Shown in pieces: positions 1-64,000 of a stretch of 64,000 nt of DNA. A program made the position numbers and the translations under genes. The notes below the pieces were generated by a model that did not search any database, had not been told where the DNA came from, and saw only the letters and a list, made by a program, of their open reading frames with translations. The stretch is from an uncultured Glaciecola sp. (GTDB lineage Bacteria > Pseudomonadota > Gammaproteobacteria > Enterobacterales > Alteromonadaceae), in the NCBI GenBank assembly GCA_947496235.1, contig CANMCE010000008.1:1-64000 (forward strand), read 5' to 3'. Position 1 is the first letter of the stretch. Every line of letters starts with the position of its first letter.

Positions 1-320
1 TTCTTCCTAAAAATGTCCAAATAATCCTTGATCTGAAAAGGGAGTCCATATACACGATGACGATTCTTCGTAGTTAATTTCATTATGACAGCAATTTGTC
101 TATTTAAGCCTTCAGAGAGACTACTAACTTGTTCGCATTAAATAAATGCCTCTTCTTCTGAAAACTAGTGCTGGCAAAAGAATTTGTTATTTGTTACTAA
201 TATAGGAATCTGAAAAACGACCTGCTGGGTCGAGATTAAATCGTTAGATTTCACAATCTTAATGAGTGCTTTCCGTATTATCGCGGCTGCTGAACCCGAT
301 AATTATTAAAGGAAAGACAA
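1..320. other. Left-edge non-coding stretch
   Basis: No convincing gene is visible in the first 320 bases. On the minus strand an open frame begins with ATG at 83-81 and stays open to the window edge (27 codons, starting MKLTTKNRHRVYG). It could be the 5' end of a gene, but it has no clear ribosome binding site and is too short to judge. The last bases before position 321 carry AAAGGAAAG, the ribosome binding site of the next gene. Confidence 0.3.
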
Positions 321-539
321 ATGTGTAAAAATAGAAATAGAGCCTGGAGAAGGTTTAACGATAGAGTCAACAAAGGAAAAGGCAAGGGTTCAAACGAGCT
401 TAATAAGGCCGAAAAGAAATGGAAGCTATTGTATCTTCGTAAAAATAAATTAGCTCGAGCTAAGCAACTTGGATTCGACTATCCCATAAAAAGTAATAGA
501 CAACTTTTAGAACAGGAATTTCCTTCAGATGCAAAATAG
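321..539 (+). CDS. Small basic protein of unknown function
   Basis: This 72-residue protein is very rich in Lys and Arg (an MCKNRNRAWRRF start and a KGKGKGSNELNKAEKKWK stretch). It has no signal peptide or membrane segment, so it is probably cytosolic, and a nucleic-acid-binding or charge-neutralising role is only a guess. A good ribosome binding site (AAAGGAAAG) precedes the ATG. Its last codons overlap the first 11 bases of the phosphatase gene that follows, so the two are probably translationally coupled. I do not recognise a named family. Confidence 0.6.
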   Translation: MCKNRNRAWRRFNDRVNKGKGKGSNELNKAEKKWKLLYLRKNKLARAKQLGFDYPIKSNRQLLEQEFPSDAK

Positions 540-876
540 TGTAAACCTACTATTTATCTGTAGTCGCAACCAATGGCGAAGCCCTACTGGTGAGGAAATC
601 TGGAGAAAACGCCCTGGTTTCAATTCTCGCTCGGCTGGTACAAGCCCAAATGCTAGAAAAACGGTCAGTCCAGCGGATATCCGCTGGGCTGACTATATAT
701 TCGTCATGGAAAAGAAGCATAAAAATAGGCTTTTGGCCGAATTCACTCGCCTATTGGATTATAAACCTTTATTTGTTTTGGATATTCCTGATGAGTACAA
801 ACTTATGGATCCAGAGTTAGTCGATGAGCTTGACAGCAAAGTTTCTGAAATTTTGGATCGAAAAACGCCCACTTAA
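529..876 (+). CDS. Low-molecular-weight protein tyrosine phosphatase-like protein
   Basis: A 115-residue cytosolic protein with the phosphatase P-loop near its start: C11-S-R-N-Q-W-R17-S18 fits CX5R(S/T), with Cys11 the expected nucleophile and Arg17 the phosphate-binding residue. A later DIPDEY sequence (about residues 84-89) supplies the aspartate expected to act as general acid, followed by MDPELV. It is shorter than classical low-molecular-weight phosphatases (about 150 residues) but fits a compact bacterial branch. The physiological substrate is unknown. The ATG lies inside the end of the upstream basic-protein gene, which suggests coupled translation. Confidence 0.8.
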   Translation: MQNSVNLLFICSRNQWRSPTGEEIWRKRPGFNSRSAGTSPNARKTVSPADIRWADYIFVMEKKHKNRLLAEFTRLLDYKPLFVLDIPDEYKLMDPELVDELDSKVSEILDRKTPT

Positions 877-1083
877 CACCACAAAGAAATACAAGAAGAC
901 ATTAAAACTAACCGCCAATCGGCGTAGCTAGGTACATATCTATTTAGTCCAAGCGATAAATTGTTCAGGTTGTGCGCATATCATGCCTTGCAAAAATATG
1001 TGGTCGCACAATAACCCCGAGATTGAAAACTGCACTACATAGTTAAGTGTTAGTCATAAAATATTTCTAAGTAAGACTATCAG

Positions 1084-2256
1084 TTACAGTTTTTCTTTTT
1101 GCGGAATAAAAGCAGCTTTAGGTGTAGCTAGCATCTGTTGCATCAGCAATTGAGCACTTAACTTCGCGATATGTGGAATTAACTTACGCTCAGTGTTATC
1201 ACCTAATTCATAAGTTACTGCGTGCACACCATAAGTATCTGCAATGTACTGTTTAAATACGCCACGTCCAGGGCTTGAACCTGGACGCTCACGCACGGTA
1301 AAAGAGCCTAACCTTTGATTTTTCAGGGCGGCTAACCATTGCTCAGAGAAGTCTTTCGGCACCAAACCATAATCAGTCGGCATAGTATAAAATATATCTT
1401 GTTGGGTAGAATGAAAATCCAATGCAAATACAACACGCTGTCCGTTGGTAAGCAATCCATTTATATACTGGCCAATTGCAGTTGTTTCAGGTTGAGTAAA
1501 TTTGCCCCAATCGCGATTTAAGTCTTTCCCGTTATTATTGTGACGCCAATTTCCGTTTGTTACGCCATCAGGATTTACCAGCGGCACAACTAGCAAATTA
1601 AAGCGCTCAAAAAATCTTTGGGTCAGTGGCTTAGTCTGTGCGAGCTTGTCTATAAATGCTTGCATTGCAATGGCACCAGTGACTTCAGGTGGATGCTGTC
1701 TGCCGATTACAATTAACCATTCGTTGTTAGTGTCTTGTTGAACAATCAGTCCATCAATAGGGCGTTGTTGGAATGATTTACCAATGTTAACTTTGGTGAA
1801 GCGTTGGGACGTTAGCACCGATTGCATCCATTCTTGGTAATCGTCCATGGTCAATAATTCTTGGCCCGAGACATAAACCTCTTGATCGGTAATATTCAGC
1901 GTCAGATGTAAATCAGCACCATCCATTTCAAAGTCAATAGTTTGCCAATGTTCACCATCAGTACTTATTTTGGGGACATAACGCTGGTTACTTTTAGGTG
2001 AATGAATCATTACCTCAATAGTGCTAGGAACCGTTTTAGCTGACACCTTAAAGGCGTACCAAGGGCTTGGATTAATAGGTTCATCTTCTGGTGTAGAGGT
2101 TACCATGAAGCGGTTATCGCCTAACTGCTTACAACTATCTAATTTTCCACCATCGAAATCTTTGGAGAATTGAATATTACCAAAATCACAGGCAAAGACT
2201 GGGGATGAGGCAATTAGAAAAAGTATAAGCAGAATCGGTGTTCGAATTAATTGCAT
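1084..2256 (-). CDS. Secreted M14-family zinc carboxypeptidase
   Basis: A 390-residue exported metallopeptidase with a signal peptide of about 22 residues (cleavage after VFA). Residues 25-140 form an N-terminal beta-rich region, followed by the M14 catalytic domain. Zinc ligands are H188 and E191 (in GRQHPPEVTG) and H282 (in DFHST). Substrate-binding residues lie in VNPDG and NWRHNNNGKDLNRDWG (about 227-251), and the catalytic glutamate is E350 in TYELGDNT. It should remove C-terminal residues from peptides or process peptidoglycan-type peptides in the periplasm. It is the last gene of a minus-strand run with the SGNH-like lipoprotein (28-base gap) and the DASS transporter, which suggests a locus that degrades and imports peptides or acids. 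Substrate specificity cannot be read from the sequence. Confidence 0.88.
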   Translation of the reverse strand: MQLIRTPILLILFLIASSPVFACDFGNIQFSKDFDGGKLDSCKQLGDNRFMVTSTPEDEPINPSPWYAFKVSAKTVPSTIEVMIHSPKSNQRYVPKISTDGEHWQTIDFEMDGADLHLTLNITDQEVYVSGQELLTMDDYQEWMQSVLTSQRFTKVNIGKSFQQRPIDGLIVQQDTNNEWLIVIGRQHPPEVTGAIAMQAFIDKLAQTKPLTQRFFERFNLLVVPLVNPDGVTNGNWRHNNNGKDLNRDWGKFTQPETTAIGQYINGLLTNGQRVVFALDFHSTQQDIFYTMPTDYGLVPKDFSEQWLAALKNQRLGSFTVRERPGSSPGRGVFKQYIADTYGVHAVTYELGDNTERKLIPHIAKLSAQLLMQQMLATPKAAFIPQKEKL

Positions 2257-2284
2257 GAAGTCTTTTTACCTTAATTGTTAACCT

Positions 2285-3121
2285 TTAATCATTGTGCTGG
2301 CGAAAATCACTTACAACTTGCCAACTTAACTTTTGTAGTGCCAATGCTTGTTCGGACGTTAAGCTCGAATGAAATATATTGCCTTCAGGGGATTTGTTAT
2401 ATAAAGCACCGTAAAACACACAAGCCGCCAAATATGTACCAGCTGCACTAGGATGTTTAAGTGTTTCACCATAGGCAATTTGTTTTTTACCATCAATTTC
2501 CGTCACTCCAGTAACATCAGGTACGAAAAGATTTATACTGGGCAAGGTTTTAGCTGCTTTATCAAATGCTAACCCTACAGGCACTAATAAAATGTTATTC
2601 CTTTGAGCGGCGTCTACATAGGCATTTTTTAATGACTCAGTCATTCCTGCGGTATCAGCATAAGACCAGGTCATAAATAAAATTGGTGACATGCCCTTTT
2701 CTTTTACTGTTTTAATCGCGGCATCTATTGCAGCCTGAAACTTTTTACGCTTATTTTTGCGAATGGGTTCATTGCTATGTCCTTGCAAGACCACAGCCTG
2801 CCAGCTGTCGTCTACTATCTGAAGATGCGCTTGTAACATGGGCAAATTTTCAAAAATATGCCCTCCGGACAGGGTTTGTAGTCTCAATCTATTTTCGCCG
2901 CGTTTCCATTCACCGGCAGCTCTTATCAAGCTGCCTAAATGATTATGAATGCCATTGTTATAAAAACTAAAACTGTTACCCACGAATAGTATCTTTTTAG
3001 GCGCAGGCTCAATTGGATCAACAACTGGATTTTGCGCTTTTTCAATTGCTTGTGTTGTGCAAGTAGTGACCATGAAACACAGGCTCGCAAAGATCAAAAT
3101 TAACTTAAAAATGTTCAACAT
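2285..3121 (-). CDS. Exported SGNH-hydrolase-like protein
   Basis: A 278-residue protein with an N-terminal hydrophobic signal and Cys21 in a weak lipobox (VTTC), so possibly a lipoprotein. The mature part starts with ILFVGNSFSFYNNG, matching SGNH block I with the likely nucleophile serine in GNSFS. VVLQGHSNEP is in the place of the block III region, and KHPSAAGTYLAACVFY near the C terminus supplies the usual histidine (H/S-xxG). The SGNH fold suggests an esterase or carbohydrate deacetylase, but the family is diverse and no substrate can be assigned. It lies 16 bases after the DASS transporter and 28 bases before the M14 peptidase, so co-transcription is likely. Confidence 0.7.
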   Translation of the reverse strand: MLNIFKLILIFASLCFMVTTCTTQAIEKAQNPVVDPIEPAPKKILFVGNSFSFYNNGIHNHLGSLIRAAGEWKRGENRLRLQTLSGGHIFENLPMLQAHLQIVDDSWQAVVLQGHSNEPIRKNKRKKFQAAIDAAIKTVKEKGMSPILFMTWSYADTAGMTESLKNAYVDAAQRNNILLVPVGLAFDKAAKTLPSINLFVPDVTGVTEIDGKKQIAYGETLKHPSAAGTYLAACVFYGALYNKSPEGNIFHSSLTSEQALALQKLSWQVVSDFRQHND

Positions 3122-3137
3122 CTATTTCCTTACATTG

Positions 3138-4616
3138 TTAGGGTAAAAAGATCATAGGTGCCAACCAAACCGACACTATAGTAAGTAACACCATACCCAC
3201 TAGATTGAGTACTACACCTGCTCTTACCATGTCTGGAATGGTGATAAGTCCAGAAGCAAATACAATGGCATTGGGTGGGGTAGCAACAGGTAACATAAAG
3301 GCACAACTGGCCGCCAAGGTAATTGGAATACATAGTAGTAAAGGCGATACATCTAGTTCTAAGGCAACGGCCGCGACTACAGGCAAAAATGTAGCTGCAG
3401 TAGCAACATTACTGGTCAGTTCGGTTAAAAATATCACTAAACCGGTAGCCGCAACAACTAACGCAAAGACACCAAAAGCACCTAATGGCATTAAGTTACT
3501 GCCCAACCAAAGTGCCAGTCCAGAACTAGATACAGCGGCAGCTAATGCTAGGCCACCACCGAATAAAATCAATACTCCCCAAGGAAGTCGTTGCACATTT
3601 TCCCAGACTAAAATCTGCTGTTGCTTTTTATCTCCGCTAGGTAATAAGAAAAGCAATAAAGCGGCTGTCATTACGATACCGGTATCGGAAAGAAAGTTAA
3701 TGTCTAACCAACTGGATAACGGGCGTCTGATGATCCAAAAAATGACCACTAGCACAAATACAATGGCTACTCGTTTTTCGGCTTTGCTCATGGGGCCAAG
3801 CTCTTCACTAAGCGCTTTAAGATGCAGTTTTACTTCTTGGTTAGCAGGAATGTTGACGCTAAAAACGTATTTAGTCAGTATTATCCAAGCTAGAGGTAAC
3901 ATGACTAAAATTACCGGTAAGCCCAGCATCATCCAACTGGCAAAGGAAATTTGGATGTTGTAGTTTTCTTCTAAAAATGCTGCGAGTAAAGCGTTCGGCG
4001 GTGTGCCTATTAGCGTTGCTAATCCACCTATGGTGGCGGCAAATGCAAGTCCAAGCAACATTGCAATTTGAAAGGATTTTACTTCTTTTTCGGGTAAGTC
4101 ACTGTTTTGCTCAGCAATCATATTCGCAACTGACATAGCAATGGGCATCAGCATCATTGTGGTGGAGGTATTTGTCATCCACATGGAAAGCAGCGCAGCT
4201 ACCAACATGAATCCACCGATTAAATAGCGACCATCGGTGCCAGTAATAGATAGTATAGCCAGTGCAATGCGCTTATGAAGCATCCAACGCTCTACTGCTA
4301 TTGCCAAGATAAAAGCGCCCAAAAATAAATAAATGATGGGGTTGGCGTAACTAGCTGTGGTATTCCCCATATTTTCAATACTAAGAAATGGAAACATGAC
4401 CACGGGTAAAAACGCGGTTACGGGCACTGGGACGGCTTCAGTGGCCCACCATACCGCCATCCATAAGCCGACAGCGGCAACTCGCCAAGAAGCGACTTCC
4501 ATCACTACTTGCGAGCCATCAAAAAACATCATCGCAGCAAATATCAAGGGCCCTAAAATTAGGCCAATATTCTGATAAGTCGCTCGCGCATGACGCGTGA
4601 GTAACGTATTTTGCAT
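3138..4616 (-). CDS. DASS/SLC13-family sodium:carboxylate symporter
   Basis: A 492-residue inner-membrane protein with about a dozen hydrophobic segments. Two hairpin substrate/sodium motifs of the DASS family are visible: WMTNTSTTMMLMP (about residues 145-157) and LTELTSNVATAATFLPV in the second half. GLATLIGTPPNALL and the paired VATPPNA near the C terminus are also typical. It should import di- or tricarboxylates with sodium. It starts 30 bases after a terminator that follows the TonB receptor gene, with AAGGAT as ribosome binding site, and leads the run with the SGNH-like and M14 genes. A 252-codon open frame on the opposite strand is a shadow. Confidence 0.9.
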   Translation of the reverse strand: MQNTLLTRHARATYQNIGLILGPLIFAAMMFFDGSQVVMEVASWRVAAVGLWMAVWWATEAVPVPVTAFLPVVMFPFLSIENMGNTTASYANPIIYLFLGAFILAIAVERWMLHKRIALAILSITGTDGRYLIGGFMLVAALLSMWMTNTSTTMMLMPIAMSVANMIAEQNSDLPEKEVKSFQIAMLLGLAFAATIGGLATLIGTPPNALLAAFLEENYNIQISFASWMMLGLPVILVMLPLAWIILTKYVFSVNIPANQEVKLHLKALSEELGPMSKAEKRVAIVFVLVVIFWIIRRPLSSWLDINFLSDTGIVMTAALLLFLLPSGDKKQQQILVWENVQRLPWGVLILFGGGLALAAAVSSSGLALWLGSNLMPLGAFGVFALVVAATGLVIFLTELTSNVATAATFLPVVAAVALELDVSPLLLCIPITLAASCAFMLPVATPPNAIVFASGLITIPDMVRAGVVLNLVGMVLLTIVSVWLAPMIFLP

Positions 4617-4646
4617 TATTTTGATCCTTGTTGTTTTACAAAAAAT

Positions 4647-4666
4647 GGGCCTGCAATAACAGGCCC
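4647..4666 (-). terminator. Intrinsic terminator after the TonB receptor gene
   Basis: GGGCCTG and CAGGCCC form a perfect 7-bp stem around a 6-base loop. Read on the minus strand the stem is followed by a run of T residues (ATTTTTTG). It sits between the TonB receptor stop and the transporter start, so it should end or attenuate receptor transcription. Confidence 0.85.
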
Positions 4667-4684
4667 TGTAAAGAGATCATTTGT

Positions 4685-7684
4685 TTAGAAGCTAGCTCTT
4701 ACGTCTATGTAATAGCTACGACCGTAATCTTGGTGGGCATCGGAAAAATAACCAAAATAACGATCCGCCAAAGGCGCTCGTTCATCAGTTAAATTAACCA
4801 CACCAAAGCGAACACGAGTGGCCACATCGTTTACATCAAAACGATAGTCCAGGGTTGCATTAAAGGTGGTCATTGATGGAATGACATAACGGGTGCCATC
4901 GTCTAATGTTAGCGAGCTTTGATAGAAACTGCCTACTCGATTACCACTTAAAGACGCTCCCCAATCTTGATAGCGCCATGATACGCGAGCAGAATGGCGT
5001 TGCTCTTGATTACCGTCACGACCAATCAGATCAGCAAAACCGTCAACCGGTATGCTTGCTGGGATGAGACCACTTTCAGCAGCTTCAACAAGACGTGCAG
5101 CTTCGCCGCCTGCTTCCTGCTCAAACTTATCGAGGAAAGAACCGTTGTAGCTGAATTTGAAACGCCCGATATCAGTTTTAACATCGTAGTACACACCAAT
5201 ATCATAGCCAGCAAGTTTACGAGTATCTAAGTTAGCATAATTATCATCGATGAATTCTACTGCACCTGCTGGACAAATCCCTGCTGCTAAGTAGATAGCC
5301 GCTTCATCGTCAGCTGCCGTACCTCTAGATACTGCCGGGTTAAAGGTAGCACCATCACAACTTGCGGTTCCTGCCTCAAGTCTCAAAAGTAAGTCGAGAA
5401 CAGTGTGGTTTTCTTCGCCGAATAAGCCAATGGTGTTTTCTTTTTCGATAGACCAGTAATCGACAGTGATGGTCAAATCATCAATTGGCGCAAGCACAAT
5501 ACCTAAATTAGTATTGGTTGATTCTTCTGGAATCAGATTTTGACTACCTTGAGCTACACGTTGAGTCGAGTTGCTACAATCTAAGGTATCTTGATCAGGA
5601 TCACCGCCATTTTCCGCCGCATATAAACAGGTATAATCGGTTCTAGTATTGCTTCTAACTACAATGCTCTCATTTATGGTAATTAAGTTAGGTGCTCTAA
5701 ATGCCTCTGACCAAGAACCACGTAACAAGAACGCCTCATGAGGTTGCCAGCCAAAAGCAACTTTACCTACGGTAGTGTTACCCACATCAGAAAAATCTTC
5801 GTAACGAATTGCGGCTTGAACATCTAAGTTTTCAAGTACGGGTATTTGTAATTCAGCGAATAAGGAGATGACATCACGTTCACCACTACTATCCGGTGTT
5901 GGACTTGAATTTACAACGTCAGATACGAACGGATAGGTGTCACCTTCATAGTCTGTAAAAACGATAGTGCCATCTAAGCGTGGATCTCGATCATCTAAGA
6001 AGGATTCTTCGCGATACTCTGCGCCCGCTACAAAACCTACAGGACCGGCAGGAAGTTGGAAGATTTCTGGAGTAGAAATTTTGAAATCTAAGGTAGTCAA
6101 TTCAGTCTCATTTAAACGGACCACATCAACCAAGGCTCGTTCAATATTTGAATCAACGCCACCGCTAAACGGATTATAAGCTTCTGGGGTAGGATCAAAT
6201 AGTGCTTCAGCCATCAGAATGTTGGATACACGATTATGTGTTACATCGTCCTTAGTCGCTTTTGAATGGCTGAAGGCACCTTCCCAGTCCCAATCACCAA
6301 AATAGCCTCTAAAGCCTTGTAATATGCGGTAGGTATCACCATCGTTATCAACAATTCTTGGTAATTCAGCAAAGCGATAGTTATCAATAATTAGTTCTAA
6401 ACCTGAACATGGCACATCTGGAATAAGATCATCCGCTAATCTGTTAGGTGAACCGCAAGGGCCAAAGGGGTTATAATAATTTTCAGCGCCAACTCTTAAC
6501 TTTGACGCAGTGAAAGAGGCAGAAGGGTGGCGTCTCAAATTGGTTTTTGATTGATACCAAGAAAGTTCGGTGAAGCTTTCAACGCCATTTTCGAATTCGT
6601 GATTTACAAACAAGAAGATGTTCGCTCGTTCTAATTCAGAACTTAAGTCTCTATCTGCATTCAAATTTAAGCGGTAGGTCCCTTGACCGTCGATAGCGCC
6701 ACATGTGGTAGCATTTAGTACGTACTGACAGCGTTCATCACCTATGGGATAGGTCTCAAATTCACCTGAACTGTCGGTAAAAATATTACGTAGACCTGAA
6801 GACGTAGCACTTGACACCAAGTCAAACTGTCCAAACAAAGAGTTTGCGGTATCATTTCGAAAAGCGGTATCTCCAAACCAAGGCGAGTCTTCAGGTACAC
6901 GGTCCCTAAAGTCTGCATTGGCCCATCTTGGATCGTCTTGAGAATTTACGCGGTCACGCTGGTAATAATTGGCAAAGACACTGACGTTAGTTTTGCCGTC
7001 GTTAAAATCCTTACCCCACTCGACAGTTAATCTTTGAGTGTCTCTAGGAATGTTATCGTATTCAGTCCATCGACCAGACACGTTAAAGCCGACAAAGTCT
7101 GACTTGATAACATGATTTACTACGCCTGCTACCGCATCTGCACCATAAATCGCCGAAGCACCATCACGTAATACTTCTACTCTATCAAGACCTGTTACCG
7201 GAATTGTATTGACGTTCACTGAATTAACAGGAACAAAACTACCACCTACCTCTTCGGTTTGATAAGAAGCCGCATTAACCATGCGTCGACCGTTTAGAAG
7301 CACTAAAGTGTTTCCGGTACCCAAGTTTCGTAAATTATATGCGCCAACATCACCGCGAGCGGCATTTACGCCACCGGCAATGTTTTCAGCTTCACTAAAA
7401 AAGTTTTGACCGTTCTCTGGAATAAACTGTAAAAGATCATCTAGTGATTCAACGCCTAAATTTCCGATGTCTTCTGAGCCAATAACGGAAACCGCAAGTG
7501 CTTCTGATACTTGGGCATTTTTAATATTCGAACCAACAACTGAGATTTTCTCTACTTCTTCGTCTTCGTTGAGTTCTTGTTCTGTTATATCTTGGGCGTA
7601 AGCAGTACTGGTACAAGCAAAAGCGATGGCTAATGCGACTTTATTTAAGGTTCTATAATAAGTGTGTTTTAGACCTGTGTTCAT
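4685..7684 (-). CDS. TonB-dependent outer-membrane receptor (999 residues)
   Basis: A signal peptide ends at about residue 30 (AYA). A TonB-box-like segment (EEVEKISVVGS, 42-52) leads directly into the plug domain, with SVIGSEDI and NTLVLLNGRRMVNAAS (about 126-140) and DRVEVLRDGASAIYGADAVAG as clear plug motifs. The remainder is a beta-barrel ending in DVRASF with a terminal Phe. It imports a large substrate across the outer membrane using TonB energy; the substrate is unknown, but the neighbouring carboxylate transporter, SGNH hydrolase and M14 peptidase point away from iron. There is no N-terminal STN signalling domain even though an ECF sigma/FecR-like pair lies directly upstream. Confidence 0.93.
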   Translation of the reverse strand: MNTGLKHTYYRTLNKVALAIAFACTSTAYAQDITEQELNEDEEVEKISVVGSNIKNAQVSEALAVSVIGSEDIGNLGVESLDDLLQFIPENGQNFFSEAENIAGGVNAARGDVGAYNLRNLGTGNTLVLLNGRRMVNAASYQTEEVGGSFVPVNSVNVNTIPVTGLDRVEVLRDGASAIYGADAVAGVVNHVIKSDFVGFNVSGRWTEYDNIPRDTQRLTVEWGKDFNDGKTNVSVFANYYQRDRVNSQDDPRWANADFRDRVPEDSPWFGDTAFRNDTANSLFGQFDLVSSATSSGLRNIFTDSSGEFETYPIGDERCQYVLNATTCGAIDGQGTYRLNLNADRDLSSELERANIFLFVNHEFENGVESFTELSWYQSKTNLRRHPSASFTASKLRVGAENYYNPFGPCGSPNRLADDLIPDVPCSGLELIIDNYRFAELPRIVDNDGDTYRILQGFRGYFGDWDWEGAFSHSKATKDDVTHNRVSNILMAEALFDPTPEAYNPFSGGVDSNIERALVDVVRLNETELTTLDFKISTPEIFQLPAGPVGFVAGAEYREESFLDDRDPRLDGTIVFTDYEGDTYPFVSDVVNSSPTPDSSGERDVISLFAELQIPVLENLDVQAAIRYEDFSDVGNTTVGKVAFGWQPHEAFLLRGSWSEAFRAPNLITINESIVVRSNTRTDYTCLYAAENGGDPDQDTLDCSNSTQRVAQGSQNLIPEESTNTNLGIVLAPIDDLTITVDYWSIEKENTIGLFGEENHTVLDLLLRLEAGTASCDGATFNPAVSRGTAADDEAAIYLAAGICPAGAVEFIDDNYANLDTRKLAGYDIGVYYDVKTDIGRFKFSYNGSFLDKFEQEAGGEAARLVEAAESGLIPASIPVDGFADLIGRDGNQEQRHSARVSWRYQDWGASLSGNRVGSFYQSSLTLDDGTRYVIPSMTTFNATLDYRFDVNDVATRVRFGVVNLTDERAPLADRYFGYFSDAHQDYGRSYYIDVRASF

Positions 7685-7777
7685 TGAGCGTCCTTCCTGT
7701 TTTTATTGTTCGCAACAGGTGTAACGCATGAAAAATGAAAATCCCCTATTAAAACGTAAAGAAATTTTGAAAAAAAA

Positions 7778-8203
7778 TTAAAAAGCGAAGAAAACGCCTA
7801 AAGTAATGATGGCTAACGCAGTGTTATAAACCCAAGTTGGCGCGCTTAATTCCTCATAGGTATTGGAAAACACTTGTGGGGCGATATCATTAGAAACAAG
7901 CACAGGTTGAGAAAAACTCTTGTGAGGAAATTGCACGACTTCGGTTCTGTCTATGAACTTCTCAAACTCGGACATAACCGCCGATTTTGCCCAAACTTCA
8001 GACATTTGATAAAACGCAGCTTGGTGCTTGGGGTTTCGGGATAGCCACTGATTAAAAGACTGTTGCATATGCTGGAAGTCGGCAGCACTTAAGCAGTTTT
8101 GCGCGAACTCTTCGTCAGAGCGATCCAGTTTTACTAGCCATTGGCTAGCTTGATCCAAGACGTCTTCGTCTATTTGATAACCCGTCCAGTCATTTAAATT
8201 CAT
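7778..8203 (-). CDS. Minimal FecR-like anti-sigma factor, periplasmic domain absent
   Basis: A 141-residue protein resembling the N-terminal cytoplasmic part of FecR/PupR regulators (DUF4880 type): ASQWLVKLDRSD and FNQWLSRNPKHQAAFYQMSEVW are characteristic. After a short linker it ends with a single hydrophobic segment (about 123-141) and stops. The FecR periplasmic domain, normally another 150-200 residues, is missing, and the next gene begins 93 bases later, so there is no room for it. It starts 2 bases after the ECF sigma gene, implying co-translation, and probably holds the sigma factor at the membrane. How a signal would reach it is unclear. Confidence 0.75.
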   Translation of the reverse strand: MNLNDWTGYQIDEDVLDQASQWLVKLDRSDEEFAQNCLSAADFQHMQQSFNQWLSRNPKHQAAFYQMSEVWAKSAVMSEFEKFIDRTEVVQFPHKSFSQPVLVSNDIAPQVFSNTYEELSAPTWVYNTALAIITLGVFFAF

Positions 8204-8205
8204 AT

Positions 8206-8781
8206 TTAGCCTGATACCACTTTTCTAACAAAACTTTTTTGTGCTTTTTTATCGACTACAAATTGGCGACATAGTTTCATGCCTTTAGCTAGGTGGTTCT
8301 CGACGGTTTTGACAGAAATTTGTAATTCATTAGCGATGTCATTATAAGATTTTCCATGAATCTTTCGCCGAACAAAAACCTCTCTGCAAATAGGGGGTAA
8401 ATGGTTAATTGCAGATAACATCAAGTTAGACATATCTTGTTTTATGACGGAAGTTTCAATCGACTCTATCATTTGTTCTTTTTGACTCAGATGTTGTTGA
8501 TATTTATGTCTGACTTCAAGATGACGGAGGCGGCTAATCGCAGTATTTTTAGCTATTCTAAATGCAAGCGGAATCAAGTTCTCAAGCTCAGCTTTGCAAC
8601 AACACTGGGAAAACTTGTCTTCAACTAGGGTGAAGATTTTTAATAAACTTTCTTGGGCAATTTCTTCCGCTTCCTGCTTGTTAGCACAGGTAGCTGTTAA
8701 CATTCTCACTAACCTAGGAAAGGTTTGATTGTGCAAATCGTTAAAGAGTTGCTCGTTACGTAGGCGGTATTCTATTTTCAT
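8206..8781 (-). CDS. ECF-family RNA polymerase sigma factor (FecI-like)
   Basis: A 191-residue sigma factor. Region 2 lies at about residues 20-95 (RLVRMLTATCANKQEAEEIAQESLLKIF, then AFRIAKNTAISRLRHLEVR). Region 4 (about 122-175) carries a helix-turn-helix, KSYNDIANELQISVKTVENHLAKGM. It directs transcription of a small regulon, most likely the TonB receptor downstream. It is the first gene of a tight pair with the FecR-like protein. The upstream region to mazG (8782-9057) is divergent and should hold the promoters of both transcripts. Confidence 0.88.
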   Translation of the reverse strand: MKIEYRLRNEQLFNDLHNQTFPRLVRMLTATCANKQEAEEIAQESLLKIFTLVEDKFSQCCCKAELENLIPLAFRIAKNTAISRLRHLEVRHKYQQHLSQKEQMIESIETSVIKQDMSNLMLSAINHLPPICREVFVRRKIHGKSYNDIANELQISVKTVENHLAKGMKLCRQFVVDKKAQKSFVRKVVSG

Positions 8782-9057
8782 TTTTTTATACTTTTTGCTT
8801 TACAAAAATGATGTCTAACCCTGCCTTAGTGATTAGACTACTTATAATTTGTGTTATTAACTAATCATTAACATACTACAAAACTAATCTTAGCGCCCAG
8901 AAAAATTTTATTTAGCTGGGAAAAAATTAATGGCGAGTTTGGAGCTAGTGGATTGGCATACTTGATCTATGCGTCTTCGGAGTGTCATTATGGGACGTAG
9001 GAATATGCCTGCATAGATAGTAAAGTTAAGGCTAAATTTATGATTAGAGACAACTGA

Positions 9058-9879
9058 ATGGATAATTGGCAATCACTTTCTCATATGTCCAAGCTCTTGG
9101 ATATCATGCAGCAGCTAAGGGATCCAGACAAAGGTTGTCCTTGGGATAAACAGCAGACCTTTTCTAGCATAGTGCCTTACACCATTGAAGAAGTGTATGA
9201 AGTGGCAGATGCAATTGCCAAAGGCGATATGGTTGAAATAAAAGACGAATTAGGCGACCTACTGTTCCAAGTTGTTTTTTATGCTCAATTAGGGCATGAA
9301 GAAAATGCATTTGAATTTGACGACATTGCTGGTGGAGTGTGTGAAAAATTAATTCGCCGTCATCCGCATATATTTGGCGACGAGGTACAACAAAATGCCG
9401 AAGCTGTAAGTCAACGCTGGGATGAAATTAAGCGTCAAGAAAAGTTAGTCAAAGGGATACCAGAAAACAACAGTATTTTAGATGACATCCCCCAAGGAAT
9501 GGCACCTTTATTACGCGCCGAAAAAATTCAAAAGCGATGTGCAAAAGTTGGCTTTGATTGGGATGACGTATCCTCTGTATTTGCAAAAGTACGAGAAGAA
9601 ATTGTTGAAATTGAACAAGAGATAAACCATTCCAGGGTTACTCAAGAAAAAGTGGTAGAAGAGGTAGGCGATCTTTTATTTGCTGTGGTGAATCTGTCTC
9701 GTCATTTAGGTGTAAATGCTGAAACCGCATTAATCAATGCGAATCAGAAATTTAGTCGTCGATTTGGCGCAGTAGAAAAACAATTTGAAGATGCTAACTT
9801 AGTGCTTTCAGAGGCTAACCTAGAACAAATGGAGTCAGTCTGGCAGTCGGTTAAATCGTTAGAAAAAAAACAACAATAG
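9058..9879 (+). CDS. mazG: Nucleoside triphosphate pyrophosphohydrolase MazG
   Basis: A 273-residue cytosolic enzyme, close to the length of the two-domain enterobacterial MazG. It hydrolyses (d)NTPs to monophosphate and pyrophosphate. The signature CPWDKQQTFSSIVPYTIEEVYEVADAI is at about 27-53, followed by EIKDELGDLLFQVVFYAQ, which supplies the metal-binding acidic residues of the first domain. The second domain repeats the pattern with VREEIVEIEQEI and KVVEEVGDLLFAVVNLSRHLG. Its role is likely housekeeping (nucleotide pool sanitation or ppGpp-related control). The 2-hydroxyacid dehydrogenase follows after 25 bases. Confidence 0.95.
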   Translation: MDNWQSLSHMSKLLDIMQQLRDPDKGCPWDKQQTFSSIVPYTIEEVYEVADAIAKGDMVEIKDELGDLLFQVVFYAQLGHEENAFEFDDIAGGVCEKLIRRHPHIFGDEVQQNAEAVSQRWDEIKRQEKLVKGIPENNSILDDIPQGMAPLLRAEKIQKRCAKVGFDWDDVSSVFAKVREEIVEIEQEINHSRVTQEKVVEEVGDLLFAVVNLSRHLGVNAETALINANQKFSRRFGAVEKQFEDANLVLSEANLEQMESVWQSVKSLEKKQQ

Positions 9880-9904
9880 CTGAGCAAAAAGGAATCAGTA
9901 GAAA

Positions 9905-10870
9905 GTGAAAGTTGTCGTCCTAGATTTTGAATCTTTAGCGCCGGATAAATTGGATTTATCTAGTTTGGATAAGTTGCAAAAAAGCTATGGTTTGCATATT
10001 ACATACTTCGATGCCACTGCGCCTGAGCAAGTTATCGAACGAGCGACTGACGCACAAATTATCTTGGTTAATAAAGTGCAATTGACTAGAGCAACGCTTT
10101 GCAAACTTTCCAAACTTAAATACATAGGGGTACTAGCAACTGGTACGAATAATATCGACATGGAATATTGTCAACAAAACGATATTCAAGTCAAAAATGT
10201 TGAGGGCTATGGCACCAGTTCGGTTATCCAACACGCATTTACGCTACTACTTAACTTATCTACCAGTCTTATTCAATACGCTAATGATGTGCAGCATGGG
10301 AAATGGCAAAAAAGTCGCCAGTTTTGTTTTCTAGACTATCCCATTAACACCCTAGAGGGCAAAACCATTGGCATTTTAGGCTATGGAGAGTTGGGGCAAG
10401 CAATGGCTAGCATCGCCAGAACTTTTGGTATGAAGGTTATTGTGCTCAATCGACCAGGTAACCAAACTTCATCGGCAACAGATGATGTGACGCGAGTTCC
10501 TTTTTATCAAGGGCTTGAGCAATTGGATGTACTCAGTTTGCATTGTTTACTATCAGAGCAAACAAAAGAGATTATTGATCGAAAAGTGCTATCCGCAATG
10601 AAACCTTCAGCTTTTCTAATCAACACCGCCAGAGGCGGCTTGGTAAATGAAACTGACTTAGCCCAAGCTTTACAGAACAAAGAAATCGCAGGCGCTGGTT
10701 TAGATGTACTGTCTACTGAACCTCCGAACCAAGATAACCCCCTATTGCAGATCAGTTTACCTAATCTGATCATAACGCCCCACACTGCATGGGGAGCAGT
10801 TGAAGCCCGACAGAAATTGCTTCACTTAGTTGTTGGAAACCTAAAAGATTGGCTTGAATCAAGGAACTAG
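9905..10870 (+). CDS. D-isomer-specific 2-hydroxyacid dehydrogenase
   Basis: A 321-residue NAD(P)-dependent dehydrogenase. The Rossmann motif is TIGILGYGELGQAMA (about 157-171). Catalytic residues appear in NTARGGLVNE (Arg), in DVLSTEPP (Glu) and in ITPHTAWGA (His). It reduces a 2-keto acid such as hydroxypyruvate or glyoxylate, resembling the glycerate dehydrogenase branch; the exact substrate is uncertain. The start is a GTG at 9905 with AAGGA 11 bases upstream. Its TAG stop directly abuts the ATG of the next gene, so the large beta-helix protein is probably co-transcribed. Confidence 0.9.
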   Translation: MKVVVLDFESLAPDKLDLSSLDKLQKSYGLHITYFDATAPEQVIERATDAQIILVNKVQLTRATLCKLSKLKYIGVLATGTNNIDMEYCQQNDIQVKNVEGYGTSSVIQHAFTLLLNLSTSLIQYANDVQHGKWQKSRQFCFLDYPINTLEGKTIGILGYGELGQAMASIARTFGMKVIVLNRPGNQTSSATDDVTRVPFYQGLEQLDVLSLHCLLSEQTKEIIDRKVLSAMKPSAFLINTARGGLVNETDLAQALQNKEIAGAGLDVLSTEPPNQDNPLLQISLPNLIITPHTAWGAVEARQKLLHLVVGNLKDWLESRN

Positions 10871-13800
10871 ATGATGATTATTACGGATGCTGAAAAGGAG
10901 TTTTTGTCCGGGCTAGAAACAGCCAACGCCTATTGCTGTACTACAGATGCTCATGGTGCTCCCTCAGTTATAAGGGCTGAGTTAATTAAAAAAGTGCTTT
11001 TAGGCATTCCTATCGATGGTGTTGTATATAAACTTTCGCGAGCAGGCATCACACTTGAAAAAGTTACCATTGAGGGACGTTTAGATCTCGATAATATTGA
11101 TTGTGTTGAAAACGGGAAAGTTCCTTCATTAGAATTCAAAGATTGCTTGTTTAATGGAGGCTTTAGCGCCAATAACGCCCAACTATCTCGACTAGTGTTG
11201 AAGCGTTCAGTGTTTGCTGGGGATTTTTCAGATACAGCTACCGTTTCGTTAGATAATTGTCGTATCGACGGTACCTTAAATTTGAACGCTATTGGTCCGG
11301 TCGATGATCAAACCTATTGTTGGGTCAATGCACGAGATGCCCTTATTGATGGAAGCCTGTTACTTACCGACGCAAATCTTCATTGCCCTAAACGAGATCT
11401 ATTAACCTCCAAGCAAACCCCTCGTTATGCGTTAAATTTACTCAATGCCAAGGTCAGTGGGGACATTGAAGTAAAGGAAGGGCTCACAGCCATTGGCGGT
11501 ATTAAATTAAGAAATACCCTAGTTGAAGGTGATGTTTGGCTCTTGGGAAGCAAGCTAGTAGCGGGTGAAGGTTATGCCTTATTGGCCCAGGGCGCTCAAA
11601 TTAAAGGCGGATTGAGTTTAAAACCCAGTGTGCATAGCTTGGATAAATCCTCTGATGAAAAAGAGTTGATTAATAAAAGCGAGCTTGAAGGAGGTCTAAA
11701 CTTTTTTGGTGCAAGTATCGATAGATTACTCGAAATAAGAGGTATTCAAGTAAGACCTTCAGCAAAGCAAATTGATGACGAACAGGGCGTTTCTATATCT
11801 TTCAACCAAATTAAACTGGGAGACGGCTTAGTAGTGGGGTCTTTTGTCACTCAACATTCCATGGTCCAAATGAAGACTCCCTTAGCAATAACAATATCCC
11901 ATGCGTCTATAAAAGGTGGTGTATATATAGCTGGAGTTAAGGTGGATAGAGCGGATAAAACATATTCGCTGGTGATGCAAAATACGTCAATAACAGGTAA
12001 TTTTGTATCTGAGCATGTGCTCTTCAAAGGTCAAATTATTAGTTCTGAATTCGCCGGTTACATGCAAGTTTCTGATTGTACCATCGGAGGTTATTGTTTT
12101 ATTCAAAACACAAAAATTGGAGATGAAAATTCAGTTTCTATATTAGATTTTCAGCGAAATACAGTTCAAGGTATTGGGGAGTTGCGCAATGTTGATCTTA
12201 AAAAATCGCTTGATATGAGAAACTCAGTTTTTAATTCAGGACTATCCATTCGAATAAAACGCCATACAATTGATACTTTTATAGAAACTCGGTACTGCCA
12301 ACTTGACTTAAGAAGTATTAAAGTCGCCGGTAATCTTTTTATCAGTGCTGATACCCAGCATTTAGGGTTAACCAAATCGGAAATTGATGGCTATTGTACT
12401 TTGGAAGCTACTATAAGCGGCAGTTTCTATGCACAAGAAGCCATAATTAAAGGTTCATTCGAACTCAACAATGTCAAGTTTAGAGGCTTCGAAGGGAACG
12501 AGGATAGTGAGGAACAAAACGAGTTTTTATTAACGCGCTGTCAAATTGGTCAAGCGCTGATGTTTAACAATCCAATGAAAGTCAATTTTGACGATATTAT
12601 CCTCAAAAATGTAAGGCTTTATCCAAGCCTTTGTTATCCTAATTATTATTATTGCGAGGCTGATTATTCAGGTAATTTTACCGCGGATGATCACGAAGGA
12701 AGTGCTTCTTTCTTAGTTAGAAAAGACAAGCCATTAAGTAAAGAGAATTTAATTTTATGTAACAGTAATTCAAATTTGTTTCATTCATTAAATGAACAAA
12801 ATGAATTGGACATATCAACGGAAGAAAAAGCCAAAGACTATATTAAATTATTTTGTGCAAATATTTGGGCCCAAAAGGGGGCCTTTGTAGTTTTTGAATC
12901 CGCAAATCACTTACCAAAGGAATATTTAATAAAGACAGATGCTGGTAGAGATTTATCTGAAATAGAGCCTTTAAAGTCGATACCTTTGGCCAGCGACGAG
13001 GCAAAAGAAATTGATAAAAATAAAGTATTGTCACCTTCAGATCGCTACTTATTCAGGGCTTACACAAGATATGGGAAGGATATTTTTTTATATTATTTTG
13101 TGATTCAAGAGACAAATTATCTGGTATGCGTTTCAGAAACAACGGTTTTTACTTTTGATGAAAGAGCGACCCCAAAAACCATTGCTCCCTTTAGAATTAA
13201 AAGCGAATCTTTTACCCGCCCTTCGCTATACACAGAAAATGAGCCGGATAACGAGATAATAACGGAAGAAGAAAGAGAGCAGTTATTAACCTTAATAAAT
13301 CAGAAACTAGCGCAAGAATTAAAAGCCTCAGGGTTAGGAACTGCATATGTAGATTTAAGTGATACATCAGTGAATCAACTAATTGATGATGATGGTCAGG
13401 CTTGGGGTAAAGACATCACCCTTAAACTTACCAACTTTACCTACAATAGATTTAACGACAGTGAATTAACAAAAGATAAGCCTTGGTCCATATGGCATAA
13501 ATTTACTTTCTACCTAACAACTAAACGAGCGAACTTTGTTCGAAATCTGTCTGAGGTATTTAATAAAATCGGCTTTGTACACCTGAGCAATGAGTTAGCG
13601 TCAAATAAGTGGGCGATAAAACCGCTAAAGCCAGAAAAAACGCCGATTAAAAGTCGCATAAAACATCGATTGAACTGGTTAAGTTTACAATACACAAAAC
13701 CGGCTGCAAAGAAATCGAACAGGTTGATCCGGTTTTTAAAATGGGCTCCCTTTCTGAATGCCGAAGATGAGCCGAGAAAAGTCAATTTATGGCAATTCCA

Positions 13801-14464
13801 AAGCTTTCCCTATATTCAAGCTGCCGCAACTTTTCGCAAAGAAGGTGTACACGAACTAGCGCGGCAAATTGATTATGAGGCACATAAATATTCGAGTTTA
13901 AAATATGCTAAGAATGCCGGTTATTTAAGTCCTTTAGTATATTTCTTGCACTATTTATACAAAATATCTTCTAAATTTGGATTGTCTCCCAATCGGGTAT
14001 TTTGCTGGTTGTTAGCTTTCATCCTGGTGGGGGGATTAATGGTGGAAGTGGCTAATCAAAAAGGTGTTATGGTGATGGAAACAGTTACTGTTAATCAATT
14101 AAACTCTACTTCAGATACTAGTTTTACATCAACCGAAGATGCACAATTTCCTGTGCTTCCATGTAACCGAAATATTCAGCCTATACTTTACGCCGCAGAC
14201 ATATTTTTACCTTTGATAGATTTAGGTCAGGAAAGACGGTGTACCTTGGGAACACCTAGTCTGATGGTAGAAAAACCTCAATTTACCCAGCATGGCTCTT
14301 TGATATCCACTGTTGAGGCTTCTTTATCTTCCCATACACCTTCGAGTTTGAGTTTTTGGCAGTGGGCACGCTCCCTTTACAGCATCTTGGGTTGGGTAAT
14401 GCTGTCTTTATTTATATTTGCCTTAACTAACCGATTGCGCTCACCAGAAATCCACCGAAGGTAA
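10871..14464 (+). CDS. Giant beta-helix-like membrane protein of unknown function
   Basis: A 1197-residue protein without a signal peptide. Residues 60-560 are filled with short repeating strands (for example LTLEKVTIEGRLDLDN-like, ISHASIKGGVYIAG, NTSITGNFVSEHV), the pattern of a right-handed beta-helix of the pentapeptide-repeat or bactofilin kind. The middle (about 600-1000) is more polar and A+T-rich in its coding sequence. The C terminus has two hydrophobic segments at about 1042-1062 and 1169-1189, separated by YAADIFLPLIDLGQERRC. That C-terminal pattern recalls large proteins sometimes labelled membrane-associated oxidoreductases, but I see no nucleotide-binding or redox motif here. The gene starts at the base after the dehydrogenase stop codon. 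Confidence 0.7.
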   Translation: MMIITDAEKEFLSGLETANAYCCTTDAHGAPSVIRAELIKKVLLGIPIDGVVYKLSRAGITLEKVTIEGRLDLDNIDCVENGKVPSLEFKDCLFNGGFSANNAQLSRLVLKRSVFAGDFSDTATVSLDNCRIDGTLNLNAIGPVDDQTYCWVNARDALIDGSLLLTDANLHCPKRDLLTSKQTPRYALNLLNAKVSGDIEVKEGLTAIGGIKLRNTLVEGDVWLLGSKLVAGEGYALLAQGAQIKGGLSLKPSVHSLDKSSDEKELINKSELEGGLNFFGASIDRLLEIRGIQVRPSAKQIDDEQGVSISFNQIKLGDGLVVGSFVTQHSMVQMKTPLAITISHASIKGGVYIAGVKVDRADKTYSLVMQNTSITGNFVSEHVLFKGQIISSEFAGYMQVSDCTIGGYCFIQNTKIGDENSVSILDFQRNTVQGIGELRNVDLKKSLDMRNSVFNSGLSIRIKRHTIDTFIETRYCQLDLRSIKVAGNLFISADTQHLGLTKSEIDGYCTLEATISGSFYAQEAIIKGSFELNNVKFRGFEGNEDSEEQNEFLLTRCQIGQALMFNNPMKVNFDDIILKNVRLYPSLCYPNYYYCEADYSGNFTADDHEGSASFLVRKDKPLSKENLILCNSNSNLFHSLNEQNELDISTEEKAKDYIKLFCANIWAQKGAFVVFESANHLPKEYLIKTDAGRDLSEIEPLKSIPLASDEAKEIDKNKVLSPSDRYLFRAYTRYGKDIFLYYFVIQETNYLVCVSETTVFTFDERATPKTIAPFRIKSESFTRPSLYTENEPDNEIITEEEREQLLTLINQKLAQELKASGLGTAYVDLSDTSVNQLIDDDGQAWGKDITLKLTNFTYNRFNDSELTKDKPWSIWHKFTFYLTTKRANFVRNLSEVFNKIGFVHLSNELASNKWAIKPLKPEKTPIKSRIKHRLNWLSLQYTKPAAKKSNRLIRFLKWAPFLNAEDEPRKVNLWQFQSFPYIQAAATFRKEGVHELARQIDYEAHKYSSLKYAKNAGYLSPLVYFLHYLYKISSKFGLSPNRVFCWLLAFILVGGLMVEVANQKGVMVMETVTVNQLNSTSDTSFTSTEDAQFPVLPCNRNIQPILYAADIFLPLIDLGQERRCTLGTPSLMVEKPQFTQHGSLISTVEASLSSHTPSSLSFWQWARSLYSILGWVMLSLFIFALTNRLRSPEIHRR

Positions 14465-14583
14465 AAGCGATATCGTTATAAAAAGCGAATTTGTAAAAAT
14501 TCTGTTACCAATAATCGAAACGAGGTTAACAAATTCTATAATTTTTCTATTTTTTAAATAGATTAGCCTATGCATAAATCTGG

Positions 14584-14615
14584 TTAACACAGTGACTAGT
14601 TGACACTGTGGTTAA
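14584..14615. promoter_or_regulatory. Imperfect palindrome upstream of the GH9 gene
   Basis: TTAACACAGTG (14584-14594) and CACTGTGGTTAA (14604-14615) are inverted repeats differing by one inserted base, around a 9-base centre containing ACTAGT. The palindrome ends 20 bases before the GH9 start codon. That position fits either a repressor operator of the hydrolase cluster or a leader-RNA hairpin. No regulator gene adjoins it. Confidence 0.45.
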
Positions 14616-14635
14616 ATCAATGTCTAGGAAGATCT

Positions 14636-17110
14636 ATGAGAATGTGGTCTGTAAAACAAATTGCGATGGCGCTATTGGTAACATTTAGTTTGTCATCGTT
14701 GGCATCTGAAAAAACCATTAAACTCAATGATTTGGATTACTTTGAAACGCGCGGTTTAAATGTCCTTGTATACAGCAACTGGTACAACGGACTTTTCAGT
14801 GATTCTAAAATAAGTGGCGTGGAATTTATTCATCATGGCATACGCACGGTAACCAATGGTGATGTGCGGTTGAATGCAACACCTGAACAATGGGATCCAA
14901 TTCCTGCGTTTATCGAACGAAAAATCGACCGAGATGAAAACAGTATAGAAGCCTTTCTACATTATCCCGATTATGGCTTTGCGTTTTCAGTGAAAGTAGT
15001 GTCGCTAGATGATCATTTTACATTGTCAGTTCACCTGCCTAAAAAGCTACCGCAAGCCTTGGAAGGGGTCGCTGGTTTTAACTTAGAATTTTTACCGACA
15101 GCCTACTTTCATAAATCTTTTATAGCAGATAATCAGTTTGGTGCGTTTCCTATTTATCCAAGCGGCCCTAAAGAACAAAATGGAATTCAGGCACCGACGC
15201 CTTTGGCTAGTGGTCATCATCTAGTATTAGCGCCCGAGGATGCTAACCGCAGAGTAAGTATTGAATCCAAAGATGTAGAACTGGCGTTGTATGACGGTCG
15301 CAGCAAAGCACAAAATGGTTGGTTTGTTGTTCGCTCTCTTTTACCTGCTAATAAGACGGGCAAGGTATTGGAATGGAAGCTAAGTGCTAGCACCCAAGAA
15401 AACTGGCTTAGAGATCCTGTCATTGCCCATTCTCAGGTGGGTTATCACCCTAATCAGAATAAAGTCGCCGTAATTGAATTGGATAAACATGCACAGTTAG
15501 GTGCTAAGGCAAGTCTATACAAAGTAAATAAAAGCGGTGAGAAAACCTTAGTGGCATCGTCTTTGCCTGAGTTTTGGGGGCAGTATAAACGTTATCAGTA
15601 TGCAAAATTTGATTTTAGTCAGGTGACTGAATCTGGTATTTATCAGCTTCAATACGATAACGTGATTACTGCACCTTTTAAAATTGCTAAAGATGTTTAC
15701 GAGCAAGCTTGGCATCCAACACTTGATGTATTCTTCCCAGTGCAAATGGATCATGTATTAGTCAATGAGGCTTACAGAGTATGGCACGGGGCATCTCATT
15801 TAGACGACGCTTTACAAGCACCTGTAAACCACGAACATTTCGATTTGTATGCTCAAGGTCCAACTACGGATAGTCCTTACCAGCCTGGTGAACATGTGCC
15901 CGGTTTAAACATAGGTGGCTGGTATGATGCGGGTGACTACGATATTCGCACCCAAACTCAATACCGTGCGGTACAGGGCTTAGTTGAGGTGTGGGAGCAG
16001 TTTAAACCTTTGCGCGACACTACTTTGGTTGACTATGACCGCAAGTATGTAGATTTACACGTACCTGATGGCAAACCTGATATCTTGCAACAAATAGAAC
16101 ATGGGGCCTTGGCGTTATTGGCGCAGCACCGTGCCTTTGGACGCGCGATTAATGGCATCATAGTACCTGATATTTCCCAATACACCCATTTAGGTGATGG
16201 CTTGACCATGACGGACAATCTTATCTATAACCCTGATATGTCACCATTGGAATCCGATGGTAAACAAAGTGGTGTGTTTGATGATAGATGGGTGTTTACA
16301 AGTCGATCATCAGCCGTCAACTACGGTTCTATTGCTGCATTGACTGCTACCAGCAGAGCCTTGGCAGAGCACAATCCTGAGCTGGCAAAAGAAGCTCAAG
16401 ATACAGCCTTAGCTGCTTGGAATGAAGAGCAATCCCATCCGCCATTTACCTTTCGTCATGGAAATACCACCGGCGGTCCACTAGAGGCTGAAAAACTTAA
16501 AGCGGCGGCAGAGTTATTGATCACAACTAACTCATCTGAATTTGCTCAGGCTGTAAATGATTTATGGCCGGAAATCGAGGAAAATTTTGCCATGCATATA
16601 GGCATATTAGTGCGAATTTTACCTTTGATGGATGAGGCTTTTCAGGGCAAGATAAAAAACCTTGCACAAACGTATATAAAGCAATTGGAAACCCCTGAAA
16701 ATCCGTTTGGAGTTACCATCACCGAAGGTGGCTGGGCGGGTAATGGGTTTATTATTCGTCAAGCAATTAATCATTATTATCTACATAAAGCTTTCCCTGA
16801 GTTGGTATCTCCAGAAGCCGTATTCAGTGGTTTAAATTATCTTTATGGCACTCATCCAGATTCGGATATTTCCTTTGTTTCTAATGTAGGCACACGCTCT
16901 AAACAAGTTGCCTATGGCATGAATCGAGCGGACTTTTCATTTATATCAGGGGGTATTGTACCTGGTGTGCTGATTTTGAAGCCTGATTTACCTGAAAATA
17001 AAGAAGATTGGCCATTTTTATGGGGCGAAAATGAGTATGTGATTAATTTAGGGGCTTCTTATATTATGTTGGTGCATGCCACTAATGATCTAGTGAATAG
17101 GGCAAAATAG
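14636..17110 (+). CDS. Secreted glycoside hydrolase family 9 enzyme
   Basis: From the ATG at 14636 (AGGAAG 4 bases upstream; an in-frame TTG 36 bases earlier is unlikely) the protein has 824 residues and a signal peptide of about 23 residues. An N-terminal beta-sandwich region precedes an immunoglobulin-like CelD_N domain (about 260-350: HSQVGYHPNQNKVAVIE to SGIYQLQYD). The GH9 (alpha/alpha)6 domain contains GWYDAGDYD with D431 and D434, which activate water, and near its end WGENEYVI with the probable catalytic acid E800. It should cleave beta-1,4-glucan or, given its neighbours, mixed-linkage or xylan-type chains. It leads the plus-strand hydrolase cluster; the Dabb gene follows after 59 bases. 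Confidence 0.9.
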   Translation: MRMWSVKQIAMALLVTFSLSSLASEKTIKLNDLDYFETRGLNVLVYSNWYNGLFSDSKISGVEFIHHGIRTVTNGDVRLNATPEQWDPIPAFIERKIDRDENSIEAFLHYPDYGFAFSVKVVSLDDHFTLSVHLPKKLPQALEGVAGFNLEFLPTAYFHKSFIADNQFGAFPIYPSGPKEQNGIQAPTPLASGHHLVLAPEDANRRVSIESKDVELALYDGRSKAQNGWFVVRSLLPANKTGKVLEWKLSASTQENWLRDPVIAHSQVGYHPNQNKVAVIELDKHAQLGAKASLYKVNKSGEKTLVASSLPEFWGQYKRYQYAKFDFSQVTESGIYQLQYDNVITAPFKIAKDVYEQAWHPTLDVFFPVQMDHVLVNEAYRVWHGASHLDDALQAPVNHEHFDLYAQGPTTDSPYQPGEHVPGLNIGGWYDAGDYDIRTQTQYRAVQGLVEVWEQFKPLRDTTLVDYDRKYVDLHVPDGKPDILQQIEHGALALLAQHRAFGRAINGIIVPDISQYTHLGDGLTMTDNLIYNPDMSPLESDGKQSGVFDDRWVFTSRSSAVNYGSIAALTATSRALAEHNPELAKEAQDTALAAWNEEQSHPPFTFRHGNTTGGPLEAEKLKAAAELLITTNSSEFAQAVNDLWPEIEENFAMHIGILVRILPLMDEAFQGKIKNLAQTYIKQLETPENPFGVTITEGGWAGNGFIIRQAINHYYLHKAFPELVSPEAVFSGLNYLYGTHPDSDISFVSNVGTRSKQVAYGMNRADFSFISGGIVPGVLILKPDLPENKEDWPFLWGENEYVINLGASYIMLVHATNDLVNRAK

Positions 17111-17169
17111 TATGACATTTTTTATCAATTTTTCTCGTCAAGGGAAATGCGCAAAAAGGAAACCCAATA

Positions 17170-17574
17170 ATGAAATCAATTTTAGTCGCTTTAATTGCCG
17201 TGGTAATGCTCACAATGAGTGGTAATAGTAAGGCTGAACAAGAAGTAATAGCACCAGGTGGATTTGTTCACAGTGTTTACTTTTGGTTGAACAATCCTGA
17301 AAACCAAGAAGACAGAGATGCTTTTCTTCATCATCTGACTACCTTTATCGATAACTCAGATTATGTAAAAACTAAGCATATAGGGGTTGTTGCACCTTCT
17401 GGTCGAGGCGTGGTCGACAGTAGCTATGATTATACCTTGGTGGTGACTTTCGAAGATAAAGCGGCTCAAGATGCTTATCAAGTCGAACCTGTGCACATTA
17501 AGTTTGTGGAAGACGCTCAACATCTGTGGTCAAAAGTCGTGGTTTACGATTCCACCAGTATTTTAAAGGACTAA
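17170..17574 (+). CDS. Secreted Dabb-domain (stress-responsive barrel) protein
   Basis: A 134-residue protein with a 22-residue signal peptide (SKA end) and a single Dabb alpha/beta-barrel domain: FVHSVYFWLNNPE at the first strand, then YDYTLVVTFEDKAAQDAYQVEPVHIKFVE and LWSKVVVYDS. Dabb proteins form dimeric barrels, mostly cytosolic with poorly known roles, some binding or cyclising small molecules. Export and placement between GH9 and GH10 (12 bases before GH10) suggest a periplasmic job linked to the released sugars or aromatic substituents. That link is inference from context only. Confidence 0.8.
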   Translation: MKSILVALIAVVMLTMSGNSKAEQEVIAPGGFVHSVYFWLNNPENQEDRDAFLHHLTTFIDNSDYVKTKHIGVVAPSGRGVVDSSYDYTLVVTFEDKAAQDAYQVEPVHIKFVEDAQHLWSKVVVYDSTSILKD

Positions 17575-17586
17575 TAAGAGAGCATT

Positions 17587-18720
17587 ATGGTGAAATGGAT
17601 GGTAACGGCAGTTCTCGTTTTATTGAGTTTACATGCCTCAGGGACTGAAAATTCTTTAAAAGACGCTTATCAAAACGCATTCAAAATTGGCGTTGCCGTC
17701 AATGAAGACATAACCTCAGGAAATAATTCCAAGGCGCAAGATATTGTTGTTCGGCATTTTAATACAGTGACCGCTGAAAATGTCTTAAAAGCCGGGCCTC
17801 TAACTGAATCAGGGCAATATAATTGGGCGGCTGCAGATGCTTTTGTTGAATTTGCAGAAGCTAAAGATATGTTCATTATTGGCCATACTTTAGTGTGGCA
17901 CAATCAAACCCCCAACTGGTTTTTTACCAATCAAAAAGGCGAACCTAATACGCCAGAACAGCAATTAGCCCGAATGCGCGAGCACATTAAAACAGTTGCA
18001 GGTCGCTACAAAGGACGCATTCACGCATGGGATGTGGTAAACGAAGTCATTGACAACGATGGCAATTATCGACCTACCACCTGGGTGAATGCTGTTGGCA
18101 GTGGCGATGAAATGGTCAAAGTCGCGTTTCGATATGCACAGGAATTTGCGCCTGAAGCTGAACTTTATTACAACGATTTTAATGCTTGGCGCCCCGCAAA
18201 AGTGAAAGGCATAGTGCGTATGGTAAAAATGCTGCAAGACGCTGGTATTCGTATCGATGGCATTGGTATTCAAGGTCATTGGGGATTGAATTTTCCGAAA
18301 AACCAATACATTGAAGAGGCTATCGATGCATATGCAGCCTTAGGTGTAAAAGTCATGATTACTGAACTTGATGTCGATGTACTGCCACTTACCAAAGAAG
18401 GACAAATTATTGGGACAGGTATGTTACATCCGCAGTTTCAGCTAGAAGAGTTTGAAGTATTTTTAGATCCCTATAAAGAGGGATTACCTGAAGAGGTGGA
18501 ACAGCAATTAGCAGATCGTTACGCAGAGCTTTTCGGAATTTTTTATAAAAAGCGCGACAAAATTGATCGCGTAACCCTTTGGGGAGTCGATGACAGTATG
18601 AGTTGGAAAAATGGTTACCCTATCGCAGAAAGAACCAATTATCCGCTCTTGTTCGACCGTAATTTCAAGGCAAAACCGGCGTTTCATTCCGTCATCATTA
18701 TCCCAACAATGGACCCCTAA
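17587..18720 (+). CDS. Secreted GH10 endo-1,4-beta-xylanase
   Basis: A 377-residue xylanase with a short signal peptide and a single GH10 (beta/alpha)8 barrel. GHTLVWHNQTPNWF is the conserved substrate-binding segment. The acid/base glutamate is E153 in WDVVNEVIDND, the nucleophile is E260 in ITELDVDV, and LWGVDDSMSW closes the active site. It hydrolyses internal beta-1,4-xylosidic bonds, releasing oligoxylosides for the GH8 enzyme next door. There is no carbohydrate-binding module. The last three codons and the stop lie inside the outer arm of the long inverted repeat at 18708-18870, so its mRNA 3' end must carry that hairpin. Confidence 0.96.
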   Translation: MVKWMVTAVLVLLSLHASGTENSLKDAYQNAFKIGVAVNEDITSGNNSKAQDIVVRHFNTVTAENVLKAGPLTESGQYNWAAADAFVEFAEAKDMFIIGHTLVWHNQTPNWFFTNQKGEPNTPEQQLARMREHIKTVAGRYKGRIHAWDVVNEVIDNDGNYRPTTWVNAVGSGDEMVKVAFRYAQEFAPEAELYYNDFNAWRPAKVKGIVRMVKMLQDAGIRIDGIGIQGHWGLNFPKNQYIEEAIDAYAALGVKVMITELDVDVLPLTKEGQIIGTGMLHPQFQLEEFEVFLDPYKEGLPEEVEQQLADRYAELFGIFYKKRDKIDRVTLWGVDDSMSWKNGYPIAERTNYPLLFDRNFKAKPAFHSVIIIPTMDP

Positions 18721-18870
18721 ATAATGGAGCCGTAGTTCATTTAAATAATGGAGCCGTAGTTCATTCTCACCATACTGCGGAATTTCCGTTGTCCATTTGA
18801 GTGAAAGGTGAGAATGAACTACGGCTCCATTATTTAAATGAACTACGGCTCCATTATTTAGGGGTCCATT
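18708..18870. repeat. Perfect long inverted repeat with nested 24-bp tandem repeats
   Basis: The arms are 18708-18771 and 18807-18870, 64 bases each and exactly complementary by eye, separated by a 35-base spacer. Inside each arm a 24-base unit (starting TAAATAATGGAGCCG) occurs twice in tandem, giving four copies, two per strand. Just outside the right arm a degenerate partial third copy is visible (GGTCCATTATTTAC). The spacer has no open frame, so this is not an insertion sequence. The left arm overlaps the xylanase stop codon and the right arm ends 25 bases before the GH8 start. Transcribed, it would fold into a very stable 64-bp hairpin. Confidence 0.97.
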
Positions 18871-18895
18871 ATTTACAAAATTTGTAGGATAAAAA

Positions 18896-20185
18896 ATGAA
18901 AACAAAAATCATTCTGGTATTGGCTTTTTATCTGGTGTTATCAGGATGCAGTGAACTGCTTGCTGATAGCAATGGGGAGGTTAAACTACCGAATCGTCCC
19001 GTTGGAGCTGCCGTAAGCCATGAGTATCCTAACTTGTTTGTGCAAGTGACGCAGCGTTCTCCTGAGCAAGTGCGAGCTAAAATAACGGCCGCCTATCAAC
19101 AATTGTTTTTTGGCGATCCTAAAACCCAAGCAGTTTATTATCCCGACGGAAGTAATGCGTACGGTGAAAAAGCTTATATTTGGGACGTGAACAGTAATGA
19201 TGTGCGTTCTGAAGGCATGAGTTACGGCATGATGATAGCTGTGCAAATGAATGATAAAGCAGTATTTGATGCACTTTGGAACTGGTCATTATCTCATATG
19301 TACAATGATGCCGATGAACATCCCGCCAAGGGCTTTTTTGCTTGGAGTGTTAGTACACAGGGAGAAAAGTTAGATGAAATGCCTGCACCCGACGGTGAAG
19401 AGTATTTTGCTACAGCTTTGTATTTTGCATCCAAGCGTTGGGGCGATGGCAAAGGTATTTACGCTTACTCTCTCTGGGGCGATAAAATACTGCGTGACAT
19501 TTTGCATCGCGAATCCATAACTGGTCCTACAAATCGCGGTGAAATGACGGCGATAAATCTATTTGATAAAGAGCACAAAATGGTGCGATTCACTCCTGAT
19601 GTGGTGAATTCTGAGCGCACAGATGCTTCCTATCACCTGCCTGCTTTCTATCAGATTTGGGCAAAAGTAGGTCCTGAAAAAGATAGGGATTTTTGGCAGC
19701 AGGCTACTCAGGTGAGCAGGGACTATTTCAATCAGGCTTCTCACCCAGACACAGGGTTAACCCCTGATTATGGCAATTTCGACGCCACACCTTGGGCGGC
19801 ATCATGGCGTCCTGAAAGTGTGGATTATCGCTATGATGCTTGGCGAACCGCAATGAATTGGTCGGTAGATTGGAGCTGGTGGAAAGCTGATCAGCGACAA
19901 GTCGAGTTGAGCAACCGCTTGCAAGCCTTCTTTGAATCTCAAGGCATGGATGAATATAAGAGTTTATATACGCTGGACGGAAAACCTCTGGGTGGTGGCC
20001 AAACAACTGGAATCGTGGCAATGAATGCTACTGCGAGTCTGGCCGCCGATCATCCGCGCAGGCAGAAGTTTTTAGCGGCACTTTGGGAACGTCCAATTCC
20101 TACTGGACCTTATAGATACTACGATGGCATGTTGTATATGATGGCGCTGTTGCATTGTAGTGGTGAATTTAAGGCCTGGTATTAA
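18896..20185 (+). CDS. GH8 lipoprotein, probable reducing-end xylose-releasing exo-oligoxylanase
   Basis: A 429-residue protein with a lipoprotein signal (VLSGC, Cys18), so anchored to a membrane facing the periplasm or surface. The GH8 (alpha/alpha)6 barrel shows SEGMSYGMM with the likely general acid E106, PDGEEYFATALYFAS with D166, and YRYDAWRTAMNW with D314 as probable base. The overall sequence, about 400 residues with the YRYDAWR segment, resembles Rex-type enzymes, which trim xylose from the reducing end of xylo-oligosaccharides. This would complement the GH10 xylanase. It is separated from GH10 by the inverted repeat and from the esterase by 34 bases. Confidence 0.88.
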   Translation: MKTKIILVLAFYLVLSGCSELLADSNGEVKLPNRPVGAAVSHEYPNLFVQVTQRSPEQVRAKITAAYQQLFFGDPKTQAVYYPDGSNAYGEKAYIWDVNSNDVRSEGMSYGMMIAVQMNDKAVFDALWNWSLSHMYNDADEHPAKGFFAWSVSTQGEKLDEMPAPDGEEYFATALYFASKRWGDGKGIYAYSLWGDKILRDILHRESITGPTNRGEMTAINLFDKEHKMVRFTPDVVNSERTDASYHLPAFYQIWAKVGPEKDRDFWQQATQVSRDYFNQASHPDTGLTPDYGNFDATPWAASWRPESVDYRYDAWRTAMNWSVDWSWWKADQRQVELSNRLQAFFESQGMDEYKSLYTLDGKPLGGGQTTGIVAMNATASLAADHPRRQKFLAALWERPIPTGPYRYYDGMLYMMALLHCSGEFKAWY

Positions 20186-20219
20186 ATTAAAACTGAGACT
20201 ACTCAATGGAAAGAGAAGC

Positions 20220-21161
20220 ATGCGAATTTTTGTTTTTACTATACTATTAAGTTGGGCAATGAGTGCTTGGTCGATTGATGACCAAGTACGCACAAACCTA
20301 GCCTATACTTCAGATTCAAACCCTCAACCAAATGTGCCACAAGGTGAGTTAATTGGTCCTTTAGAATTTCACAGTAAAATTATCCAAAATACGGTGCGTA
20401 GATATTGGATTTACGTTCCATCACAATATCAAGCTAGCACACCAGCCAGTTTGCTGGTGTTTCAAGATGGTCAGCGCGCTAGTAACCCTAACGGCTCTTT
20501 GCGTGTGCCACAGGTGCTTGATAATCTTATTGCTAAGGGCGCTATTCCAGTCACAATCGGATTGTTCGTCACACCAGGCAACACCAGTCAAACCTATCCT
20601 GACAACTTAGGAATGAGTAACCCTAATCATCGTTGGCAAGAATATGATGTATTGACCGATGCTTATGCACGAATGTTGATCGAAGAGCTTATTCCGCTCG
20701 TCGAGAAGGAGTATGCACTTACTAAGGATCCTGAACAACGGGCAATTGCTGGGACAAGCAGTGGCGCTATTGCTGCCTTTACAGCCGCTTGGCACAGACC
20801 TGATTATTTTCGCAAAGTTTACAGCGCTATTGGTAGTTATGTATCCATTGGATACCGCCCAGATATTTTACCTAATCAACCCGGCGGTCAGGACTACCCT
20901 AGCTTAATAAGACGAACACCCATTCGCCCCTTACGTATCTTTTTTCAAGATGGTAGCAATGATTTGGACAACGAGTGGGGTAATTGGTTTTTGGCTAATC
21001 AGCAAATGGTTAAGGCGCTAGGCTATGCCAATCGTAATGCTGACGAGCAAGAACGGTTAGGTCCTCGCTATGAATTTACCTATGTGTGGACCGATGGTGA
21101 ACACAATGACCGACATGCTGGTATCTTGTTACCTGAGGCGTTGCGCTGGTTGTGGCATTAA
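20220..21161 (+). CDS. Secreted CE1-type esterase (enterochelin/feruloyl esterase-like)
   Basis: Taking the ATG at 20220 (GGAAAGAG upstream), which begins a signal peptide MRIFVFTILLSWAMSAWS, the protein has 313 residues; an upstream GTG frame overlaps GH8 and is ignored. The alpha/beta-hydrolase nucleophile is S180 in AGTSSGA. A likely acid lies in FFQDGSNDLDNEW and the catalytic histidine in DGEHNDRHAG. WIYVPSQY and VFQDGQR are typical of the Fes/esterase-D branch. In this cluster it probably removes feruloyl or acetyl groups from xylan. It ends 2 bases before the stop of the convergent sulfotransferase gene. Confidence 0.85.
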   Translation: MRIFVFTILLSWAMSAWSIDDQVRTNLAYTSDSNPQPNVPQGELIGPLEFHSKIIQNTVRRYWIYVPSQYQASTPASLLVFQDGQRASNPNGSLRVPQVLDNLIAKGAIPVTIGLFVTPGNTSQTYPDNLGMSNPNHRWQEYDVLTDAYARMLIEELIPLVEKEYALTKDPEQRAIAGTSSGAIAAFTAAWHRPDYFRKVYSAIGSYVSIGYRPDILPNQPGGQDYPSLIRRTPIRPLRIFFQDGSNDLDNEWGNWFLANQQMVKALGYANRNADEQERLGPRYEFTYVWTDGEHNDRHAGILLPEALRWLWH

Positions 21162-21162
21162 C

Positions 21163-23106
21163 TTAGCTCAATTTGAGTATATCTTTGAGCGGCTGCAAAA
21201 ACGCTTCGTAATGCTTCCACTGTTGCATACTATCTTTGAAGATTGGCTGTCTTACTTGTTCTGAACTAGGTGTTTTAATTGTCCTTTCAGTTTTGTAGTA
21301 CTCAATGCAAGCTTGCTCAAAAGGTAGATTACAATATTCCAGAATGCGTTTCACTTGACCTTCCAAGTCATTAATCACATCTTCATGCTGAACACGCAAC
21401 ACATGTCCAGGAAGCACTTGATCCCAATGTTCCATCATCTCTAAATACGAATTGTAGTATTTACTAATATTTTCTAAGCCGTAAGTAAACTCTTGGCCTT
21501 CTCCGAAAAGTTGTTTAAACCCGCTAAAGCAACAGGCCATAGGTTCCCTGCGAGCATCGATGATTTTTGCCTTGGGTAAAATGAGTTTAATCAAGCCAAT
21601 AAACATAAAATTGTTCGGCATTTTATCGATGAAAAAAGGTGCGGAGTCTCGGTAAACTTGAGTTTCTTTGAGATATTGCTCACCAAATTTTGCAAAATAT
21701 TCTGGATTAAGTTCGTTGATAATATCCGGGTATCGATTTTGCTGGCCGCGTAAACGCGCAACTAGACCAATAATGTTATGCAGCTCCATAGTGCCGTCGA
21801 CTTGAGAATGGGATGCTAGAATTTGTTCCAACAGGGTAGAACCAGCTCTTGGAAGGCCCACAATAAATATTGGATCAGGTTGAGGGCAACCAACATCAGC
21901 GAATCGTTTAAACAGCTCAGGGTTAAATACGCGTTTTTGATTGATGACTTGTTGCTCAATGAATTCAGGACGGTAGCCGGTAGACTGATTTTTCTTCTCA
22001 TTGCCTAGATGGTAAAAATGAAACGACTTGACGTAGTCTTTTCGGTCTTCAAATGCCTTGCCTAACGCAAAACAAAAGTGGATTTGGTCGTTGCTTGAAA
22101 TTTCATTCTTAAGTTGGGTCTGCATTGCTGCAATTTCATTTTCGCTGAACTTATAGGTTTTTGTATTGGCCAAACTCCAATAAGCATCCCCAAAACTCGG
22201 ATTGATCTTGTAAGCTTGCTGATAACTGTCAATAGCTTTGGCTAAATCGCCTTTTGCTTTGTATGCATGGCCGAGAAGTAAATGCAGACTATGTTGTTGA
22301 TGTGTATCCAACAGCGATAAATAGATTGAAATGGCTTGTTCAATTTCACCTATGCCAACCAAGGCTGTGGCCTTGGTCGTTAAAATTACAGGATTATCAG
22401 GACGCTTTTCCAACAAATTCTCTGCGACATCTAAAGCCTGTTTGAATTTCCCCATTTTGCTCAATAACTTTACGTATTCAATCCCAGCCGGAACATGCTC
22501 AGGGTGTAAAGCTAAACAACTCTCCAACAAAAACTCAGCCTCACCATAAATCTTTAAAGCTATGCCTATTTCAGCTAATAGGGTTAGCCCCTCTTTATCA
22601 TGCTTTTGTTTTTGCAAGTATTGACGGCAAAGCTTGTCTGCTTCATAAAGTTGCCCCTCATTCATTAAATCTCTTGCCTGTAACACCGGAGGAGGGAGAT
22701 TCGAAAGATATTGAATTTGCGCGTTGGCTAGGTCCAAGGCTGCTTTGTTCCCAACCGCCGCGTAATGCTGAACTAATGATTTCCAACTGGCCAAAAGGGC
22801 GGGATTACGCTGGGTAGCTTGATAAAAATTATCCGCTGAAGCTAGGGTATCTCCTAATTTGGCATAGAGATAACCTAATTCTTGATGGGCTCTGGCATGT
22901 TCAGGCGCGACCTGAATGATGGCAGTATTTACTTTAATAGCTTGTTGAAGTTCACCTTTGAGCCGAAAAGCAACCGCTAAGATATAGCGAAATTCGATAC
23001 TTTGTTTTTCGTTTTCGGCATTATCAATCAGTGTTTTAGCATTTTGAATAACGTAATTAAAGTCCCCTTGGCTCAGGGCTTTTCTTAGTTGTTGTTGAGC
23101 ATTCAA
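21163..23106 (-). CDS. TPR-repeat sulfotransferase
   Basis: A 647-residue cytosolic protein. About residues 1-360 consist of tetratricopeptide repeats (for example HARAHQELGYLYAKLGDTLASADNFYQA, HSLHLLLGHAYKAKGDLAKAIDSYQQAYKINPS). The C-terminal half is a sulfotransferase domain with the PAPS 5'-phosphosulfate loop PIFIVGLPRAGST (G417-T424) and later IDARREPMACCFSGFKQLF, matching the 3'-phosphate-binding segment. It should transfer sulfate from PAPS to a protein or glycan acceptor. Its gene converges on the xylan cluster and precedes no partner; the TonB receptor upstream ends in its own terminator, so it is probably transcribed alone. Confidence 0.88.
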   Translation of the reverse strand: MNAQQQLRKALSQGDFNYVIQNAKTLIDNAENEKQSIEFRYILAVAFRLKGELQQAIKVNTAIIQVAPEHARAHQELGYLYAKLGDTLASADNFYQATQRNPALLASWKSLVQHYAAVGNKAALDLANAQIQYLSNLPPPVLQARDLMNEGQLYEADKLCRQYLQKQKHDKEGLTLLAEIGIALKIYGEAEFLLESCLALHPEHVPAGIEYVKLLSKMGKFKQALDVAENLLEKRPDNPVILTTKATALVGIGEIEQAISIYLSLLDTHQQHSLHLLLGHAYKAKGDLAKAIDSYQQAYKINPSFGDAYWSLANTKTYKFSENEIAAMQTQLKNEISSNDQIHFCFALGKAFEDRKDYVKSFHFYHLGNEKKNQSTGYRPEFIEQQVINQKRVFNPELFKRFADVGCPQPDPIFIVGLPRAGSTLLEQILASHSQVDGTMELHNIIGLVARLRGQQNRYPDIINELNPEYFAKFGEQYLKETQVYRDSAPFFIDKMPNNFMFIGLIKLILPKAKIIDARREPMACCFSGFKQLFGEGQEFTYGLENISKYYNSYLEMMEHWDQVLPGHVLRVQHEDVINDLEGQVKRILEYCNLPFEQACIEYYKTERTIKTPSSEQVRQPIFKDSMQQWKHYEAFLQPLKDILKLS

Positions 23107-23162
23107 AGGTTACAACATCCTTAATGTTCAGCTTGTATAATTAACGTTTATTATAAAGAAAA

Positions 23163-23187
23163 AAGGCAAGCATGAAATGCTTGCCTT
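23163..23187 (-). terminator. Intrinsic terminator after the 884-residue TonB receptor
   Basis: AAGGCAAGCAT and ATGCTTGCCTT form a perfect 11-bp stem with a 3-base loop. On the minus strand it is followed by TTTTTTCTT, the expected uridine tract. It lies 18 bases beyond the receptor stop codon. Confidence 0.9.
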
Positions 23188-23205
23188 AGGCTTTTGTTTT
23201 ATCCG

Positions 23206-25860
23206 TTAAAAGAAATCATAGGATAATCTGACCCCAAGGGTTCGCGGACGATTAGTCACAACTTTTGGCGTAAACTGCTGGGTATCTATGTAGAGTACTG
23301 CACTCTCATCCATCAAGTTATCGATGTATAGTTCCGCTTTCCAGCTATCTTTAGTGATCCCAACGGACACGTTAGTTATAGCATAGCTTTCTTGGATGTA
23401 ACGACCACCTCTAAACGCATTGCCATTGGCGTCTGTGTAGTTAACACCGGCAAAGTTCGCAGCTTCTTGCTGAATGGGAAGTCTAGAACCAACGCCATAA
23501 ATTAGGCGAGTCGCATCTTCCACCACATAGGCATCCATATTCATGCCGGCTAGTCTATCGCCAGTGTATGAAATAGAAGCATTTACGAAACCTTCCATGC
23601 CATCTTCGAGTTCAAAGAAATAACGTGCGCGTAAATTGCCTGAAAAATTCGCCGAATAAGGCAGTTCAGCACCGACTGGAAGTGCTATGCCTTCCAATTC
23701 TGGGTTAATCGACGTTAATTCGGTATCTAATAAGCTAAAGGCCGCATTGATGACCAAGTTGTCAGTCGCTAACCAAGTTAGATCTGCATCTAACCCTGTG
23801 ATTTCAGCATCACCCACGTTGTCAGTGAATACTAAGAAACTAATATTGGTTGGATCAAATCTAGATGTTTGCAAGTCTGTGATATCTGAACGGTAGGCCG
23901 TCGCATTGACCCGCAGAATGCCATCTAAGAAGTCTCCTTTCATTCCTAATTCATAGTTTTTAAGGGTATCCGTCAATGAATACACAGGTATTCTGAAGCC
24001 CTCGAAAGCACCAGCCTGAGAAGATGAAAGCCCACCACCAACACGGTTAGTTACTGGCGGTCTGAAACCTTCTGAATAGGTAGCATACAGCAATACATCA
24101 TCAGTGGCTTTCCAGTCTAATGAGAACTTAAATATAGTATCGTCTACTTTAAGAACACCATTGTCGTCGAGTAAATCCACGTTAAGTTGGCCACTTTGAA
24201 TCGCCTGTTGTACAGCTGTTGGATCTAGTCCTACGGCGGTTAGTTCATCAGGATCTAATGTCCCAAATGCACGTAGTCGGCGACTCACGTCAACGGTAGT
24301 GGTTGAGCCCTTGTAGCTGTCTTCAATTTCGTACCAACGAGCGCCGATTGAACCTGTTAGGGTATCAGTAATGTCATATTCTAATTGTCCGAAAACCGCA
24401 ATTTGGTCAATACCATGAGACACGTCGTTTACGAAACTAATTTCTGATGGGAAAGGTCCGCCATCACTGTTGATACCTTCTGTGCCTACAGTGGTTCTGG
24501 CTAAATCGGTGAAAAAGCCGAGCTCTGTATTGGCAATATTAAACATACCTATGGTGTCAACGTCTTGCTTATCGTAGAACACACCCGCAGTTACACGCCA
24601 ATCGTTTGTTTGGTCGGTGTTGAATCTAAACTCGTGAGTAACTCTTGATGTTTGGGTGTCTTCTTTATAGAACTTAGTCGGATCCAAACACATTTCATCA
24701 GCAGGCGTTGCAGCTTCATAGTGATTACACACATAGTAAGCCGAGAACAAACCACCATTGGTATAACCTGTGTAGTCAATCAGAGAATCAATATCTCTAT
24801 CCAAGTAACCACCGGTGTACACGAGGTCAAGTTTGGCTAAGCGACCTTCGATGGTCCAGGTAGTTAAACCAAATTCGTCATCATTATCTTCAGGTGTAAA
24901 TCTGTTGGTAGAACTCTCACCGTCTAAGTTGGGGTCATAGGCGAATACACCTTCAGTTTCTAGCGACTGTGATGTATGTTGAATTAACACACTCCAATCA
25001 CTATTGTAGATGTAGGACAGACCAAAACGTGCGCCAGAATAAACTGCATCGTTGATATCTTCTTCTATTAAAGCATCGTTGTTTGGGGAAATGACAGGTG
25101 TATTAGCTGCATCAGATAAGACGCCGCCAGAAATACGGTCAATCACTACCGCGCTACCAATGTACCCACCTTCACCAGGCTCATTTCGGATGTTGTCGAT
25201 CCATCCGCCTTGTTTAGAGTTGTAAGCCGCAATTCTAATTGCTAAGTCATCAGTCGGGGTAAAATTAAAATAACCTTCGACAGTACTACTATTTTCGCCG
25301 CCTTTAGTCATAGAGAAATCTACGTCTGTACCAGCTGAAAATCCGAAGTGGTCAGGTTTTTTAGTTATTAATCGTACCGTACCTGATTGCGAGCTTGCAC
25401 CAAATAAAGTGCCTTGCGGTCCCGGCAATACCTCAATACGCTCCATGTCAGTGGCGAAAACGTCTAGGTTTCTACCCTGCATCGATATAGGTTGTTCATC
25501 TAAATATAAAGCGACAGATGGTTGAAGCGCTTGAACCGAAGAAACGGAAATATTAGTTTGAGTAGTTGCTGCACCACGGATATAGATTTCATTTTGTCCA
25601 GGTCCTGTCCCCTGAAAGGTGACATTGGGGAGAAACTCAACATAGTCTCCAAAATCATCAATGCCTAAATTTTCCAGTGCTTTACCATTTAATGCTGAAA
25701 CAGTTACAGGTACGTCTTGAATAGATTCGGCGACCTTGGTAGCGGTTACCTCAATAGTTTCAATTTTTGATTCATCCTGACTTGTCTCATTATCTTGAGC
25801 AAAAGCAGTGTTACTAGCCATAGCAGCGAGAATCGCTAGGCTAAGTTTAGACTTCATCAT
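23206..25860 (-). CDS. TonB-dependent outer-membrane receptor (884 residues)
   Basis: The signal peptide ends at about residue 21 (AFA) and is followed by a TonB-box-like IETIEVTATK (33-42). The plug contains VPVTVSALNGKALENLGI, FLPNVTFQGTGPGQNEIYIRG and RIEVLPGPQGTLFGASSQSGTVRLITKKP. The barrel ends in LGVRLSYDFF with a C-terminal Phe. This is the widespread plug type found in marine bacteria with unknown, often carbohydrate-related substrates. It lies between the sulfotransferase and the BCCT transporter gene. Its start has AGGG 9-13 bases upstream. An association with uptake of xylo-oligosaccharides from the adjacent cluster is possible but not shown. Confidence 0.92.
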   Translation of the reverse strand: MMKSKLSLAILAAMASNTAFAQDNETSQDESKIETIEVTATKVAESIQDVPVTVSALNGKALENLGIDDFGDYVEFLPNVTFQGTGPGQNEIYIRGAATTQTNISVSSVQALQPSVALYLDEQPISMQGRNLDVFATDMERIEVLPGPQGTLFGASSQSGTVRLITKKPDHFGFSAGTDVDFSMTKGGENSSTVEGYFNFTPTDDLAIRIAAYNSKQGGWIDNIRNEPGEGGYIGSAVVIDRISGGVLSDAANTPVISPNNDALIEEDINDAVYSGARFGLSYIYNSDWSVLIQHTSQSLETEGVFAYDPNLDGESSTNRFTPEDNDDEFGLTTWTIEGRLAKLDLVYTGGYLDRDIDSLIDYTGYTNGGLFSAYYVCNHYEAATPADEMCLDPTKFYKEDTQTSRVTHEFRFNTDQTNDWRVTAGVFYDKQDVDTIGMFNIANTELGFFTDLARTTVGTEGINSDGGPFPSEISFVNDVSHGIDQIAVFGQLEYDITDTLTGSIGARWYEIEDSYKGSTTTVDVSRRLRAFGTLDPDELTAVGLDPTAVQQAIQSGQLNVDLLDDNGVLKVDDTIFKFSLDWKATDDVLLYATYSEGFRPPVTNRVGGGLSSSQAGAFEGFRIPVYSLTDTLKNYELGMKGDFLDGILRVNATAYRSDITDLQTSRFDPTNISFLVFTDNVGDAEITGLDADLTWLATDNLVINAAFSLLDTELTSINPELEGIALPVGAELPYSANFSGNLRARYFFELEDGMEGFVNASISYTGDRLAGMNMDAYVVEDATRLIYGVGSRLPIQQEAANFAGVNYTDANGNAFRGGRYIQESYAITNVSVGITKDSWKAELYIDNLMDESAVLYIDTQQFTPKVVTNRPRTLGVRLSYDFF

Positions 25861-26162
25861 ATTTTATTTTTCCCTGAGTAATTACCGTTTAAAATTTACA
25901 TAGTGCTCTAGTAAGTTATTCGAAATATAATTATTAAATTTTCCAAATGCATCGAATACAAACTAAATTTGATTACAGTATATACTAAAAATAGGTTCAA
26001 TTTAATGCTACTTAGGTGTATGTGGTCTTTTTTGATAGAGTTTTAAATCTAAATTATAAATTGAATACTAATTATAAGTGTTGTTTGTATTAGAGTTTTG
26101 AGTACTTCTGGGTTAATCTGCTTGTACTTGCACCATGAATAATAATAAGAGGAAGTTAATTA
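25861..26162. other. Divergent control region, TonB receptor / BCCT transporter
   Basis: About 300 very A+T-rich bases without an open frame. It must carry the promoters of the receptor (minus) and the transporter (plus); a TATACT sequence near 25983 could be a -10 element, but no full promoter stands out. The end carries AAGAGGAAG, the ribosome binding site for the GTG start at 26163. Confidence 0.5.
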
Positions 26163-28124
26163 GTGTCGGCTGAACAAGTGAAATCAAGTCTGAATAAACG
26201 TGTTTTTATTCCGGCTTCACTCGCAATTGTGGTACTTCTGTTGTTCGCAGTGATCGCACCAAAAGCGGCAGATGCAATTTTTCAAGCTATGCAAAATAGT
26301 ATAGTGTCGAATGGTAGTTGGTTTTATGTGCTTTGTGTTGCGGTTATTTTATTGGCCGTGATCTATTTGGGGATTTCCCGCTACGGTAGCATTCGCCTCG
26401 GCCCTGATCACGCGGTACCAGACTATTCTTTAGTTACTTGGTTGTCCATGTTATTTGCAGCAGGTATGGGCATAGGCTTGATGTTTTTCGGTGTAGCAGA
26501 ACCCGTTATGCATTACCTTGCTCCCCCTTCTGCAGAAGCGGCAACTGTAGAAGCGGTGAGAGAAGCGATGAAAACCACCTTTTTCCATTGGGGGCTTCAT
26601 GCGTGGGCTATTTATGCTGTGGTAGCGCTAATATTGGCTTATTTTAGTTTCAGACATAATTTACCACTTACTCTACGCTCGTCTTTATATCCCATTATTG
26701 GGGATCGGATTTACGGGTGGGCCGGACATACGGTCGACATTTTTGCTGTTATCAGCACCATTTTCGGTGTGGCAACTTCTTTAGGGCTAGGCGCTTCCCA
26801 GATTAATAGTGGTTTCAACTATTTATTTGGTTGGGACATTAGTGCCGTTAATCAAATTTTATTAATGGTTGGTATCATCGGTATTGCCATTATTTCCGTG
26901 GTGTCAGGTTTAGATAAGGGCATCAGACGTTTATCAGAACTTAACATGTTACTGGCAGTAGCTTTGCTTATATTTGTATTGATATTGGGGCCTACTGTTT
27001 TCTTGTTACAAGCCTATCTACAAAATACGGGTGCGTATCTGTCTGATATCGTACGCAACACCTTTAATTTGTTCACCTATGAGAAAACCGACTGGATTGG
27101 CGGTTGGACCATATTTTACTGGGGCTGGTGGTTAGCCTGGGCGCCTTTTGTTGGCTTGTTTATCGCTAGAATTTCCCGTGGACGAACGATCAGAGAATTT
27201 GTACTAGGCGTATTGCTAATTCCGGCTGCATTTACTTTGTTGTGGATGACAGTATTTGGCAATTCAGCTATTGAGCTTATTAGTGAAGGCGAATCACTTG
27301 CACTGAGTAAAATGGTGAATGAAGATACATCTTCGGCGCTTTTCTTGTTCTTTGAATCATTTCCGTTAAATGAATTCCTAACCGGCATTGCCATAATAAT
27401 GGTAATTATTTTCTTTGTAACTTCCTGTGACTCAGGGGCAATGGTGGTGGATATGCTTTGTTCTAACGGCAAAAATGACACGCCGGTATGGCAACGGATT
27501 TATTGGGCGCTTGGTGTTGGTATAGTGGCTGCTATTTTATTAGCCGCAGGTGGGTTGAACGCGCTACAAACCATGACCATAGCATCGGCGTTACCTTTTG
27601 CCCTTATATTGCTGTTTTCTATTTTTGGCCTAATAAAAGCCTTGCGGATAGATGAATTTAAACGAGAGTCATTACTGGCCAATTTAACACCTTCTTATCC
27701 CACCGAACACAATAAAGCTTGGCAGGAGCGGCTACAAAATATCGTTGACTTCCCGAATAAATCGGCGGTGCAAAAGTATCTGTCTTCAGTAGTGAAACCT
27801 GCATTGGAATCTGTTGCCAAACAGTTGCAGAGCTACAATATTTCAGCTTCGATTAATATGTTGGACGATGGTGTTGAAATAGTTGCAGAGCATGGTGAAC
27901 AACAACATTTTGTATATGGTGTGCACAGACGCAAATACGTTCAACCAGATTTTATACAAGAAACTGATGACCAAAACGAAGAACAGATATATTATCGTGC
28001 CGAAGTGCATCTTGCTGAAGGTGGGCAGGATTACGATATAATGGGCTGGTCTAAAATAGCTGTGATCAACGATGTAATCGATCAATATCATAAGCATCAG
28101 CACTTTTTGCATTTATTGCGTTAG
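26163..28124 (+). CDS. BCCT-family betaine/choline/carnitine transporter
   Basis: A 653-residue inner-membrane protein with about 12 transmembrane helices and a cytoplasmic C-terminal tail of roughly 140 residues. Family motifs are MLFAAGMGIGLMFFGVAEPVMHY (helix 3) and FYWGWWLAWAPFVGLFIARISRGRT (helix 8), the latter with the tryptophan-rich betaine-binding box. GTG start at 26163 behind AAGAGGAAG. It imports a quaternary-ammonium compatible solute such as glycine betaine or choline using a sodium or proton gradient. The long C-terminal tail resembles BetT-like members in which the tail senses osmotic strength. The downstream CosR-like regulator is 27 bases away. Confidence 0.93.
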   Translation: MSAEQVKSSLNKRVFIPASLAIVVLLLFAVIAPKAADAIFQAMQNSIVSNGSWFYVLCVAVILLAVIYLGISRYGSIRLGPDHAVPDYSLVTWLSMLFAAGMGIGLMFFGVAEPVMHYLAPPSAEAATVEAVREAMKTTFFHWGLHAWAIYAVVALILAYFSFRHNLPLTLRSSLYPIIGDRIYGWAGHTVDIFAVISTIFGVATSLGLGASQINSGFNYLFGWDISAVNQILLMVGIIGIAIISVVSGLDKGIRRLSELNMLLAVALLIFVLILGPTVFLLQAYLQNTGAYLSDIVRNTFNLFTYEKTDWIGGWTIFYWGWWLAWAPFVGLFIARISRGRTIREFVLGVLLIPAAFTLLWMTVFGNSAIELISEGESLALSKMVNEDTSSALFLFFESFPLNEFLTGIAIIMVIIFFVTSCDSGAMVVDMLCSNGKNDTPVWQRIYWALGVGIVAAILLAAGGLNALQTMTIASALPFALILLFSIFGLIKALRIDEFKRESLLANLTPSYPTEHNKAWQERLQNIVDFPNKSAVQKYLSSVVKPALESVAKQLQSYNISASINMLDDGVEIVAEHGEQQHFVYGVHRRKYVQPDFIQETDDQNEEQIYYRAEVHLAEGGQDYDIMGWSKIAVINDVIDQYHKHQHFLHLLR

Positions 28125-28151
28125 TTTTTGTTTATAAGTGGAGTTATTTGG

Positions 28152-28637
28152 ATGCAAAAACATGAAGAATTACTGATTGCTCTGCGCAAGGTGATTCGAG
28201 CTATAGACTTGCGCTCTCGTCAGCTAAATAAAGTGGCTGGATTAACAGGTCCGCAAATTGTCGTGCTTCAACATTTGGTCCAGAACTCAGGTGCTATGGT
28301 AAAAGAAATTGCACAAAGCATTAATTTATCTCCGGCTACTGTAACGTCAATATTGGATCGCCTGGAAAGTAAAAGTTTTATCACACGCGCACGCAGTCAA
28401 ACGGATAAGCGTAAAGTGGGTGTAAGTATTACGACTCTTGGCGAACAAATGCTAAAAAAAGCGCCTTTACCCTTGCAGGAACACTTTTTAAATCGATTTG
28501 CACAATTAGAGCAGTGGGAACAGAGCCAGATGGTGGCCACCATGCAGCGCATTGCCAGTATGATGGATGCTGAAGATTTGGATGCTGCACCGCTGTTGGA
28601 GGTTGGTAGTATTGTTGAAAGCAATGCACACAACTAA
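28152..28637 (+). CDS. MarR-family regulator, CosR/EctR-like
   Basis: Starting at ATG 28152 (a TTG 24 bases earlier is unlikely) the protein has 161 residues. It has a winged helix-turn-helix: VKEIAQSINLSPATVTSILDRLESKSFITRARSQTDKRKVGVSIT. The N terminus (QKHEELLIALRKVIRAIDLRSRQLNKVAGLTGPQ) and C terminus (WEQSQMVATMQRIASMMDAEDLDAAPLLEVGSI) resemble, from memory, CosR/EctR proteins that repress compatible-solute genes at low salinity. Its place directly after a BCCT transporter fits this. Target sites were not identified. Confidence 0.85.
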   Translation: MQKHEELLIALRKVIRAIDLRSRQLNKVAGLTGPQIVVLQHLVQNSGAMVKEIAQSINLSPATVTSILDRLESKSFITRARSQTDKRKVGVSITTLGEQMLKKAPLPLQEHFLNRFAQLEQWEQSQMVATMQRIASMMDAEDLDAAPLLEVGSIVESNAHN

Positions 28638-28641
28638 AAAA

Positions 28642-28662
28642 GGGTAGCAATAATTGCTACCC
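28642..28662. terminator. Bidirectional terminator between the MarR and BtuB-like genes
   Basis: GGGTAGCAAT and ATTGCTACCC form a 10-bp stem around one base. On the minus strand a TTTTTTAG tract follows; on the plus strand a weaker CTTTGGTTTTTG. It serves the converging regulator and receptor genes. Confidence 0.88.
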
Positions 28663-28689
28663 CTTTGGTTTTTGTGACCAAGACAAAGC

Positions 28690-30540
28690 CTACAGGCGAT
28701 ACACTACACCAATTCTAGCTTCTACATCGTCGTGTACAAAACCGACCGAATCTTCGATGCGTTTGCCCAAGGCATTACTTACGTTTAATGTAAGATCAAG
28801 CGCGTCAGATACTGAAATGACTCCGCTAGCGCCAATACTGGCGTATCCAGGTAGTTGTCTGTATCCAGTGGCAATTGAGCTGTCAGCATAGTCATCTCTA
28901 AAATCCATATAAATGGATGTGCTAGCATTGTCAAAGCTGAAATCAACTCTTAGATTTCCACTGATATTAGGACGTTTACGCAAGGTTACATCTGCACCTG
29001 CATCAATATCTAAATAACGTACATTTGCAACTAACTCGATGTCGCTACTCAGGCTTGACGTTAGATCAAATTCCACACCAGAAGTATCCACACTATTACG
29101 GTTTACGTTGGTAAATAATTCAGCATCAAAATCGATCAAGTCCTCAAATTGGTTTTCAAAATACACCACTGAATACCCTAAAGATGAGGTGATTTGTTGA
29201 TTAAAACCGACTTCAAAGTTATCACTTCGCTCAGGTTCTAACTCGCTATTACCTACCAATGGATGAGCCAAAGCAAAAAAGCTAGGCAGTTTATAACCTT
29301 GGTTAAAGACCGCGAATACTTGAGTATCTTCATTGATTGCAAATTCAGCGCCGACTCTAAAAGTAGATTCGTTATCAAAACTGTCAGGTGCGTCGTAACG
29401 AGCCGACACTTCTAACGTTAATTGATTGACTTTATGTTGAGCTTCCGCGTAAACAGAATCTATATCTTGAGAAAAATCGTAGTCCACTGGTAATTGGAAA
29501 CCATAATCTAAAAAGCCGCGATTATTGCCATCTTGTTGACGATGATTCGCTCCCACTACAAAGGTGGTATTTGCATTGGCTTGATAGCGAGTATAAAGAT
29601 CGAATTCAAGTCGTTCATATTCAGAGGTAATATCGCTTGCAGGAATACCTGATTGAACACCTTCAGCAATACCTGGATTAGCAATAAATTCTTCACGCTT
29701 TAACCAAGATAACTGAGAGTTGATAACCCAATTGGAATCGATTTGATATTGTGCACCTAGACCCATTATCCATTGTTCGCTATCGCGTTCTTCGGCTTGC
29801 TGTGGCACTGCATATAATTGACCACCAGAATCTTCAGTAAAGCTCTTCACATCGGTTTCGTTATAAGTCAAAAGGCCTGATAGTAAGAGCGCATTTTGAC
29901 TATGGCTAGCTTTAACCAACAGCTGATTGGCGGTGACTTCTTCAAATGCTGAAACTTCTTTATTTTGGGTGGACACTGATCCAAGAATACTGGCGTTTTC
30001 ATTTAATTTAGTGCTGCCAGTGATACTTGCATTCAATTGTTTGTCAGTACCTACTTCTGCTGTTATGACAGGTGATGTAGTATCTCTTGTGATTATGTTA
30101 ATCACACCACTTACCGCGTCGCCGCCATAGATGGTATTGATTCCACCGCGATACACATCAATTCGCTCAATTGCTGCTGGGTTGATTTGGTTAAAATCGA
30201 AACCGCCACCACGGCTGTTAGTGCTGTCATTGACCGCAATGCCATCAATAGTGACTAAGGTAAAATTAAATTCACCACCACGAATGCTGACATAAGAAAA
30301 ACCCCCTGCGTTACCATTTTCGGTCACATCAATGTGCGGAAGCCGTTTTAGTAAATCTAAAGTAGATGCTGGGTTTAATTGTTCAATTTGTGCTCTGGTA
30401 ATTGAGCTAACGGCCCCAACGGGCAAATCTTGTAAACGTGTTCCACTTACTTTAATTACTTCAGTTTGTTCGCTTGTCTGTGCGAACAGTGGGGAGGACA
30501 TTGCTAATGCTATTAGCGCCACGGAATATTTTAACTTCAT
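28690..30540 (-). CDS. BtuB/CirA-like TonB-dependent receptor
   Basis: From the ATG at 30540 (AGGAT upstream; an in-frame ATG 33 bases earlier would bury the signal peptide) the protein has 616 residues, the size of vitamin B12 and catecholate receptors. Signal peptide MKLKYSVALIALAMSSPLFA, TonB box TEVIKVSG, plug motifs RIDVYRGGINTIYGGDAVSGVINIITRDT, barrel ending IGVVYRL. The substrate could be a siderophore, heme or cobalamin. A palindrome resembling a Fur box (30664-30684) lies in its upstream region, which favours iron. No cobalamin riboswitch is visible in the 5' leader. Confidence 0.9.
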   Translation of the reverse strand: MKLKYSVALIALAMSSPLFAQTSEQTEVIKVSGTRLQDLPVGAVSSITRAQIEQLNPASTLDLLKRLPHIDVTENGNAGGFSYVSIRGGEFNFTLVTIDGIAVNDSTNSRGGGFDFNQINPAAIERIDVYRGGINTIYGGDAVSGVINIITRDTTSPVITAEVGTDKQLNASITGSTKLNENASILGSVSTQNKEVSAFEEVTANQLLVKASHSQNALLLSGLLTYNETDVKSFTEDSGGQLYAVPQQAEERDSEQWIMGLGAQYQIDSNWVINSQLSWLKREEFIANPGIAEGVQSGIPASDITSEYERLEFDLYTRYQANANTTFVVGANHRQQDGNNRGFLDYGFQLPVDYDFSQDIDSVYAEAQHKVNQLTLEVSARYDAPDSFDNESTFRVGAEFAINEDTQVFAVFNQGYKLPSFFALAHPLVGNSELEPERSDNFEVGFNQQITSSLGYSVVYFENQFEDLIDFDAELFTNVNRNSVDTSGVEFDLTSSLSSDIELVANVRYLDIDAGADVTLRKRPNISGNLRVDFSFDNASTSIYMDFRDDYADSSIATGYRQLPGYASIGASGVISVSDALDLTLNVSNALGKRIEDSVGFVHDDVEARIGVVYRL

Positions 30541-30663
30541 TATATATCCTAACGTGCTAGAAAAGTTGGGCATTATGCCATTTTAGATAGTTGAGACCAG
30601 AAAAATTCGGGTTACTAAAATAATTGTTAATTTTATGTTTTTTAGTATTTAACCATCTGTAAT

Positions 30664-30684
30664 TGAGAATTGCATTAATTCTCA
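30664..30684. promoter_or_regulatory. Fur-box-like palindrome
   Basis: TGAGAATT and AATTCTCA flank GCATT, a perfect 8-bp inverted repeat in the divergent region between the BtuB-like receptor and the ThuA gene. By eye 12 of the 19 positions of the classical Fur consensus match. It could control either gene. Confidence 0.45.
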
Positions 30685-30748
30685 TCAGAATACGCTTGAC
30701 CACAATTTTTGGATGTAAATGCTGTCATAAAGTTAATGAGGAAAAAGC

Positions 30749-31519
30749 ATGAATAGAATTAAAAAATTAGTTATCTGTGGGATCGCATTATTGGTGGTGC
30801 AAGGTACAGCGCTAGCCAATCAATTTAATGTTTTATTATTTACTAAAACGGCTGGCTGGCATCACGAATCAATCAACGATGCTATTCCCGCGATGCGCGG
30901 ACTAGCTCAACGACATAATTTTTCTTTGGAATGGCATGAAGATGCGAGTCGATTCAATGATGATTTTCTTGCCAAGTTTGATGTGATTGTATTCATAAAC
31001 ACCACTGGCGATATTTTAAATGACCAACAGCAAAAAGCCTTTCAGAAGTTTATCCAATCAGGTAAAGGATTTGTTGGCGTCCATTCAGCTTCTGATACCG
31101 AATATGATTGGCCTTGGTATGGAAAACTCGTAGGTCATTACTTTAAAATTCACCCTGTCATTCAAACGGCCATTATTGAGAATATCGACAACAGCTTTCC
31201 GGGCATGCAAGCTGTGCGCTCTCGCCATTTATGGACCGATGAATTCTATGACTTTAGACCAGCCAATATTGACTCTTTAAACTACATCATGAGCATAGAT
31301 GAAAATACCTATAGTGCAGAAGTGAAATGGGGAGATTTGGAATCTAAGGGCATGGGAGATTTCCACCCAATGGCTTGGTATCACGAATACGATGGTGGTC
31401 GTTCTTTTTATACTGCGTTAGGTCACTTGCCAGCAGTGTATAAAGACCAAGTATTTTTAGAGCATCTTTATGGTGGTATTTATTGGGCTGCTACTGGCAA
31501 AGGTATTGAAAAAAAATAG
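30749..31519 (+). CDS. Exported ThuA-like protein
   Basis: A 256-residue protein with a signal peptide (about 24 residues, ALA end) and a complete ThuA domain: NVLLFTKTAGWHHESINDAIPAM at the start, VIVFINTTGDIL, then GKGFVGVHSASDTEYDWPWYGKLVGHYF, and MAWYHEYDGGRSFYTALGHLPAVY near the end. ThuA is a glutamine-amidotransferase-like fold often encoded with glycoside dehydrogenases and DUF1080 proteins; its reaction is not settled. Here it is the first of the window's genes typical of keto-sugar metabolism. The TMEM220-like gene follows after 105 bases. Confidence 0.9.
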   Translation: MNRIKKLVICGIALLVVQGTALANQFNVLLFTKTAGWHHESINDAIPAMRGLAQRHNFSLEWHEDASRFNDDFLAKFDVIVFINTTGDILNDQQQKAFQKFIQSGKGFVGVHSASDTEYDWPWYGKLVGHYFKIHPVIQTAIIENIDNSFPGMQAVRSRHLWTDEFYDFRPANIDSLNYIMSIDENTYSAEVKWGDLESKGMGDFHPMAWYHEYDGGRSFYTALGHLPAVYKDQVFLEHLYGGIYWAATGKGIEKK

Positions 31520-31624
31520 TAAGTCCGTCGTGATTACTTGATTAATAGCATAAAAACTACTAGTGTCGAATTTGGATTATGTAGTATCAAGATAGATTGA
31601 TGCAGAAATTGGACGTGTTAGCTT

Positions 31625-32026
31625 ATGCTATTAAAGTTGTTTAATCTCTTCGGCCTTGTCATTTTTTCATTGTTTGCATATTTGCAGCTAAACGATGCTA
31701 GTCAGTATGGCAATTACGATGCTTGGATTTGGGTCGCATTATATAGCATGTCAGCATTGTTTAACTTATGGGCGTTATTTGAAAGTATAAACAAGAGTGT
31801 GATATTAGTTTGGTGTGGATTTATTACCGGTTGCTTGCTTTTCAGAGTACAAGATGACCAAGGGAATTTGCATTTTGATTGGATAGCGGCTAGTGCCTAT
31901 GTTGATCAAACTAATGGACAAATGATACAAAACACAAACGAAGCAGGTGGCTTGGTTGTTATGTTGATTTGGGCATTACTGCAACTCTGGCTAAACCGGG
32001 CAAAACGCAGAAATTCTTGGCATTAA
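31625..32026 (+). CDS. TMEM220-like small membrane protein
   Basis: A 133-residue inner-membrane protein with about four hydrophobic segments. The first helix is followed by AYLQLNDASQYGNYDAWIWVALY, and the last is preceded by NTNEAGGLVVMLIWALLQLWL, both typical of the transmembrane 220 family. The function is unknown. It lies downstream of ThuA and ends just before a bidirectional terminator. Confidence 0.75.
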   Translation: MLLKLFNLFGLVIFSLFAYLQLNDASQYGNYDAWIWVALYSMSALFNLWALFESINKSVILVWCGFITGCLLFRVQDDQGNLHFDWIAASAYVDQTNGQMIQNTNEAGGLVVMLIWALLQLWLNRAKRRNSWH

Positions 32027-32028
32027 AC

Positions 32029-32059
32029 AAAACCGCAAACAGTAACAGTTTGCGGTTTT
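32029..32059. terminator. Bidirectional terminator
   Basis: AAAACCGCAAAC and GTTTGCGGTTTT form a perfect 12-bp stem around a 7-base loop, between the converging TMEM220-like and sugar isomerase genes. The A and T flanks serve both directions. Confidence 0.88.
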
Positions 32060-32067
32060 ATGATAAT

Positions 32068-32910
32068 TTAATGTACGCCTAGCTTTTTGAGATACTCTAT
32101 GCTTTGCGGCATTTGTTTTTCCACTCTAGAAGATTCATCTTCGATAAAGAAATAACGGATACCTTGGCTTTTAGCTTCTTTGACTATAGCTTCTATGCCA
32201 ACATCGCCTGTACCCAACACTACGTTAGTGTCTTTCGCTTGGCTACCCGTTGCGTTGTTTTGGGTTCCGTGAACCCGATCTTTAACATGCAATGACGTCC
32301 AGCGACCTGGATATTTTTTTAAGTAAGCAACGGGATCTCCGCCACCATTTTTAATCCAAAAAACATCCATTTGGAATTGAGCTTCTGTGACATTTTGCAC
32401 CATATAATCTAATAACGTACCCTCTTCATACTCAATTAATTCGTAACCGTGGGGGTGATATTGCAAAGTAATTCCGTGCTCTTTTAAAATTTTGCCTGAA
32501 CGGTTTAATACCTCGACTGCTTTTTTAGCATGCTCAATGCTAAATGCTCCCTCATGAGGTATCCAATAAAAGGTGGCAAATTTTGCACCATAAAAATCGG
32601 CCTTGTAGGCAATGGAGAGAGGCGACTTCTCAACTTCTTCGTAATTGGTATCTACGCTGACGACTTGAAGATCATGTTTAATTAACGCGTTCTTATATTC
32701 ATGGATAGTCAGCCCGTATAAATTGCCAGCACCTTCTAAAAGCTTAAGATCCCACTGTTTTATCAATGCGAAGGTTTTGTCTACGCCGTCATCTTCAAAC
32801 TGATGCCTTACAGTATACACTTGAAGCCCCATTTCATGAGCAAATGAAGCTAAGCTCAAACTGAACATGCAGCCTAATAAAAGGGTTTTTAAAGAAAATT
32901 TAAATGACAT
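32068..32910 (-). CDS. Exported sugar phosphate isomerase/epimerase-like TIM barrel
   Basis: The ATG at 32910 (GGAG upstream) gives 280 residues beginning with a signal peptide MSFKFSLKTLLLGCMFSLSLASFA; an upstream in-frame ATG would bury it. The AP-endonuclease-2/xylose-isomerase-like barrel shows MGLQVYTVRHQF at strand 1, LQYHPHGYE, QMDVFWIKNGGGDP, WTSLHVKD and FFIEDE, which carry the usual Glu/Asp/His metal ligands. Export to the periplasm is common for members linked to 3-keto-glycoside metabolism. It is transcribed away from the DUF1080 gene; their shared upstream region holds two ACGCCGAA motif copies. Confidence 0.87.
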   Translation of the reverse strand: MSFKFSLKTLLLGCMFSLSLASFAHEMGLQVYTVRHQFEDDGVDKTFALIKQWDLKLLEGAGNLYGLTIHEYKNALIKHDLQVVSVDTNYEEVEKSPLSIAYKADFYGAKFATFYWIPHEGAFSIEHAKKAVEVLNRSGKILKEHGITLQYHPHGYELIEYEEGTLLDYMVQNVTEAQFQMDVFWIKNGGGDPVAYLKKYPGRWTSLHVKDRVHGTQNNATGSQAKDTNVVLGTGDVGIEAIVKEAKSQGIRYFFIEDESSRVEKQMPQSIEYLKKLGVH

Positions 32911-33059
32911 ATTTATCTCCACAGACATTAAAGTATCACTAAGATTTAGCACCTAGCCTGTAGTGTAAAAGTGCTAAAAAGTAAATAATTTGTTAATGGT
33001 AGAGTCTAGTAGCCTAAAAGCAAAATCGATAGCGAATTTTCGTTGATTGATGATATTTT

Positions 33060-33067
33060 TTCGGCGT
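33060..33067 (-). promoter_or_regulatory. ACGCCGAA motif, copy 1
   Basis: On the minus strand the bases read AACGCCGAAAAAATAT. It lies about 150 bases from the isomerase start and about 205 from the DUF1080 start, inverted with respect to copy 2. It is a candidate regulator binding site. Confidence 0.45.
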
Positions 33068-33133
33068 TACAATTTTGATAAATTGTCTATTTGCTAGGCT
33101 AAAAGTCGAAATAATAGGTAAAAATACTCACAA

Positions 33134-33141
33134 ACGCCGAA
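33134..33141 (+). promoter_or_regulatory. ACGCCGAA motif, copy 2
   Basis: The plus strand reads AAACGCCGAAATTATT. It is 130 bases upstream of the DUF1080 start and 66 bases from copy 1 in inverted orientation. Confidence 0.45.
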
Positions 33142-33271
33142 ATTATTCTAGCCGAAACCGATTACATGATAACCATAAGACAATTATTTAGGGTTAAATA
33201 GTCACAATTATTTAACGATTGATACTCTATTTTGACATCAATTTGTTCGCTTACATCAGGAGTGCATTTTC

Positions 33272-34021
33272 ATGACACTAAAAATTAAACAGACACTTGC
33301 CAGCGTTTTACTTCTTTCATTTTCTTTATCTGCAGTAGCGCAAGTCACTCAAGACATGGTTGAAGCTTCTCGAAAAACAGAAGTTTGGGAACCTGTACCA
33401 CCTAAAGTTGAAACTTTGCCAGGCAATCCTCCGTCGGATGCTGTTGTATTGCTCTCGGGTGATAGTTTAGATGCTTGGGAAAGTGGTAATGGTGAAGCTG
33501 CTAAATGGGATGTAAATGCCTACGCAATGACAGTGAAGCCTGGGGCGGGAGATATCCAAACCAAACAAGAATTTTGCGATGTTCAGCTTCATTTGGAATT
33601 TAATCCTGCGATAGAAAACGATAAAACCGATCAGGCAAAAGCCAATAGTGGTGTGTTTTTACAAGGGCGATATGAAGTTCAAATTCTTGATAACTACACC
33701 AATAAAACCTACGCCAATGGGCAAGTGGGAGCAGTATACAAACAACACATTCCATTAGCCAACCCAAGCAGACCAGCTGGCGAGTGGCAATACTACGATA
33801 TTATTTTTACTGCACCTAAGTTTGATGGTGAAGCGCTAAAATCTCCGGCATATGTCACTGTGTTATTAAATGGTGTCTTAGTTCAGAATCATGTAGAGAT
33901 TCAAGGGACTACGGAATGGATTGGTGCTCCAAGCTATAAAGCCCATGGTTGTGCGCCAATTAAATTGCAAGATCATGGTAGCCCTAACCGATTCAGAAAT
34001 ATTTGGGTACGTGAGCTATAA
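33272..34021 (+). CDS. Periplasmic DUF1080 (3-keto-glycoside hydrolase-like) protein
   Basis: A 249-residue protein with a signal peptide of about 23 residues and one DUF1080 concanavalin-like domain: AVVLLSGDSLDAWES, DVQLHLEFNP, NSGVFLQGRYEVQILDNY, GAVYKQH, GEWQYYDIIFTAPKFDG and PIKLQDHGSPNRFRNIWVREL. Characterised DUF1080 members cleave or hydrate 3-keto-glycosides made by C3-oxidising dehydrogenases. It starts a two-gene unit: the 1135-residue heme/beta-propeller protein begins 2 bases after its stop, so the pair is almost certainly co-translated. Confidence 0.92.
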   Translation: MTLKIKQTLASVLLLSFSLSAVAQVTQDMVEASRKTEVWEPVPPKVETLPGNPPSDAVVLLSGDSLDAWESGNGEAAKWDVNAYAMTVKPGAGDIQTKQEFCDVQLHLEFNPAIENDKTDQAKANSGVFLQGRYEVQILDNYTNKTYANGQVGAVYKQHIPLANPSRPAGEWQYYDIIFTAPKFDGEALKSPAYVTVLLNGVLVQNHVEIQGTTEWIGAPSYKAHGCAPIKLQDHGSPNRFRNIWVREL

Positions 34022-34023
34022 TT

Positions 34024-37000
34024 ATGCTGAAATTATCATTGAAAGCCCGAAACAAATTTTTAGTCGGAATAACCGCTTTAGCCTGTTTAGGCAATGCTTT
34101 CGCTGCTGGTACGGACTCTCCTGACGAGGTTGAGTATTTCGATCAGAGTAAATTTAGAGCATCTGATTACTGGAAATCTGCGGATCAGTTATCAAACTTG
34201 CCTTGGAATTTATCATATCAAGGAAGTGATGCTGAAAATGTGTTAGTTACTACAAGTACAGTTAACTCTCCTTTGGAAGATACAAGCTCACAAATCATGA
34301 CGGCGGGACAGTACGCTGACATGGTGTTGCAATTTGAATTCTTGTTGCAACCAGAAAGTGAAATAGATGTTTTACCTATGGGTCGCTATGGGATTAGATT
34401 TTCTTCAAAGCAAAAGGCCAAGGGGGTGTTGGCCTCCGGTGCGGTGGCTGCGTCTTGGGATGAGTTTGATGCCAGTAATCCAGAACGTTTGTTCGGCGGA
34501 TTCTCGCCTATTGAAGAAACGCAATTAGCAGCTAATACTTGGCATAAAGTTGAAGTTAGATTTCGAGCACCGCGCTATGATGAAGCCCACAATAAAGTTG
34601 GTGATGCCTTTATTTTGTCCGTTTCCTTAAACGACAAACTGGTACAAAAGAATATTCTGGTTTCATTACCTTCAAAAAATGCCAGATGGCACTGGGAGGG
34701 AGAATCAGGTCCCGTGGCGTTTGATTTGATTTCTGGGCAAGCAGCCTTACGTTCAGTATTGGTTTCTAGAGCAGATTTCTCCCGTTTAAGTTTACCAAGC
34801 GAAAGTCGCGCTGATAATAACGAAGCCGAATTAGTCGACTTGATCGCCGAAGGTAAAACAGCCTTTGCGCAATATGGCTGTATTGAATGTCACTCAATCA
34901 AAAAGGCAGATCCTTCGGTTAAAACAGGTCCTAATCTATATGGGCTTTTTGCAATGGAACCCAGAAAGCGTTGGGTGCAGAATCAAGAAGGTCATTTATA
35001 CGAAGTGCGTGCTGATAAAAACTATTTAGAACGCAGTATTCGTAGTGCAGATGCGGAACTTGCCATAGCAGAAAGCGGCGCAAAAGAAGGCGAACCCTAT
35101 TTGCCGATAATGCCGCGTTATAACCAAGAAATTATTCCTGATAAAAATATCAGTGCAATTTATGCTTATTTAAAAACCCGACAGGACGTGGATAAACAAG
35201 GTCCAGTAGTACAATTAGAAGATGCTACAGGACCCGTAGAATATGATCCTATGCAAGATCCAATGCAGTTTGTAGTGCAAGAACGCATTCGAATTCAACG
35301 CGGCCCAATGGCTGATTTGAGTGGTCGAGCTATTCATGTCGGACATCCTAACGGCATTCATTATGCGTTTGATCCGAGAAATTTATCCGTATCTAAGGTT
35401 TGGCAAGGTGGCTTCTTAGAAACGTCTGGAGAATTAACGGGTCGTGGCGGCAAGGGATTCAAAATTGGATACGCCGCGGTTGAAGCTAACATTGGCGAAA
35501 TGGATGCGCTTTTACAACCTATCAATGCAGCAGGAAACAAGATTGATTTTTCTTTTAAGTCGCCAAAATTTGGTGATCAAGAGACCCTTCTTGCATCGAC
35601 CCATTCACCGTTATCTCTAGAAGAGCGCACTGCACAACAAGACGCTCAGTTTAAAGGCTATTACCGCGATTCAACTCAGCCTTTGAGCCCGGTTAGCTTT
35701 TTCTATTCAGTGGGACAGAACGATGTAGCCATCAGCCATTCGTTTTCACAGCAAGGCAAACTGACAATTCAGGTGTTAGGTAATTTCAAACAAGGACAAG
35801 AGTTCGCAGTCAATCAATTTGGTCTTACCAATATTGAAGTGTCCAAAGGCACTATTAAAGATGGCATTTGGACTTTACCTGCAAATAGTAAAACCAATGC
35901 TAAATTGGTTGCTAATATCACTTTAGTAGACACCCCTTGGCTCGCAACAGATACTAAATTCAATTACGAACAACAAGCTTTTGAAAAACGTGATGGCGAA
36001 GCTGATTTACCACCTGGGTACTCCATTGAAGATTGGTTAGCGCCTTCAGATAACGCCGGTCGAGAGCAATTATTTGAAGCTATAGGTTTAGATACAGCCG
36101 CAAATGGTGATTTGTTGGTTTCAACAAGAACCGCTGGCGTTTGGCGTAAACGTGGCGACAAATGGATGCTATTCGGCGAAGGTATTTTTGATAGCTTAGG
36201 CATTTTGTCAGAGTCGGAAGATGGCAGCGTTGCAGTAGTAGGTAACAAAGCAGAGCTTACCCGAATTAAAGATGTAAATGGTGACGGAATAGCTGACTTC
36301 TATGACACCCTATTTGATAACTTTACCAATGGCAGTAACTATCATTCATATACCCATGGCCCTATCAGAGATGGTCAAGGCAACTACCTGATCACTTTGA
36401 ACCTAGGCCATGGCGGCGGTATTCCTTATACTGCTGGTGGGAATGTAATGGGGACTCATGGGGGTTATTTGGGATGGGCATTTAAAATATCACCCGATGG
36501 TGCTTTTGAAACCTTTGCCAACGGATTACGTAGCCCCGCAGGTTTAGGTATAGATCCAGATGGCAACCTTTGGTATGCCGATAACCAAGGCGACTTTGTC
36601 GGCAGTTCAAAAATATACTTGTTGGAAAAAGGCGCGTTTTATGGCCATCCAGCGGGTCTAATTGATGAAGCTGATATGACGCCTGATAGCCCTGAAATTC
36701 AATGGCAAAATGTGATTGAGCGCAAAGCCAGAGCCGCTATTGTTGTCGCTCATGCTAGAGTAGCAAATTCACTAGGTAACCTTGGTTGGGATACCACCGA
36801 TGGAAAATTTGGACAGTTTTCTGGGCAAGGATTTATCGGCGATCAAACCCAATCAAATCTATCTCGAGTAACTTTCGAAAAAGTAAATGGCACATGGCAA
36901 GGTGCGATGTTGCCGTTTGCTAGTGGTATGGCATCTGGTGTTATGAAGCCACTGTTTTTGTCTGATGGTTCTATGCTGTTGGGTCAAACAGGTCGTGGTT

Positions 37001-37431
37001 GGCATGCAAAAGGTGGTAATGCAGCAGCGCTTCAACATGTGGTATACGATGGAAAAGCAACCTACTTAGCCATTGATGAAGTACATATTACCAATGATGG
37101 TTTCAGATTAAGTTTTACTCAATCATTGCCCAAAGGTTTGGAAAACACGCCTATCGAAAAATGGTTGAATATTGAATCCTGGACTTATCGAGATGCGCCA
37201 GACTATGGCTCTGATGAACTTGGATTGATGCAAGATAAGATTGCTGAGGTCAACATTGATAGCGACCGTAAAGCGTTAACACTACGGTTGGAGACGCCTG
37301 AGATACCTCAAGTACACCCACAACAAACCGGTCGGATTTATCACATTTTGCTAGCAAATCCAGCGTTGGAAAAAGCCAGTGCGAATAGAGCTATTGAAGC
37401 TTATTATTCTGCTCAAGGATTTAAACAATAA
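34024..37431 (+). CDS. Exported DUF1080-like / cytochrome c / beta-propeller fusion
   Basis: A 1135-residue exported protein (signal peptide to about residue 28). Residues 35-255 resemble a second DUF1080/LamG-like domain (MVLQFEFLLQPES, GRYGIRFSS, WHKVEVRFRAPRYDEAH). A cytochrome c domain follows, with the heme site C286-I-E-C289-H290. Residues 420-650 are less clear. About 660-960 form a PVC-type beta-propeller with DVNGDGIADFYD calcium-like and NGLRSPAGLGIDPDGNLWYADNQGDF blades. A C-terminal beta-rich region ends the protein. It is probably a periplasmic sugar-acting or electron-relay partner of the DUF1080 protein. Proteins of this architecture are best known from Planctomycetes and Verrucomicrobia. 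Confidence 0.82.
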   Translation: MLKLSLKARNKFLVGITALACLGNAFAAGTDSPDEVEYFDQSKFRASDYWKSADQLSNLPWNLSYQGSDAENVLVTTSTVNSPLEDTSSQIMTAGQYADMVLQFEFLLQPESEIDVLPMGRYGIRFSSKQKAKGVLASGAVAASWDEFDASNPERLFGGFSPIEETQLAANTWHKVEVRFRAPRYDEAHNKVGDAFILSVSLNDKLVQKNILVSLPSKNARWHWEGESGPVAFDLISGQAALRSVLVSRADFSRLSLPSESRADNNEAELVDLIAEGKTAFAQYGCIECHSIKKADPSVKTGPNLYGLFAMEPRKRWVQNQEGHLYEVRADKNYLERSIRSADAELAIAESGAKEGEPYLPIMPRYNQEIIPDKNISAIYAYLKTRQDVDKQGPVVQLEDATGPVEYDPMQDPMQFVVQERIRIQRGPMADLSGRAIHVGHPNGIHYAFDPRNLSVSKVWQGGFLETSGELTGRGGKGFKIGYAAVEANIGEMDALLQPINAAGNKIDFSFKSPKFGDQETLLASTHSPLSLEERTAQQDAQFKGYYRDSTQPLSPVSFFYSVGQNDVAISHSFSQQGKLTIQVLGNFKQGQEFAVNQFGLTNIEVSKGTIKDGIWTLPANSKTNAKLVANITLVDTPWLATDTKFNYEQQAFEKRDGEADLPPGYSIEDWLAPSDNAGREQLFEAIGLDTAANGDLLVSTRTAGVWRKRGDKWMLFGEGIFDSLGILSESEDGSVAVVGNKAELTRIKDVNGDGIADFYDTLFDNFTNGSNYHSYTHGPIRDGQGNYLITLNLGHGGGIPYTAGGNVMGTHGGYLGWAFKISPDGAFETFANGLRSPAGLGIDPDGNLWYADNQGDFVGSSKIYLLEKGAFYGHPAGLIDEADMTPDSPEIQWQNVIERKARAAIVVAHARVANSLGNLGWDTTDGKFGQFSGQGFIGDQTQSNLSRVTFEKVNGTWQGAMLPFASGMASGVMKPLFLSDGSMLLGQTGRGWHAKGGNAAALQHVVYDGKATYLAIDEVHITNDGFRLSFTQSLPKGLENTPIEKWLNIESWTYRDAPDYGSDELGLMQDKIAEVNIDSDRKALTLRLETPEIPQVHPQQTGRIYHILLANPALEKASANRAIEAYYSAQGFKQ

Positions 37432-37448
37432 GTTTATCTAAGTAACTA

Positions 37449-37483
37449 CCGCAATGAGGATTTTAGACATATCTTCATTGCGG
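37449..37483. terminator. Hairpin between the fusion gene and the LysR gene
   Basis: CCGCAATGAGGA and TCTTCATTGCGG pair over 12 bases with one G-U, around an 11-base loop. The T tract is poor in both directions, so termination is likely but weaker than at the other sites. Confidence 0.6.
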
Positions 37484-37532
37484 ATGTTTAACTCAATTCT
37501 ACTGTAAGAGGTCAGTGGCAACTGCCTCTATC

Positions 37533-38384
37533 TCAGGCACCAAGTAATTTTTCCAACCATTCAATAAACATATAATTGTGTCGAGAAAGTTGCCCACCTT
37601 TATTTGGAATGTAGTAACAAAGTTGAGAATCTATGGGTTGAGTCGTTAACTCGGTAAGTAAACCTGATTTTACATAACCCTGAGTAAGCGTACTTGAGCA
37701 AAACACAAAAGCATCTTCTATTAAACATTGTTGAATACCAAATAATTCTTGATCGTAATGCTTAATGTCGATTTTTTTGTTTTCTAATTTATTGAGTTTG
37801 AGCCATGCGTCAAGGGGGAGCTTGGGCAAGTCAGGATTTTTCCATTCGGTACTATAAATAGTTACTTGCTCTGCATTATTAAATTTGCTCGCAGCGCTAG
37901 CATTAGCAAATAAATTAAACAGCTCTGTTTTGACAATATCCTCTTTGTTTTGCTTGTCTATATCACCCAATCTAATGGGGATGGAAAAGTTGTCTGGGAC
38001 AATACTTTCTCCGCTAGTAACATTGATCTCGACCTCAGGGTATTGGCAATAAAACCCCTGCAAAGCCGGAATCAGTACTAATGCTGCAAATGAGGATGTA
38101 GTAGCAACATTAATCTGCTTTTCACTACTAGCAATTTTACTAATTGCAGTTTCAATGGTTTGGAAACCTAGGCTGGTAGCGACAGCGAGCTCCTTTCCAG
38201 CTTGAGTCAATATCACCTTTCTGGCTTCTCGCGAAAACAAATGAATACTTAAACGCTGTTCAAGATTATTGATGTGGTGGGAAACTGCGGTCGGCGAAAT
38301 GGCCAATTCATGAGCCGCTGCTTTAAAACTTCCTAGTCTAGCGGCGGATTCAAATGCCTTTAGTGCAGGTAAAGAAACTTGCAT
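37533..38384 (-). CDS. LysR-family transcriptional regulator
   Basis: A 283-residue regulator of the GcvA-like branch. The N-terminal winged helix-turn-helix is LKAFESAARLGSFKAAAHELAISPTAVSHHINNLEQRLSIHLFSR (about 9-53). The periplasmic-binding-protein-like effector domain starts at about 90 with INVATTSSFAALVLIPALQGF. It is divergently placed 133 bases from the azoreductase gene; by the usual LysR logic it should control that gene and itself. A palindrome in between (38417-38435) is the likely operator. The inducer is unknown but could be a quinone or electrophile. Confidence 0.9.
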   Translation of the reverse strand: MQVSLPALKAFESAARLGSFKAAAHELAISPTAVSHHINNLEQRLSIHLFSREARKVILTQAGKELAVATSLGFQTIETAISKIASSEKQINVATTSSFAALVLIPALQGFYCQYPEVEINVTSGESIVPDNFSIPIRLGDIDKQNKEDIVKTELFNLFANASAASKFNNAEQVTIYSTEWKNPDLPKLPLDAWLKLNKLENKKIDIKHYDQELFGIQQCLIEDAFVFCSSTLTQGYVKSGLLTELTTQPIDSQLCYYIPNKGGQLSRHNYMFIEWLEKLLGA

Positions 38385-38416
38385 TAGAAATTCTCGGCAG
38401 GAAATAATGTTAATTT

Positions 38417-38435
38417 AGATGAGTTAAATTCATCT
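38417..38435. promoter_or_regulatory. Candidate LysR operator
   Basis: AGATGA and TCATCT flank a 7-base centre (GTTAAAT) in the short region between the divergent LysR and azoreductase genes. Size and location fit a LysR-type recognition site. It is called from symmetry only. Confidence 0.45.
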
Positions 38436-38517
38436 GTAAATGTTTTTTATTCGTTTGTAATTTGTCCTATTCAGCACAAGAATAATACTCACTATTAATT
38501 GTTTAAGGTAATTGATC

Positions 38518-39207
38518 ATGAGCGTTGTATTACATATAGATTCAAGTGTCAGGGCAGTATCAAATGAAAATCCAGAATACGATTCGATCTCGAAAAAACT
38601 GGCGAAAATTTTTGTAGAAGAATACAGAAAAGAGATTGATTTAGATGAGTATATTTATCGTGATATCGGGGTTAACCCTCCAGCATTTATAACCCAAGAC
38701 TGGATTGGTGCTGTATTTACGCCGGAATTAAAGCGAAGTGTTGAACAGCAAGCATTATTGGCCCAATCTGATGCTTATATTGCTGAGCTGGAAAGAGCTG
38801 ACATTATCGTTATTTCTTCACCCATGTATAACTATGGTATGCCAGCGCAGTTAAAAGCTTGGTTCGATCAAATTATACGTATCAATAAAACCTTCGATTT
38901 TGATTTGGCTCGCGGCGATAAGCCTTTGGCGCCTATTATGTCTGGGAAAACCTTAGTTGTAGTGACATCTAGTGGTGAATTTGGCTTTGAAAAAGGAGGA
39001 ATAAATGAAACGTCAAGTCATCTAGTGCCGCATCTAAGAACCTTGAGCAAATACCTTGGAGTAAATGAAATTTATGAAATAGCTTCTGAATTTCAAGAAT
39101 TTGGCGATGACAGGCATAAGGATTCTTTACGCAAGGCTGAGCGCAAAGCGATATCAATTGCGAAAGCGATATTTTCAAAAGAGGTAAGTAGCTGTATTGA
39201 AAATTAA
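38518..39207 (+). CDS. azoR: FMN-dependent NADH-azoreductase
   Basis: Taking the ATG at 38518 (AAGG upstream) rather than the TTG two codons earlier, the protein has 229 residues. It belongs to the flavodoxin-like AzoR family: LHIDSSVRAVSNENPEYDSISKKLA binds the FMN phosphate, ADIIVISSPMYNYGMPAQLKAWFDQIIRINKTF is the family signature, and VVVTSSGEFG completes the flavin site. It catalyses two-electron reduction of quinones and azo compounds, typically against thiol or quinone stress, under the divergent LysR regulator. Confidence 0.93.
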   Translation: MSVVLHIDSSVRAVSNENPEYDSISKKLAKIFVEEYRKEIDLDEYIYRDIGVNPPAFITQDWIGAVFTPELKRSVEQQALLAQSDAYIAELERADIIVISSPMYNYGMPAQLKAWFDQIIRINKTFDFDLARGDKPLAPIMSGKTLVVVTSSGEFGFEKGGINETSSHLVPHLRTLSKYLGVNEIYEIASEFQEFGDDRHKDSLRKAERKAISIAKAIFSKEVSSCIEN

Positions 39208-39224
39208 CGAATTGCCAAATAAAC

Positions 39225-40082
39225 CTATTTATGCGGCCTTTTTTGCTTGGTTTGTAATGTTAAAGCAAATAGAAGCAACGCGAGTACGGGAAGGGTGTAG
39301 GGCGCATTGACATTAGTTGCATTCGAGACAAAAGCGCCTGAGCCAATGATCCTATTGGCTATATCCAATCCATAACCAATCGGCTCATAAAGATTAAGTC
39401 GATTCTCATCTTTAAGCATATCGTCGAGAGTGGCATAGGTGACATAAGAGGGGACGCCTGAACTGGAGAGATCATTGAAAAGACTCCAGTAAAATTGGCC
39501 ATCTGACCCTGAAGCTACAATATTATTCGCTATATCTGCGCTGTATCCAGTGGGAGAGAAAATGTCAATGCGGTTAGTATCAGCTAGCATATCCATTAGT
39601 GAAGCATAAGTTGCATAAACCGGAATACCGTTGGGATTTGATAAGTTATTAAACAAATTCCAATAGGTAGTTCCATCTGAACCCGTCGCTATAATATTAT
39701 TCGCGATTTCTACACTGTAACCGGTTGGTTCATAAAAACCTGTACGATTTGTATCATTTAACATCCCATTGATGTCTGAATATGTAGAAAACGAAGGAAT
39801 ACTTGTGGCTGTAGATAGGTTGTTAAAAAAATTCCAAAAGTGAGTGCCATCAGAACCTGTAGCTACCAAGTTATTAGCCACATTTGATCCGTAGCCGTCA
39901 GGAGAAAATATATCAACGCGATTTGTGTCAGTTAGCATGTCTTCAAGCGTACTATAAGTGACATAACTAGGTACTGAAGTATTGCTAGTTGTATCGTTAA
40001 ATAAATTCCAATAAATAGCACTCGCAATGCTTGAATTAGATATGAAAATCAAAATGGCAGTTAGTAATATCCGTTTAACCAT
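39225..40082 (-). CDS. Four-repeat exported protein with C-terminal sorting-like tail
   Basis: A 285-residue protein with a signal peptide (to about residue 22) and four repeats of exactly 58 residues starting at Y24, F82, Y140 and Y198. Each contains YWNLFN, PSYVTY, DMLxDTNR, a PxGY step, IANNI and ATGSDG. After the repeats comes VNAPYTLPVLALLLFALTLQ followed by KQKRPHK, that is a short motif, one hydrophobic helix and a basic tail. This three-part ending matches the layout of PEP-CTERM-type sorting signals handled by an exosortase, with NAP in place of PEP. It is probably a surface or matrix protein; the repeat is not recognised. Confidence 0.7.
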   Translation of the reverse strand: MVKRILLTAILIFISNSSIASAIYWNLFNDTTSNTSVPSYVTYSTLEDMLTDTNRVDIFSPDGYGSNVANNLVATGSDGTHFWNFFNNLSTATSIPSFSTYSDINGMLNDTNRTGFYEPTGYSVEIANNIIATGSDGTTYWNLFNNLSNPNGIPVYATYASLMDMLADTNRIDIFSPTGYSADIANNIVASGSDGQFYWSLFNDLSSSGVPSYVTYATLDDMLKDENRLNLYEPIGYGLDIANRIIGSGAFVSNATNVNAPYTLPVLALLLFALTLQTKQKRPHK

Positions 40083-40471
40083 AATTCACTCCGTTGGTGT
40101 GCTTTAATCGAGCTTGGTGTTATTTGTTAATACCTATCTCTGTATGATTTTTATACAGTAGCGATTGGTGAGTAGATCTGTCAAATTATTTTGTTAATCC
40201 TGAGCTATGCATATAGTTTAATTTTTTCATTTGTGATTGCCTCATCTGCAGAGGGCAAAAGAAAAAGCTTTAAGATAAGACTCTGTCTAATTAGAAGCAA
40301 ACCGCAGTTGCATAAGTATGGTTTTAGATTACTAAATTCTTTTGGTGGAAAAGGCATCTGATTTCAACTAGGATTTTTGATGATTGGCACTTAAAATATT
40401 GGTTAAACGTAAGTTTTAGTCAGAGAATCGGTTAGAACTATAAAGTTATCTGACGTAAGGAATCGAAATAA
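40083..40471. other. Non-coding spacer
   Basis: About 390 A+T-rich bases between the divergent repeat-protein and hypothetical genes. A small hairpin (CTGTAT/ATACAG, 40140-40158) lies near the start of the repeat-protein leader. No open frame, RNA gene or repeat is recognised; it should hold both promoters. Confidence 0.5.
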
Positions 40472-41107
40472 ATGTTCAACAAAGGGTTGCTCATTACCAG
40501 TCTAACTATATCGCTTATCATTTTGTTATTCGCGGTTAGCGTGTTGGGAGAAAATCATCGGGCTCAAGGACTGATAGATTCTTATCTAGATGATTTAGAA
40601 AACGGAAATTTTTCTGCTGCTTGTTTGCCTATGGATTTCCCATCGTCGTTAGAACAAGTGGATCAAAATCTATCTTGTGAAGATAGGAACTTTATTTTTA
40701 CTATAAGTTTAATTTCCATAGCCAACCCCGATTGGGCTGTTCAGTCGAACCAAAGCGATATTTTCAATTCTTCAATAAATCAGTACTGGCTCCCATATTT
40801 TACCCAGGAAAGTGTCAACATAGGTGTTTCTTTTCCAACCGCTGACAAGGCAAATACATTAGACAATTTATTTCTCATTAAAAGAGAAGGTTGGTCTTGG
40901 ACTATAGCTGAAATAAATATGCAAGATATTGAATTTGCGCAGACATTTATCACCTATCAAAATAGTTTGAATTTAGAAAAATATGTCATTCAAACATCTG
41001 ACAAAATCCAGTTAAAAGATGTAGAAATTGACTTTTTGAGCCTCACACCTTTGGACAAAATGGTTCTAAAATACAATCTGCAAAAAGTATATCAAGGGTT
41101 AGAGTAA
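40472..41107 (+). CDS. Hypothetical membrane-anchored or exported protein
   Basis: A 211-residue protein with an N-terminal hydrophobic segment (about 7-26) that is either an uncleaved anchor or a signal peptide. The rest is soluble, with two cysteines (in SAACLPMD and NLSCEDRN) and a REGWSWTIAEINMQD segment resembling the end of a small SnoaL/NTF2-like domain. That similarity is weak. AAGGAAT lies upstream of the ATG. The DUF885 lipoprotein gene follows 71 bases later. No function is assigned. Confidence 0.55.
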   Translation: MFNKGLLITSLTISLIILLFAVSVLGENHRAQGLIDSYLDDLENGNFSAACLPMDFPSSLEQVDQNLSCEDRNFIFTISLISIANPDWAVQSNQSDIFNSSINQYWLPYFTQESVNIGVSFPTADKANTLDNLFLIKREGWSWTIAEINMQDIEFAQTFITYQNSLNLEKYVIQTSDKIQLKDVEIDFLSLTPLDKMVLKYNLQKVYQGLE

Positions 41108-41178
41108 GTGCCGCGTTGTTATTATCTGATATCCTCTGCTAGACTGAATTGAAGACCAATTCAGGAAAGGGATATTTA

Positions 41179-42963
41179 ATGTCGCGTATTGCCATTTGTT
41201 TACTCATCTTTTGTATTTCACTAACAGGATGCACTTCTACTCAATCCTCATCTTCAAATGCTGAAATAAAGGTTGATGCGAACCAAGCGTTAGATGCCTT
41301 TTTAGAAAGTGATTGGAGCCGCATTATGCAGCAGTTCCCAGAATATGCATCTTATCTTGGTGTTGCTGATGACCAGCAGAATAGCTCATGGACAGATAAC
41401 AGTCTTCAAGCCTATGAAGAACGTCATTTAGCGGATAAAGCAGCCCTTACTAAATTATTAGAAATTGATCGCAGTCAGTTGAGTGAACAACAAAAGACTA
41501 ACTATGACTTGTACCAATGGCAGTTGGAAATGGAAATCAAGTCATATGCCTTCAAGACATTTTTGATGCCTGTTAGCCAGAGAGATGGCATCCAAACCTT
41601 AAATAATTTTATTAATTATGCGCCACTAAATACGCTCAAAGATTACCAAAACTGGCTAGCAAGATTAGATGCTTTACCTCAATTGATTGACCAAACACGT
41701 CAGTTAATGGAAGTTGGCATCAAAGAGAACATAGTGCCGCCAATTAAAACACTGTCTCGAGTGACTGGACAATTTGAACGGCATTTGGTTGATGACCCCA
41801 AAGATAGTCTTTTTTACGTGCCTTTTGAAACCCTTCCCGATACCTTTACTGATGAACAAAAAGCGCAATTACAATCACGTGCTTCTTTTATCATTAAAGA
41901 AAAATTATTACCCAAATACCAAGATTTCAATGCGTTTTTGATTAACCAATATTTGCCCGCCTGCCGCCAAGATGATGGTGTATGGGCTTTGGCCAATGGC
42001 AAAGCGTACTATGAATACTTGGTCGATTATTTCACTACTACCGATATGACACCTGATGAGATTCATCAATTGGGTTTGCAAGAAGTAGCGCGAAATCGTG
42101 CTGAAATGGACAAGGTGATTGAAGAGGTTGGGTTTGAAGGAAGCTTTGAAGAATTTCTACATTTTCTACGCACCGATCCCCAATTTTATTATGAAACCCC
42201 AGAAGCTTTATATGAGGGGTATTTGGCGGTCAGTAAACGGCTCGATCCTGAGTTAACTAAATTGTTTGGTAAATTACCTCGGATGCCATACGGCGTTAAG
42301 GCTATACCGGACAACGTAGCGCCGCAAACTACTACAGCTTACTATAGTCCGCCGTCAGCAGATGGAATGCGCCCAGGTTATTATTATGTCAATTTGTACC
42401 AGCCTGAATCGAGGCCGAAATATGAAATGGAAGTACTCAGTGTACATGAAGCCGTTCCCGGACATCATTTGCAGATTGCATTGCAGTCAGAGTTGGGTGA
42501 ATTACCGCCATTTAGACGCTTTTTAGGTTTCACGGTATTTATAGAAGGATGGGGTTTATACAGCGAGCGCTTAGGATACGACATGGGATTGTATCAAGAC
42601 CCTTATTCGCGATTTGGCCAATTAACCTACGACATGTGGCGATCAGTGCGCTTGGTGGTGGATACAGGCATTCATTATATGGGTTGGACTCGCCAGCAAG
42701 CCATTGACTATTTCAAAGCTAACGCGGCCAAAACCGAACAAGATATAATCAATGAAATTGACCGATATATTACCAATCCAGGGCAAGCGCTGGCCTATAA
42801 AATTGGTCAATTGAAAATGCTCGAATTACGTGAGAAAGCAAAACAAGCGCTTGGAGACAAATTTGATATACGCGCATTTCACGATGCAATGTTGGGCTCT
42901 GGTTCTGTGCCACTGAACGTGCTAGAAGAGACTATTAATCAGTGGATTGCTGATAACAAATAG
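41179..42963 (+). CDS. DUF885-family lipoprotein (putative zinc-type hydrolase)
   Basis: The ATG at 41179 with AGGAAAGGG upstream gives 594 residues starting with a lipoprotein signal MSRIAICLLIFCISLTGC (Cys18); an in-frame ATG 30 bases earlier would lengthen the signal without benefit. The long helical DUF885 domain has the HEAVPGHH motif (H423, E424, H428, H429) resembling a metallopeptidase zinc site, followed by FIEGWGLYSERLG. LGVADDQQ and VSQRDG in the N-terminal half are typical of the family. Some members are proposed carboxypeptidase-like. It is probably an envelope peptidase; substrate unknown. Confidence 0.88.
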   Translation: MSRIAICLLIFCISLTGCTSTQSSSSNAEIKVDANQALDAFLESDWSRIMQQFPEYASYLGVADDQQNSSWTDNSLQAYEERHLADKAALTKLLEIDRSQLSEQQKTNYDLYQWQLEMEIKSYAFKTFLMPVSQRDGIQTLNNFINYAPLNTLKDYQNWLARLDALPQLIDQTRQLMEVGIKENIVPPIKTLSRVTGQFERHLVDDPKDSLFYVPFETLPDTFTDEQKAQLQSRASFIIKEKLLPKYQDFNAFLINQYLPACRQDDGVWALANGKAYYEYLVDYFTTTDMTPDEIHQLGLQEVARNRAEMDKVIEEVGFEGSFEEFLHFLRTDPQFYYETPEALYEGYLAVSKRLDPELTKLFGKLPRMPYGVKAIPDNVAPQTTTAYYSPPSADGMRPGYYYVNLYQPESRPKYEMEVLSVHEAVPGHHLQIALQSELGELPPFRRFLGFTVFIEGWGLYSERLGYDMGLYQDPYSRFGQLTYDMWRSVRLVVDTGIHYMGWTRQQAIDYFKANAAKTEQDIINEIDRYITNPGQALAYKIGQLKMLELREKAKQALGDKFDIRAFHDAMLGSGSVPLNVLEETINQWIADNK

Positions 42964-42981
42964 CATTATTCTAAAAAAACG

Positions 42982-43008
42982 AAAACAGACGCTAAATGCG
43001 TCTGTTTT
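42982..43008. terminator. Bidirectional terminator overlapping the GMC gene end
   Basis: AAAACAGACGC and GCGTCTGTTTT form an 11-bp perfect stem with a 5-base loop. The stop codon of the minus-strand GMC gene (42992-42994) begins in the stem and lies mostly in the loop, so the hairpin includes its last codons. T tracts follow on both strands. Confidence 0.88.
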
Positions 43009-44725
43009 TCATTTCATTGGCACAATAATCAACCGCTCTAGCGGTTAATGCCATAAAGGTAAGTGACGGGTTAACTGTACTTGAGGAACAAAAACTAGCA
43101 CCGTCGGTTACAAACAGATTGGGAATATCATGTGATTGGTTGAATCCATTCAACACCGAGTCTTTAGGATCTCTACCCATTCGCGCAGTGCCTAGTTCAT
43201 GTATAGCAGATCCTGGCGGCTTGGTATCGTAAGACACGGATGCTTGAATATTCACCGCGCCAGCAGCTTCTAGCATTTTTTCACATTGATAGGCAGCATC
43301 ATCCATCATGCGTTTTTCATTATCTGACCATTGGGCATTAAAATGCAGCTGTGGCATGCCCCACTTGTCTTTTTTGGTTGGATGCAAGGACACTTGATTT
43401 TCAAATCTGGGTAACATTTCACCTTGGGCAAAAAAGCCAAAATACCAGTCACCGGGCTGTGTCAGACGCTTTTTGTAATCTGCACCTATGCCATCTTGAT
43501 AGGCGCCCCCTTTGTAGTTACCTCGTCCGGCATCACCACCCAGTGCATACCCTCTTACAAAGCCTTTTTGATACTTTTCAGGTTTATAATAAAAATTAGG
43601 TACATAAATGCCTGTTGGTCTGCGACCCGAATAATATTCATCGTCGAATCCCGGCATACTGCCGCTGGCTCGGGCATTGTAACAATGATCCATCAAGTAA
43701 TGACCTAACACCCCCGAACTATTGGCTAAGCCGTTTTTAAACTTGGGCGTTATGCTGTTTAACAATACTTGAGTAGAACCAAAAGTAGATGCGCAAAGGA
43801 ACACTGTTTTGCCATAGTATTCACGTTTATTCATAGTTTGTGCATCTATTACGTTGACACCTTTTACCCGATTAGTTTTTTCATCGTATATCAAACTGTG
43901 AACAATTGAATTAGGGGCTATATGCAGATTCCCGGTTTTTACAGCTGCTGGTAAAGTGGAACTTTGGGTAGAAAAATAAGCCCCAAGTGAACAGCCCTTT
44001 TGGCATTCATTTCTGGCCTGACAATTCACCCGTCCTTGACTAATATGAAAGGATGTAGGCTCAGTTAAATGGGCCGTTCTCCCAATAATTAACGGGCGGT
44101 CTGGAAATTTTTCCGCTAACTTTTGCTTGGCCACTTCTTCAGGTTTATTCATCTCAAAGGGCGCAATAAAAACGCTGTCTGGAAGCTGCTCTAAATTATC
44201 GCGAGTACCAGAGATACCCGCATGTGTTTCTACATGGGCATACCATTTTTCCAGGTCTTTGTAGCGTATTGGCCAGTCATTCCCATGACCATCTTTAAGG
44301 TTAGCTTCAAAATCAAACGTGCTCATTCGGTAAGACTGACGATGCCACAGGAGTGATTTACCGCCAAGTTGATTGCCACGAATCCAACGAAAATCTGTGC
44401 CATCTTCAGTGGAATAGGGCATGTCTCTGTCGTTGTTAAAGAAGTGCTTAGTCATGTCACTAAAGGCGTAACTGGTAGATTGGATTTTGTATTCCTGTTC
44501 TACCAACAAATTACTCACTTTAGTGCGATTAGGAAACTCCCATGGGGGAACATTTTCTGTGGTGTAGTCTTTTCTGTGCTCTACCACGCGGCCACGTTCT
44601 ACCATCAGTACTTTGTAGCCTTTCTCGGTAAATTCTTTTGCTGCCCAGCCGCCGGAAATTCCAGAGCCAACAACTAGAACGTCAAACTCTTCTTGAGTCT
44701 CGTTTATATACAATTTTTCGTTCAT
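42992..44725 (-). CDS. GMC-family FAD oxidoreductase (sugar/glycoside dehydrogenase)
   Basis: A 577-residue flavoprotein. FAD binding: FDVLVVGSGISGGWAAKEFTEKGYKVLMVERG (about 14-45). The conserved GMC C terminus contains AIHELGTARMG with the catalytic histidine and LFVTDGASFCSSSTVNPSLTFMALTARA with the second active-site Asn. Four cysteines in VNCQARNECQKGCSLGAYFS are shared with dehydrogenases that pair with a gluconate-2-dehydrogenase-subunit-3 partner. It oxidises a sugar hydroxyl, plausibly C3 of a glycoside, passing electrons to a cytochrome. It has no export signal and would be carried across by the Tat-signal partner encoded 8 bases upstream. Confidence 0.9.
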   Translation of the reverse strand: MNEKLYINETQEEFDVLVVGSGISGGWAAKEFTEKGYKVLMVERGRVVEHRKDYTTENVPPWEFPNRTKVSNLLVEQEYKIQSTSYAFSDMTKHFFNNDRDMPYSTEDGTDFRWIRGNQLGGKSLLWHRQSYRMSTFDFEANLKDGHGNDWPIRYKDLEKWYAHVETHAGISGTRDNLEQLPDSVFIAPFEMNKPEEVAKQKLAEKFPDRPLIIGRTAHLTEPTSFHISQGRVNCQARNECQKGCSLGAYFSTQSSTLPAAVKTGNLHIAPNSIVHSLIYDEKTNRVKGVNVIDAQTMNKREYYGKTVFLCASTFGSTQVLLNSITPKFKNGLANSSGVLGHYLMDHCYNARASGSMPGFDDEYYSGRRPTGIYVPNFYYKPEKYQKGFVRGYALGGDAGRGNYKGGAYQDGIGADYKKRLTQPGDWYFGFFAQGEMLPRFENQVSLHPTKKDKWGMPQLHFNAQWSDNEKRMMDDAAYQCEKMLEAAGAVNIQASVSYDTKPPGSAIHELGTARMGRDPKDSVLNGFNQSHDIPNLFVTDGASFCSSSTVNPSLTFMALTARAVDYCANEMKNRRI

Positions 44726-44733
44726 ATATATTC

Positions 44734-45348
44734 TTAATAATAGTCTAGCGAACCGGATGTTTTAGTGCGCTCATCCACGGGAATAGAGCCTTTGTAACCA
44801 CCAGGATATGGCTGGAAAAACAATGCCTTTTTTACGCCATCTTCAGAGGTGAAATAACCGAAAACGATCAGTGATTTAAGTAATTTAAAATCCGCTTTTT
44901 GCGAAGCCGAAAATCCGCGTAAAGCTTCAACCTCAACTAAAATCTCAGTTTGCTTTTCAGTCGGAAGCGCAGCAAAAGATTTACCGTAGCTTTGCATCGT
45001 TTTGGAATCGATTACATCTACAATATCAATACAACGCTTTTGATCTTGTTCACTGTGACACTGCAACAGTTGATGATCAACAAATCCATGGCAATCCACA
45101 TCTGCAGCACTAGGAGTATCAGTTTTTGGAATTACTGTGGCGCAAATGCTTTGCAAAGTCTTCATTTGAGCTTGGCTAAAAGTAACGCCAGCTTTATCCG
45201 CACTGTTTGGCCTGGGTGTATAAGCCAAAGCCGTTGAAATTCCAGAACCCGCGACGAGAGACGTAGCAGCGGCTACCCCAATTGCTTGGGATAGCCGCTG
45301 TAGAAATTCGCGTCTGGAAGTGTTTTCTAAGGACGCTTTTTGATTCAT
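44734..45348 (-). CDS. Tat-exported small subunit (gluconate 2-dehydrogenase subunit 3 family)
   Basis: A 204-residue protein with a twin-arginine signal: SRREFLQRLSQAIGVAAATSLVAGSG (about 11-36). The mature part matches the gluconate 2-dehydrogenase subunit 3 family, with FSQAQMKTLQSICATVIPKTDTPSAADVDCHGFVDHQLL and FKLLKSLIVFGYFTSEDGVKKALFFQPYPGGYKGSIP. Such small subunits escort and stabilise a GMC FAD subunit in the periplasm. The GMC gene follows 8 bases downstream and the MFS permease lies 11 bases upstream, so these are one operon. Confidence 0.92.
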   Translation of the reverse strand: MNQKASLENTSRREFLQRLSQAIGVAAATSLVAGSGISTALAYTPRPNSADKAGVTFSQAQMKTLQSICATVIPKTDTPSAADVDCHGFVDHQLLQCHSEQDQKRCIDIVDVIDSKTMQSYGKSFAALPTEKQTEILVEVEALRGFSASQKADFKLLKSLIVFGYFTSEDGVKKALFFQPYPGGYKGSIPVDERTKTSGSLDYY

Positions 45349-45359
45349 TACTGCTTACC

Positions 45360-46607
45360 TTATGAGGCTGGGTTTTCAGCTTCTGTATGCGCCGTTTGAC
45401 GATTACGCATGAAGAAGAAAAAGCCACCGAACAACACAATTAAAACCATTGGGAAGTAAATCATGTTTGAAAGTACTGCTGGGCCTGCTACGGCCGCTAT
45501 TGCGGTTGGATCTGTTATACCTGATGCTTTAGCACTTTGTTCAGCGGCATCAAACCAACCCCCGATAAAGGGATTCCAAGCGCTCACTGCAAACATTCCT
45601 GCACCGCCCGCTAACGACATTCCAAGAGCGCCGGTTTGTGGTGTGTATTCAGCTACAGAACCTATCATAGTTGGCCAGAAGTAAGTAACGCCTAATGCGA
45701 ATACAACAGCAGCCACATAAACTAATGCACCTGATGCGTTCATCATTAAGAAGATACCAATTGTAGTGGTAACCGCAGACCCTAGTAATACTCCCGTTGG
45801 GTTAAATCTATGCACCAAAGGACCTGCAAAGAAACGACCAACCGCCATTATTCCAGTAATCATGGCTAAAATGACCATAGGGTGAGCACCAGAGTTACCT
45901 AACATTTTTTCAATCCACTGCTGGGTTCCAAGTTCTGCCGTAGCGGTAAGTGTCATACAAGCGATTAGGAAAATGTACATAGGTGTAAATAGGTGGCGCA
46001 AATTATTTGTGGTCGAAAGCAATTTTGCATCTGCAACTGGGAAAGTCGCGCCGAATAACATAACGCCATAAATAATTGTTGGAATTATCATAGTCGCAAT
46101 TTGCCATTGCCAGCTGATACCTGCTTGAGTCATTGCAAATGATACTAAAGCACCAATTACAATGCCGCCTGGGAACCATACGTGGAAGCGATTCAGCATA
46201 GTCGTTTTATTATTCGGATAAATATCGGCGATAATCGGGTTACAGCCTGCTTCTACTGATCCGTTAGCAAAACCAATTAAAAAGGTGGAGATCAATAGGC
46301 CCAAGAAATTATCAGCGAAGATAGTTAATACCAAGCCCAATAAATGGCACACAAAGGCTAACCAAATAAGTCGTCTTGCACCTAAAGCGTTATATAAGAA
46401 ACCGCCAAATGCTGTGGCAAGCGGAAAACCAAGAAATGCCATAGCGTTAACCCAACCAAGTTCATTGCCAGATAGACCGTATTGCTCACCGAGTTGTGTC
46501 AATATACCTGCGCGTATAGCAAAGGTCATCGCGGTTACAATTAATGCAATGCAACTTAAATTAAATAGACGAGATTTTTCCGATTCTGTCATGGTAGAAA
46601 TTGTCAT
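45360..46607 (-). CDS. Major facilitator superfamily sugar permease
   Basis: A 415-residue inner-membrane protein with about 12 helices. The first loop after helix 2 has GFLYNALGARRLIWLAF, a variant of the MFS loop motif, and helix 5 has PGGIVIGALVSFAM. The arrangement resembles fucose/glucose:proton symporters of the FucP type. In this operon (isomerase, permease, Tat subunit, GMC) it probably brings the oxidised or freed sugar into the cytoplasm. It begins 11 bases after the isomerase gene. Confidence 0.88.
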   Translation of the reverse strand: MTISTMTESEKSRLFNLSCIALIVTAMTFAIRAGILTQLGEQYGLSGNELGWVNAMAFLGFPLATAFGGFLYNALGARRLIWLAFVCHLLGLVLTIFADNFLGLLISTFLIGFANGSVEAGCNPIIADIYPNNKTTMLNRFHVWFPGGIVIGALVSFAMTQAGISWQWQIATMIIPTIIYGVMLFGATFPVADAKLLSTTNNLRHLFTPMYIFLIACMTLTATAELGTQQWIEKMLGNSGAHPMVILAMITGIMAVGRFFAGPLVHRFNPTGVLLGSAVTTTIGIFLMMNASGALVYVAAVVFALGVTYFWPTMIGSVAEYTPQTGALGMSLAGGAGMFAVSAWNPFIGGWFDAAEQSAKASGITDPTAIAAVAGPAVLSNMIYFPMVLIVLFGGFFFFMRNRQTAHTEAENPAS

Positions 46608-46618
46608 TATTATTACTC

Positions 46619-47674
46619 CTATTTCAAGCCGAGAATAGCGCGGTTTAGCTCGTCATCAGCGCCTGACCCAGCAAAATCATCAAATGCTTTTTCAGTAGGT
46701 CGAATCAAATGTTCGCTAATGAATTTTGCACCCTCTGCTGCGCCATCCATTGGATGTTTCATGCAGCATTCCCATTCCATTACTGCCCAACCATCAAAAT
46801 CGTAAGCAGTAAGCTTGCTAAAAATAGCTTTAAAATCGATTTGTCCATCACCTAATGAACGGAAACGTCCCGGACGATCAATCCATGACTGGTATCCTCC
46901 GTACACGCCCATTTTGCCTGAAGGTCTAAATTCAGCATCTTTCACGTGGAAAGCTTTAATGCGCTCATGGTAAATATCAATAAATGCTAAATAGTCCAAT
47001 TGCTGCAAGATAAAGTGACTTGGATCGTAAAGAATATTGGCACGAGGATGGTTATCCACTGCTTCTAAAAACATCTCGAAGGTAATGCCATCGTGCAAAT
47101 CTTCCCCTGGATGTAGCTCATAACAAACGTCACAACCTGCGTCTTCAAACGCATCCAAGATAGGACGCCAGCGTTTAGCTAATTCAGCAAAGCCAGCTTC
47201 AACTAATCCGGCAGGACGTTGTGGCCAGGGGTAAAATGTCTGCCATAATAGCGCACCGGAAAAACTGGCATGAGATTTTAAACCAAAACGTTCGCTGGCT
47301 TTGGCTGCATATTTCATTTGTTGTACAGCCCATTCGGTTCTCGCTTCAACATTGCCACGTACTGACTCATCTGCAAAACCATCAAACATAGTGTCATAAG
47401 CAGGGTGAGAAGCCACAAGTTGGCCTTGTAAGTGGGTAGACAACTCAGTTAGGGTTAAACCATGACTTTCTAAAATGCCTGTCACTTCCTGACAATAAGT
47501 CTCGCTTTCTGCCGCTAATTTCAAATCAAATAAACGCTTGTCCCAAGACGGCATTTGAATGCCTTTAAAGCCTAATCCGGCTGCCCATTCACAAATGGCA
47601 TTTAGGTCGTTAAAAGGTGCTTCATCGCCAGCAAATTGTGCTAGGAAAATACCTGGCCCTTTGAGTTGTTTCAT
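46619..47674 (-). CDS. Cytosolic sugar phosphate isomerase/epimerase
   Basis: A 351-residue AP-endonuclease-2-like TIM barrel without a signal peptide. Metal ligand positions are visible in CYELHPGED (Glu), ILYDPSHF (Asp/His), IKAFHVKDAEF (His) and WAVMEWECC (Glu). It begins with GPGIFLAQFAGD and LGFKGIQMPSWD. Proteins of this group act on inosose-like and 3-keto-sugar compounds. It is the first gene of the operon leading to the permease, Tat subunit and GMC dehydrogenase, and is divergent from the PAS-AraC regulator, which presumably controls it. Confidence 0.92.
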   Translation of the reverse strand: MKQLKGPGIFLAQFAGDEAPFNDLNAICEWAAGLGFKGIQMPSWDKRLFDLKLAAESETYCQEVTGILESHGLTLTELSTHLQGQLVASHPAYDTMFDGFADESVRGNVEARTEWAVQQMKYAAKASERFGLKSHASFSGALLWQTFYPWPQRPAGLVEAGFAELAKRWRPILDAFEDAGCDVCYELHPGEDLHDGITFEMFLEAVDNHPRANILYDPSHFILQQLDYLAFIDIYHERIKAFHVKDAEFRPSGKMGVYGGYQSWIDRPGRFRSLGDGQIDFKAIFSKLTAYDFDGWAVMEWECCMKHPMDGAAEGAKFISEHLIRPTEKAFDDFAGSGADDELNRAILGLK

Positions 47675-47830
47675 GTTGGATTCCCATTCTTATTAGCTTT
47701 GGTAAGAGTCTGAGGTTTGCTTAAAAAGCGCACAGACCTAGGCCAAATTATAGATGTAAAATATTTGTTACTAACTTTAACCAGCTTTTATTACAACTGT
47801 TAATAGAAATTCGGTTGTGCATGCAACATA

Positions 47831-47838
47831 TTCGGCGT
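47831..47838 (-). promoter_or_regulatory. ACGCCGAA motif, copy 3
   Basis: The minus strand reads TTAACGCCGAATATGTTG. It lies in the divergent region between the isomerase operon and the PAS-AraC gene, 41 bases from the latter. Thirteen bases (47826-47838) are identical to copy 4 at 62971-62983. Confidence 0.5.
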
Positions 47839-47878
47839 TAACATAGAGGGGCTTGAAGCATGGGGTAATAAGTACGCA

Positions 47879-48658
47879 ATGAAGAACCAACAAAAGCAGA
47901 GAGAGCTGGCATTTTTGGAACAAGCGGGAATAGAACAAATCGTACAAATGTATGATCTTGTGCCTGGCACCTTGTTTTGGATTAAGAATCGCGAAAGTGA
48001 AGTCATGTACGCCAATAGAGCTTTTCTTGAAACCTTCGGTATGAAGCATTTACATCAGTTATTTGGTCGTAATGATGAGTTTTTTTCCCCGCCGCACTTG
48101 GCCAAACAATACATTATCGATGATAAAAAGGTGATGGCTGGTGAATTAGTGACGAATAGAATCGAACTGAATTTTGGCCGTGACGGTAATTTTGCATGGT
48201 TTAGTACCACAAAACGCCCCCTGTACAATGCTAACCAAGAAATTATTGGTTCACTCGGCGTTTCACAGCATCTAGAACGTTCTTCGCATGATCTATCAAC
48301 CATTAGTGCTATTCGAGCGCCGGTGGAGTACATCAGGAAAAATTTTCATACAGATATTTCCATTGAAGATTTGGCCAAAGAAGCCTTTTTATCTGTCAGT
48401 GCTCTCGAACGAAGATTTAAAAAATACCTATCCAAGACGCCAAAGCAGTTTTTAAATGAAATTCGTTTAGAAAATGCGCGCCGCATGTTGATAGAAACTC
48501 AGCAACCGATAATGGAAATTGCCTATCAGTGTGGTTTTTCTGAACATAGCTATTTTAGTAAGCAATTTAAGGCCTTGTTCGGTATTTTACCTTCACAACT
48601 AAGAAAACAGGTAATTGAGTCTAATGTGAGTAACGATAACAATCACGAACCAGTTTAA
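47879..48658 (+). CDS. PAS domain-containing AraC-family regulator
   Basis: A 259-residue transcription factor. Residues 25-130 form a PAS sensor (IVQMYDLVPGTLFWIKNRESEVMYANRAFLETFGM, then IIGSLGVSQHLE). The C-terminal 100 residues are an AraC-type double helix-turn-helix: SIEDLAKEAFLSVSALERRFKKYLSKTPKQFLNEIRLENARRML and MEIAYQCGFSEHSYFSKQFKALFGILPSQLR. The PAS domain implies sensing of a small ligand or redox state instead of a cupin-bound sugar. Position opposite the GMC operon makes it the best local candidate to bind the ACGCCGAA motif. There is no strong ribosome binding site before the ATG. Confidence 0.92.
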   Translation: MKNQQKQRELAFLEQAGIEQIVQMYDLVPGTLFWIKNRESEVMYANRAFLETFGMKHLHQLFGRNDEFFSPPHLAKQYIIDDKKVMAGELVTNRIELNFGRDGNFAWFSTTKRPLYNANQEIIGSLGVSQHLERSSHDLSTISAIRAPVEYIRKNFHTDISIEDLAKEAFLSVSALERRFKKYLSKTPKQFLNEIRLENARRMLIETQQPIMEIAYQCGFSEHSYFSKQFKALFGILPSQLRKQVIESNVSNDNNHEPV

Positions 48659-48868
48659 TGATTGAAAAATGTTGGCTTACGCCGATTATTTACTAGTCTC
48701 AACCGAATTAGACATACTCATTTTAAGCGCTTTTCCTTTAGTATTATGTGAAAATAATGTAAAAATAATTTGCGTACAGTTTATAAAGTCATTCAAAGCA
48801 TTCTCATCGGATAATGCGTGCTTTGCGTCAAACACTTTCCTTGACTGGCGCAGAAATAGGACGCTTCA

Positions 48869-51800
48869 ATGGCAGTTACTCGTTATACCTCGTTGGCTCT
48901 AGTGCTATGTAGTGCATTAATTGCATGTTCTGAACAACCCAGTACACAATCCGCAGAAGACGCTCAAAGCAAAGTTACTGAGCAAAAAAAAGTAGAGAAA
49001 AAAATACCGACTAAACCGGCAAAGCCCATTGAACAAATTGAGCAAGAAGCGCAATTGCGAATGCAGAACTTTAAGCTCTCTGAAGGATTTGAAATCAGCT
49101 TATGGGCCGACGAAACGCAAACCCAGAATCCGTCTTTTTTTACCTTTGATTCCCAAGGTCGCATGTTAATGGTGGAAACTTCTCGATTTGCCGCCGGTGT
49201 AGATGATATTCGTGGTCATGAAAACAAAACCGTTGAGGATATTTATTTAACCTCAAACGAGGAAAGACTCGCACTGTATGAAAAATACGCTTATGAGCGA
49301 CCTATGTCTTATTACAGCACTGCTGATGACATTATTCGTTTAGTACAGGATACAGATGGTGATGGCCGCGCTGATAAATCCAATGTATTTTCTGATGGAT
49401 ATGATGGACCTTTAGAAGGTATAGGCGCTGGCGTCATTGAACGGGACGGTAAAGTCTATTTCACCAATATTCCAAATTTGTGGATGCTCGAAGATACTGA
49501 TGGCGACGGTGAAGCTGACAAAAAAGTCTCTTTACAAGACGGTTTTGGTATTCGCATCAGCTTTTTTGGTCACGACTTGCACGGCTTAGCTTGGGGACCA
49601 GACGGTAAACTTTACTGGAGTATTGGTGACCGAGGCTTCAATGTTAAAACTAAAGAAGGTAATCATTATTACGGACCAAATTTAGGTGGCGTATTTCGGT
49701 CAGATCCAGACGGATCGAACATTGAATATTTTTATAACGGTCTGAGAAACCCACAAGAGTTAGCCTTTGACGATTACGGCAACTTATTTACTGCTGATAA
49801 TGACGGTGACGGCGGTGATACCGAACGCTTGAATTATCTGGTAGAAGGTGGAGATTCTGGCTGGCACGCTGGCCATCAAAGCATCATGAGTTTTACTGAG
49901 CGACTTAAGCTTAGATCATCTTTTTATACGGGTGACAATAAAATTCCAAATGCTTGGATGACCCAAGAAATGTATGTGCCTAGAAATGACAAGCAACCTG
50001 CGTTTTTGTTACCTGGTATTGGTAAACTAAATGGCGGCCCCTCTGGATTCGTGCATAATCCGGGCGATAGCTTTGGTGAAGCTTACAAAGATAAGTTTTT
50101 CGTCATACATTACATGGGAACACCTGCTTCTAGTTACGTTTCAGCATTGACTGTTGAGCCGGACAAAGCAGGATTTATCCTTGCTGAGAACCAAGAGTTT
50201 TTACGTGGTTTCAACGCGGTTGATCTTGATTTTGGTCCAGATGGCGCCTTGTATTTATCTGAATATAATTATGGCGGTTGGTCACCTGAAGGACAAGGGA
50301 CAGTCTATCGTTTGGTAAACCCGACTTATGATGCGACTGAGTCTGTTAAACAAACCCAAAGCATTCTCACAAGCGATTTTGGACAATATGACAATACCCA
50401 ATTGGTAGATTTAATTGGGCATCAACATCAACGAGTCCGCCAAAGGGCGCAATTTGATTTGGCTAAACGTGGCCAAGCCGCTATGGATATTTTTAGCCAA
50501 CTAGCGACTGATAAATCTTTGCCAGAATTGACACGCATCCATGGTATATGGGGCTTGAGTCAAATGTCGTACAACAATGAACAAGCATCAGAGTTATTAG
50601 AAACTGTTAGAGATCTTTTGGCCGATGCTAATCCTCAAATTCGCATTCAGGCGGCTAGAGTAGTTGGGGATCATAGAGATCTCACTTCGGCTGAAGCATT
50701 GGTTTCTTTGCTAAATGATGAGCATCCACGTGCGGCTATGTATGCGGCAATAGGTCTTGGTCGAATGGGCTATGATAAGGCGATCGACAAGGTTATTGAG
50801 GTGATTGAAAAGGCGGGCGATGAAGATCTGTTTTTACGTCATGGTTTAGTGATGGCCTTATCTGGTATGTCTAAAGATGTTTGGTGGCCACAGCACAAAC
50901 ACAGTTCGCCGGATGTCCGAATGGCAGTGCTTTTAGCGGCGAGAAAAGTCAAAGACAGCGATATTCAGGTTTTCTTACAAGATGAAGAGCAGGCGATTGT
51001 AGATGAGGCTATCACCGCAATAAATGATCTTGGCATAGTTGAAGCGCGCCCAGCATTGGCTAAATATCTTGACGGCTTAATTGATCAACCAGCGGAGTTT
51101 TATCCACAAGATAAAACTGCCCAGTGGGAATACCATAGAGTAATAAATGCAAACTATGCCCAAGGTGATATTGAGTCCGCTACACGACTTTTGGAATTTG
51201 CAGCATCAGAACATTTGCCCCTTCGTCTGGCAAGTGAAGCCTTGTCGGCGCTAGAAGCATGGAACAATATAAATCCCATAGATGCGACAACCGGGCTGCC
51301 AACACTGGCTGAAAAACAAAGAAGTGATATCAGCGCTGTGGTAAGACAAAAATTAGCAGACGTACTTGCTCAAGTGAAAGGCAACGCGTTAGTGCAAGGG
51401 CTTAGATTAGCGCAAGATTACGATATTGCTATTGACCCTGACGTATTGCTAGCGGCAGTATTTAATCAATTGGAACAAACAGAAGTTAGACTGCAAGCTT
51501 TGTCTTATTTAATCAATAATAAGACTCCAAATATGCAAAGTGTATTAGCAGATCTCACCATTGATTCTGATGTGGATATACGCGGAAGAGCGCTAAAAGA
51601 ACTTTTTGCACTAGACCAGACACAAGGGCTACAACGCGCAAAAGTATTTTTAGCCAGTGAGCATATCAAAGACAGACAGGTCGCTTATCGCGTGTTGCAA
51701 GGCAGTGATTCTCCAGAGGTAGCCAGTTTAGTTTTAGCCGATATGCAAAATCTTAATTCTACTCAAACACCTGACGGTGCGACACTTGAATTGCTCGCGT

Positions 51801-52351
51801 TAGCTGAGCAAATTAAACTGCCAGAAATACAAAAAGAGCTTGCCGCCTATAAGGCACGCATAGCGGACGCCGCACCTTTAACTAAGTATGCAGCCAGTTT
51901 ATATGGCGGTGATCCTGCCAAAGGTGAGCAAATATTCAGTGGTGGTGGAGCAACAGAATGTCTCCGTTGTCATATGGTCAATTGGAATGGCGGTGAGGCA
52001 GGTCCTGATTTAAGTAATATAGGTGCTGAACGTTCAAGAGTATATTTATTGGAATCTATTGTAGATGTGCAGGCGAGAATAGCCCCAGGTTATGGCATTA
52101 TGGTGCTGAAACTGAAAAATGGAGAAGCTGTCAGCGGTATCTATCAGGGAGAAGATGAAACCAGCATTACTCTTGAGTTACAAGACAATAAAATGCAGTC
52201 TTATTCTCGGGACGATATTCAGGACATTCAACGTCCGGTGTCAGGTATGCCACCTATGCATCTGTTGATGGATGAATTCCAGATCAGAGATATTGTGGCC
52301 TACTTGTCTCAGCTAGAGCGTCAATACGAGAAAGTTGAAGACGTGCACTAA
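48869..52351 (+). CDS. PVC-type beta-propeller / HEAT / cytochrome c lipoprotein
   Basis: A 1160-residue lipoprotein (LIAC lipobox, Cys20). After a Lys/Pro-rich linker comes a beta-propeller of the putative membrane-bound dehydrogenase type (about 65-490) with DTDGDGRADKSNVFSDG, GHDLHGLAWGPDGKLYWSIGD and NGLRNPQELAFDDYGNLFTADNDGDGGD. About 500-1000 is helical HEAT-like repeat (IRIQAARVVGDH, AAMYAAIGLGRMGYDKAI). The C terminus is a cytochrome c domain with C1031-L-R-C1034-H1035 and a terminal segment ending MDEFQIRDIVAYLSQLE. It probably relays electrons from, or oxidises, a sugar outside the inner membrane. AGGA lies 8 bases before the ATG. Confidence 0.9.
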   Translation: MAVTRYTSLALVLCSALIACSEQPSTQSAEDAQSKVTEQKKVEKKIPTKPAKPIEQIEQEAQLRMQNFKLSEGFEISLWADETQTQNPSFFTFDSQGRMLMVETSRFAAGVDDIRGHENKTVEDIYLTSNEERLALYEKYAYERPMSYYSTADDIIRLVQDTDGDGRADKSNVFSDGYDGPLEGIGAGVIERDGKVYFTNIPNLWMLEDTDGDGEADKKVSLQDGFGIRISFFGHDLHGLAWGPDGKLYWSIGDRGFNVKTKEGNHYYGPNLGGVFRSDPDGSNIEYFYNGLRNPQELAFDDYGNLFTADNDGDGGDTERLNYLVEGGDSGWHAGHQSIMSFTERLKLRSSFYTGDNKIPNAWMTQEMYVPRNDKQPAFLLPGIGKLNGGPSGFVHNPGDSFGEAYKDKFFVIHYMGTPASSYVSALTVEPDKAGFILAENQEFLRGFNAVDLDFGPDGALYLSEYNYGGWSPEGQGTVYRLVNPTYDATESVKQTQSILTSDFGQYDNTQLVDLIGHQHQRVRQRAQFDLAKRGQAAMDIFSQLATDKSLPELTRIHGIWGLSQMSYNNEQASELLETVRDLLADANPQIRIQAARVVGDHRDLTSAEALVSLLNDEHPRAAMYAAIGLGRMGYDKAIDKVIEVIEKAGDEDLFLRHGLVMALSGMSKDVWWPQHKHSSPDVRMAVLLAARKVKDSDIQVFLQDEEQAIVDEAITAINDLGIVEARPALAKYLDGLIDQPAEFYPQDKTAQWEYHRVINANYAQGDIESATRLLEFAASEHLPLRLASEALSALEAWNNINPIDATTGLPTLAEKQRSDISAVVRQKLADVLAQVKGNALVQGLRLAQDYDIAIDPDVLLAAVFNQLEQTEVRLQALSYLINNKTPNMQSVLADLTIDSDVDIRGRALKELFALDQTQGLQRAKVFLASEHIKDRQVAYRVLQGSDSPEVASLVLADMQNLNSTQTPDGATLELLALAEQIKLPEIQKELAAYKARIADAAPLTKYAASLYGGDPAKGEQIFSGGGATECLRCHMVNWNGGEAGPDLSNIGAERSRVYLLESIVDVQARIAPGYGIMVLKLKNGEAVSGIYQGEDETSITLELQDNKMQSYSRDDIQDIQRPVSGMPPMHLLMDEFQIRDIVAYLSQLERQYEKVEDVH

Positions 52352-52361
52352 TTTAACCTGC

Positions 52362-52389
52362 AAAAGAGTCAGCTATTGTTGGCTCTTTT
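52362..52389. terminator. Bidirectional terminator
   Basis: AAAAGAGTCAGC and GTTGGCTCTTTT pair over 12 bases with two G-U pairs and a 4-base loop, between the converging heme-protein and kinase-like genes. Confidence 0.82.
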
Positions 52390-52402
52390 CGCTATTAAAA
52401 CA

Positions 52403-53152
52403 TTAGAGAGATTCGATTACCTTAAGTCCTTTTTGGCAAGCCGATAAGTAACCATTTCCAAACAAATTAAAATGATTTAAGTAGTGGTAAAGATTGAATA
52501 TATCCCGTTTTGTTTCATATTCCTTATGTAAGGGCGCAAGTTCTGTATAAGCCGAATAAAAAACAGGGCTAAATCCACCAAAAACTTCCGTCATTGCAAT
52601 TTCAGCTTCTCTGTCACCGTAATAAACGGCCGGATCTATTAGCCAGACTTTGTCGTCGTGGCTGAAGAGTACGTTGCCATTCCACAAATCACCATGTAAC
52701 AAAGAGGGTCCTTGGCAAGTCCCATTTAAAAACGCAATAAGCCTTTCAGAGTTATTGTTTAACACTTGGTTAAAGCTACTTTTAAGCTTGGTGTCTTGAA
52801 TTAAATTTATCTGATAAATAAGCCTATAATTTAAAAAGAACTCCCCCCAGTTCTGGCTTTGAATATTTGGCTGCGGATTTAATCCTATGAAGTTGTCTGC
52901 ATGAAAACCGTAGCTTGCGCCGTAACATAGATGAGCTTTCGCCAGATTTCGGCCCAAAGTTTCAAACTGTTGTTGACTGGCAGGCTTGGTGTTTATGTAT
53001 TCAAGTACCAATTGCCTATCATTAAGTGCGATTATTTTTGGAGTGTAGAGCGCAATATCTTGCTCATCAAATAGCCTGGAGAGTGTCTCCAGGCCTTGCG
53101 CTTCAGCTTTTAAAGCGGATGCACCTTGTGGTGCCCGTTTGATAAATTGCAT
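52403..53152 (-). CDS. Fructosamine-kinase-family protein lacking its N-terminus
   Basis: 249 residues, whereas fructosamine kinases usually have about 285-295. The catalytic loop LLHGDLWNGNVLFSH and the metal-binding segment VWLIDPAVYYGDREAEIAM are intact, with RNLAKAH and FGFHADNFIG-like blocks. The protein starts at MQFIKRAPQGASALKAEAQGLETL, which corresponds to the strand carrying the ATP-binding Lys; the preceding glycine-rich loop (about 35 residues) is absent. An in-frame TAG lies two codons upstream and the DUF1080 gene ends 23 bases away, so the missing part is not simply misannotated. It may be non-functional or altered. Intact relatives phosphorylate glycated amines. Confidence 0.8.
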   Translation of the reverse strand: MQFIKRAPQGASALKAEAQGLETLSRLFDEQDIALYTPKIIALNDRQLVLEYINTKPASQQQFETLGRNLAKAHLCYGASYGFHADNFIGLNPQPNIQSQNWGEFFLNYRLIYQINLIQDTKLKSSFNQVLNNNSERLIAFLNGTCQGPSLLHGDLWNGNVLFSHDDKVWLIDPAVYYGDREAEIAMTEVFGGFSPVFYSAYTELAPLHKEYETKRDIFNLYHYLNHFNLFGNGYLSACQKGLKVIESL

Positions 53153-53175
53153 CTTCTAACATTATAAGAAGGGGG

Positions 53176-53955
53176 TTATTGTAAACTAATATCTCCTGGC
53201 AGAATTTTCAATTCAATATTTCTGAATTCAGTGCCGTGACTTTCAGCTTGAACGGAAATGTAACCTTGGGACAGAGGTTCGCCATTGTCCAAATGAGGGT
53301 TGGTAAATTCAAACACTTGCTCACCATTGATAAAGTGTCGTACTCGCTCATTGCCTAACACTTCTATTTCAGCTGTTACCCATTGATCGCCAGGGTAATG
53401 TTTTGAGGTTGAGTTAATGCAATGGGTGTCTTCACGCTTACCATTGATAAACACATAAGTACCACCTGAACACATATTTCCAGTGGTTCTGATTTCACCT
53501 TCATTACGTGACTCAGCGGCTAATAATTGCATTTCTAATGAAGCAGGAAAGCTTTCGCCGAAGGCGATGGTACTTGGATCTTGGCTATGTGCCATAATCC
53601 CATTGTTGCGATACGCCCATGCTGGTGCCCCCTCAGCTTGTTCGCCAAAAAAGCGATATTCTAAACGTAGGCGATAATGTGAATGCGGTGTCTTATAAAA
53701 GATGTGACCGAAACGGCCATCAAATTTATCCCAATTCTCATACGAGGCAATGAGTTTGTTGTCTTTTACTTTAAAGGTATTTTTATAATTGACGCCAAAT
53801 TCTTCATTCACGAATTTAGCTTGCCACCCATCGAGGTTTTTACCATTAAAAATCAGTGTCCATTGATTTAACTGCGGATCTTGCGGGCTGATGTCTGATG
53901 CACAAGATAGAATGCCTAATAAGGCAATGGGAACAACGAAAAGTTTTTTCTTCAT
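53176..53955 (-). CDS. DUF1080 (3-keto-glycoside hydrolase-like) lipoprotein
   Basis: A 259-residue lipoprotein (signal MKKKLFVVPIALLGILSC, Cys18). The single DUF1080 domain shows TLIFNGKNLDGWQAKF, FGHIFYKTPHSHYRLRLEYRFFGEQ, NNGIMAHSQDP, SLEMQLLAAE and FEFTNPHLDNGEPLSQGYISVQAESHGTEFRNIELKIL. It is the second stand-alone DUF1080 protein in the window and is more distant from the one at 33 kb; here the domain ends in the LQ-type RNIEL strand. It is probably anchored on the periplasmic face and cleaves C3-oxidised glycosides. The truncated kinase gene lies 23 bases downstream. No ACGCCGAA motif is visible upstream. Confidence 0.9.
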   Translation of the reverse strand: MKKKLFVVPIALLGILSCASDISPQDPQLNQWTLIFNGKNLDGWQAKFVNEEFGVNYKNTFKVKDNKLIASYENWDKFDGRFGHIFYKTPHSHYRLRLEYRFFGEQAEGAPAWAYRNNGIMAHSQDPSTIAFGESFPASLEMQLLAAESRNEGEIRTTGNMCSGGTYVFINGKREDTHCINSTSKHYPGDQWVTAEIEVLGNERVRHFINGEQVFEFTNPHLDNGEPLSQGYISVQAESHGTEFRNIELKILPGDISLQ

Positions 53956-54096
53956 GATTAATGCTATTAGCTCTATGTAAACTGATTTTCGAGAGGTCTG
54001 TCAGTATCTATTGCTTTGTAAGATTAATCTAGATTTTACAAGATAAAATAAGTTAACTGATAATTAACGTAATATTGAAAAGGTGTTATTAAAATG

Positions 54097-54117
54097 GCAA
54101 GGGTTGAGCACCCTTGC
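54097..54117 (-). terminator. Terminator after the chemotaxis receptor gene
   Basis: GCAAGGGT and ACCCTTGC form a perfect 8-bp stem with a 5-base loop, followed on the minus strand by CCATTTTAATAA. It lies 33 bases beyond the receptor stop. Confidence 0.8.
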
Positions 54118-54149
54118 GCTATTGTAGAAAAATCCCTAAAAGTTGCCAA

Positions 54150-55775
54150 CTAAGCTTGGCCTTGCAACCTGAATACTTGTTTACTCAATCTATCTTTGAG
54201 GTCAGTCAGGTGCTCTGATTGTTGGGCCAAATTGTCTGCCTCTTGCAAGCTAGATTGTGCTGCAATTTGCAAACAATCGATTCTATGATCAATATTTTTA
54301 TTCAGAGACAACTGTTCCTGCAAGGTGGTATTAATTTGCCCATTAATTTCAGTAATTTTGCCGACGGATTCATCTACACCAAGTAATTTTGCAGCGGCGT
54401 CTTCAACAATTATAACACTCTGATTTACGCCATCGGAACCTTTGTCTATGGCATCTATGGCCTCATTCGCACTGGATTGTAATCGGTGAATAATGGTTTT
54501 AATTTCTTCGGTCGACTCTTGGGTTCTTGATGCTAGAGTACGAACTTCGTCTGCCACCACTGCAAAGCCTCTACCTTGTTCTCCTGCTCTTGCGGCTTCT
54601 ATCGCTGCGTTAAGCGCCAACAGATTGGTCTGTTCAGCCACGCTGTTGATTACGTCCACAACACTGCCTACTTGTTGAGTGTAATTGCCCAAATCTGCAA
54701 TTACATTAGCGGTGTTTTTAATTTGTGCATTTGCTTGGTTGATAAGTGATAAAGTGTCATTCATTATCTGGCGACTGTCGTTTGCCGAAAGCTTAGCATT
54801 ACCAGCCATTTCACTCGCAAGACTTATGCGTTTAGCCATGGCATTTACGGCTATTGCTAACTGTTCAGTGGACGCTGAAATTTCGACAATTTGATGACTT
54901 TGATCAGATGCCTTGTTACGCATATTCATTGTACTTTGAGAAAGCGTTTGACTGGCGTCTATCAGATCTTTTTGTTCAAGTTCTAGTTCATTGCTCACGC
55001 ATTTAAGCTTTTCTCGAATAGCATTAACCGCATCGCTTAACTGGCCAATTTCATCCTTGTTTTTATATTCAGGGAAGGGGGAAAAGTCACCACTAATAAC
55101 GGCTTTTAATTGCGCAATCATACGCGCTAGAGGATATGCGAATTTACGGGTTAAGTAGAAGCGAGTGATTAAATAAGCCGCCACTAATATGATAAAGCTG
55201 GCGATGTAAGCAAGTAAGGTATAAGTGCTACTAGAAGTGGCTAATTGTTTATTGATCTCATCAATATGCAGTTGAGATTTCTCTACCGCATTTTTTAACG
55301 CATTTGATGGGGCGCGATCTATACCTCTGACATGCTTATCCCCCATTTTGTGATCAAAGTTGTTTCGAATAAACAAGCTATAACCTTGTTGATATTGTTG
55401 ATAAATCTCAGCATGGGATTTTTGAAAAATGCGAAGGTCATCCATGACTTCAGCAAACCCTTTGCTATTCAATATTTCTGTTGCTTTGGCCTGTATTTCT
55501 TGTTGACCTTTGTTAAAGCTGTTCCAGTATTTGATCCTATCTTTTTCAACATGTCCTCTTAACAGTACATTTTTCCATTCTTGTACTTGGGTTTTAAAAG
55601 ACTGATTCAGATCTGCGATGGCCACAGAGCTCGCACTTTGTTCGCTCAACAAGAGTTTGTAAGCATCGATTTTCGATGATAACAATGAGGTTAATAATAA
55701 AGATGTACAAAATAGGGTGAGTAATGCTGAAAGAACAATCAACATCAGACGATTTTTTACGGTGGTCAATAGCAT
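54150..55775 (-). CDS. Methyl-accepting chemotaxis protein
   Basis: A 541-residue inner-membrane receptor. TM1 at about residues 10-32; periplasmic sensing region of about 150 residues rich in helices (four-helix-bundle type); TM2 at about 186-206; then a HAMP domain ([49 protein letters not shown]). The signalling tip is [45 protein letters not shown]. It controls CheA to steer swimming in response to an unknown ligand. It is monocistronic, flanked by its own terminator. Confidence 0.95.
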
Positions 55776-56009
55776 AATACTTCAAGCGCTAGTTAAATAC
55801 AGGGCATATTTTGTATCTACAGATGCTAAAAAAACTTTATGCTATTAGTGTTGTTGTTTGGTTAAATAGTTGTTAATTGTGGTTTGTTTGCGTATTTTAT
55901 CGACAAAATATCGACATTTAGCTACCAAATTAAGTTTTTATTACAGTCACGATTAGCCTAGAGCGTGTTTATCTTTGTTCATTAATTGCGTTGGCGACTA
56001 AAATTTAAC

Positions 56010-56042
56010 AGAAGACGAAAGGTTTCCCAGCTTTCGTCTTCT
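56010..56042 (-). terminator. Hairpin after the beta-propeller lipoprotein gene
   Basis: AGAAGACGAAAG and CTTTCGTCTTCT form a perfect 12-bp stem around a 9-base loop, 16 bases beyond the stop codon. The T tract on the minus strand is broken (GTTAAATTTTAG), so it is a slightly weaker terminator. Confidence 0.75.
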
Positions 56043-56057
56043 ATTACATAGAAAGGG

Positions 56058-58079
56058 TTAAAACGGTCCTTGTAAGGCTACAGAGTTTTGGTTTGACTGA
56101 TAATAGAGTTGATTTCCACGTAAATAATATATGCCATTGGAAGTGAGTACACTTCTATCGTCTCCAACATATAGATATTCACTTAGCGATTGCTCTGGAA
56201 TTATCTCAAGTTGCTCAGTTAGACTCGGTTGTAGGGTATCTACATCAAAAACCAATAAACCTGTAGCAGGTAAAAAGAAACCATCAGTTTCTAAAACTTG
56301 GTCTTGTCCCCAAGATTCAAATGGCATAGCAAAAGTCGTGACATCGTCATTTGATAAAACTGAAAGTGCGCGATAATCGAATTCAACCGGTGAAAAACTC
56401 TTTTCTTTTTCAATGCTATTCACGACAACAGGATTAGCCGGGTCCCTCACATCAAATAAGCTAATTTTAAGGGCCTGCATGGGTACAACGGCGGCAATAA
56501 AATCACCAGAATCCGGAATGTCACCGGGTAATACTTGCTGACCAACACCAAGAATGTAGTCATTGCCAATGGGTTGCAGATAATTGGAGAATCCGGGGAT
56601 TTCGAGTTCGCCCACCATGGCTGGTAAACTGGGATCGCTAAGATCTAACACGTAAAGTGGATCTATTGTTTCGAAAGTTACCACATAGCCCTTATCGCCA
56701 GAATAACGAACGGCATAAACATCTTCCCCCGGTTTTCCTATAGCTTGAGGATAGGTATCGTTGGGTAATTGTCCAACTACGTTTAGAGATTGTCCTTGTT
56801 GTTCAAGAGTATATAAACGGTGCAGAGGATTTTGAACGTCTGTAACAGCATCAGTGGTTAAGATCCTCAAAATGTCATTTTGTTCGCTTATCCGTAATAC
56901 GGCATGGTCGTCCCAGCCGATAGTGCCTGGTACCGAACCGCTAGCTTGATAATCCACACTGGAATCAAAACTGAACTTATGCGCGAGGGTTTCATTTTCA
57001 ACATTTGCTAATAAGTATAAGGCGTCTGCTGACATATATGTATGGCTAGCGACGGCAGACATACAAATGCCTTGCATATTTTGCGGATTGTTGAGGTCAA
57101 TTTTCGTTATTTGTACCAATTGAGCATAACCATCAAGTTCAGACGCCTGGACAGGAATATAACAATCATCAGGAGATAACAAAGATTGAGTAGCGCCATT
57201 AAATGAAACCTTAGGTAATAAACTTTGGTTGGGTGAGCTGATGATCTTCTGATAATTTGATAATTTGTTTGCATCTGTATCAGCGCCTTCTATCAAATCA
57301 TCGACGGTAGGTACAAAACTACTGATGATATAAATTTGATCATCAATTCTGCGGCTACTGATAAATACTCCTTGAATACTTATTTCATCCGGTGTTTCAA
57401 CTGCATCAATATCTGAAACATCGAAAATACTAATTGTAATTTCGCGGTCTTCTTCGTTTGGTATAGGAGCAAAAAAGGTTGAAGCTGCGCTTTGAATAGA
57501 AAATGCCGGGCTAGGACTGCTGATCACAGATAAGTTGTCCGCTTGTAAAAACAATCCATGAACATAGCGGTTTGTTTCAGCAACTGGCAAAAAAGCTACC
57601 TCTTTAGGTATATTGTCGTTTTGCAACGCCAGTACTCTTATTTGAGTACCTTGTCCTTCTGGCTGTGTCCACCATGACAGATCAGAGATAAAAAATTGTT
57701 CACCATTGAATTCAATTCTATCAAGTTCATCTATGCCTACTTCTTGAGTGTTAGTAGTAGAGAACTGAATTTGAAGGTTTGAGTCATTAGTGCTGCTAGG
57801 GTTGGCCGCGAACTCAGGAAGATTGCCGACACTGTTATTGTATATGCCGTTTTTCAAAAAGGTGGCTACCGCAGCTTCACCTTTTTGTTCAAGACTACCA
57901 TTAAAGGCGGTAGGAGTGTTCAGATTGGGTACTGAGTCTGGTGCTTCTGGTGACAACCCAGAATCTGATGAACTGCCCGAACAAGCTGATAGTAACACCA
58001 TGGTTAAGACACCAAGGCTGTATTTTGCCTTATTTGCGATGTTGAGACTTGTATTCTTATTCACAATGATAAACTCCAT
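56058..58079 (-). CDS. Beta-propeller lipoprotein (secreted C-terminal propeller family)
   Basis: A 673-residue lipoprotein with lipobox LSAC (Cys33) after an unusually long, basic n-region, then a Ser-rich linker. The remainder matches secreted proteins with a beta-propeller domain: EVGIDELDRIEFNGEQFFISDLSWW, DISIFDVSDIDAVE-like segments, IYIISSFVPTVDDL, GYVVTFETIDPLYVLDLSDPSLPAMVGELEIPGFSNYLQPIGNDYILGVG and ISLFDVRDPANPVVVNSIE. No catalytic residues are known in the family, so it is probably a structural or binding protein. It is transcribed alone. Confidence 0.8.
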   Translation of the reverse strand: MEFIIVNKNTSLNIANKAKYSLGVLTMVLLSACSGSSSDSGLSPEAPDSVPNLNTPTAFNGSLEQKGEAAVATFLKNGIYNNSVGNLPEFAANPSSTNDSNLQIQFSTTNTQEVGIDELDRIEFNGEQFFISDLSWWTQPEGQGTQIRVLALQNDNIPKEVAFLPVAETNRYVHGLFLQADNLSVISSPSPAFSIQSAASTFFAPIPNEEDREITISIFDVSDIDAVETPDEISIQGVFISSRRIDDQIYIISSFVPTVDDLIEGADTDANKLSNYQKIISSPNQSLLPKVSFNGATQSLLSPDDCYIPVQASELDGYAQLVQITKIDLNNPQNMQGICMSAVASHTYMSADALYLLANVENETLAHKFSFDSSVDYQASGSVPGTIGWDDHAVLRISEQNDILRILTTDAVTDVQNPLHRLYTLEQQGQSLNVVGQLPNDTYPQAIGKPGEDVYAVRYSGDKGYVVTFETIDPLYVLDLSDPSLPAMVGELEIPGFSNYLQPIGNDYILGVGQQVLPGDIPDSGDFIAAVVPMQALKISLFDVRDPANPVVVNSIEKEKSFSPVEFDYRALSVLSNDDVTTFAMPFESWGQDQVLETDGFFLPATGLLVFDVDTLQPSLTEQLEIIPEQSLSEYLYVGDDRSVLTSNGIYYLRGNQLYYQSNQNSVALQGPF

Positions 58080-58239
58080 GTTTTAGATGCTATTACATGG
58101 AATTAGCCTACGTGAGTCAAACGCAAATTACTGATCCAAGTTGCATAAAAATGTGAATATTTGTAACCGACAGATGTGTCCTAATTCATCCTTTGTTACT
58201 CTAGAGCAACTTGAGTCAATACCAGTAGTGAATGGCGTT

Positions 58240-59163
58240 ATGAATTGCTTGCATTCGAGTCTTCAAATCTCGATTTCCGCTATAAAATTTAATCCTGCAA
58301 ACAAAATAGAAAGGTGCTTCAAGGCATTGCTTTTTTTACTTTTGTTTCTGCCGTTAATGAGTGCAAATGCATCAGAACCCGATTGCGAAACGAGTGTATA
58401 TTGTATAGACGAAAACAGTTGGCAGTTGGGTATTGCTATGGGTTTAGGCGGGCGGACAAATCCTTTAGTAGACGGTGATGCAGTTCCCTTTCTCTTATTG
58501 CCTGATATTGCGTATTACGGGGAATCTTTTTATTTCGACAATGGCGAATTAGGGTTTCAATTTTACCCCACTCAAAACACCAGTATTGAAACCTTTATCG
58601 CCCCAAATTCAGAGCGAGCAAATTTTAGTTTTTGGCACCCCTCTAATATATTAATACCAGCTGCTAGTTTTGGCTCTGATGCAACAGGCATAGATGATGA
58701 GCTTGAGTTATCAATTGAGCAAATTGAAACGAGAAAATGGGCCATTGACGGTGGCATTAGATTGCAGTGGTATCATCAATCACATCATTTCCAGATAAAA
58801 TTTATTACCGATGTTTCCGGCGTTCATAATGGCCAACAGATTAACTTGGCTTATAGATATCTACTTCACAAAGACAATTGGCGTTTGAATCTTGGACCAC
58901 AAGTCAAATGGATGAGTAGTCAATTAACAGATTACTACTATGGTGTTCGTAAAGGTGATACCCCTATTGAGGAGCTATTCTATGAAGCTTCTTCGGGTTT
59001 TCAATATGGTCTTGATTTAAATGCTTCATATGCGGTGAACGCCCATTGGCAGTGGTTGTTTCGAACCTCCTATACAAAATTACACGAAGGAATGTCAGAC
59101 AGTCCAATTGTAGAAGACGATTATGTCGCCTCTGCTTTTGTCGGCATTGCGTACAGGTTTTAG
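58240..59163 (+). CDS. MipA/OmpV-family outer-membrane protein
   Basis: A beta-barrel protein of the MipA/OmpV family: WQLGIAMGLGGRTNPLVDGDAVPFLLLPDIAYYGESFYFDNGELGFQ at the start of the barrel, ISYKFIT-like strands, and the ending SPIVEDDYVASAFVGIAYRF with terminal Phe. The start is uncertain. I use the ATG at 58240 (308 residues), which leaves a long n-region before the hydrophobic signal ALLFLLLFLPLMSANA; an open frame extends further upstream and a TTG at 58327 is also possible. It is followed by DUF3019, a response regulator and a kinase, a known conserved arrangement that points to envelope-stress control. Confidence 0.82.
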   Translation: MNCLHSSLQISISAIKFNPANKIERCFKALLFLLLFLPLMSANASEPDCETSVYCIDENSWQLGIAMGLGGRTNPLVDGDAVPFLLLPDIAYYGESFYFDNGELGFQFYPTQNTSIETFIAPNSERANFSFWHPSNILIPAASFGSDATGIDDELELSIEQIETRKWAIDGGIRLQWYHQSHHFQIKFITDVSGVHNGQQINLAYRYLLHKDNWRLNLGPQVKWMSSQLTDYYYGVRKGDTPIEELFYEASSGFQYGLDLNASYAVNAHWQWLFRTSYTKLHEGMSDSPIVEDDYVASAFVGIAYRF

Positions 59164-59174
59164 GAGTCGTGCGC

Positions 59175-59549
59175 ATGAAATTATTTGCTTATTTGACTAT
59201 CACCTTGGCACTACTTTTATTCAGTAATTCCCTAGAAGCAATGGAATGGGAGGTTATTCCCGAACAATGTATAGTGAGTCAATCAAATGAAGTTTGTGAC
59301 GCTAAAGTGCGTATTAGCGTTACGCAAAACAAAGAAGTCGTTTGTATTAGAATTATAGAAAAACTAAACCGCTGTTTGCCTGTAAATAACACGGAAACGT
59401 TGTCGATTAATTTAAAAATCACAGGCCCCGTGAGCATAGAATTGTTGCAACAAAACGGCGATATTATTGATATTAAACAGATTAAATATACACTCATTAA
59501 TGCCAAGCCAAAACGGCGAAGGGTTAAACTGCCATGGAGTGTTTTTTAA
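59175..59549 (+). CDS. DUF3019 periplasmic protein
   Basis: The ATG at 59175 (AGGAG upstream) gives 124 residues with a signal peptide MKLFAYLTITLALLLFSNSLEA. The mature part has WEVIPEQCIVSQSNEVCDAKVRISV, a CIRIIEKLNRCLPV cysteine pair and a basic ending KPKRRRVKLPWSVF, typical of DUF3019. The function is unknown, but the family is usually found between mipA and a two-component system, as here. A longer frame upstream overlaps mipA and lacks a good start. Confidence 0.85.
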   Translation: MKLFAYLTITLALLLFSNSLEAMEWEVIPEQCIVSQSNEVCDAKVRISVTQNKEVVCIRIIEKLNRCLPVNNTETLSINLKITGPVSIELLQQNGDIIDIKQIKYTLINAKPKRRRVKLPWSVF

Positions 59550-59550
59550 C

Positions 59551-60252
59551 ATGCAAATGCAAGATAAGGTAGTTTTGGTCGAAGATGACAGGCGTTTACG
59601 AGAACTGATCAGCGACTATCTAAAGAACAATAATTTTGCAGTAACCTCACTAGCTGATGGAAGCAATTTATTGCAGACAGTGGCTTCCTGTCAGCCGCAA
59701 ATTGTGGTGCTTGATATCATGCTTCCTGGGGACAACGGGTTTACTTTGTGCCGGAAATTACGCCAACATTATTCAGGCCCCATTCTATTTTTAACGGCCA
59801 AAAACGATGCAATCGATCAACTTCTAGGATTTGAGTTAGGGGCGGATGATTATGTTATCAAACCAGTAGAACCTAGAGTGCTAGTCGCTAGAATAAAAGC
59901 CTTATTACGCAGAGTATCCACACCAGTGAACAAAGCGCCTAAAACCTTGAGTTTTGGACGTTTAAGTATAGACAAGCTAGCCCGCAAAGTGACCCTTGAT
60001 GAGGAGGATATTGCATTAACCAGTCATGAATTTGATTTACTCTATGCGTTAGCTGAAAACGCAGGGACAGTGGTACATAAAGAAGTGATTTATCAACAGA
60101 TCATCGGCCGAGAATATGACGGTCAAGACAGATCCGCCGATGTCAGAATTTCACGTATTCGCAAAAAGCTCAAAGATAACCCACAGAATCCTTACAGAAT
60201 CAAAACTATATGGGGTAAAGGCTTCTTTTTTGTCGCGGACGCGTGGCAGTAG
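59551..60252 (+). CDS. OmpR-family response regulator
   Basis: From the ATG at 59551, one base after the DUF3019 stop, the protein has 233 residues. The receiver domain has VVLVEDDRRLREL (acidic pocket), D55 in VLDIMLPGD as phosphoacceptor and LTAKND, K in DYVIKPVEPR. The C-terminal winged-helix output domain contains LTSHEFDLLYALAENAGTVVHKEVIY and SADVRISRIRKKLKDNPQNPYRIKTIWGKGFFF. It should be phosphorylated by the kinase encoded 9 bases downstream and control the mipA unit. Confidence 0.93.
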   Translation: MQMQDKVVLVEDDRRLRELISDYLKNNNFAVTSLADGSNLLQTVASCQPQIVVLDIMLPGDNGFTLCRKLRQHYSGPILFLTAKNDAIDQLLGFELGADDYVIKPVEPRVLVARIKALLRRVSTPVNKAPKTLSFGRLSIDKLARKVTLDEEDIALTSHEFDLLYALAENAGTVVHKEVIYQQIIGREYDGQDRSADVRISRIRKKLKDNPQNPYRIKTIWGKGFFFVADAWQ

Positions 60253-60261
60253 AAACGCCCT

Positions 60262-61491
60262 ATGACAAGATTATTTTTAAGTTTATACCTGTTTATCGCG
60301 ATTAGCTTGGTGGTACTAACTGCAGGGTTAAACAATATGTTTTTTAGTGAAACAGAAAATTTAACGCAAGAGCAACAAGCCTGGATAAACACAGTTCAAG
60401 CATTGGTCAATGATATACAAAACCTCACCTCGATTTTAGACAATGCTGGTATTCAATATCAAATATCACCGCTATCAGACGTAGTCTTAGCCGAATCCGT
60501 TGATCAAACTTTGCAACAGGACAAGGTTATTTGGGGGTATGAAGATAACCTGTGGCAAATTTATGTTATGACGTCATCTCAGCAGCTAATTCAGATCAGT
60601 TTTGCTCAATCTGAAGCTAATGCTGTTTGGTGGTTATACACCAGTTTGTTTTTTATTTTGTTAGGGATTTTGATCGCCATTTGGATTTATCCTTTATGGC
60701 GAGACATGAATAAGTTAGTTAAGGCTACCCAAATTATTCATCAAGATGGCTCCTTTGCTGTACCAATCTTGCCCACAAGTTCTCCAGTCAAGCCGGTCGC
60801 AGATGCTTTAAGGCATCTAGAGGATAAGGTCACGTTATTACTGGCCAATCAACGGGAACTCGCTGGTGCTGTCACCCATGAATTTAAAACACCAATTGCA
60901 CGGCTTAAGTTCGCGTTAAACAGTGATGCAGATTTAAGTGCGAAAGATGTTGAAAAAGCGAAGAAAGATGTAGACGAACTTGACGCTTTGATTCAAGAAA
61001 TGTTGGATTTTACCAAACTTTCAAATCAACAAGTGGATTTGCACATGGAAGAGATTCCTGTGGATGAACTTTGTTTACAACGCATCGAACATTTTTCCCA
61101 TTTGGCGCCCAAGGCAATTAAGATCTCATTAAAAACAGAAAGTTTTAACTTGGTGGCAGATGGGTATTTGGTCTCCCGTGCATTGGATAACCTATTAAGT
61201 AATGCCATTCGATATGCGAAAACAACTATCCTAGTTTCAGCTGAAAAAACGGATAGTCATTGTAGGATTCAGGTTGAGGACGATGGGCTTGGTTTATCGG
61301 AAGAGCAAATGAACAAGGTATTTGAGCCTTTTTACCGAGCGGACGAAGCAAGGCATAGAGATTTTGGTGGTACAGGGTTGGGATTGGCTACTGTAAAACG
61401 CATTGTGACTTGGCATCAAGGCAAAGTCGATGTTAGCAAAAGTCAATTTGGCGGTGCTAAGTTTTCCTTAGAATTTCCTCTGACGGATTAA
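60262..61491 (+). CDS. Membrane sensor histidine kinase
   Basis: A 409-residue kinase. TM1 at about 5-27; periplasmic region of roughly 100 residues; TM2 at about 120-145; HAMP-like linker. The HisKA domain has phosphoacceptor H206 in AVTHEFKTPIARLKF. The ATP-binding domain has DNLLSNAIRYAKT (N box), VEDDGLGLSEEQMNKVFEPFYRAD (G1/F boxes) and FGGTGLGLATVKRI (G2). The small periplasmic domain could sense an envelope signal linked to MipA or DUF3019. It is the last gene of the cassette. Confidence 0.93.
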   Translation: MTRLFLSLYLFIAISLVVLTAGLNNMFFSETENLTQEQQAWINTVQALVNDIQNLTSILDNAGIQYQISPLSDVVLAESVDQTLQQDKVIWGYEDNLWQIYVMTSSQQLIQISFAQSEANAVWWLYTSLFFILLGILIAIWIYPLWRDMNKLVKATQIIHQDGSFAVPILPTSSPVKPVADALRHLEDKVTLLLANQRELAGAVTHEFKTPIARLKFALNSDADLSAKDVEKAKKDVDELDALIQEMLDFTKLSNQQVDLHMEEIPVDELCLQRIEHFSHLAPKAIKISLKTESFNLVADGYLVSRALDNLLSNAIRYAKTTILVSAEKTDSHCRIQVEDDGLGLSEEQMNKVFEPFYRADEARHRDFGGTGLGLATVKRIVTWHQGKVDVSKSQFGGAKFSLEFPLTD

Positions 61492-61496
61492 AAAAA

Positions 61497-61518
61497 AGGG
61501 CAATCTAACGATTACCCT
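61497..61518 (+). terminator. Hairpin after the sensor kinase gene
   Basis: AGGGCAATC and GATTACCCT pair around TAAC with one mismatch, followed by TGTTTCT. It is a weak but plausibly placed terminator. Confidence 0.5.
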
Positions 61519-61584
61519 TGTTTCTAAACTTGTGAATACACCCCATCTGCATTTGGACAGTAATCACAAAGATTCTGTAACTCT

Positions 61585-62754
61585 TTAAAGAATGTTTTCT
61601 AATTTAAATGGCACCCATTTTTCGTTTGCTCGAGTAGCGGCTACGCAATTTTCGATAAAAGCCATACCTCGGATAGCGTCTTCTATGCCGGGTACTTCGG
61701 AAAGAGTATCGCTTCCCGTGCCTTCAAATTTTCGAATTTGTTTCACAAAATCTAAATAGATATTGGCAAAAGCTTCGAGGTAACCTTCAGGATGACCTGC
61801 TGGAGTGCGCATTGCACTACTGGCTTTAGGCGTAAATGCCCCCACGCCAGTGCGAATTACTTGGCGAGCTTGATCATTATATTTTAAGGTTAAGGTATTT
61901 GGCTCTTCTTGACGCCACTCCAAACCCGCTTTGGTACCATAAATACGCAAACTTAGATTGTTTTCTTCACCGACACTAATTTGACTGGCAATTAGTACGC
62001 CTTTAGCGCCATTGTTAAAACGCAGCAATACGTTGCCGTCATCATCAAGTTCGCGTCCTGGCACTACAGGTTGCAAATCAGCGCACAGCTCTGTTATTTC
62101 TAGACCAGAAACATATTCAGCCAAATTAGCTGCATGTACACCAATATCACCCATACAGCAACTTACTCCAGCGCGTTTGGGATCTAATCGCCATGCAGCT
62201 TGCTTGTTATCTTCGCCCGGCGCTTCTGATAACCAGCCTTGAGAATATTCAACGATAATCTTGGTAATTTCGCCTAGTTCCCCCTGCACAATCCGCTGCT
62301 GCGCTTCTTTTACTAGGGGATAACCTGTATAGGTGTGAGTTAAACCGTAAAGTACCTCATGCTTATCAAGCACTGCTTTCAAGGCTATAGCTTCATCTAA
62401 CGTGAAAGTGGCGGGTTTGTCTGACATGACATGAAAACCAGCTTCTATCGCCGCTTTGGCTACAGGAAAGTGCAGATGATTTGGCGTCACTATGGACACA
62501 AACTGCATTCTTTCGTCAGCCGGTTTTTTCGCTTCCTCGTCAAACATCTCTTGATAGGTAGCATAACAACGAGCAGGATCTAAACTTAACATCTCACCCG
62601 TTGCTTTACAGTTATCAAGCGAAGAAGAGAAAGCACCACAAACTAATTGAATTTCACCATCCAGTGCAGATGCGGCTCTGTGCACAGCTCCTATAAAGGC
62701 CCCTTGTCCACCGCCTACCATACCCATTCTGATTTTGTTGTTGTATCCGCTCAT
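61585..62754 (-). CDS. Gfo/Idh/MocA-family NAD(P)-dependent dehydrogenase
   Basis: The ATG at 62754 gives 389 residues (MSGYNNKIRMGMVGGG); a TTG 42 bases upstream is less likely. The Rossmann start is RMGMVGGGQGAFIGAVHRAA, with IVTPNHLHFPVAKAAIEAGFHVMSDKPATFTLDEAIALK as the second conserved block, where DKP replaces the common EKP. The C-terminal alpha/beta domain carries CCMGDIGVHAANLAEYVSG with the catalytic Asp and His region. Members oxidise or reduce inositols and sugars, including C3 of glycosides. An ACGCCGAA motif copy lies in its upstream region. Confidence 0.93.
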   Translation of the reverse strand: MSGYNNKIRMGMVGGGQGAFIGAVHRAASALDGEIQLVCGAFSSSLDNCKATGEMLSLDPARCYATYQEMFDEEAKKPADERMQFVSIVTPNHLHFPVAKAAIEAGFHVMSDKPATFTLDEAIALKAVLDKHEVLYGLTHTYTGYPLVKEAQQRIVQGELGEITKIIVEYSQGWLSEAPGEDNKQAAWRLDPKRAGVSCCMGDIGVHAANLAEYVSGLEITELCADLQPVVPGRELDDDGNVLLRFNNGAKGVLIASQISVGEENNLSLRIYGTKAGLEWRQEEPNTLTLKYNDQARQVIRTGVGAFTPKASSAMRTPAGHPEGYLEAFANIYLDFVKQIRKFEGTGSDTLSEVPGIEDAIRGMAFIENCVAATRANEKWVPFKLENIL

Positions 62755-62975
62755 GAATTCGCCATTAGTTTGATGTGTTGATATAAAAATTGCCAAGCCA
62801 ATCCGATGGAATCGGTATTGGTTGGCAACACACAGGGAAATTATTATATTTTTAAACGTATTGTTGTATGAACTTTGATGACTTCACAGATATAAATGTA
62901 AAGTTAACAAGTTGTTAAATTATAAAGCGGGACGGCAAATTTTTTTATGATAAATTCGTTAATTGATGTGACATA

Positions 62976-62983
62976 TTCGGCGT
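62976..62983 (-). promoter_or_regulatory. ACGCCGAA motif, copy 4
   Basis: The minus strand reads GGACGCCGAATATGTCAC. It lies about 220 bases upstream of the Gfo/Idh/MocA start, and its 13-base core is identical to copy 3. Confidence 0.5.
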
Positions 62984-63021
62984 CCTTTGTTGGTATATTT
63001 GCGCCGCATTAGATTTTCAGT

Positions 63022-64000
63022 CTATTGGCTTAGCATTGATTTAAGCGTTTCTAGGCTGTCAGCTTCCTCAGCTGGCTTGTCCCAACGGATACGATGGATG
63101 CGCGGAAAGCGCAGTGCTAATCCCGATTTATGGCGGTTAGATTCATGCACTGAATCAAAGGCGACTTCAAATACCAATGCTTTATTTACTTCTTTGACTG
63201 GTCCAAAGCGTCCAATAGTATTATTGCGTACCCAGCGATCTAACTGCTTGAGTTCGTCATCAGTAAATCCTGAATAGGCTTTGCCTATAGGTAGGAGTTT
63301 ATCCTGTTGCCAGCAACCAAAAGTGTAATCGGAATAAAATGATGATCTTTTGCCATGACCGCGTTGAGCATACATTATGACCGCATCTATTAATCGAGGC
63401 TCTCGTTTCCATTTGTACCAAGCGCCTTTAGGGCGACCGGCTACATATTGACTGTCTTTTGCTTTTAGCATCAATCCTTCAATGTAACCTTGTTCAAGGG
63501 TAGTTGCTTGTTCTCTGAGTGAGGTCAATTGTTCAATTGAAGCAAATTCAAGTTCTTCAGAGAAATGAATAAAATCATATGGCTGATTATCAAACCAAGA
63601 TTTCAAAAATTGTTTACGTTTAGTGAGTACTAACTGTCGTAGGTCTTTTTTGTGTAAGGATAAACAATCATAAAGAATTAAACCCGCAGGATATTGCTGG
63701 ATTAATTTATTGCTGGGTTTCTTTTTATTTAAACGTTGTTGCAACTGATTAAAACTGCCAATGTGATGTGTTTCCTTTGCTAACACACCTGTTATCTGGT
63801 TTTGTTGTTCTTTGGGTTGAATAACGATAAGTTCACCATCAAACACACCACTTATATTCTGATGATCTAAGTTTTGCATAATGTCTGGAAAAGAGTGACT
63901 TATATCATCGCCAGTGCGACTAAAAATCGCCTTTCCATGTTCGGATATGACCAGTTGCACGCGGATACCGTCAAATTTCCATTCAGCGATATAGTCTTGG
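63022..64000 (-). CDS. ATP-dependent DNA ligase, 5' end beyond the window
   Basis: The frame is open to the right edge, so the N terminus is not present. The visible part begins QDYIAEWKFDGIRVQL, containing the adenylation motif I (EWKFDG); the nucleophile Lys codon is at 63976-63978. Further motifs: FDGELIVIQ, GYIEGLMLKAKDSQY, GAWYKWKREPRLIDAVIMYAQRGHGKRSSFYSDYTFGCW, and AFDSVHESNRHKSGLALRFPRIHRIRWDKPAEEADSL. These match the ligase-associated DNA-damage-response type (about 530 residues in full), normally encoded with a DEXH helicase and a metallo-beta-lactamase-fold exonuclease, which would lie outside the window. It seals nicks during repair. The apparent start at 63960 is internal. Confidence 0.92.
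   Translation of the reverse strand, partial: QDYIAEWKFDGIRVQLVISEHGKAIFSRTGDDISHSFPDIMQNLDHQNISGVFDGELIVIQPKEQQNQITGVLAKETHHIGSFNQLQQRLNKKKPSNKLIQQYPAGLILYDCLSLHKKDLRQLVLTKRKQFLKSWFDNQPYDFIHFSEELEFASIEQLTSLREQATTLEQGYIEGLMLKAKDSQYVAGRPKGAWYKWKREPRLIDAVIMYAQRGHGKRSSFYSDYTFGCWQQDKLLPIGKAYSGFTDDELKQLDRWVRNNTIGRFGPVKEVNKALVFEVAFDSVHESNRHKSGLALRFPRIHRIRWDKPAEEADSLETLKSMLSQ

Follow-up and report, generated by a model that had tools for sequence, protein, structure and literature searches.

The GH10 and GH8 genes of this uncultured Glaciecola sp. are separated by a long palindrome, and the question raised by the locus is whether this structure serves the two genes or is an element of other origin that came to lie between them. 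The window, which is the whole 64,000-nucleotide stretch analysed, belongs to a draft assembly of 4.42 Mb in 55 contigs. In it, the GH10 gene occupies positions 17587–18720 and the GH8 gene positions 18896–20185, both on the plus strand (the latter was assigned to GH8 by Pfam, while "oligoxylanase" is the label used in a preliminary description of this DNA). The geometry given in that description was re-checked on the sequence and proved correct: two 64-nt arms, at 18708–18771 (plus strand) and 18807–18870 (minus strand), are exact reverse complements across a 35-nt gap, each arm contains two tandem 24-nt copies (18718–18741 and 18742–18765 on the left, 18813–18836 and 18837–18860 on the right), the GH10 stop codon (TAA, 18718–18720) lies inside the left arm, and 25 nt separate the end of the right arm from the GH8 start at 18896. 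Extension of the arms to 67 nt introduces a single mismatch, at 18707, and the entire element, to which no strand is assigned, spans 18705–18873.

Composition of the palindrome

Each arm is composed of two copies of a 17-nt unit, ATGGAGCCGTAGTTCAT, connected by the joiner TTAAATA, and of an outer, shortened and degenerate third unit, ATGGACCCCTAAATA. The outer and inner left units (18724–18740 and 18748–18764, plus strand) are followed by the inner and outer right units (18814–18830 and 18838–18854, minus strand), giving a REPIN-like tetramer of what is, as described below, a transposase-linked unit. The degenerate third unit at 18709–18723 (plus strand) codes for the final three residues of GH10 (M-D-P) and its TAA stop; it is mirrored in the right arm at 18855–18869 (minus strand) and has counterparts, ATGGAGCCGTAAATA and ATGGAGCCTTAAATA, at the same position in two sister elements of locus L064. 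Towards the centre, the inner stem TCTCACC (18765–18771, plus strand) pairs with 18807–18813; this stem varies among elements and is paired in most of them. It encloses the 35-nt spacer, or loop (18772–18806, no strand), whose length is like that of the loops of sister elements and whose sequence is mostly unrelated to theirs.

When the 64-kb window was scanned for inverted repeats with arms of at least 18 nt, at most 2 mismatches and loops of 20–129 nt, this palindrome was the only one found. The predicted RNA fold of 18700–18900 has an energy of −126.7 kcal/mol, whereas 200 dinucleotide shuffles average −39.7 (sd 4.5) and none of them equalled it. As a separate observation, a 1197-codon ORF at 10871–14464, located 5' of the glycoside hydrolase cluster, reads as seemingly repetitive and beta-helix- or pentapeptide-like, with hydrophobic stretches toward its C-terminus.

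A repeat family and a Y1 transposase gene

A search of the same genome with the 271-bp palindrome region returned 72 matches, and a 19-nt form of the unit was found, at up to 3 mismatches, in 104 places (55 forward and 49 reverse), compared to 0 and 3 for the control. From the 100 of these 104 places that were listed, 29 stretches were taken around those outside the window; with the window they amount to 256,693 bases and hold at least 104 copies of the 17-nt unit (up to 3 mismatches) in at least 38 clusters, the two figures of 104 being separate counts that are equal by coincidence. The unit orientations in 38 clusters follow the patterns ++−− (8 clusters), ++ (6), + (4), −, +− and −+ (3 each), +−−−, ++−−−, −− and +++−− (2 each), and ++−, +++ and +−− (1 each); the single units at L047 and L053 may be chance matches. 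The preliminary description had advised a search for the repeat in the genome and its relatives, and the outcome was divided: a multi-copy family is present in the genome itself, but the 271-bp region, a query that may miss scattered single units, had no match in 39 other genomes (12 of the genus, 11 of the family and 16 of the order), so that one genome of 40 carries it. Plasmids, phages and viral contigs gave no match either, the viral scan being for the exact 19-nt unit. Folded as a hairpin, a single unit reaches −0.3 kcal/mol, which 46 of 200 shuffles match, and GTAG lies within the unit, not ahead of a stem. An element of about 200 bp, in which four copies of the unit follow one another at 71, 41 and 72 nt, was seen at four contig ends (L048 188–508, L075 69–389, L060 2905–3142 and L069 2974–3127), two instances being truncated by the contig end; at two of the four ends it directly follows the apparent terminator of a multi-copy operon, possibly rrn.

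The repeat appears to belong to a Y1 (HuH) transposase gene located elsewhere in the genome. The PF01797 (Y1_Tnp) search of the genome gave one gene above the Pfam cut-off, encoding 230 aa (G000:C4:247493–248182; L059 5494–6186). This gene is bracketed, as in a TIRtron, by inward-facing unit doublets of 29-nt spacing, at L059 5376/5405 on the plus strand and 6183/6212 on the minus strand, and the first of the two inverted units on its 3' side overlaps the transposase stop codon. These flanking inverted repeats score 38 versus a shuffle maximum of 11. The protein scores 63.8 bits with the NCBIfam model 'REP-associated tyrosine transposase', under its cut-off of 80, and a profile built from 14 family members matches the solved TnpArep structure 4er8 (E 3.7e-5). 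It contains the motifs NHVH and YIELNP, by which it resembles RAYT group 1, or TnpA subclass 2.1, the TIRYTs. The motif table for TnpA subclasses in PMC6006769 lists NHVH, YIELNP and W[EQ] for subclass 2.1, and according to the same source this subclass equals RAYT group 1 and is probably identical to the TIRYTs of PMC3733652. The W[EQ] or FQ motif of the subclass is absent from the present transposase, which reads LWGGR (WG), and the 13 aligned relatives have WE or WQ (8), FE (2) or WD (3) at this position. The length of 230 aa compares with about 238 aa for the subclass, whose members extend at the C-terminus by an HTH-like domain; in the present protein, the extension after the Y1 domain aligns among relatives, and Pfam reports Y1_Tnp only.

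A search with the transposase protein gave a weak second Y1-like match in the genome (C7:85622–85831, 29% over 70 residues, E 1.2e-5). It lies in a 316-aa protein (L086 1162–2112, on C7) that was missed by PF01797 and has the motifs NHYH, WEG and YVDLNP, subclass 2.3-like by motif. No unit was found in its 3.2-kb locus, where the fewest mismatches were 5, but the protein may still have some role.

Elsewhere in the genus, clear relatives of the 230-aa transposase occur only in G003 (46%, full length) and in G008, where the gene is broken (49% over 94 residues) and its locus (L079) is without such inverted repeats; matches in seven further genus genomes are weak and short. At E ≤ 1e-15, relatives are present in 126 of the 295 genomes of the family. 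Flanks were compared for the best-scoring 30 loci, including the present one and that of G003, and at 23 of them the score of the flanking inverted repeats exceeded the highest of 30 shuffle scores by 3 or more. The seven other loci are those of G206, G158, G003, G067, G267, G120 and G121, the G003 repeats having been overlooked by the finder and revealed by a separate examination. Inward GGGWSAS motifs flank the gene on both sides at 19 of the 30 loci, the present locus not among them, and GGGGWSAS occurs on neither side of the present transposase gene. The closest relative, in G112 (53%), is accompanied by the repeat TAAAAAGGGGTCGTAGTTAATTA, which is intermediate between the GGGGTCAGAGT-type repeat and the present unit. 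The second species of the genus with such a system, G003, is assembled in one contig and combines its 46%-identical transposase with a different repeat of its own, CAAGGGGCCAGGTTACTTG, for which 32 places were counted when up to 3 mismatches were allowed (control 0); two of its inverted pairs have an identical variant in both members, while others differ (e.g. 1144393/1144416). Two of 27 named loci were examined, and GGGGACGGAGGGG-type inverted repeats adjoin the gene in Stenotrophomonas tumulicola (L093), while none were recognised beside the gene at L094.

Placement of the elements and mirroring of their arms

The clusters lie close to stop codons. Counting ORFs of 100 codons or more, 13 of 38 clusters lie within 5 nt of a stop codon, compared to 3.1% of intergenic positions, and 20 of 38 within 15 nt, compared to 7.6%. 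The ORFs are crude, and the null, drawn from 23,488 further intergenic positions of these sequences, disallowed overlap with an ORF end; four of the 13 close clusters do overlap one, and without those 9 of 38 lie within 5 nt. The neighbouring genes, identified by reading of translations, are varied and include rpmA/obgE, flhB/flhA, eno, ruvB, rplS and the transposase itself. The rpmA–obgE gap measures 290 nt here and 127–785 nt in the 12 other genus genomes, whose loci (about 3.3 kb each) contain no unit with fewer than 5 mismatches; the present element is therefore absent there in all 12, though several of the gaps hold other sequence. Long inverted repeats that bear no relation to the unit were also seen in the rpmA–obgE gap of G001 and G002 (L190, L192) and 3' of rplS in G011 (L138 1207–1311). 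Their loops of about 50–80 nt have a CATCCATG-like core, and they may represent another palindrome family within the genus, occupying gaps of a similar kind. For the element in the window, an empty site was sought in the 12 other genus genomes. A GH8 relative occurs in two of them, in G012 as a 40% match along 337 residues of an 885-codon frame and in G008 as a piece of 72 residues, but neither offers a usable orthologous site. For the transposase, the gene on its left side was found next to yebC in none of the 12 relatives' loci, and no empty site could therefore be defined there.

Unit doublets also enclose genes other than the transposase. Downstream of rplS (L068 3005–4150), a maltose-acetyltransferase-type gene and a Nudix gene lie between ++ and −− doublets of 29-nt spacing, a layout matching that around the transposase. 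In G001, rplS is followed by about 180 bp and then by the corresponding AbgT-like gene (83% identical), without the acetyltransferase–Nudix pair. The outer flanks are both alignable by eye, but G001 has about 100 nt of other sequence at this place, and the event may therefore have been other than a simple clean insertion. In G005 the neighbour order is as in the present genome and the gap is mostly N, G004 has a more distant transporter (36%) at the place, an acetyltransferase of 35% identity lies near rplS in G011, and the remaining 8 genus genomes gave no AbgT match inside the rplS locus; Nudix relatives of 50–62% identity occur in G004, G005, G010 and G012. The comparison with G001, the one on which this reading is based, supports a gain of the doublet-bounded segment. 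A lone 262-codon ORF between two elements (L050 3091–4125) is another possible enclosed segment.

We consider it a speculative and rather unlikely extension of these observations that the doublets form a minimal mobile boundary, that the transposase moves any segment between inward-facing doublets, with the acetyltransferase–Nudix pair as cargo, and that the hairpins arise and stay perfect as one arm is copied by fold-back. To our knowledge, group 1 RAYT systems are regarded as not moving as a unit; if the extension were true, the gene pair would be the cargo of such a system. In the literature on passenger and cargo genes, REPtron was not found among the matches listed.

Within the elements, the two arms mirror each other closely. 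Unit spacing is equal on both sides in seven of the eight ++−− clusters (24/24, 20/20, 23/23 or 29/29), and in the eighth, L074, truncation of the outer right unit leaves 23/15. The detailed comparison covered 19 elements, with two units per side considered in 13. The linker was the same in both arms in 10 of these 13 (the exceptions being the transposase, the two-gene segment and C15_80k), compared to 4 of 156 cross-element comparisons, and its length, which ranges from 3 to 12 nt across elements, was equal between arms in all 13. This lends support to the active homogenisation that the preliminary description had offered as one reason for the perfect identity of the arms. The inner stems are of the types TCTCACC, TATCACC, TATCGCC, TATTTC, TATTCC and TCTTTC. 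Four elements (those of the transposase and of the two-gene segment, and two with short loops) were set aside; of the 15 others, 13 match in at least 6 of the first 8 nt, with 5 in C9_147k and 4 in C15_80k. On average 6.5 nt match within an element and 4.9 between elements, and none of 20000 permutations equalled the observed sum, whether computed on these 15 or on all 19. Mirroring is not perfect: in L056, L057, L062, L064 (204 kb), L067 and L074 there are extra or partial outer units that have no complete counterpart, and an additional unit lies inside L065. The loops are a different matter: similarity at p ≤ 0.05 was found in 8 of 78 pairs versus 3.9 expected, the best pair aligning in reverse orientation. 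The loops are mostly unrelated, and any copying of whole hairpins is therefore putative.

The preferred explanation for the mirrored arms is arm-to-arm copying, in which template switching during replication would keep the arms identical and mirror any change from one to the other. Template switching between arms is described as homogenising them and inverting spacers in PMC8604942 and PMC8794818. For this step of the explanation, a possible but less probable rival is that the arms are maintained by selection for hairpin pairing in RNA or DNA. The covariation of the inner stems would fit such selection, as would the length of the spacers, which including the inner stems is held at 44–51 nt in 13 elements, and the account of REPINs by Bertels and Rainey 2011 (PMC3116915), in which compensatory changes are common and length and hairpin capacity are the critical features. 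However, a linker of variable length that is nevertheless equal between arms in every element with two units per side is poorly explained by single compensatory substitutions.

Origin of the element and its possible effect

Taking these results together, the palindrome between GH10 and GH8 is very probably a miniature, non-autonomous REPIN/TIR-dimer element, built from the terminal repeat of a TnpA_REP-like Y1 (HuH) transposase of RAYT group 1 (subclass 2.1, TIRYT type). The transposase would recognise the unit in folded single-stranded DNA and would move or copy hairpins to new sites, often gene ends. The element in the window would have landed at the 3' end of GH10, whose last codons and stop it now provides.

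Among known systems, TIRtrons and TIRYT repeats come close, as these have a RAYT-like Y1 gene within inverted repeats that have multiplied as singles, dimers and clusters, according to Di Nocera et al. 2013 (PMC3733652), and the present repeat can be aligned with the GGGG-type repeats of relatives. It differs in that the unit is without GGGGWSAS, a motif common to many TIRYT repeats, though not to all, and in that its arms nest doublets; the mirrored arms and the closeness to stop codons were measured in the present analysis. REPINs, as portrayed in PMC3116915, share the two inverted repeats, the variable spacer of conserved length, the long hairpin, the compensatory changes and the RAYT link, and the present element likewise occurs in many copies as a hairpin-forming inverted pair with a spacer. 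In contrast to REPINs, its unit is not headed by GTAG as a short REP hairpin, its arms often have two units, and its transposase falls by motifs outside RAYT groups 2 and 3. The BIME and REP elements of E. coli with TnpA_REP are similarly dispersed palindromes, part of them near stop codons, with a HuH transposase (so described in PMC8266576 and PMC12306157), whereas the present element lacks their GTAG-preceded single-unit stem-loop. An integron attC site, the end of a Tn7- or Tn402-like multi-site transposon and a CRISPR-like array had been considered from the shape of the palindrome but were abandoned when doublets proved to flank the Y1 gene.

Two other accounts of the element's origin have little to recommend them. 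That one arm is a fold-back error of the assembly, a possibility raised in the preliminary description, might be entertained for a draft in 55 contigs in which some copies lie at contig ends, but is extremely unlikely, since the family occupies at least 38 clusters whose flanks and loops mostly differ, copies in mid-contig included, and inverted pairs of another repeat are present in the one-contig assembly of G003. That the element is what remains of some transposon, phage or plasmid without any connection to the Y1 transposase would be in keeping with the inverted-repeat architecture and the genome-specific, MITE-like spread; the bracketing of the Y1 gene by the unit, and the lack, at the sensitivity of the searches, of any match in plasmids, phages and viral contigs, make this very improbable.

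Similarly, a dedicated regulatory hairpin of the xylan operon, which would uncouple GH10 and GH8 by attenuation or RNase III processing, is improbable. Such a role could draw on the very stable fold, on the GH10 stop codon within the arm and on the 25 nt to GH8, but the unit recurs in its many clusters beside genes as unrelated as rpmA–obgE, flhB–flhA, eno, rplS and the transposase, and the specific role in GH10/GH8 expression put forward in the preliminary description is thus unsupported. Moreover, an Rfam scan of the window at gathering scores gave no known RNA family, and an intrinsic terminator was ruled out, as the full hairpin is followed by TTATTTACAAAA, with no T run. Two terminator-like sites lie in 18400–19100 (0.6 expected), namely a partial 6-pair stem with the tail CATTATTTAC at 18847–18866 and a second site on the minus strand at 18571–18553. 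By analogy with REPs, the REPIN-like element may still have a generic post-transcriptional effect on the GH10/GH8 mRNA: its very stable hairpin, if it acts at all, would probably do so through 3' protection or through stalling or cleavage at the stop codon, and could generically lower or unlink the expression of GH10 and GH8. An effect at the stop codon is plausible because the element begins before the GH10 stop, and E. coli REPs up to 15 nt from a stop codon stall ribosomes, according to work cited in PMC12306157.

The element is thus well supported as ordinary in kind, a REPIN-like miniature element of a TIRYT system, and such palindromes should not be read as operon-specific regulators. 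No account of this system was found in the literature on TnpAREP with Alteromonas. Of the five RAYT groups, group 1 contains the most sequences according to the numbers given in PMC6006769, and this 2018 survey reports that no REP-like sequences were found beside subclass 2.1 genes. The present genome, in which the terminal repeat of a subclass 2.1-like transposase is present about a hundred times, in many cases within hairpins, is for this reason of more than local interest. Its mirrored arms look as if copying from arm to arm had left a natural record in them, and together with the second species of the genus, which has a different transposase–repeat pair, it would provide a tractable system for tests of recognition and movement.
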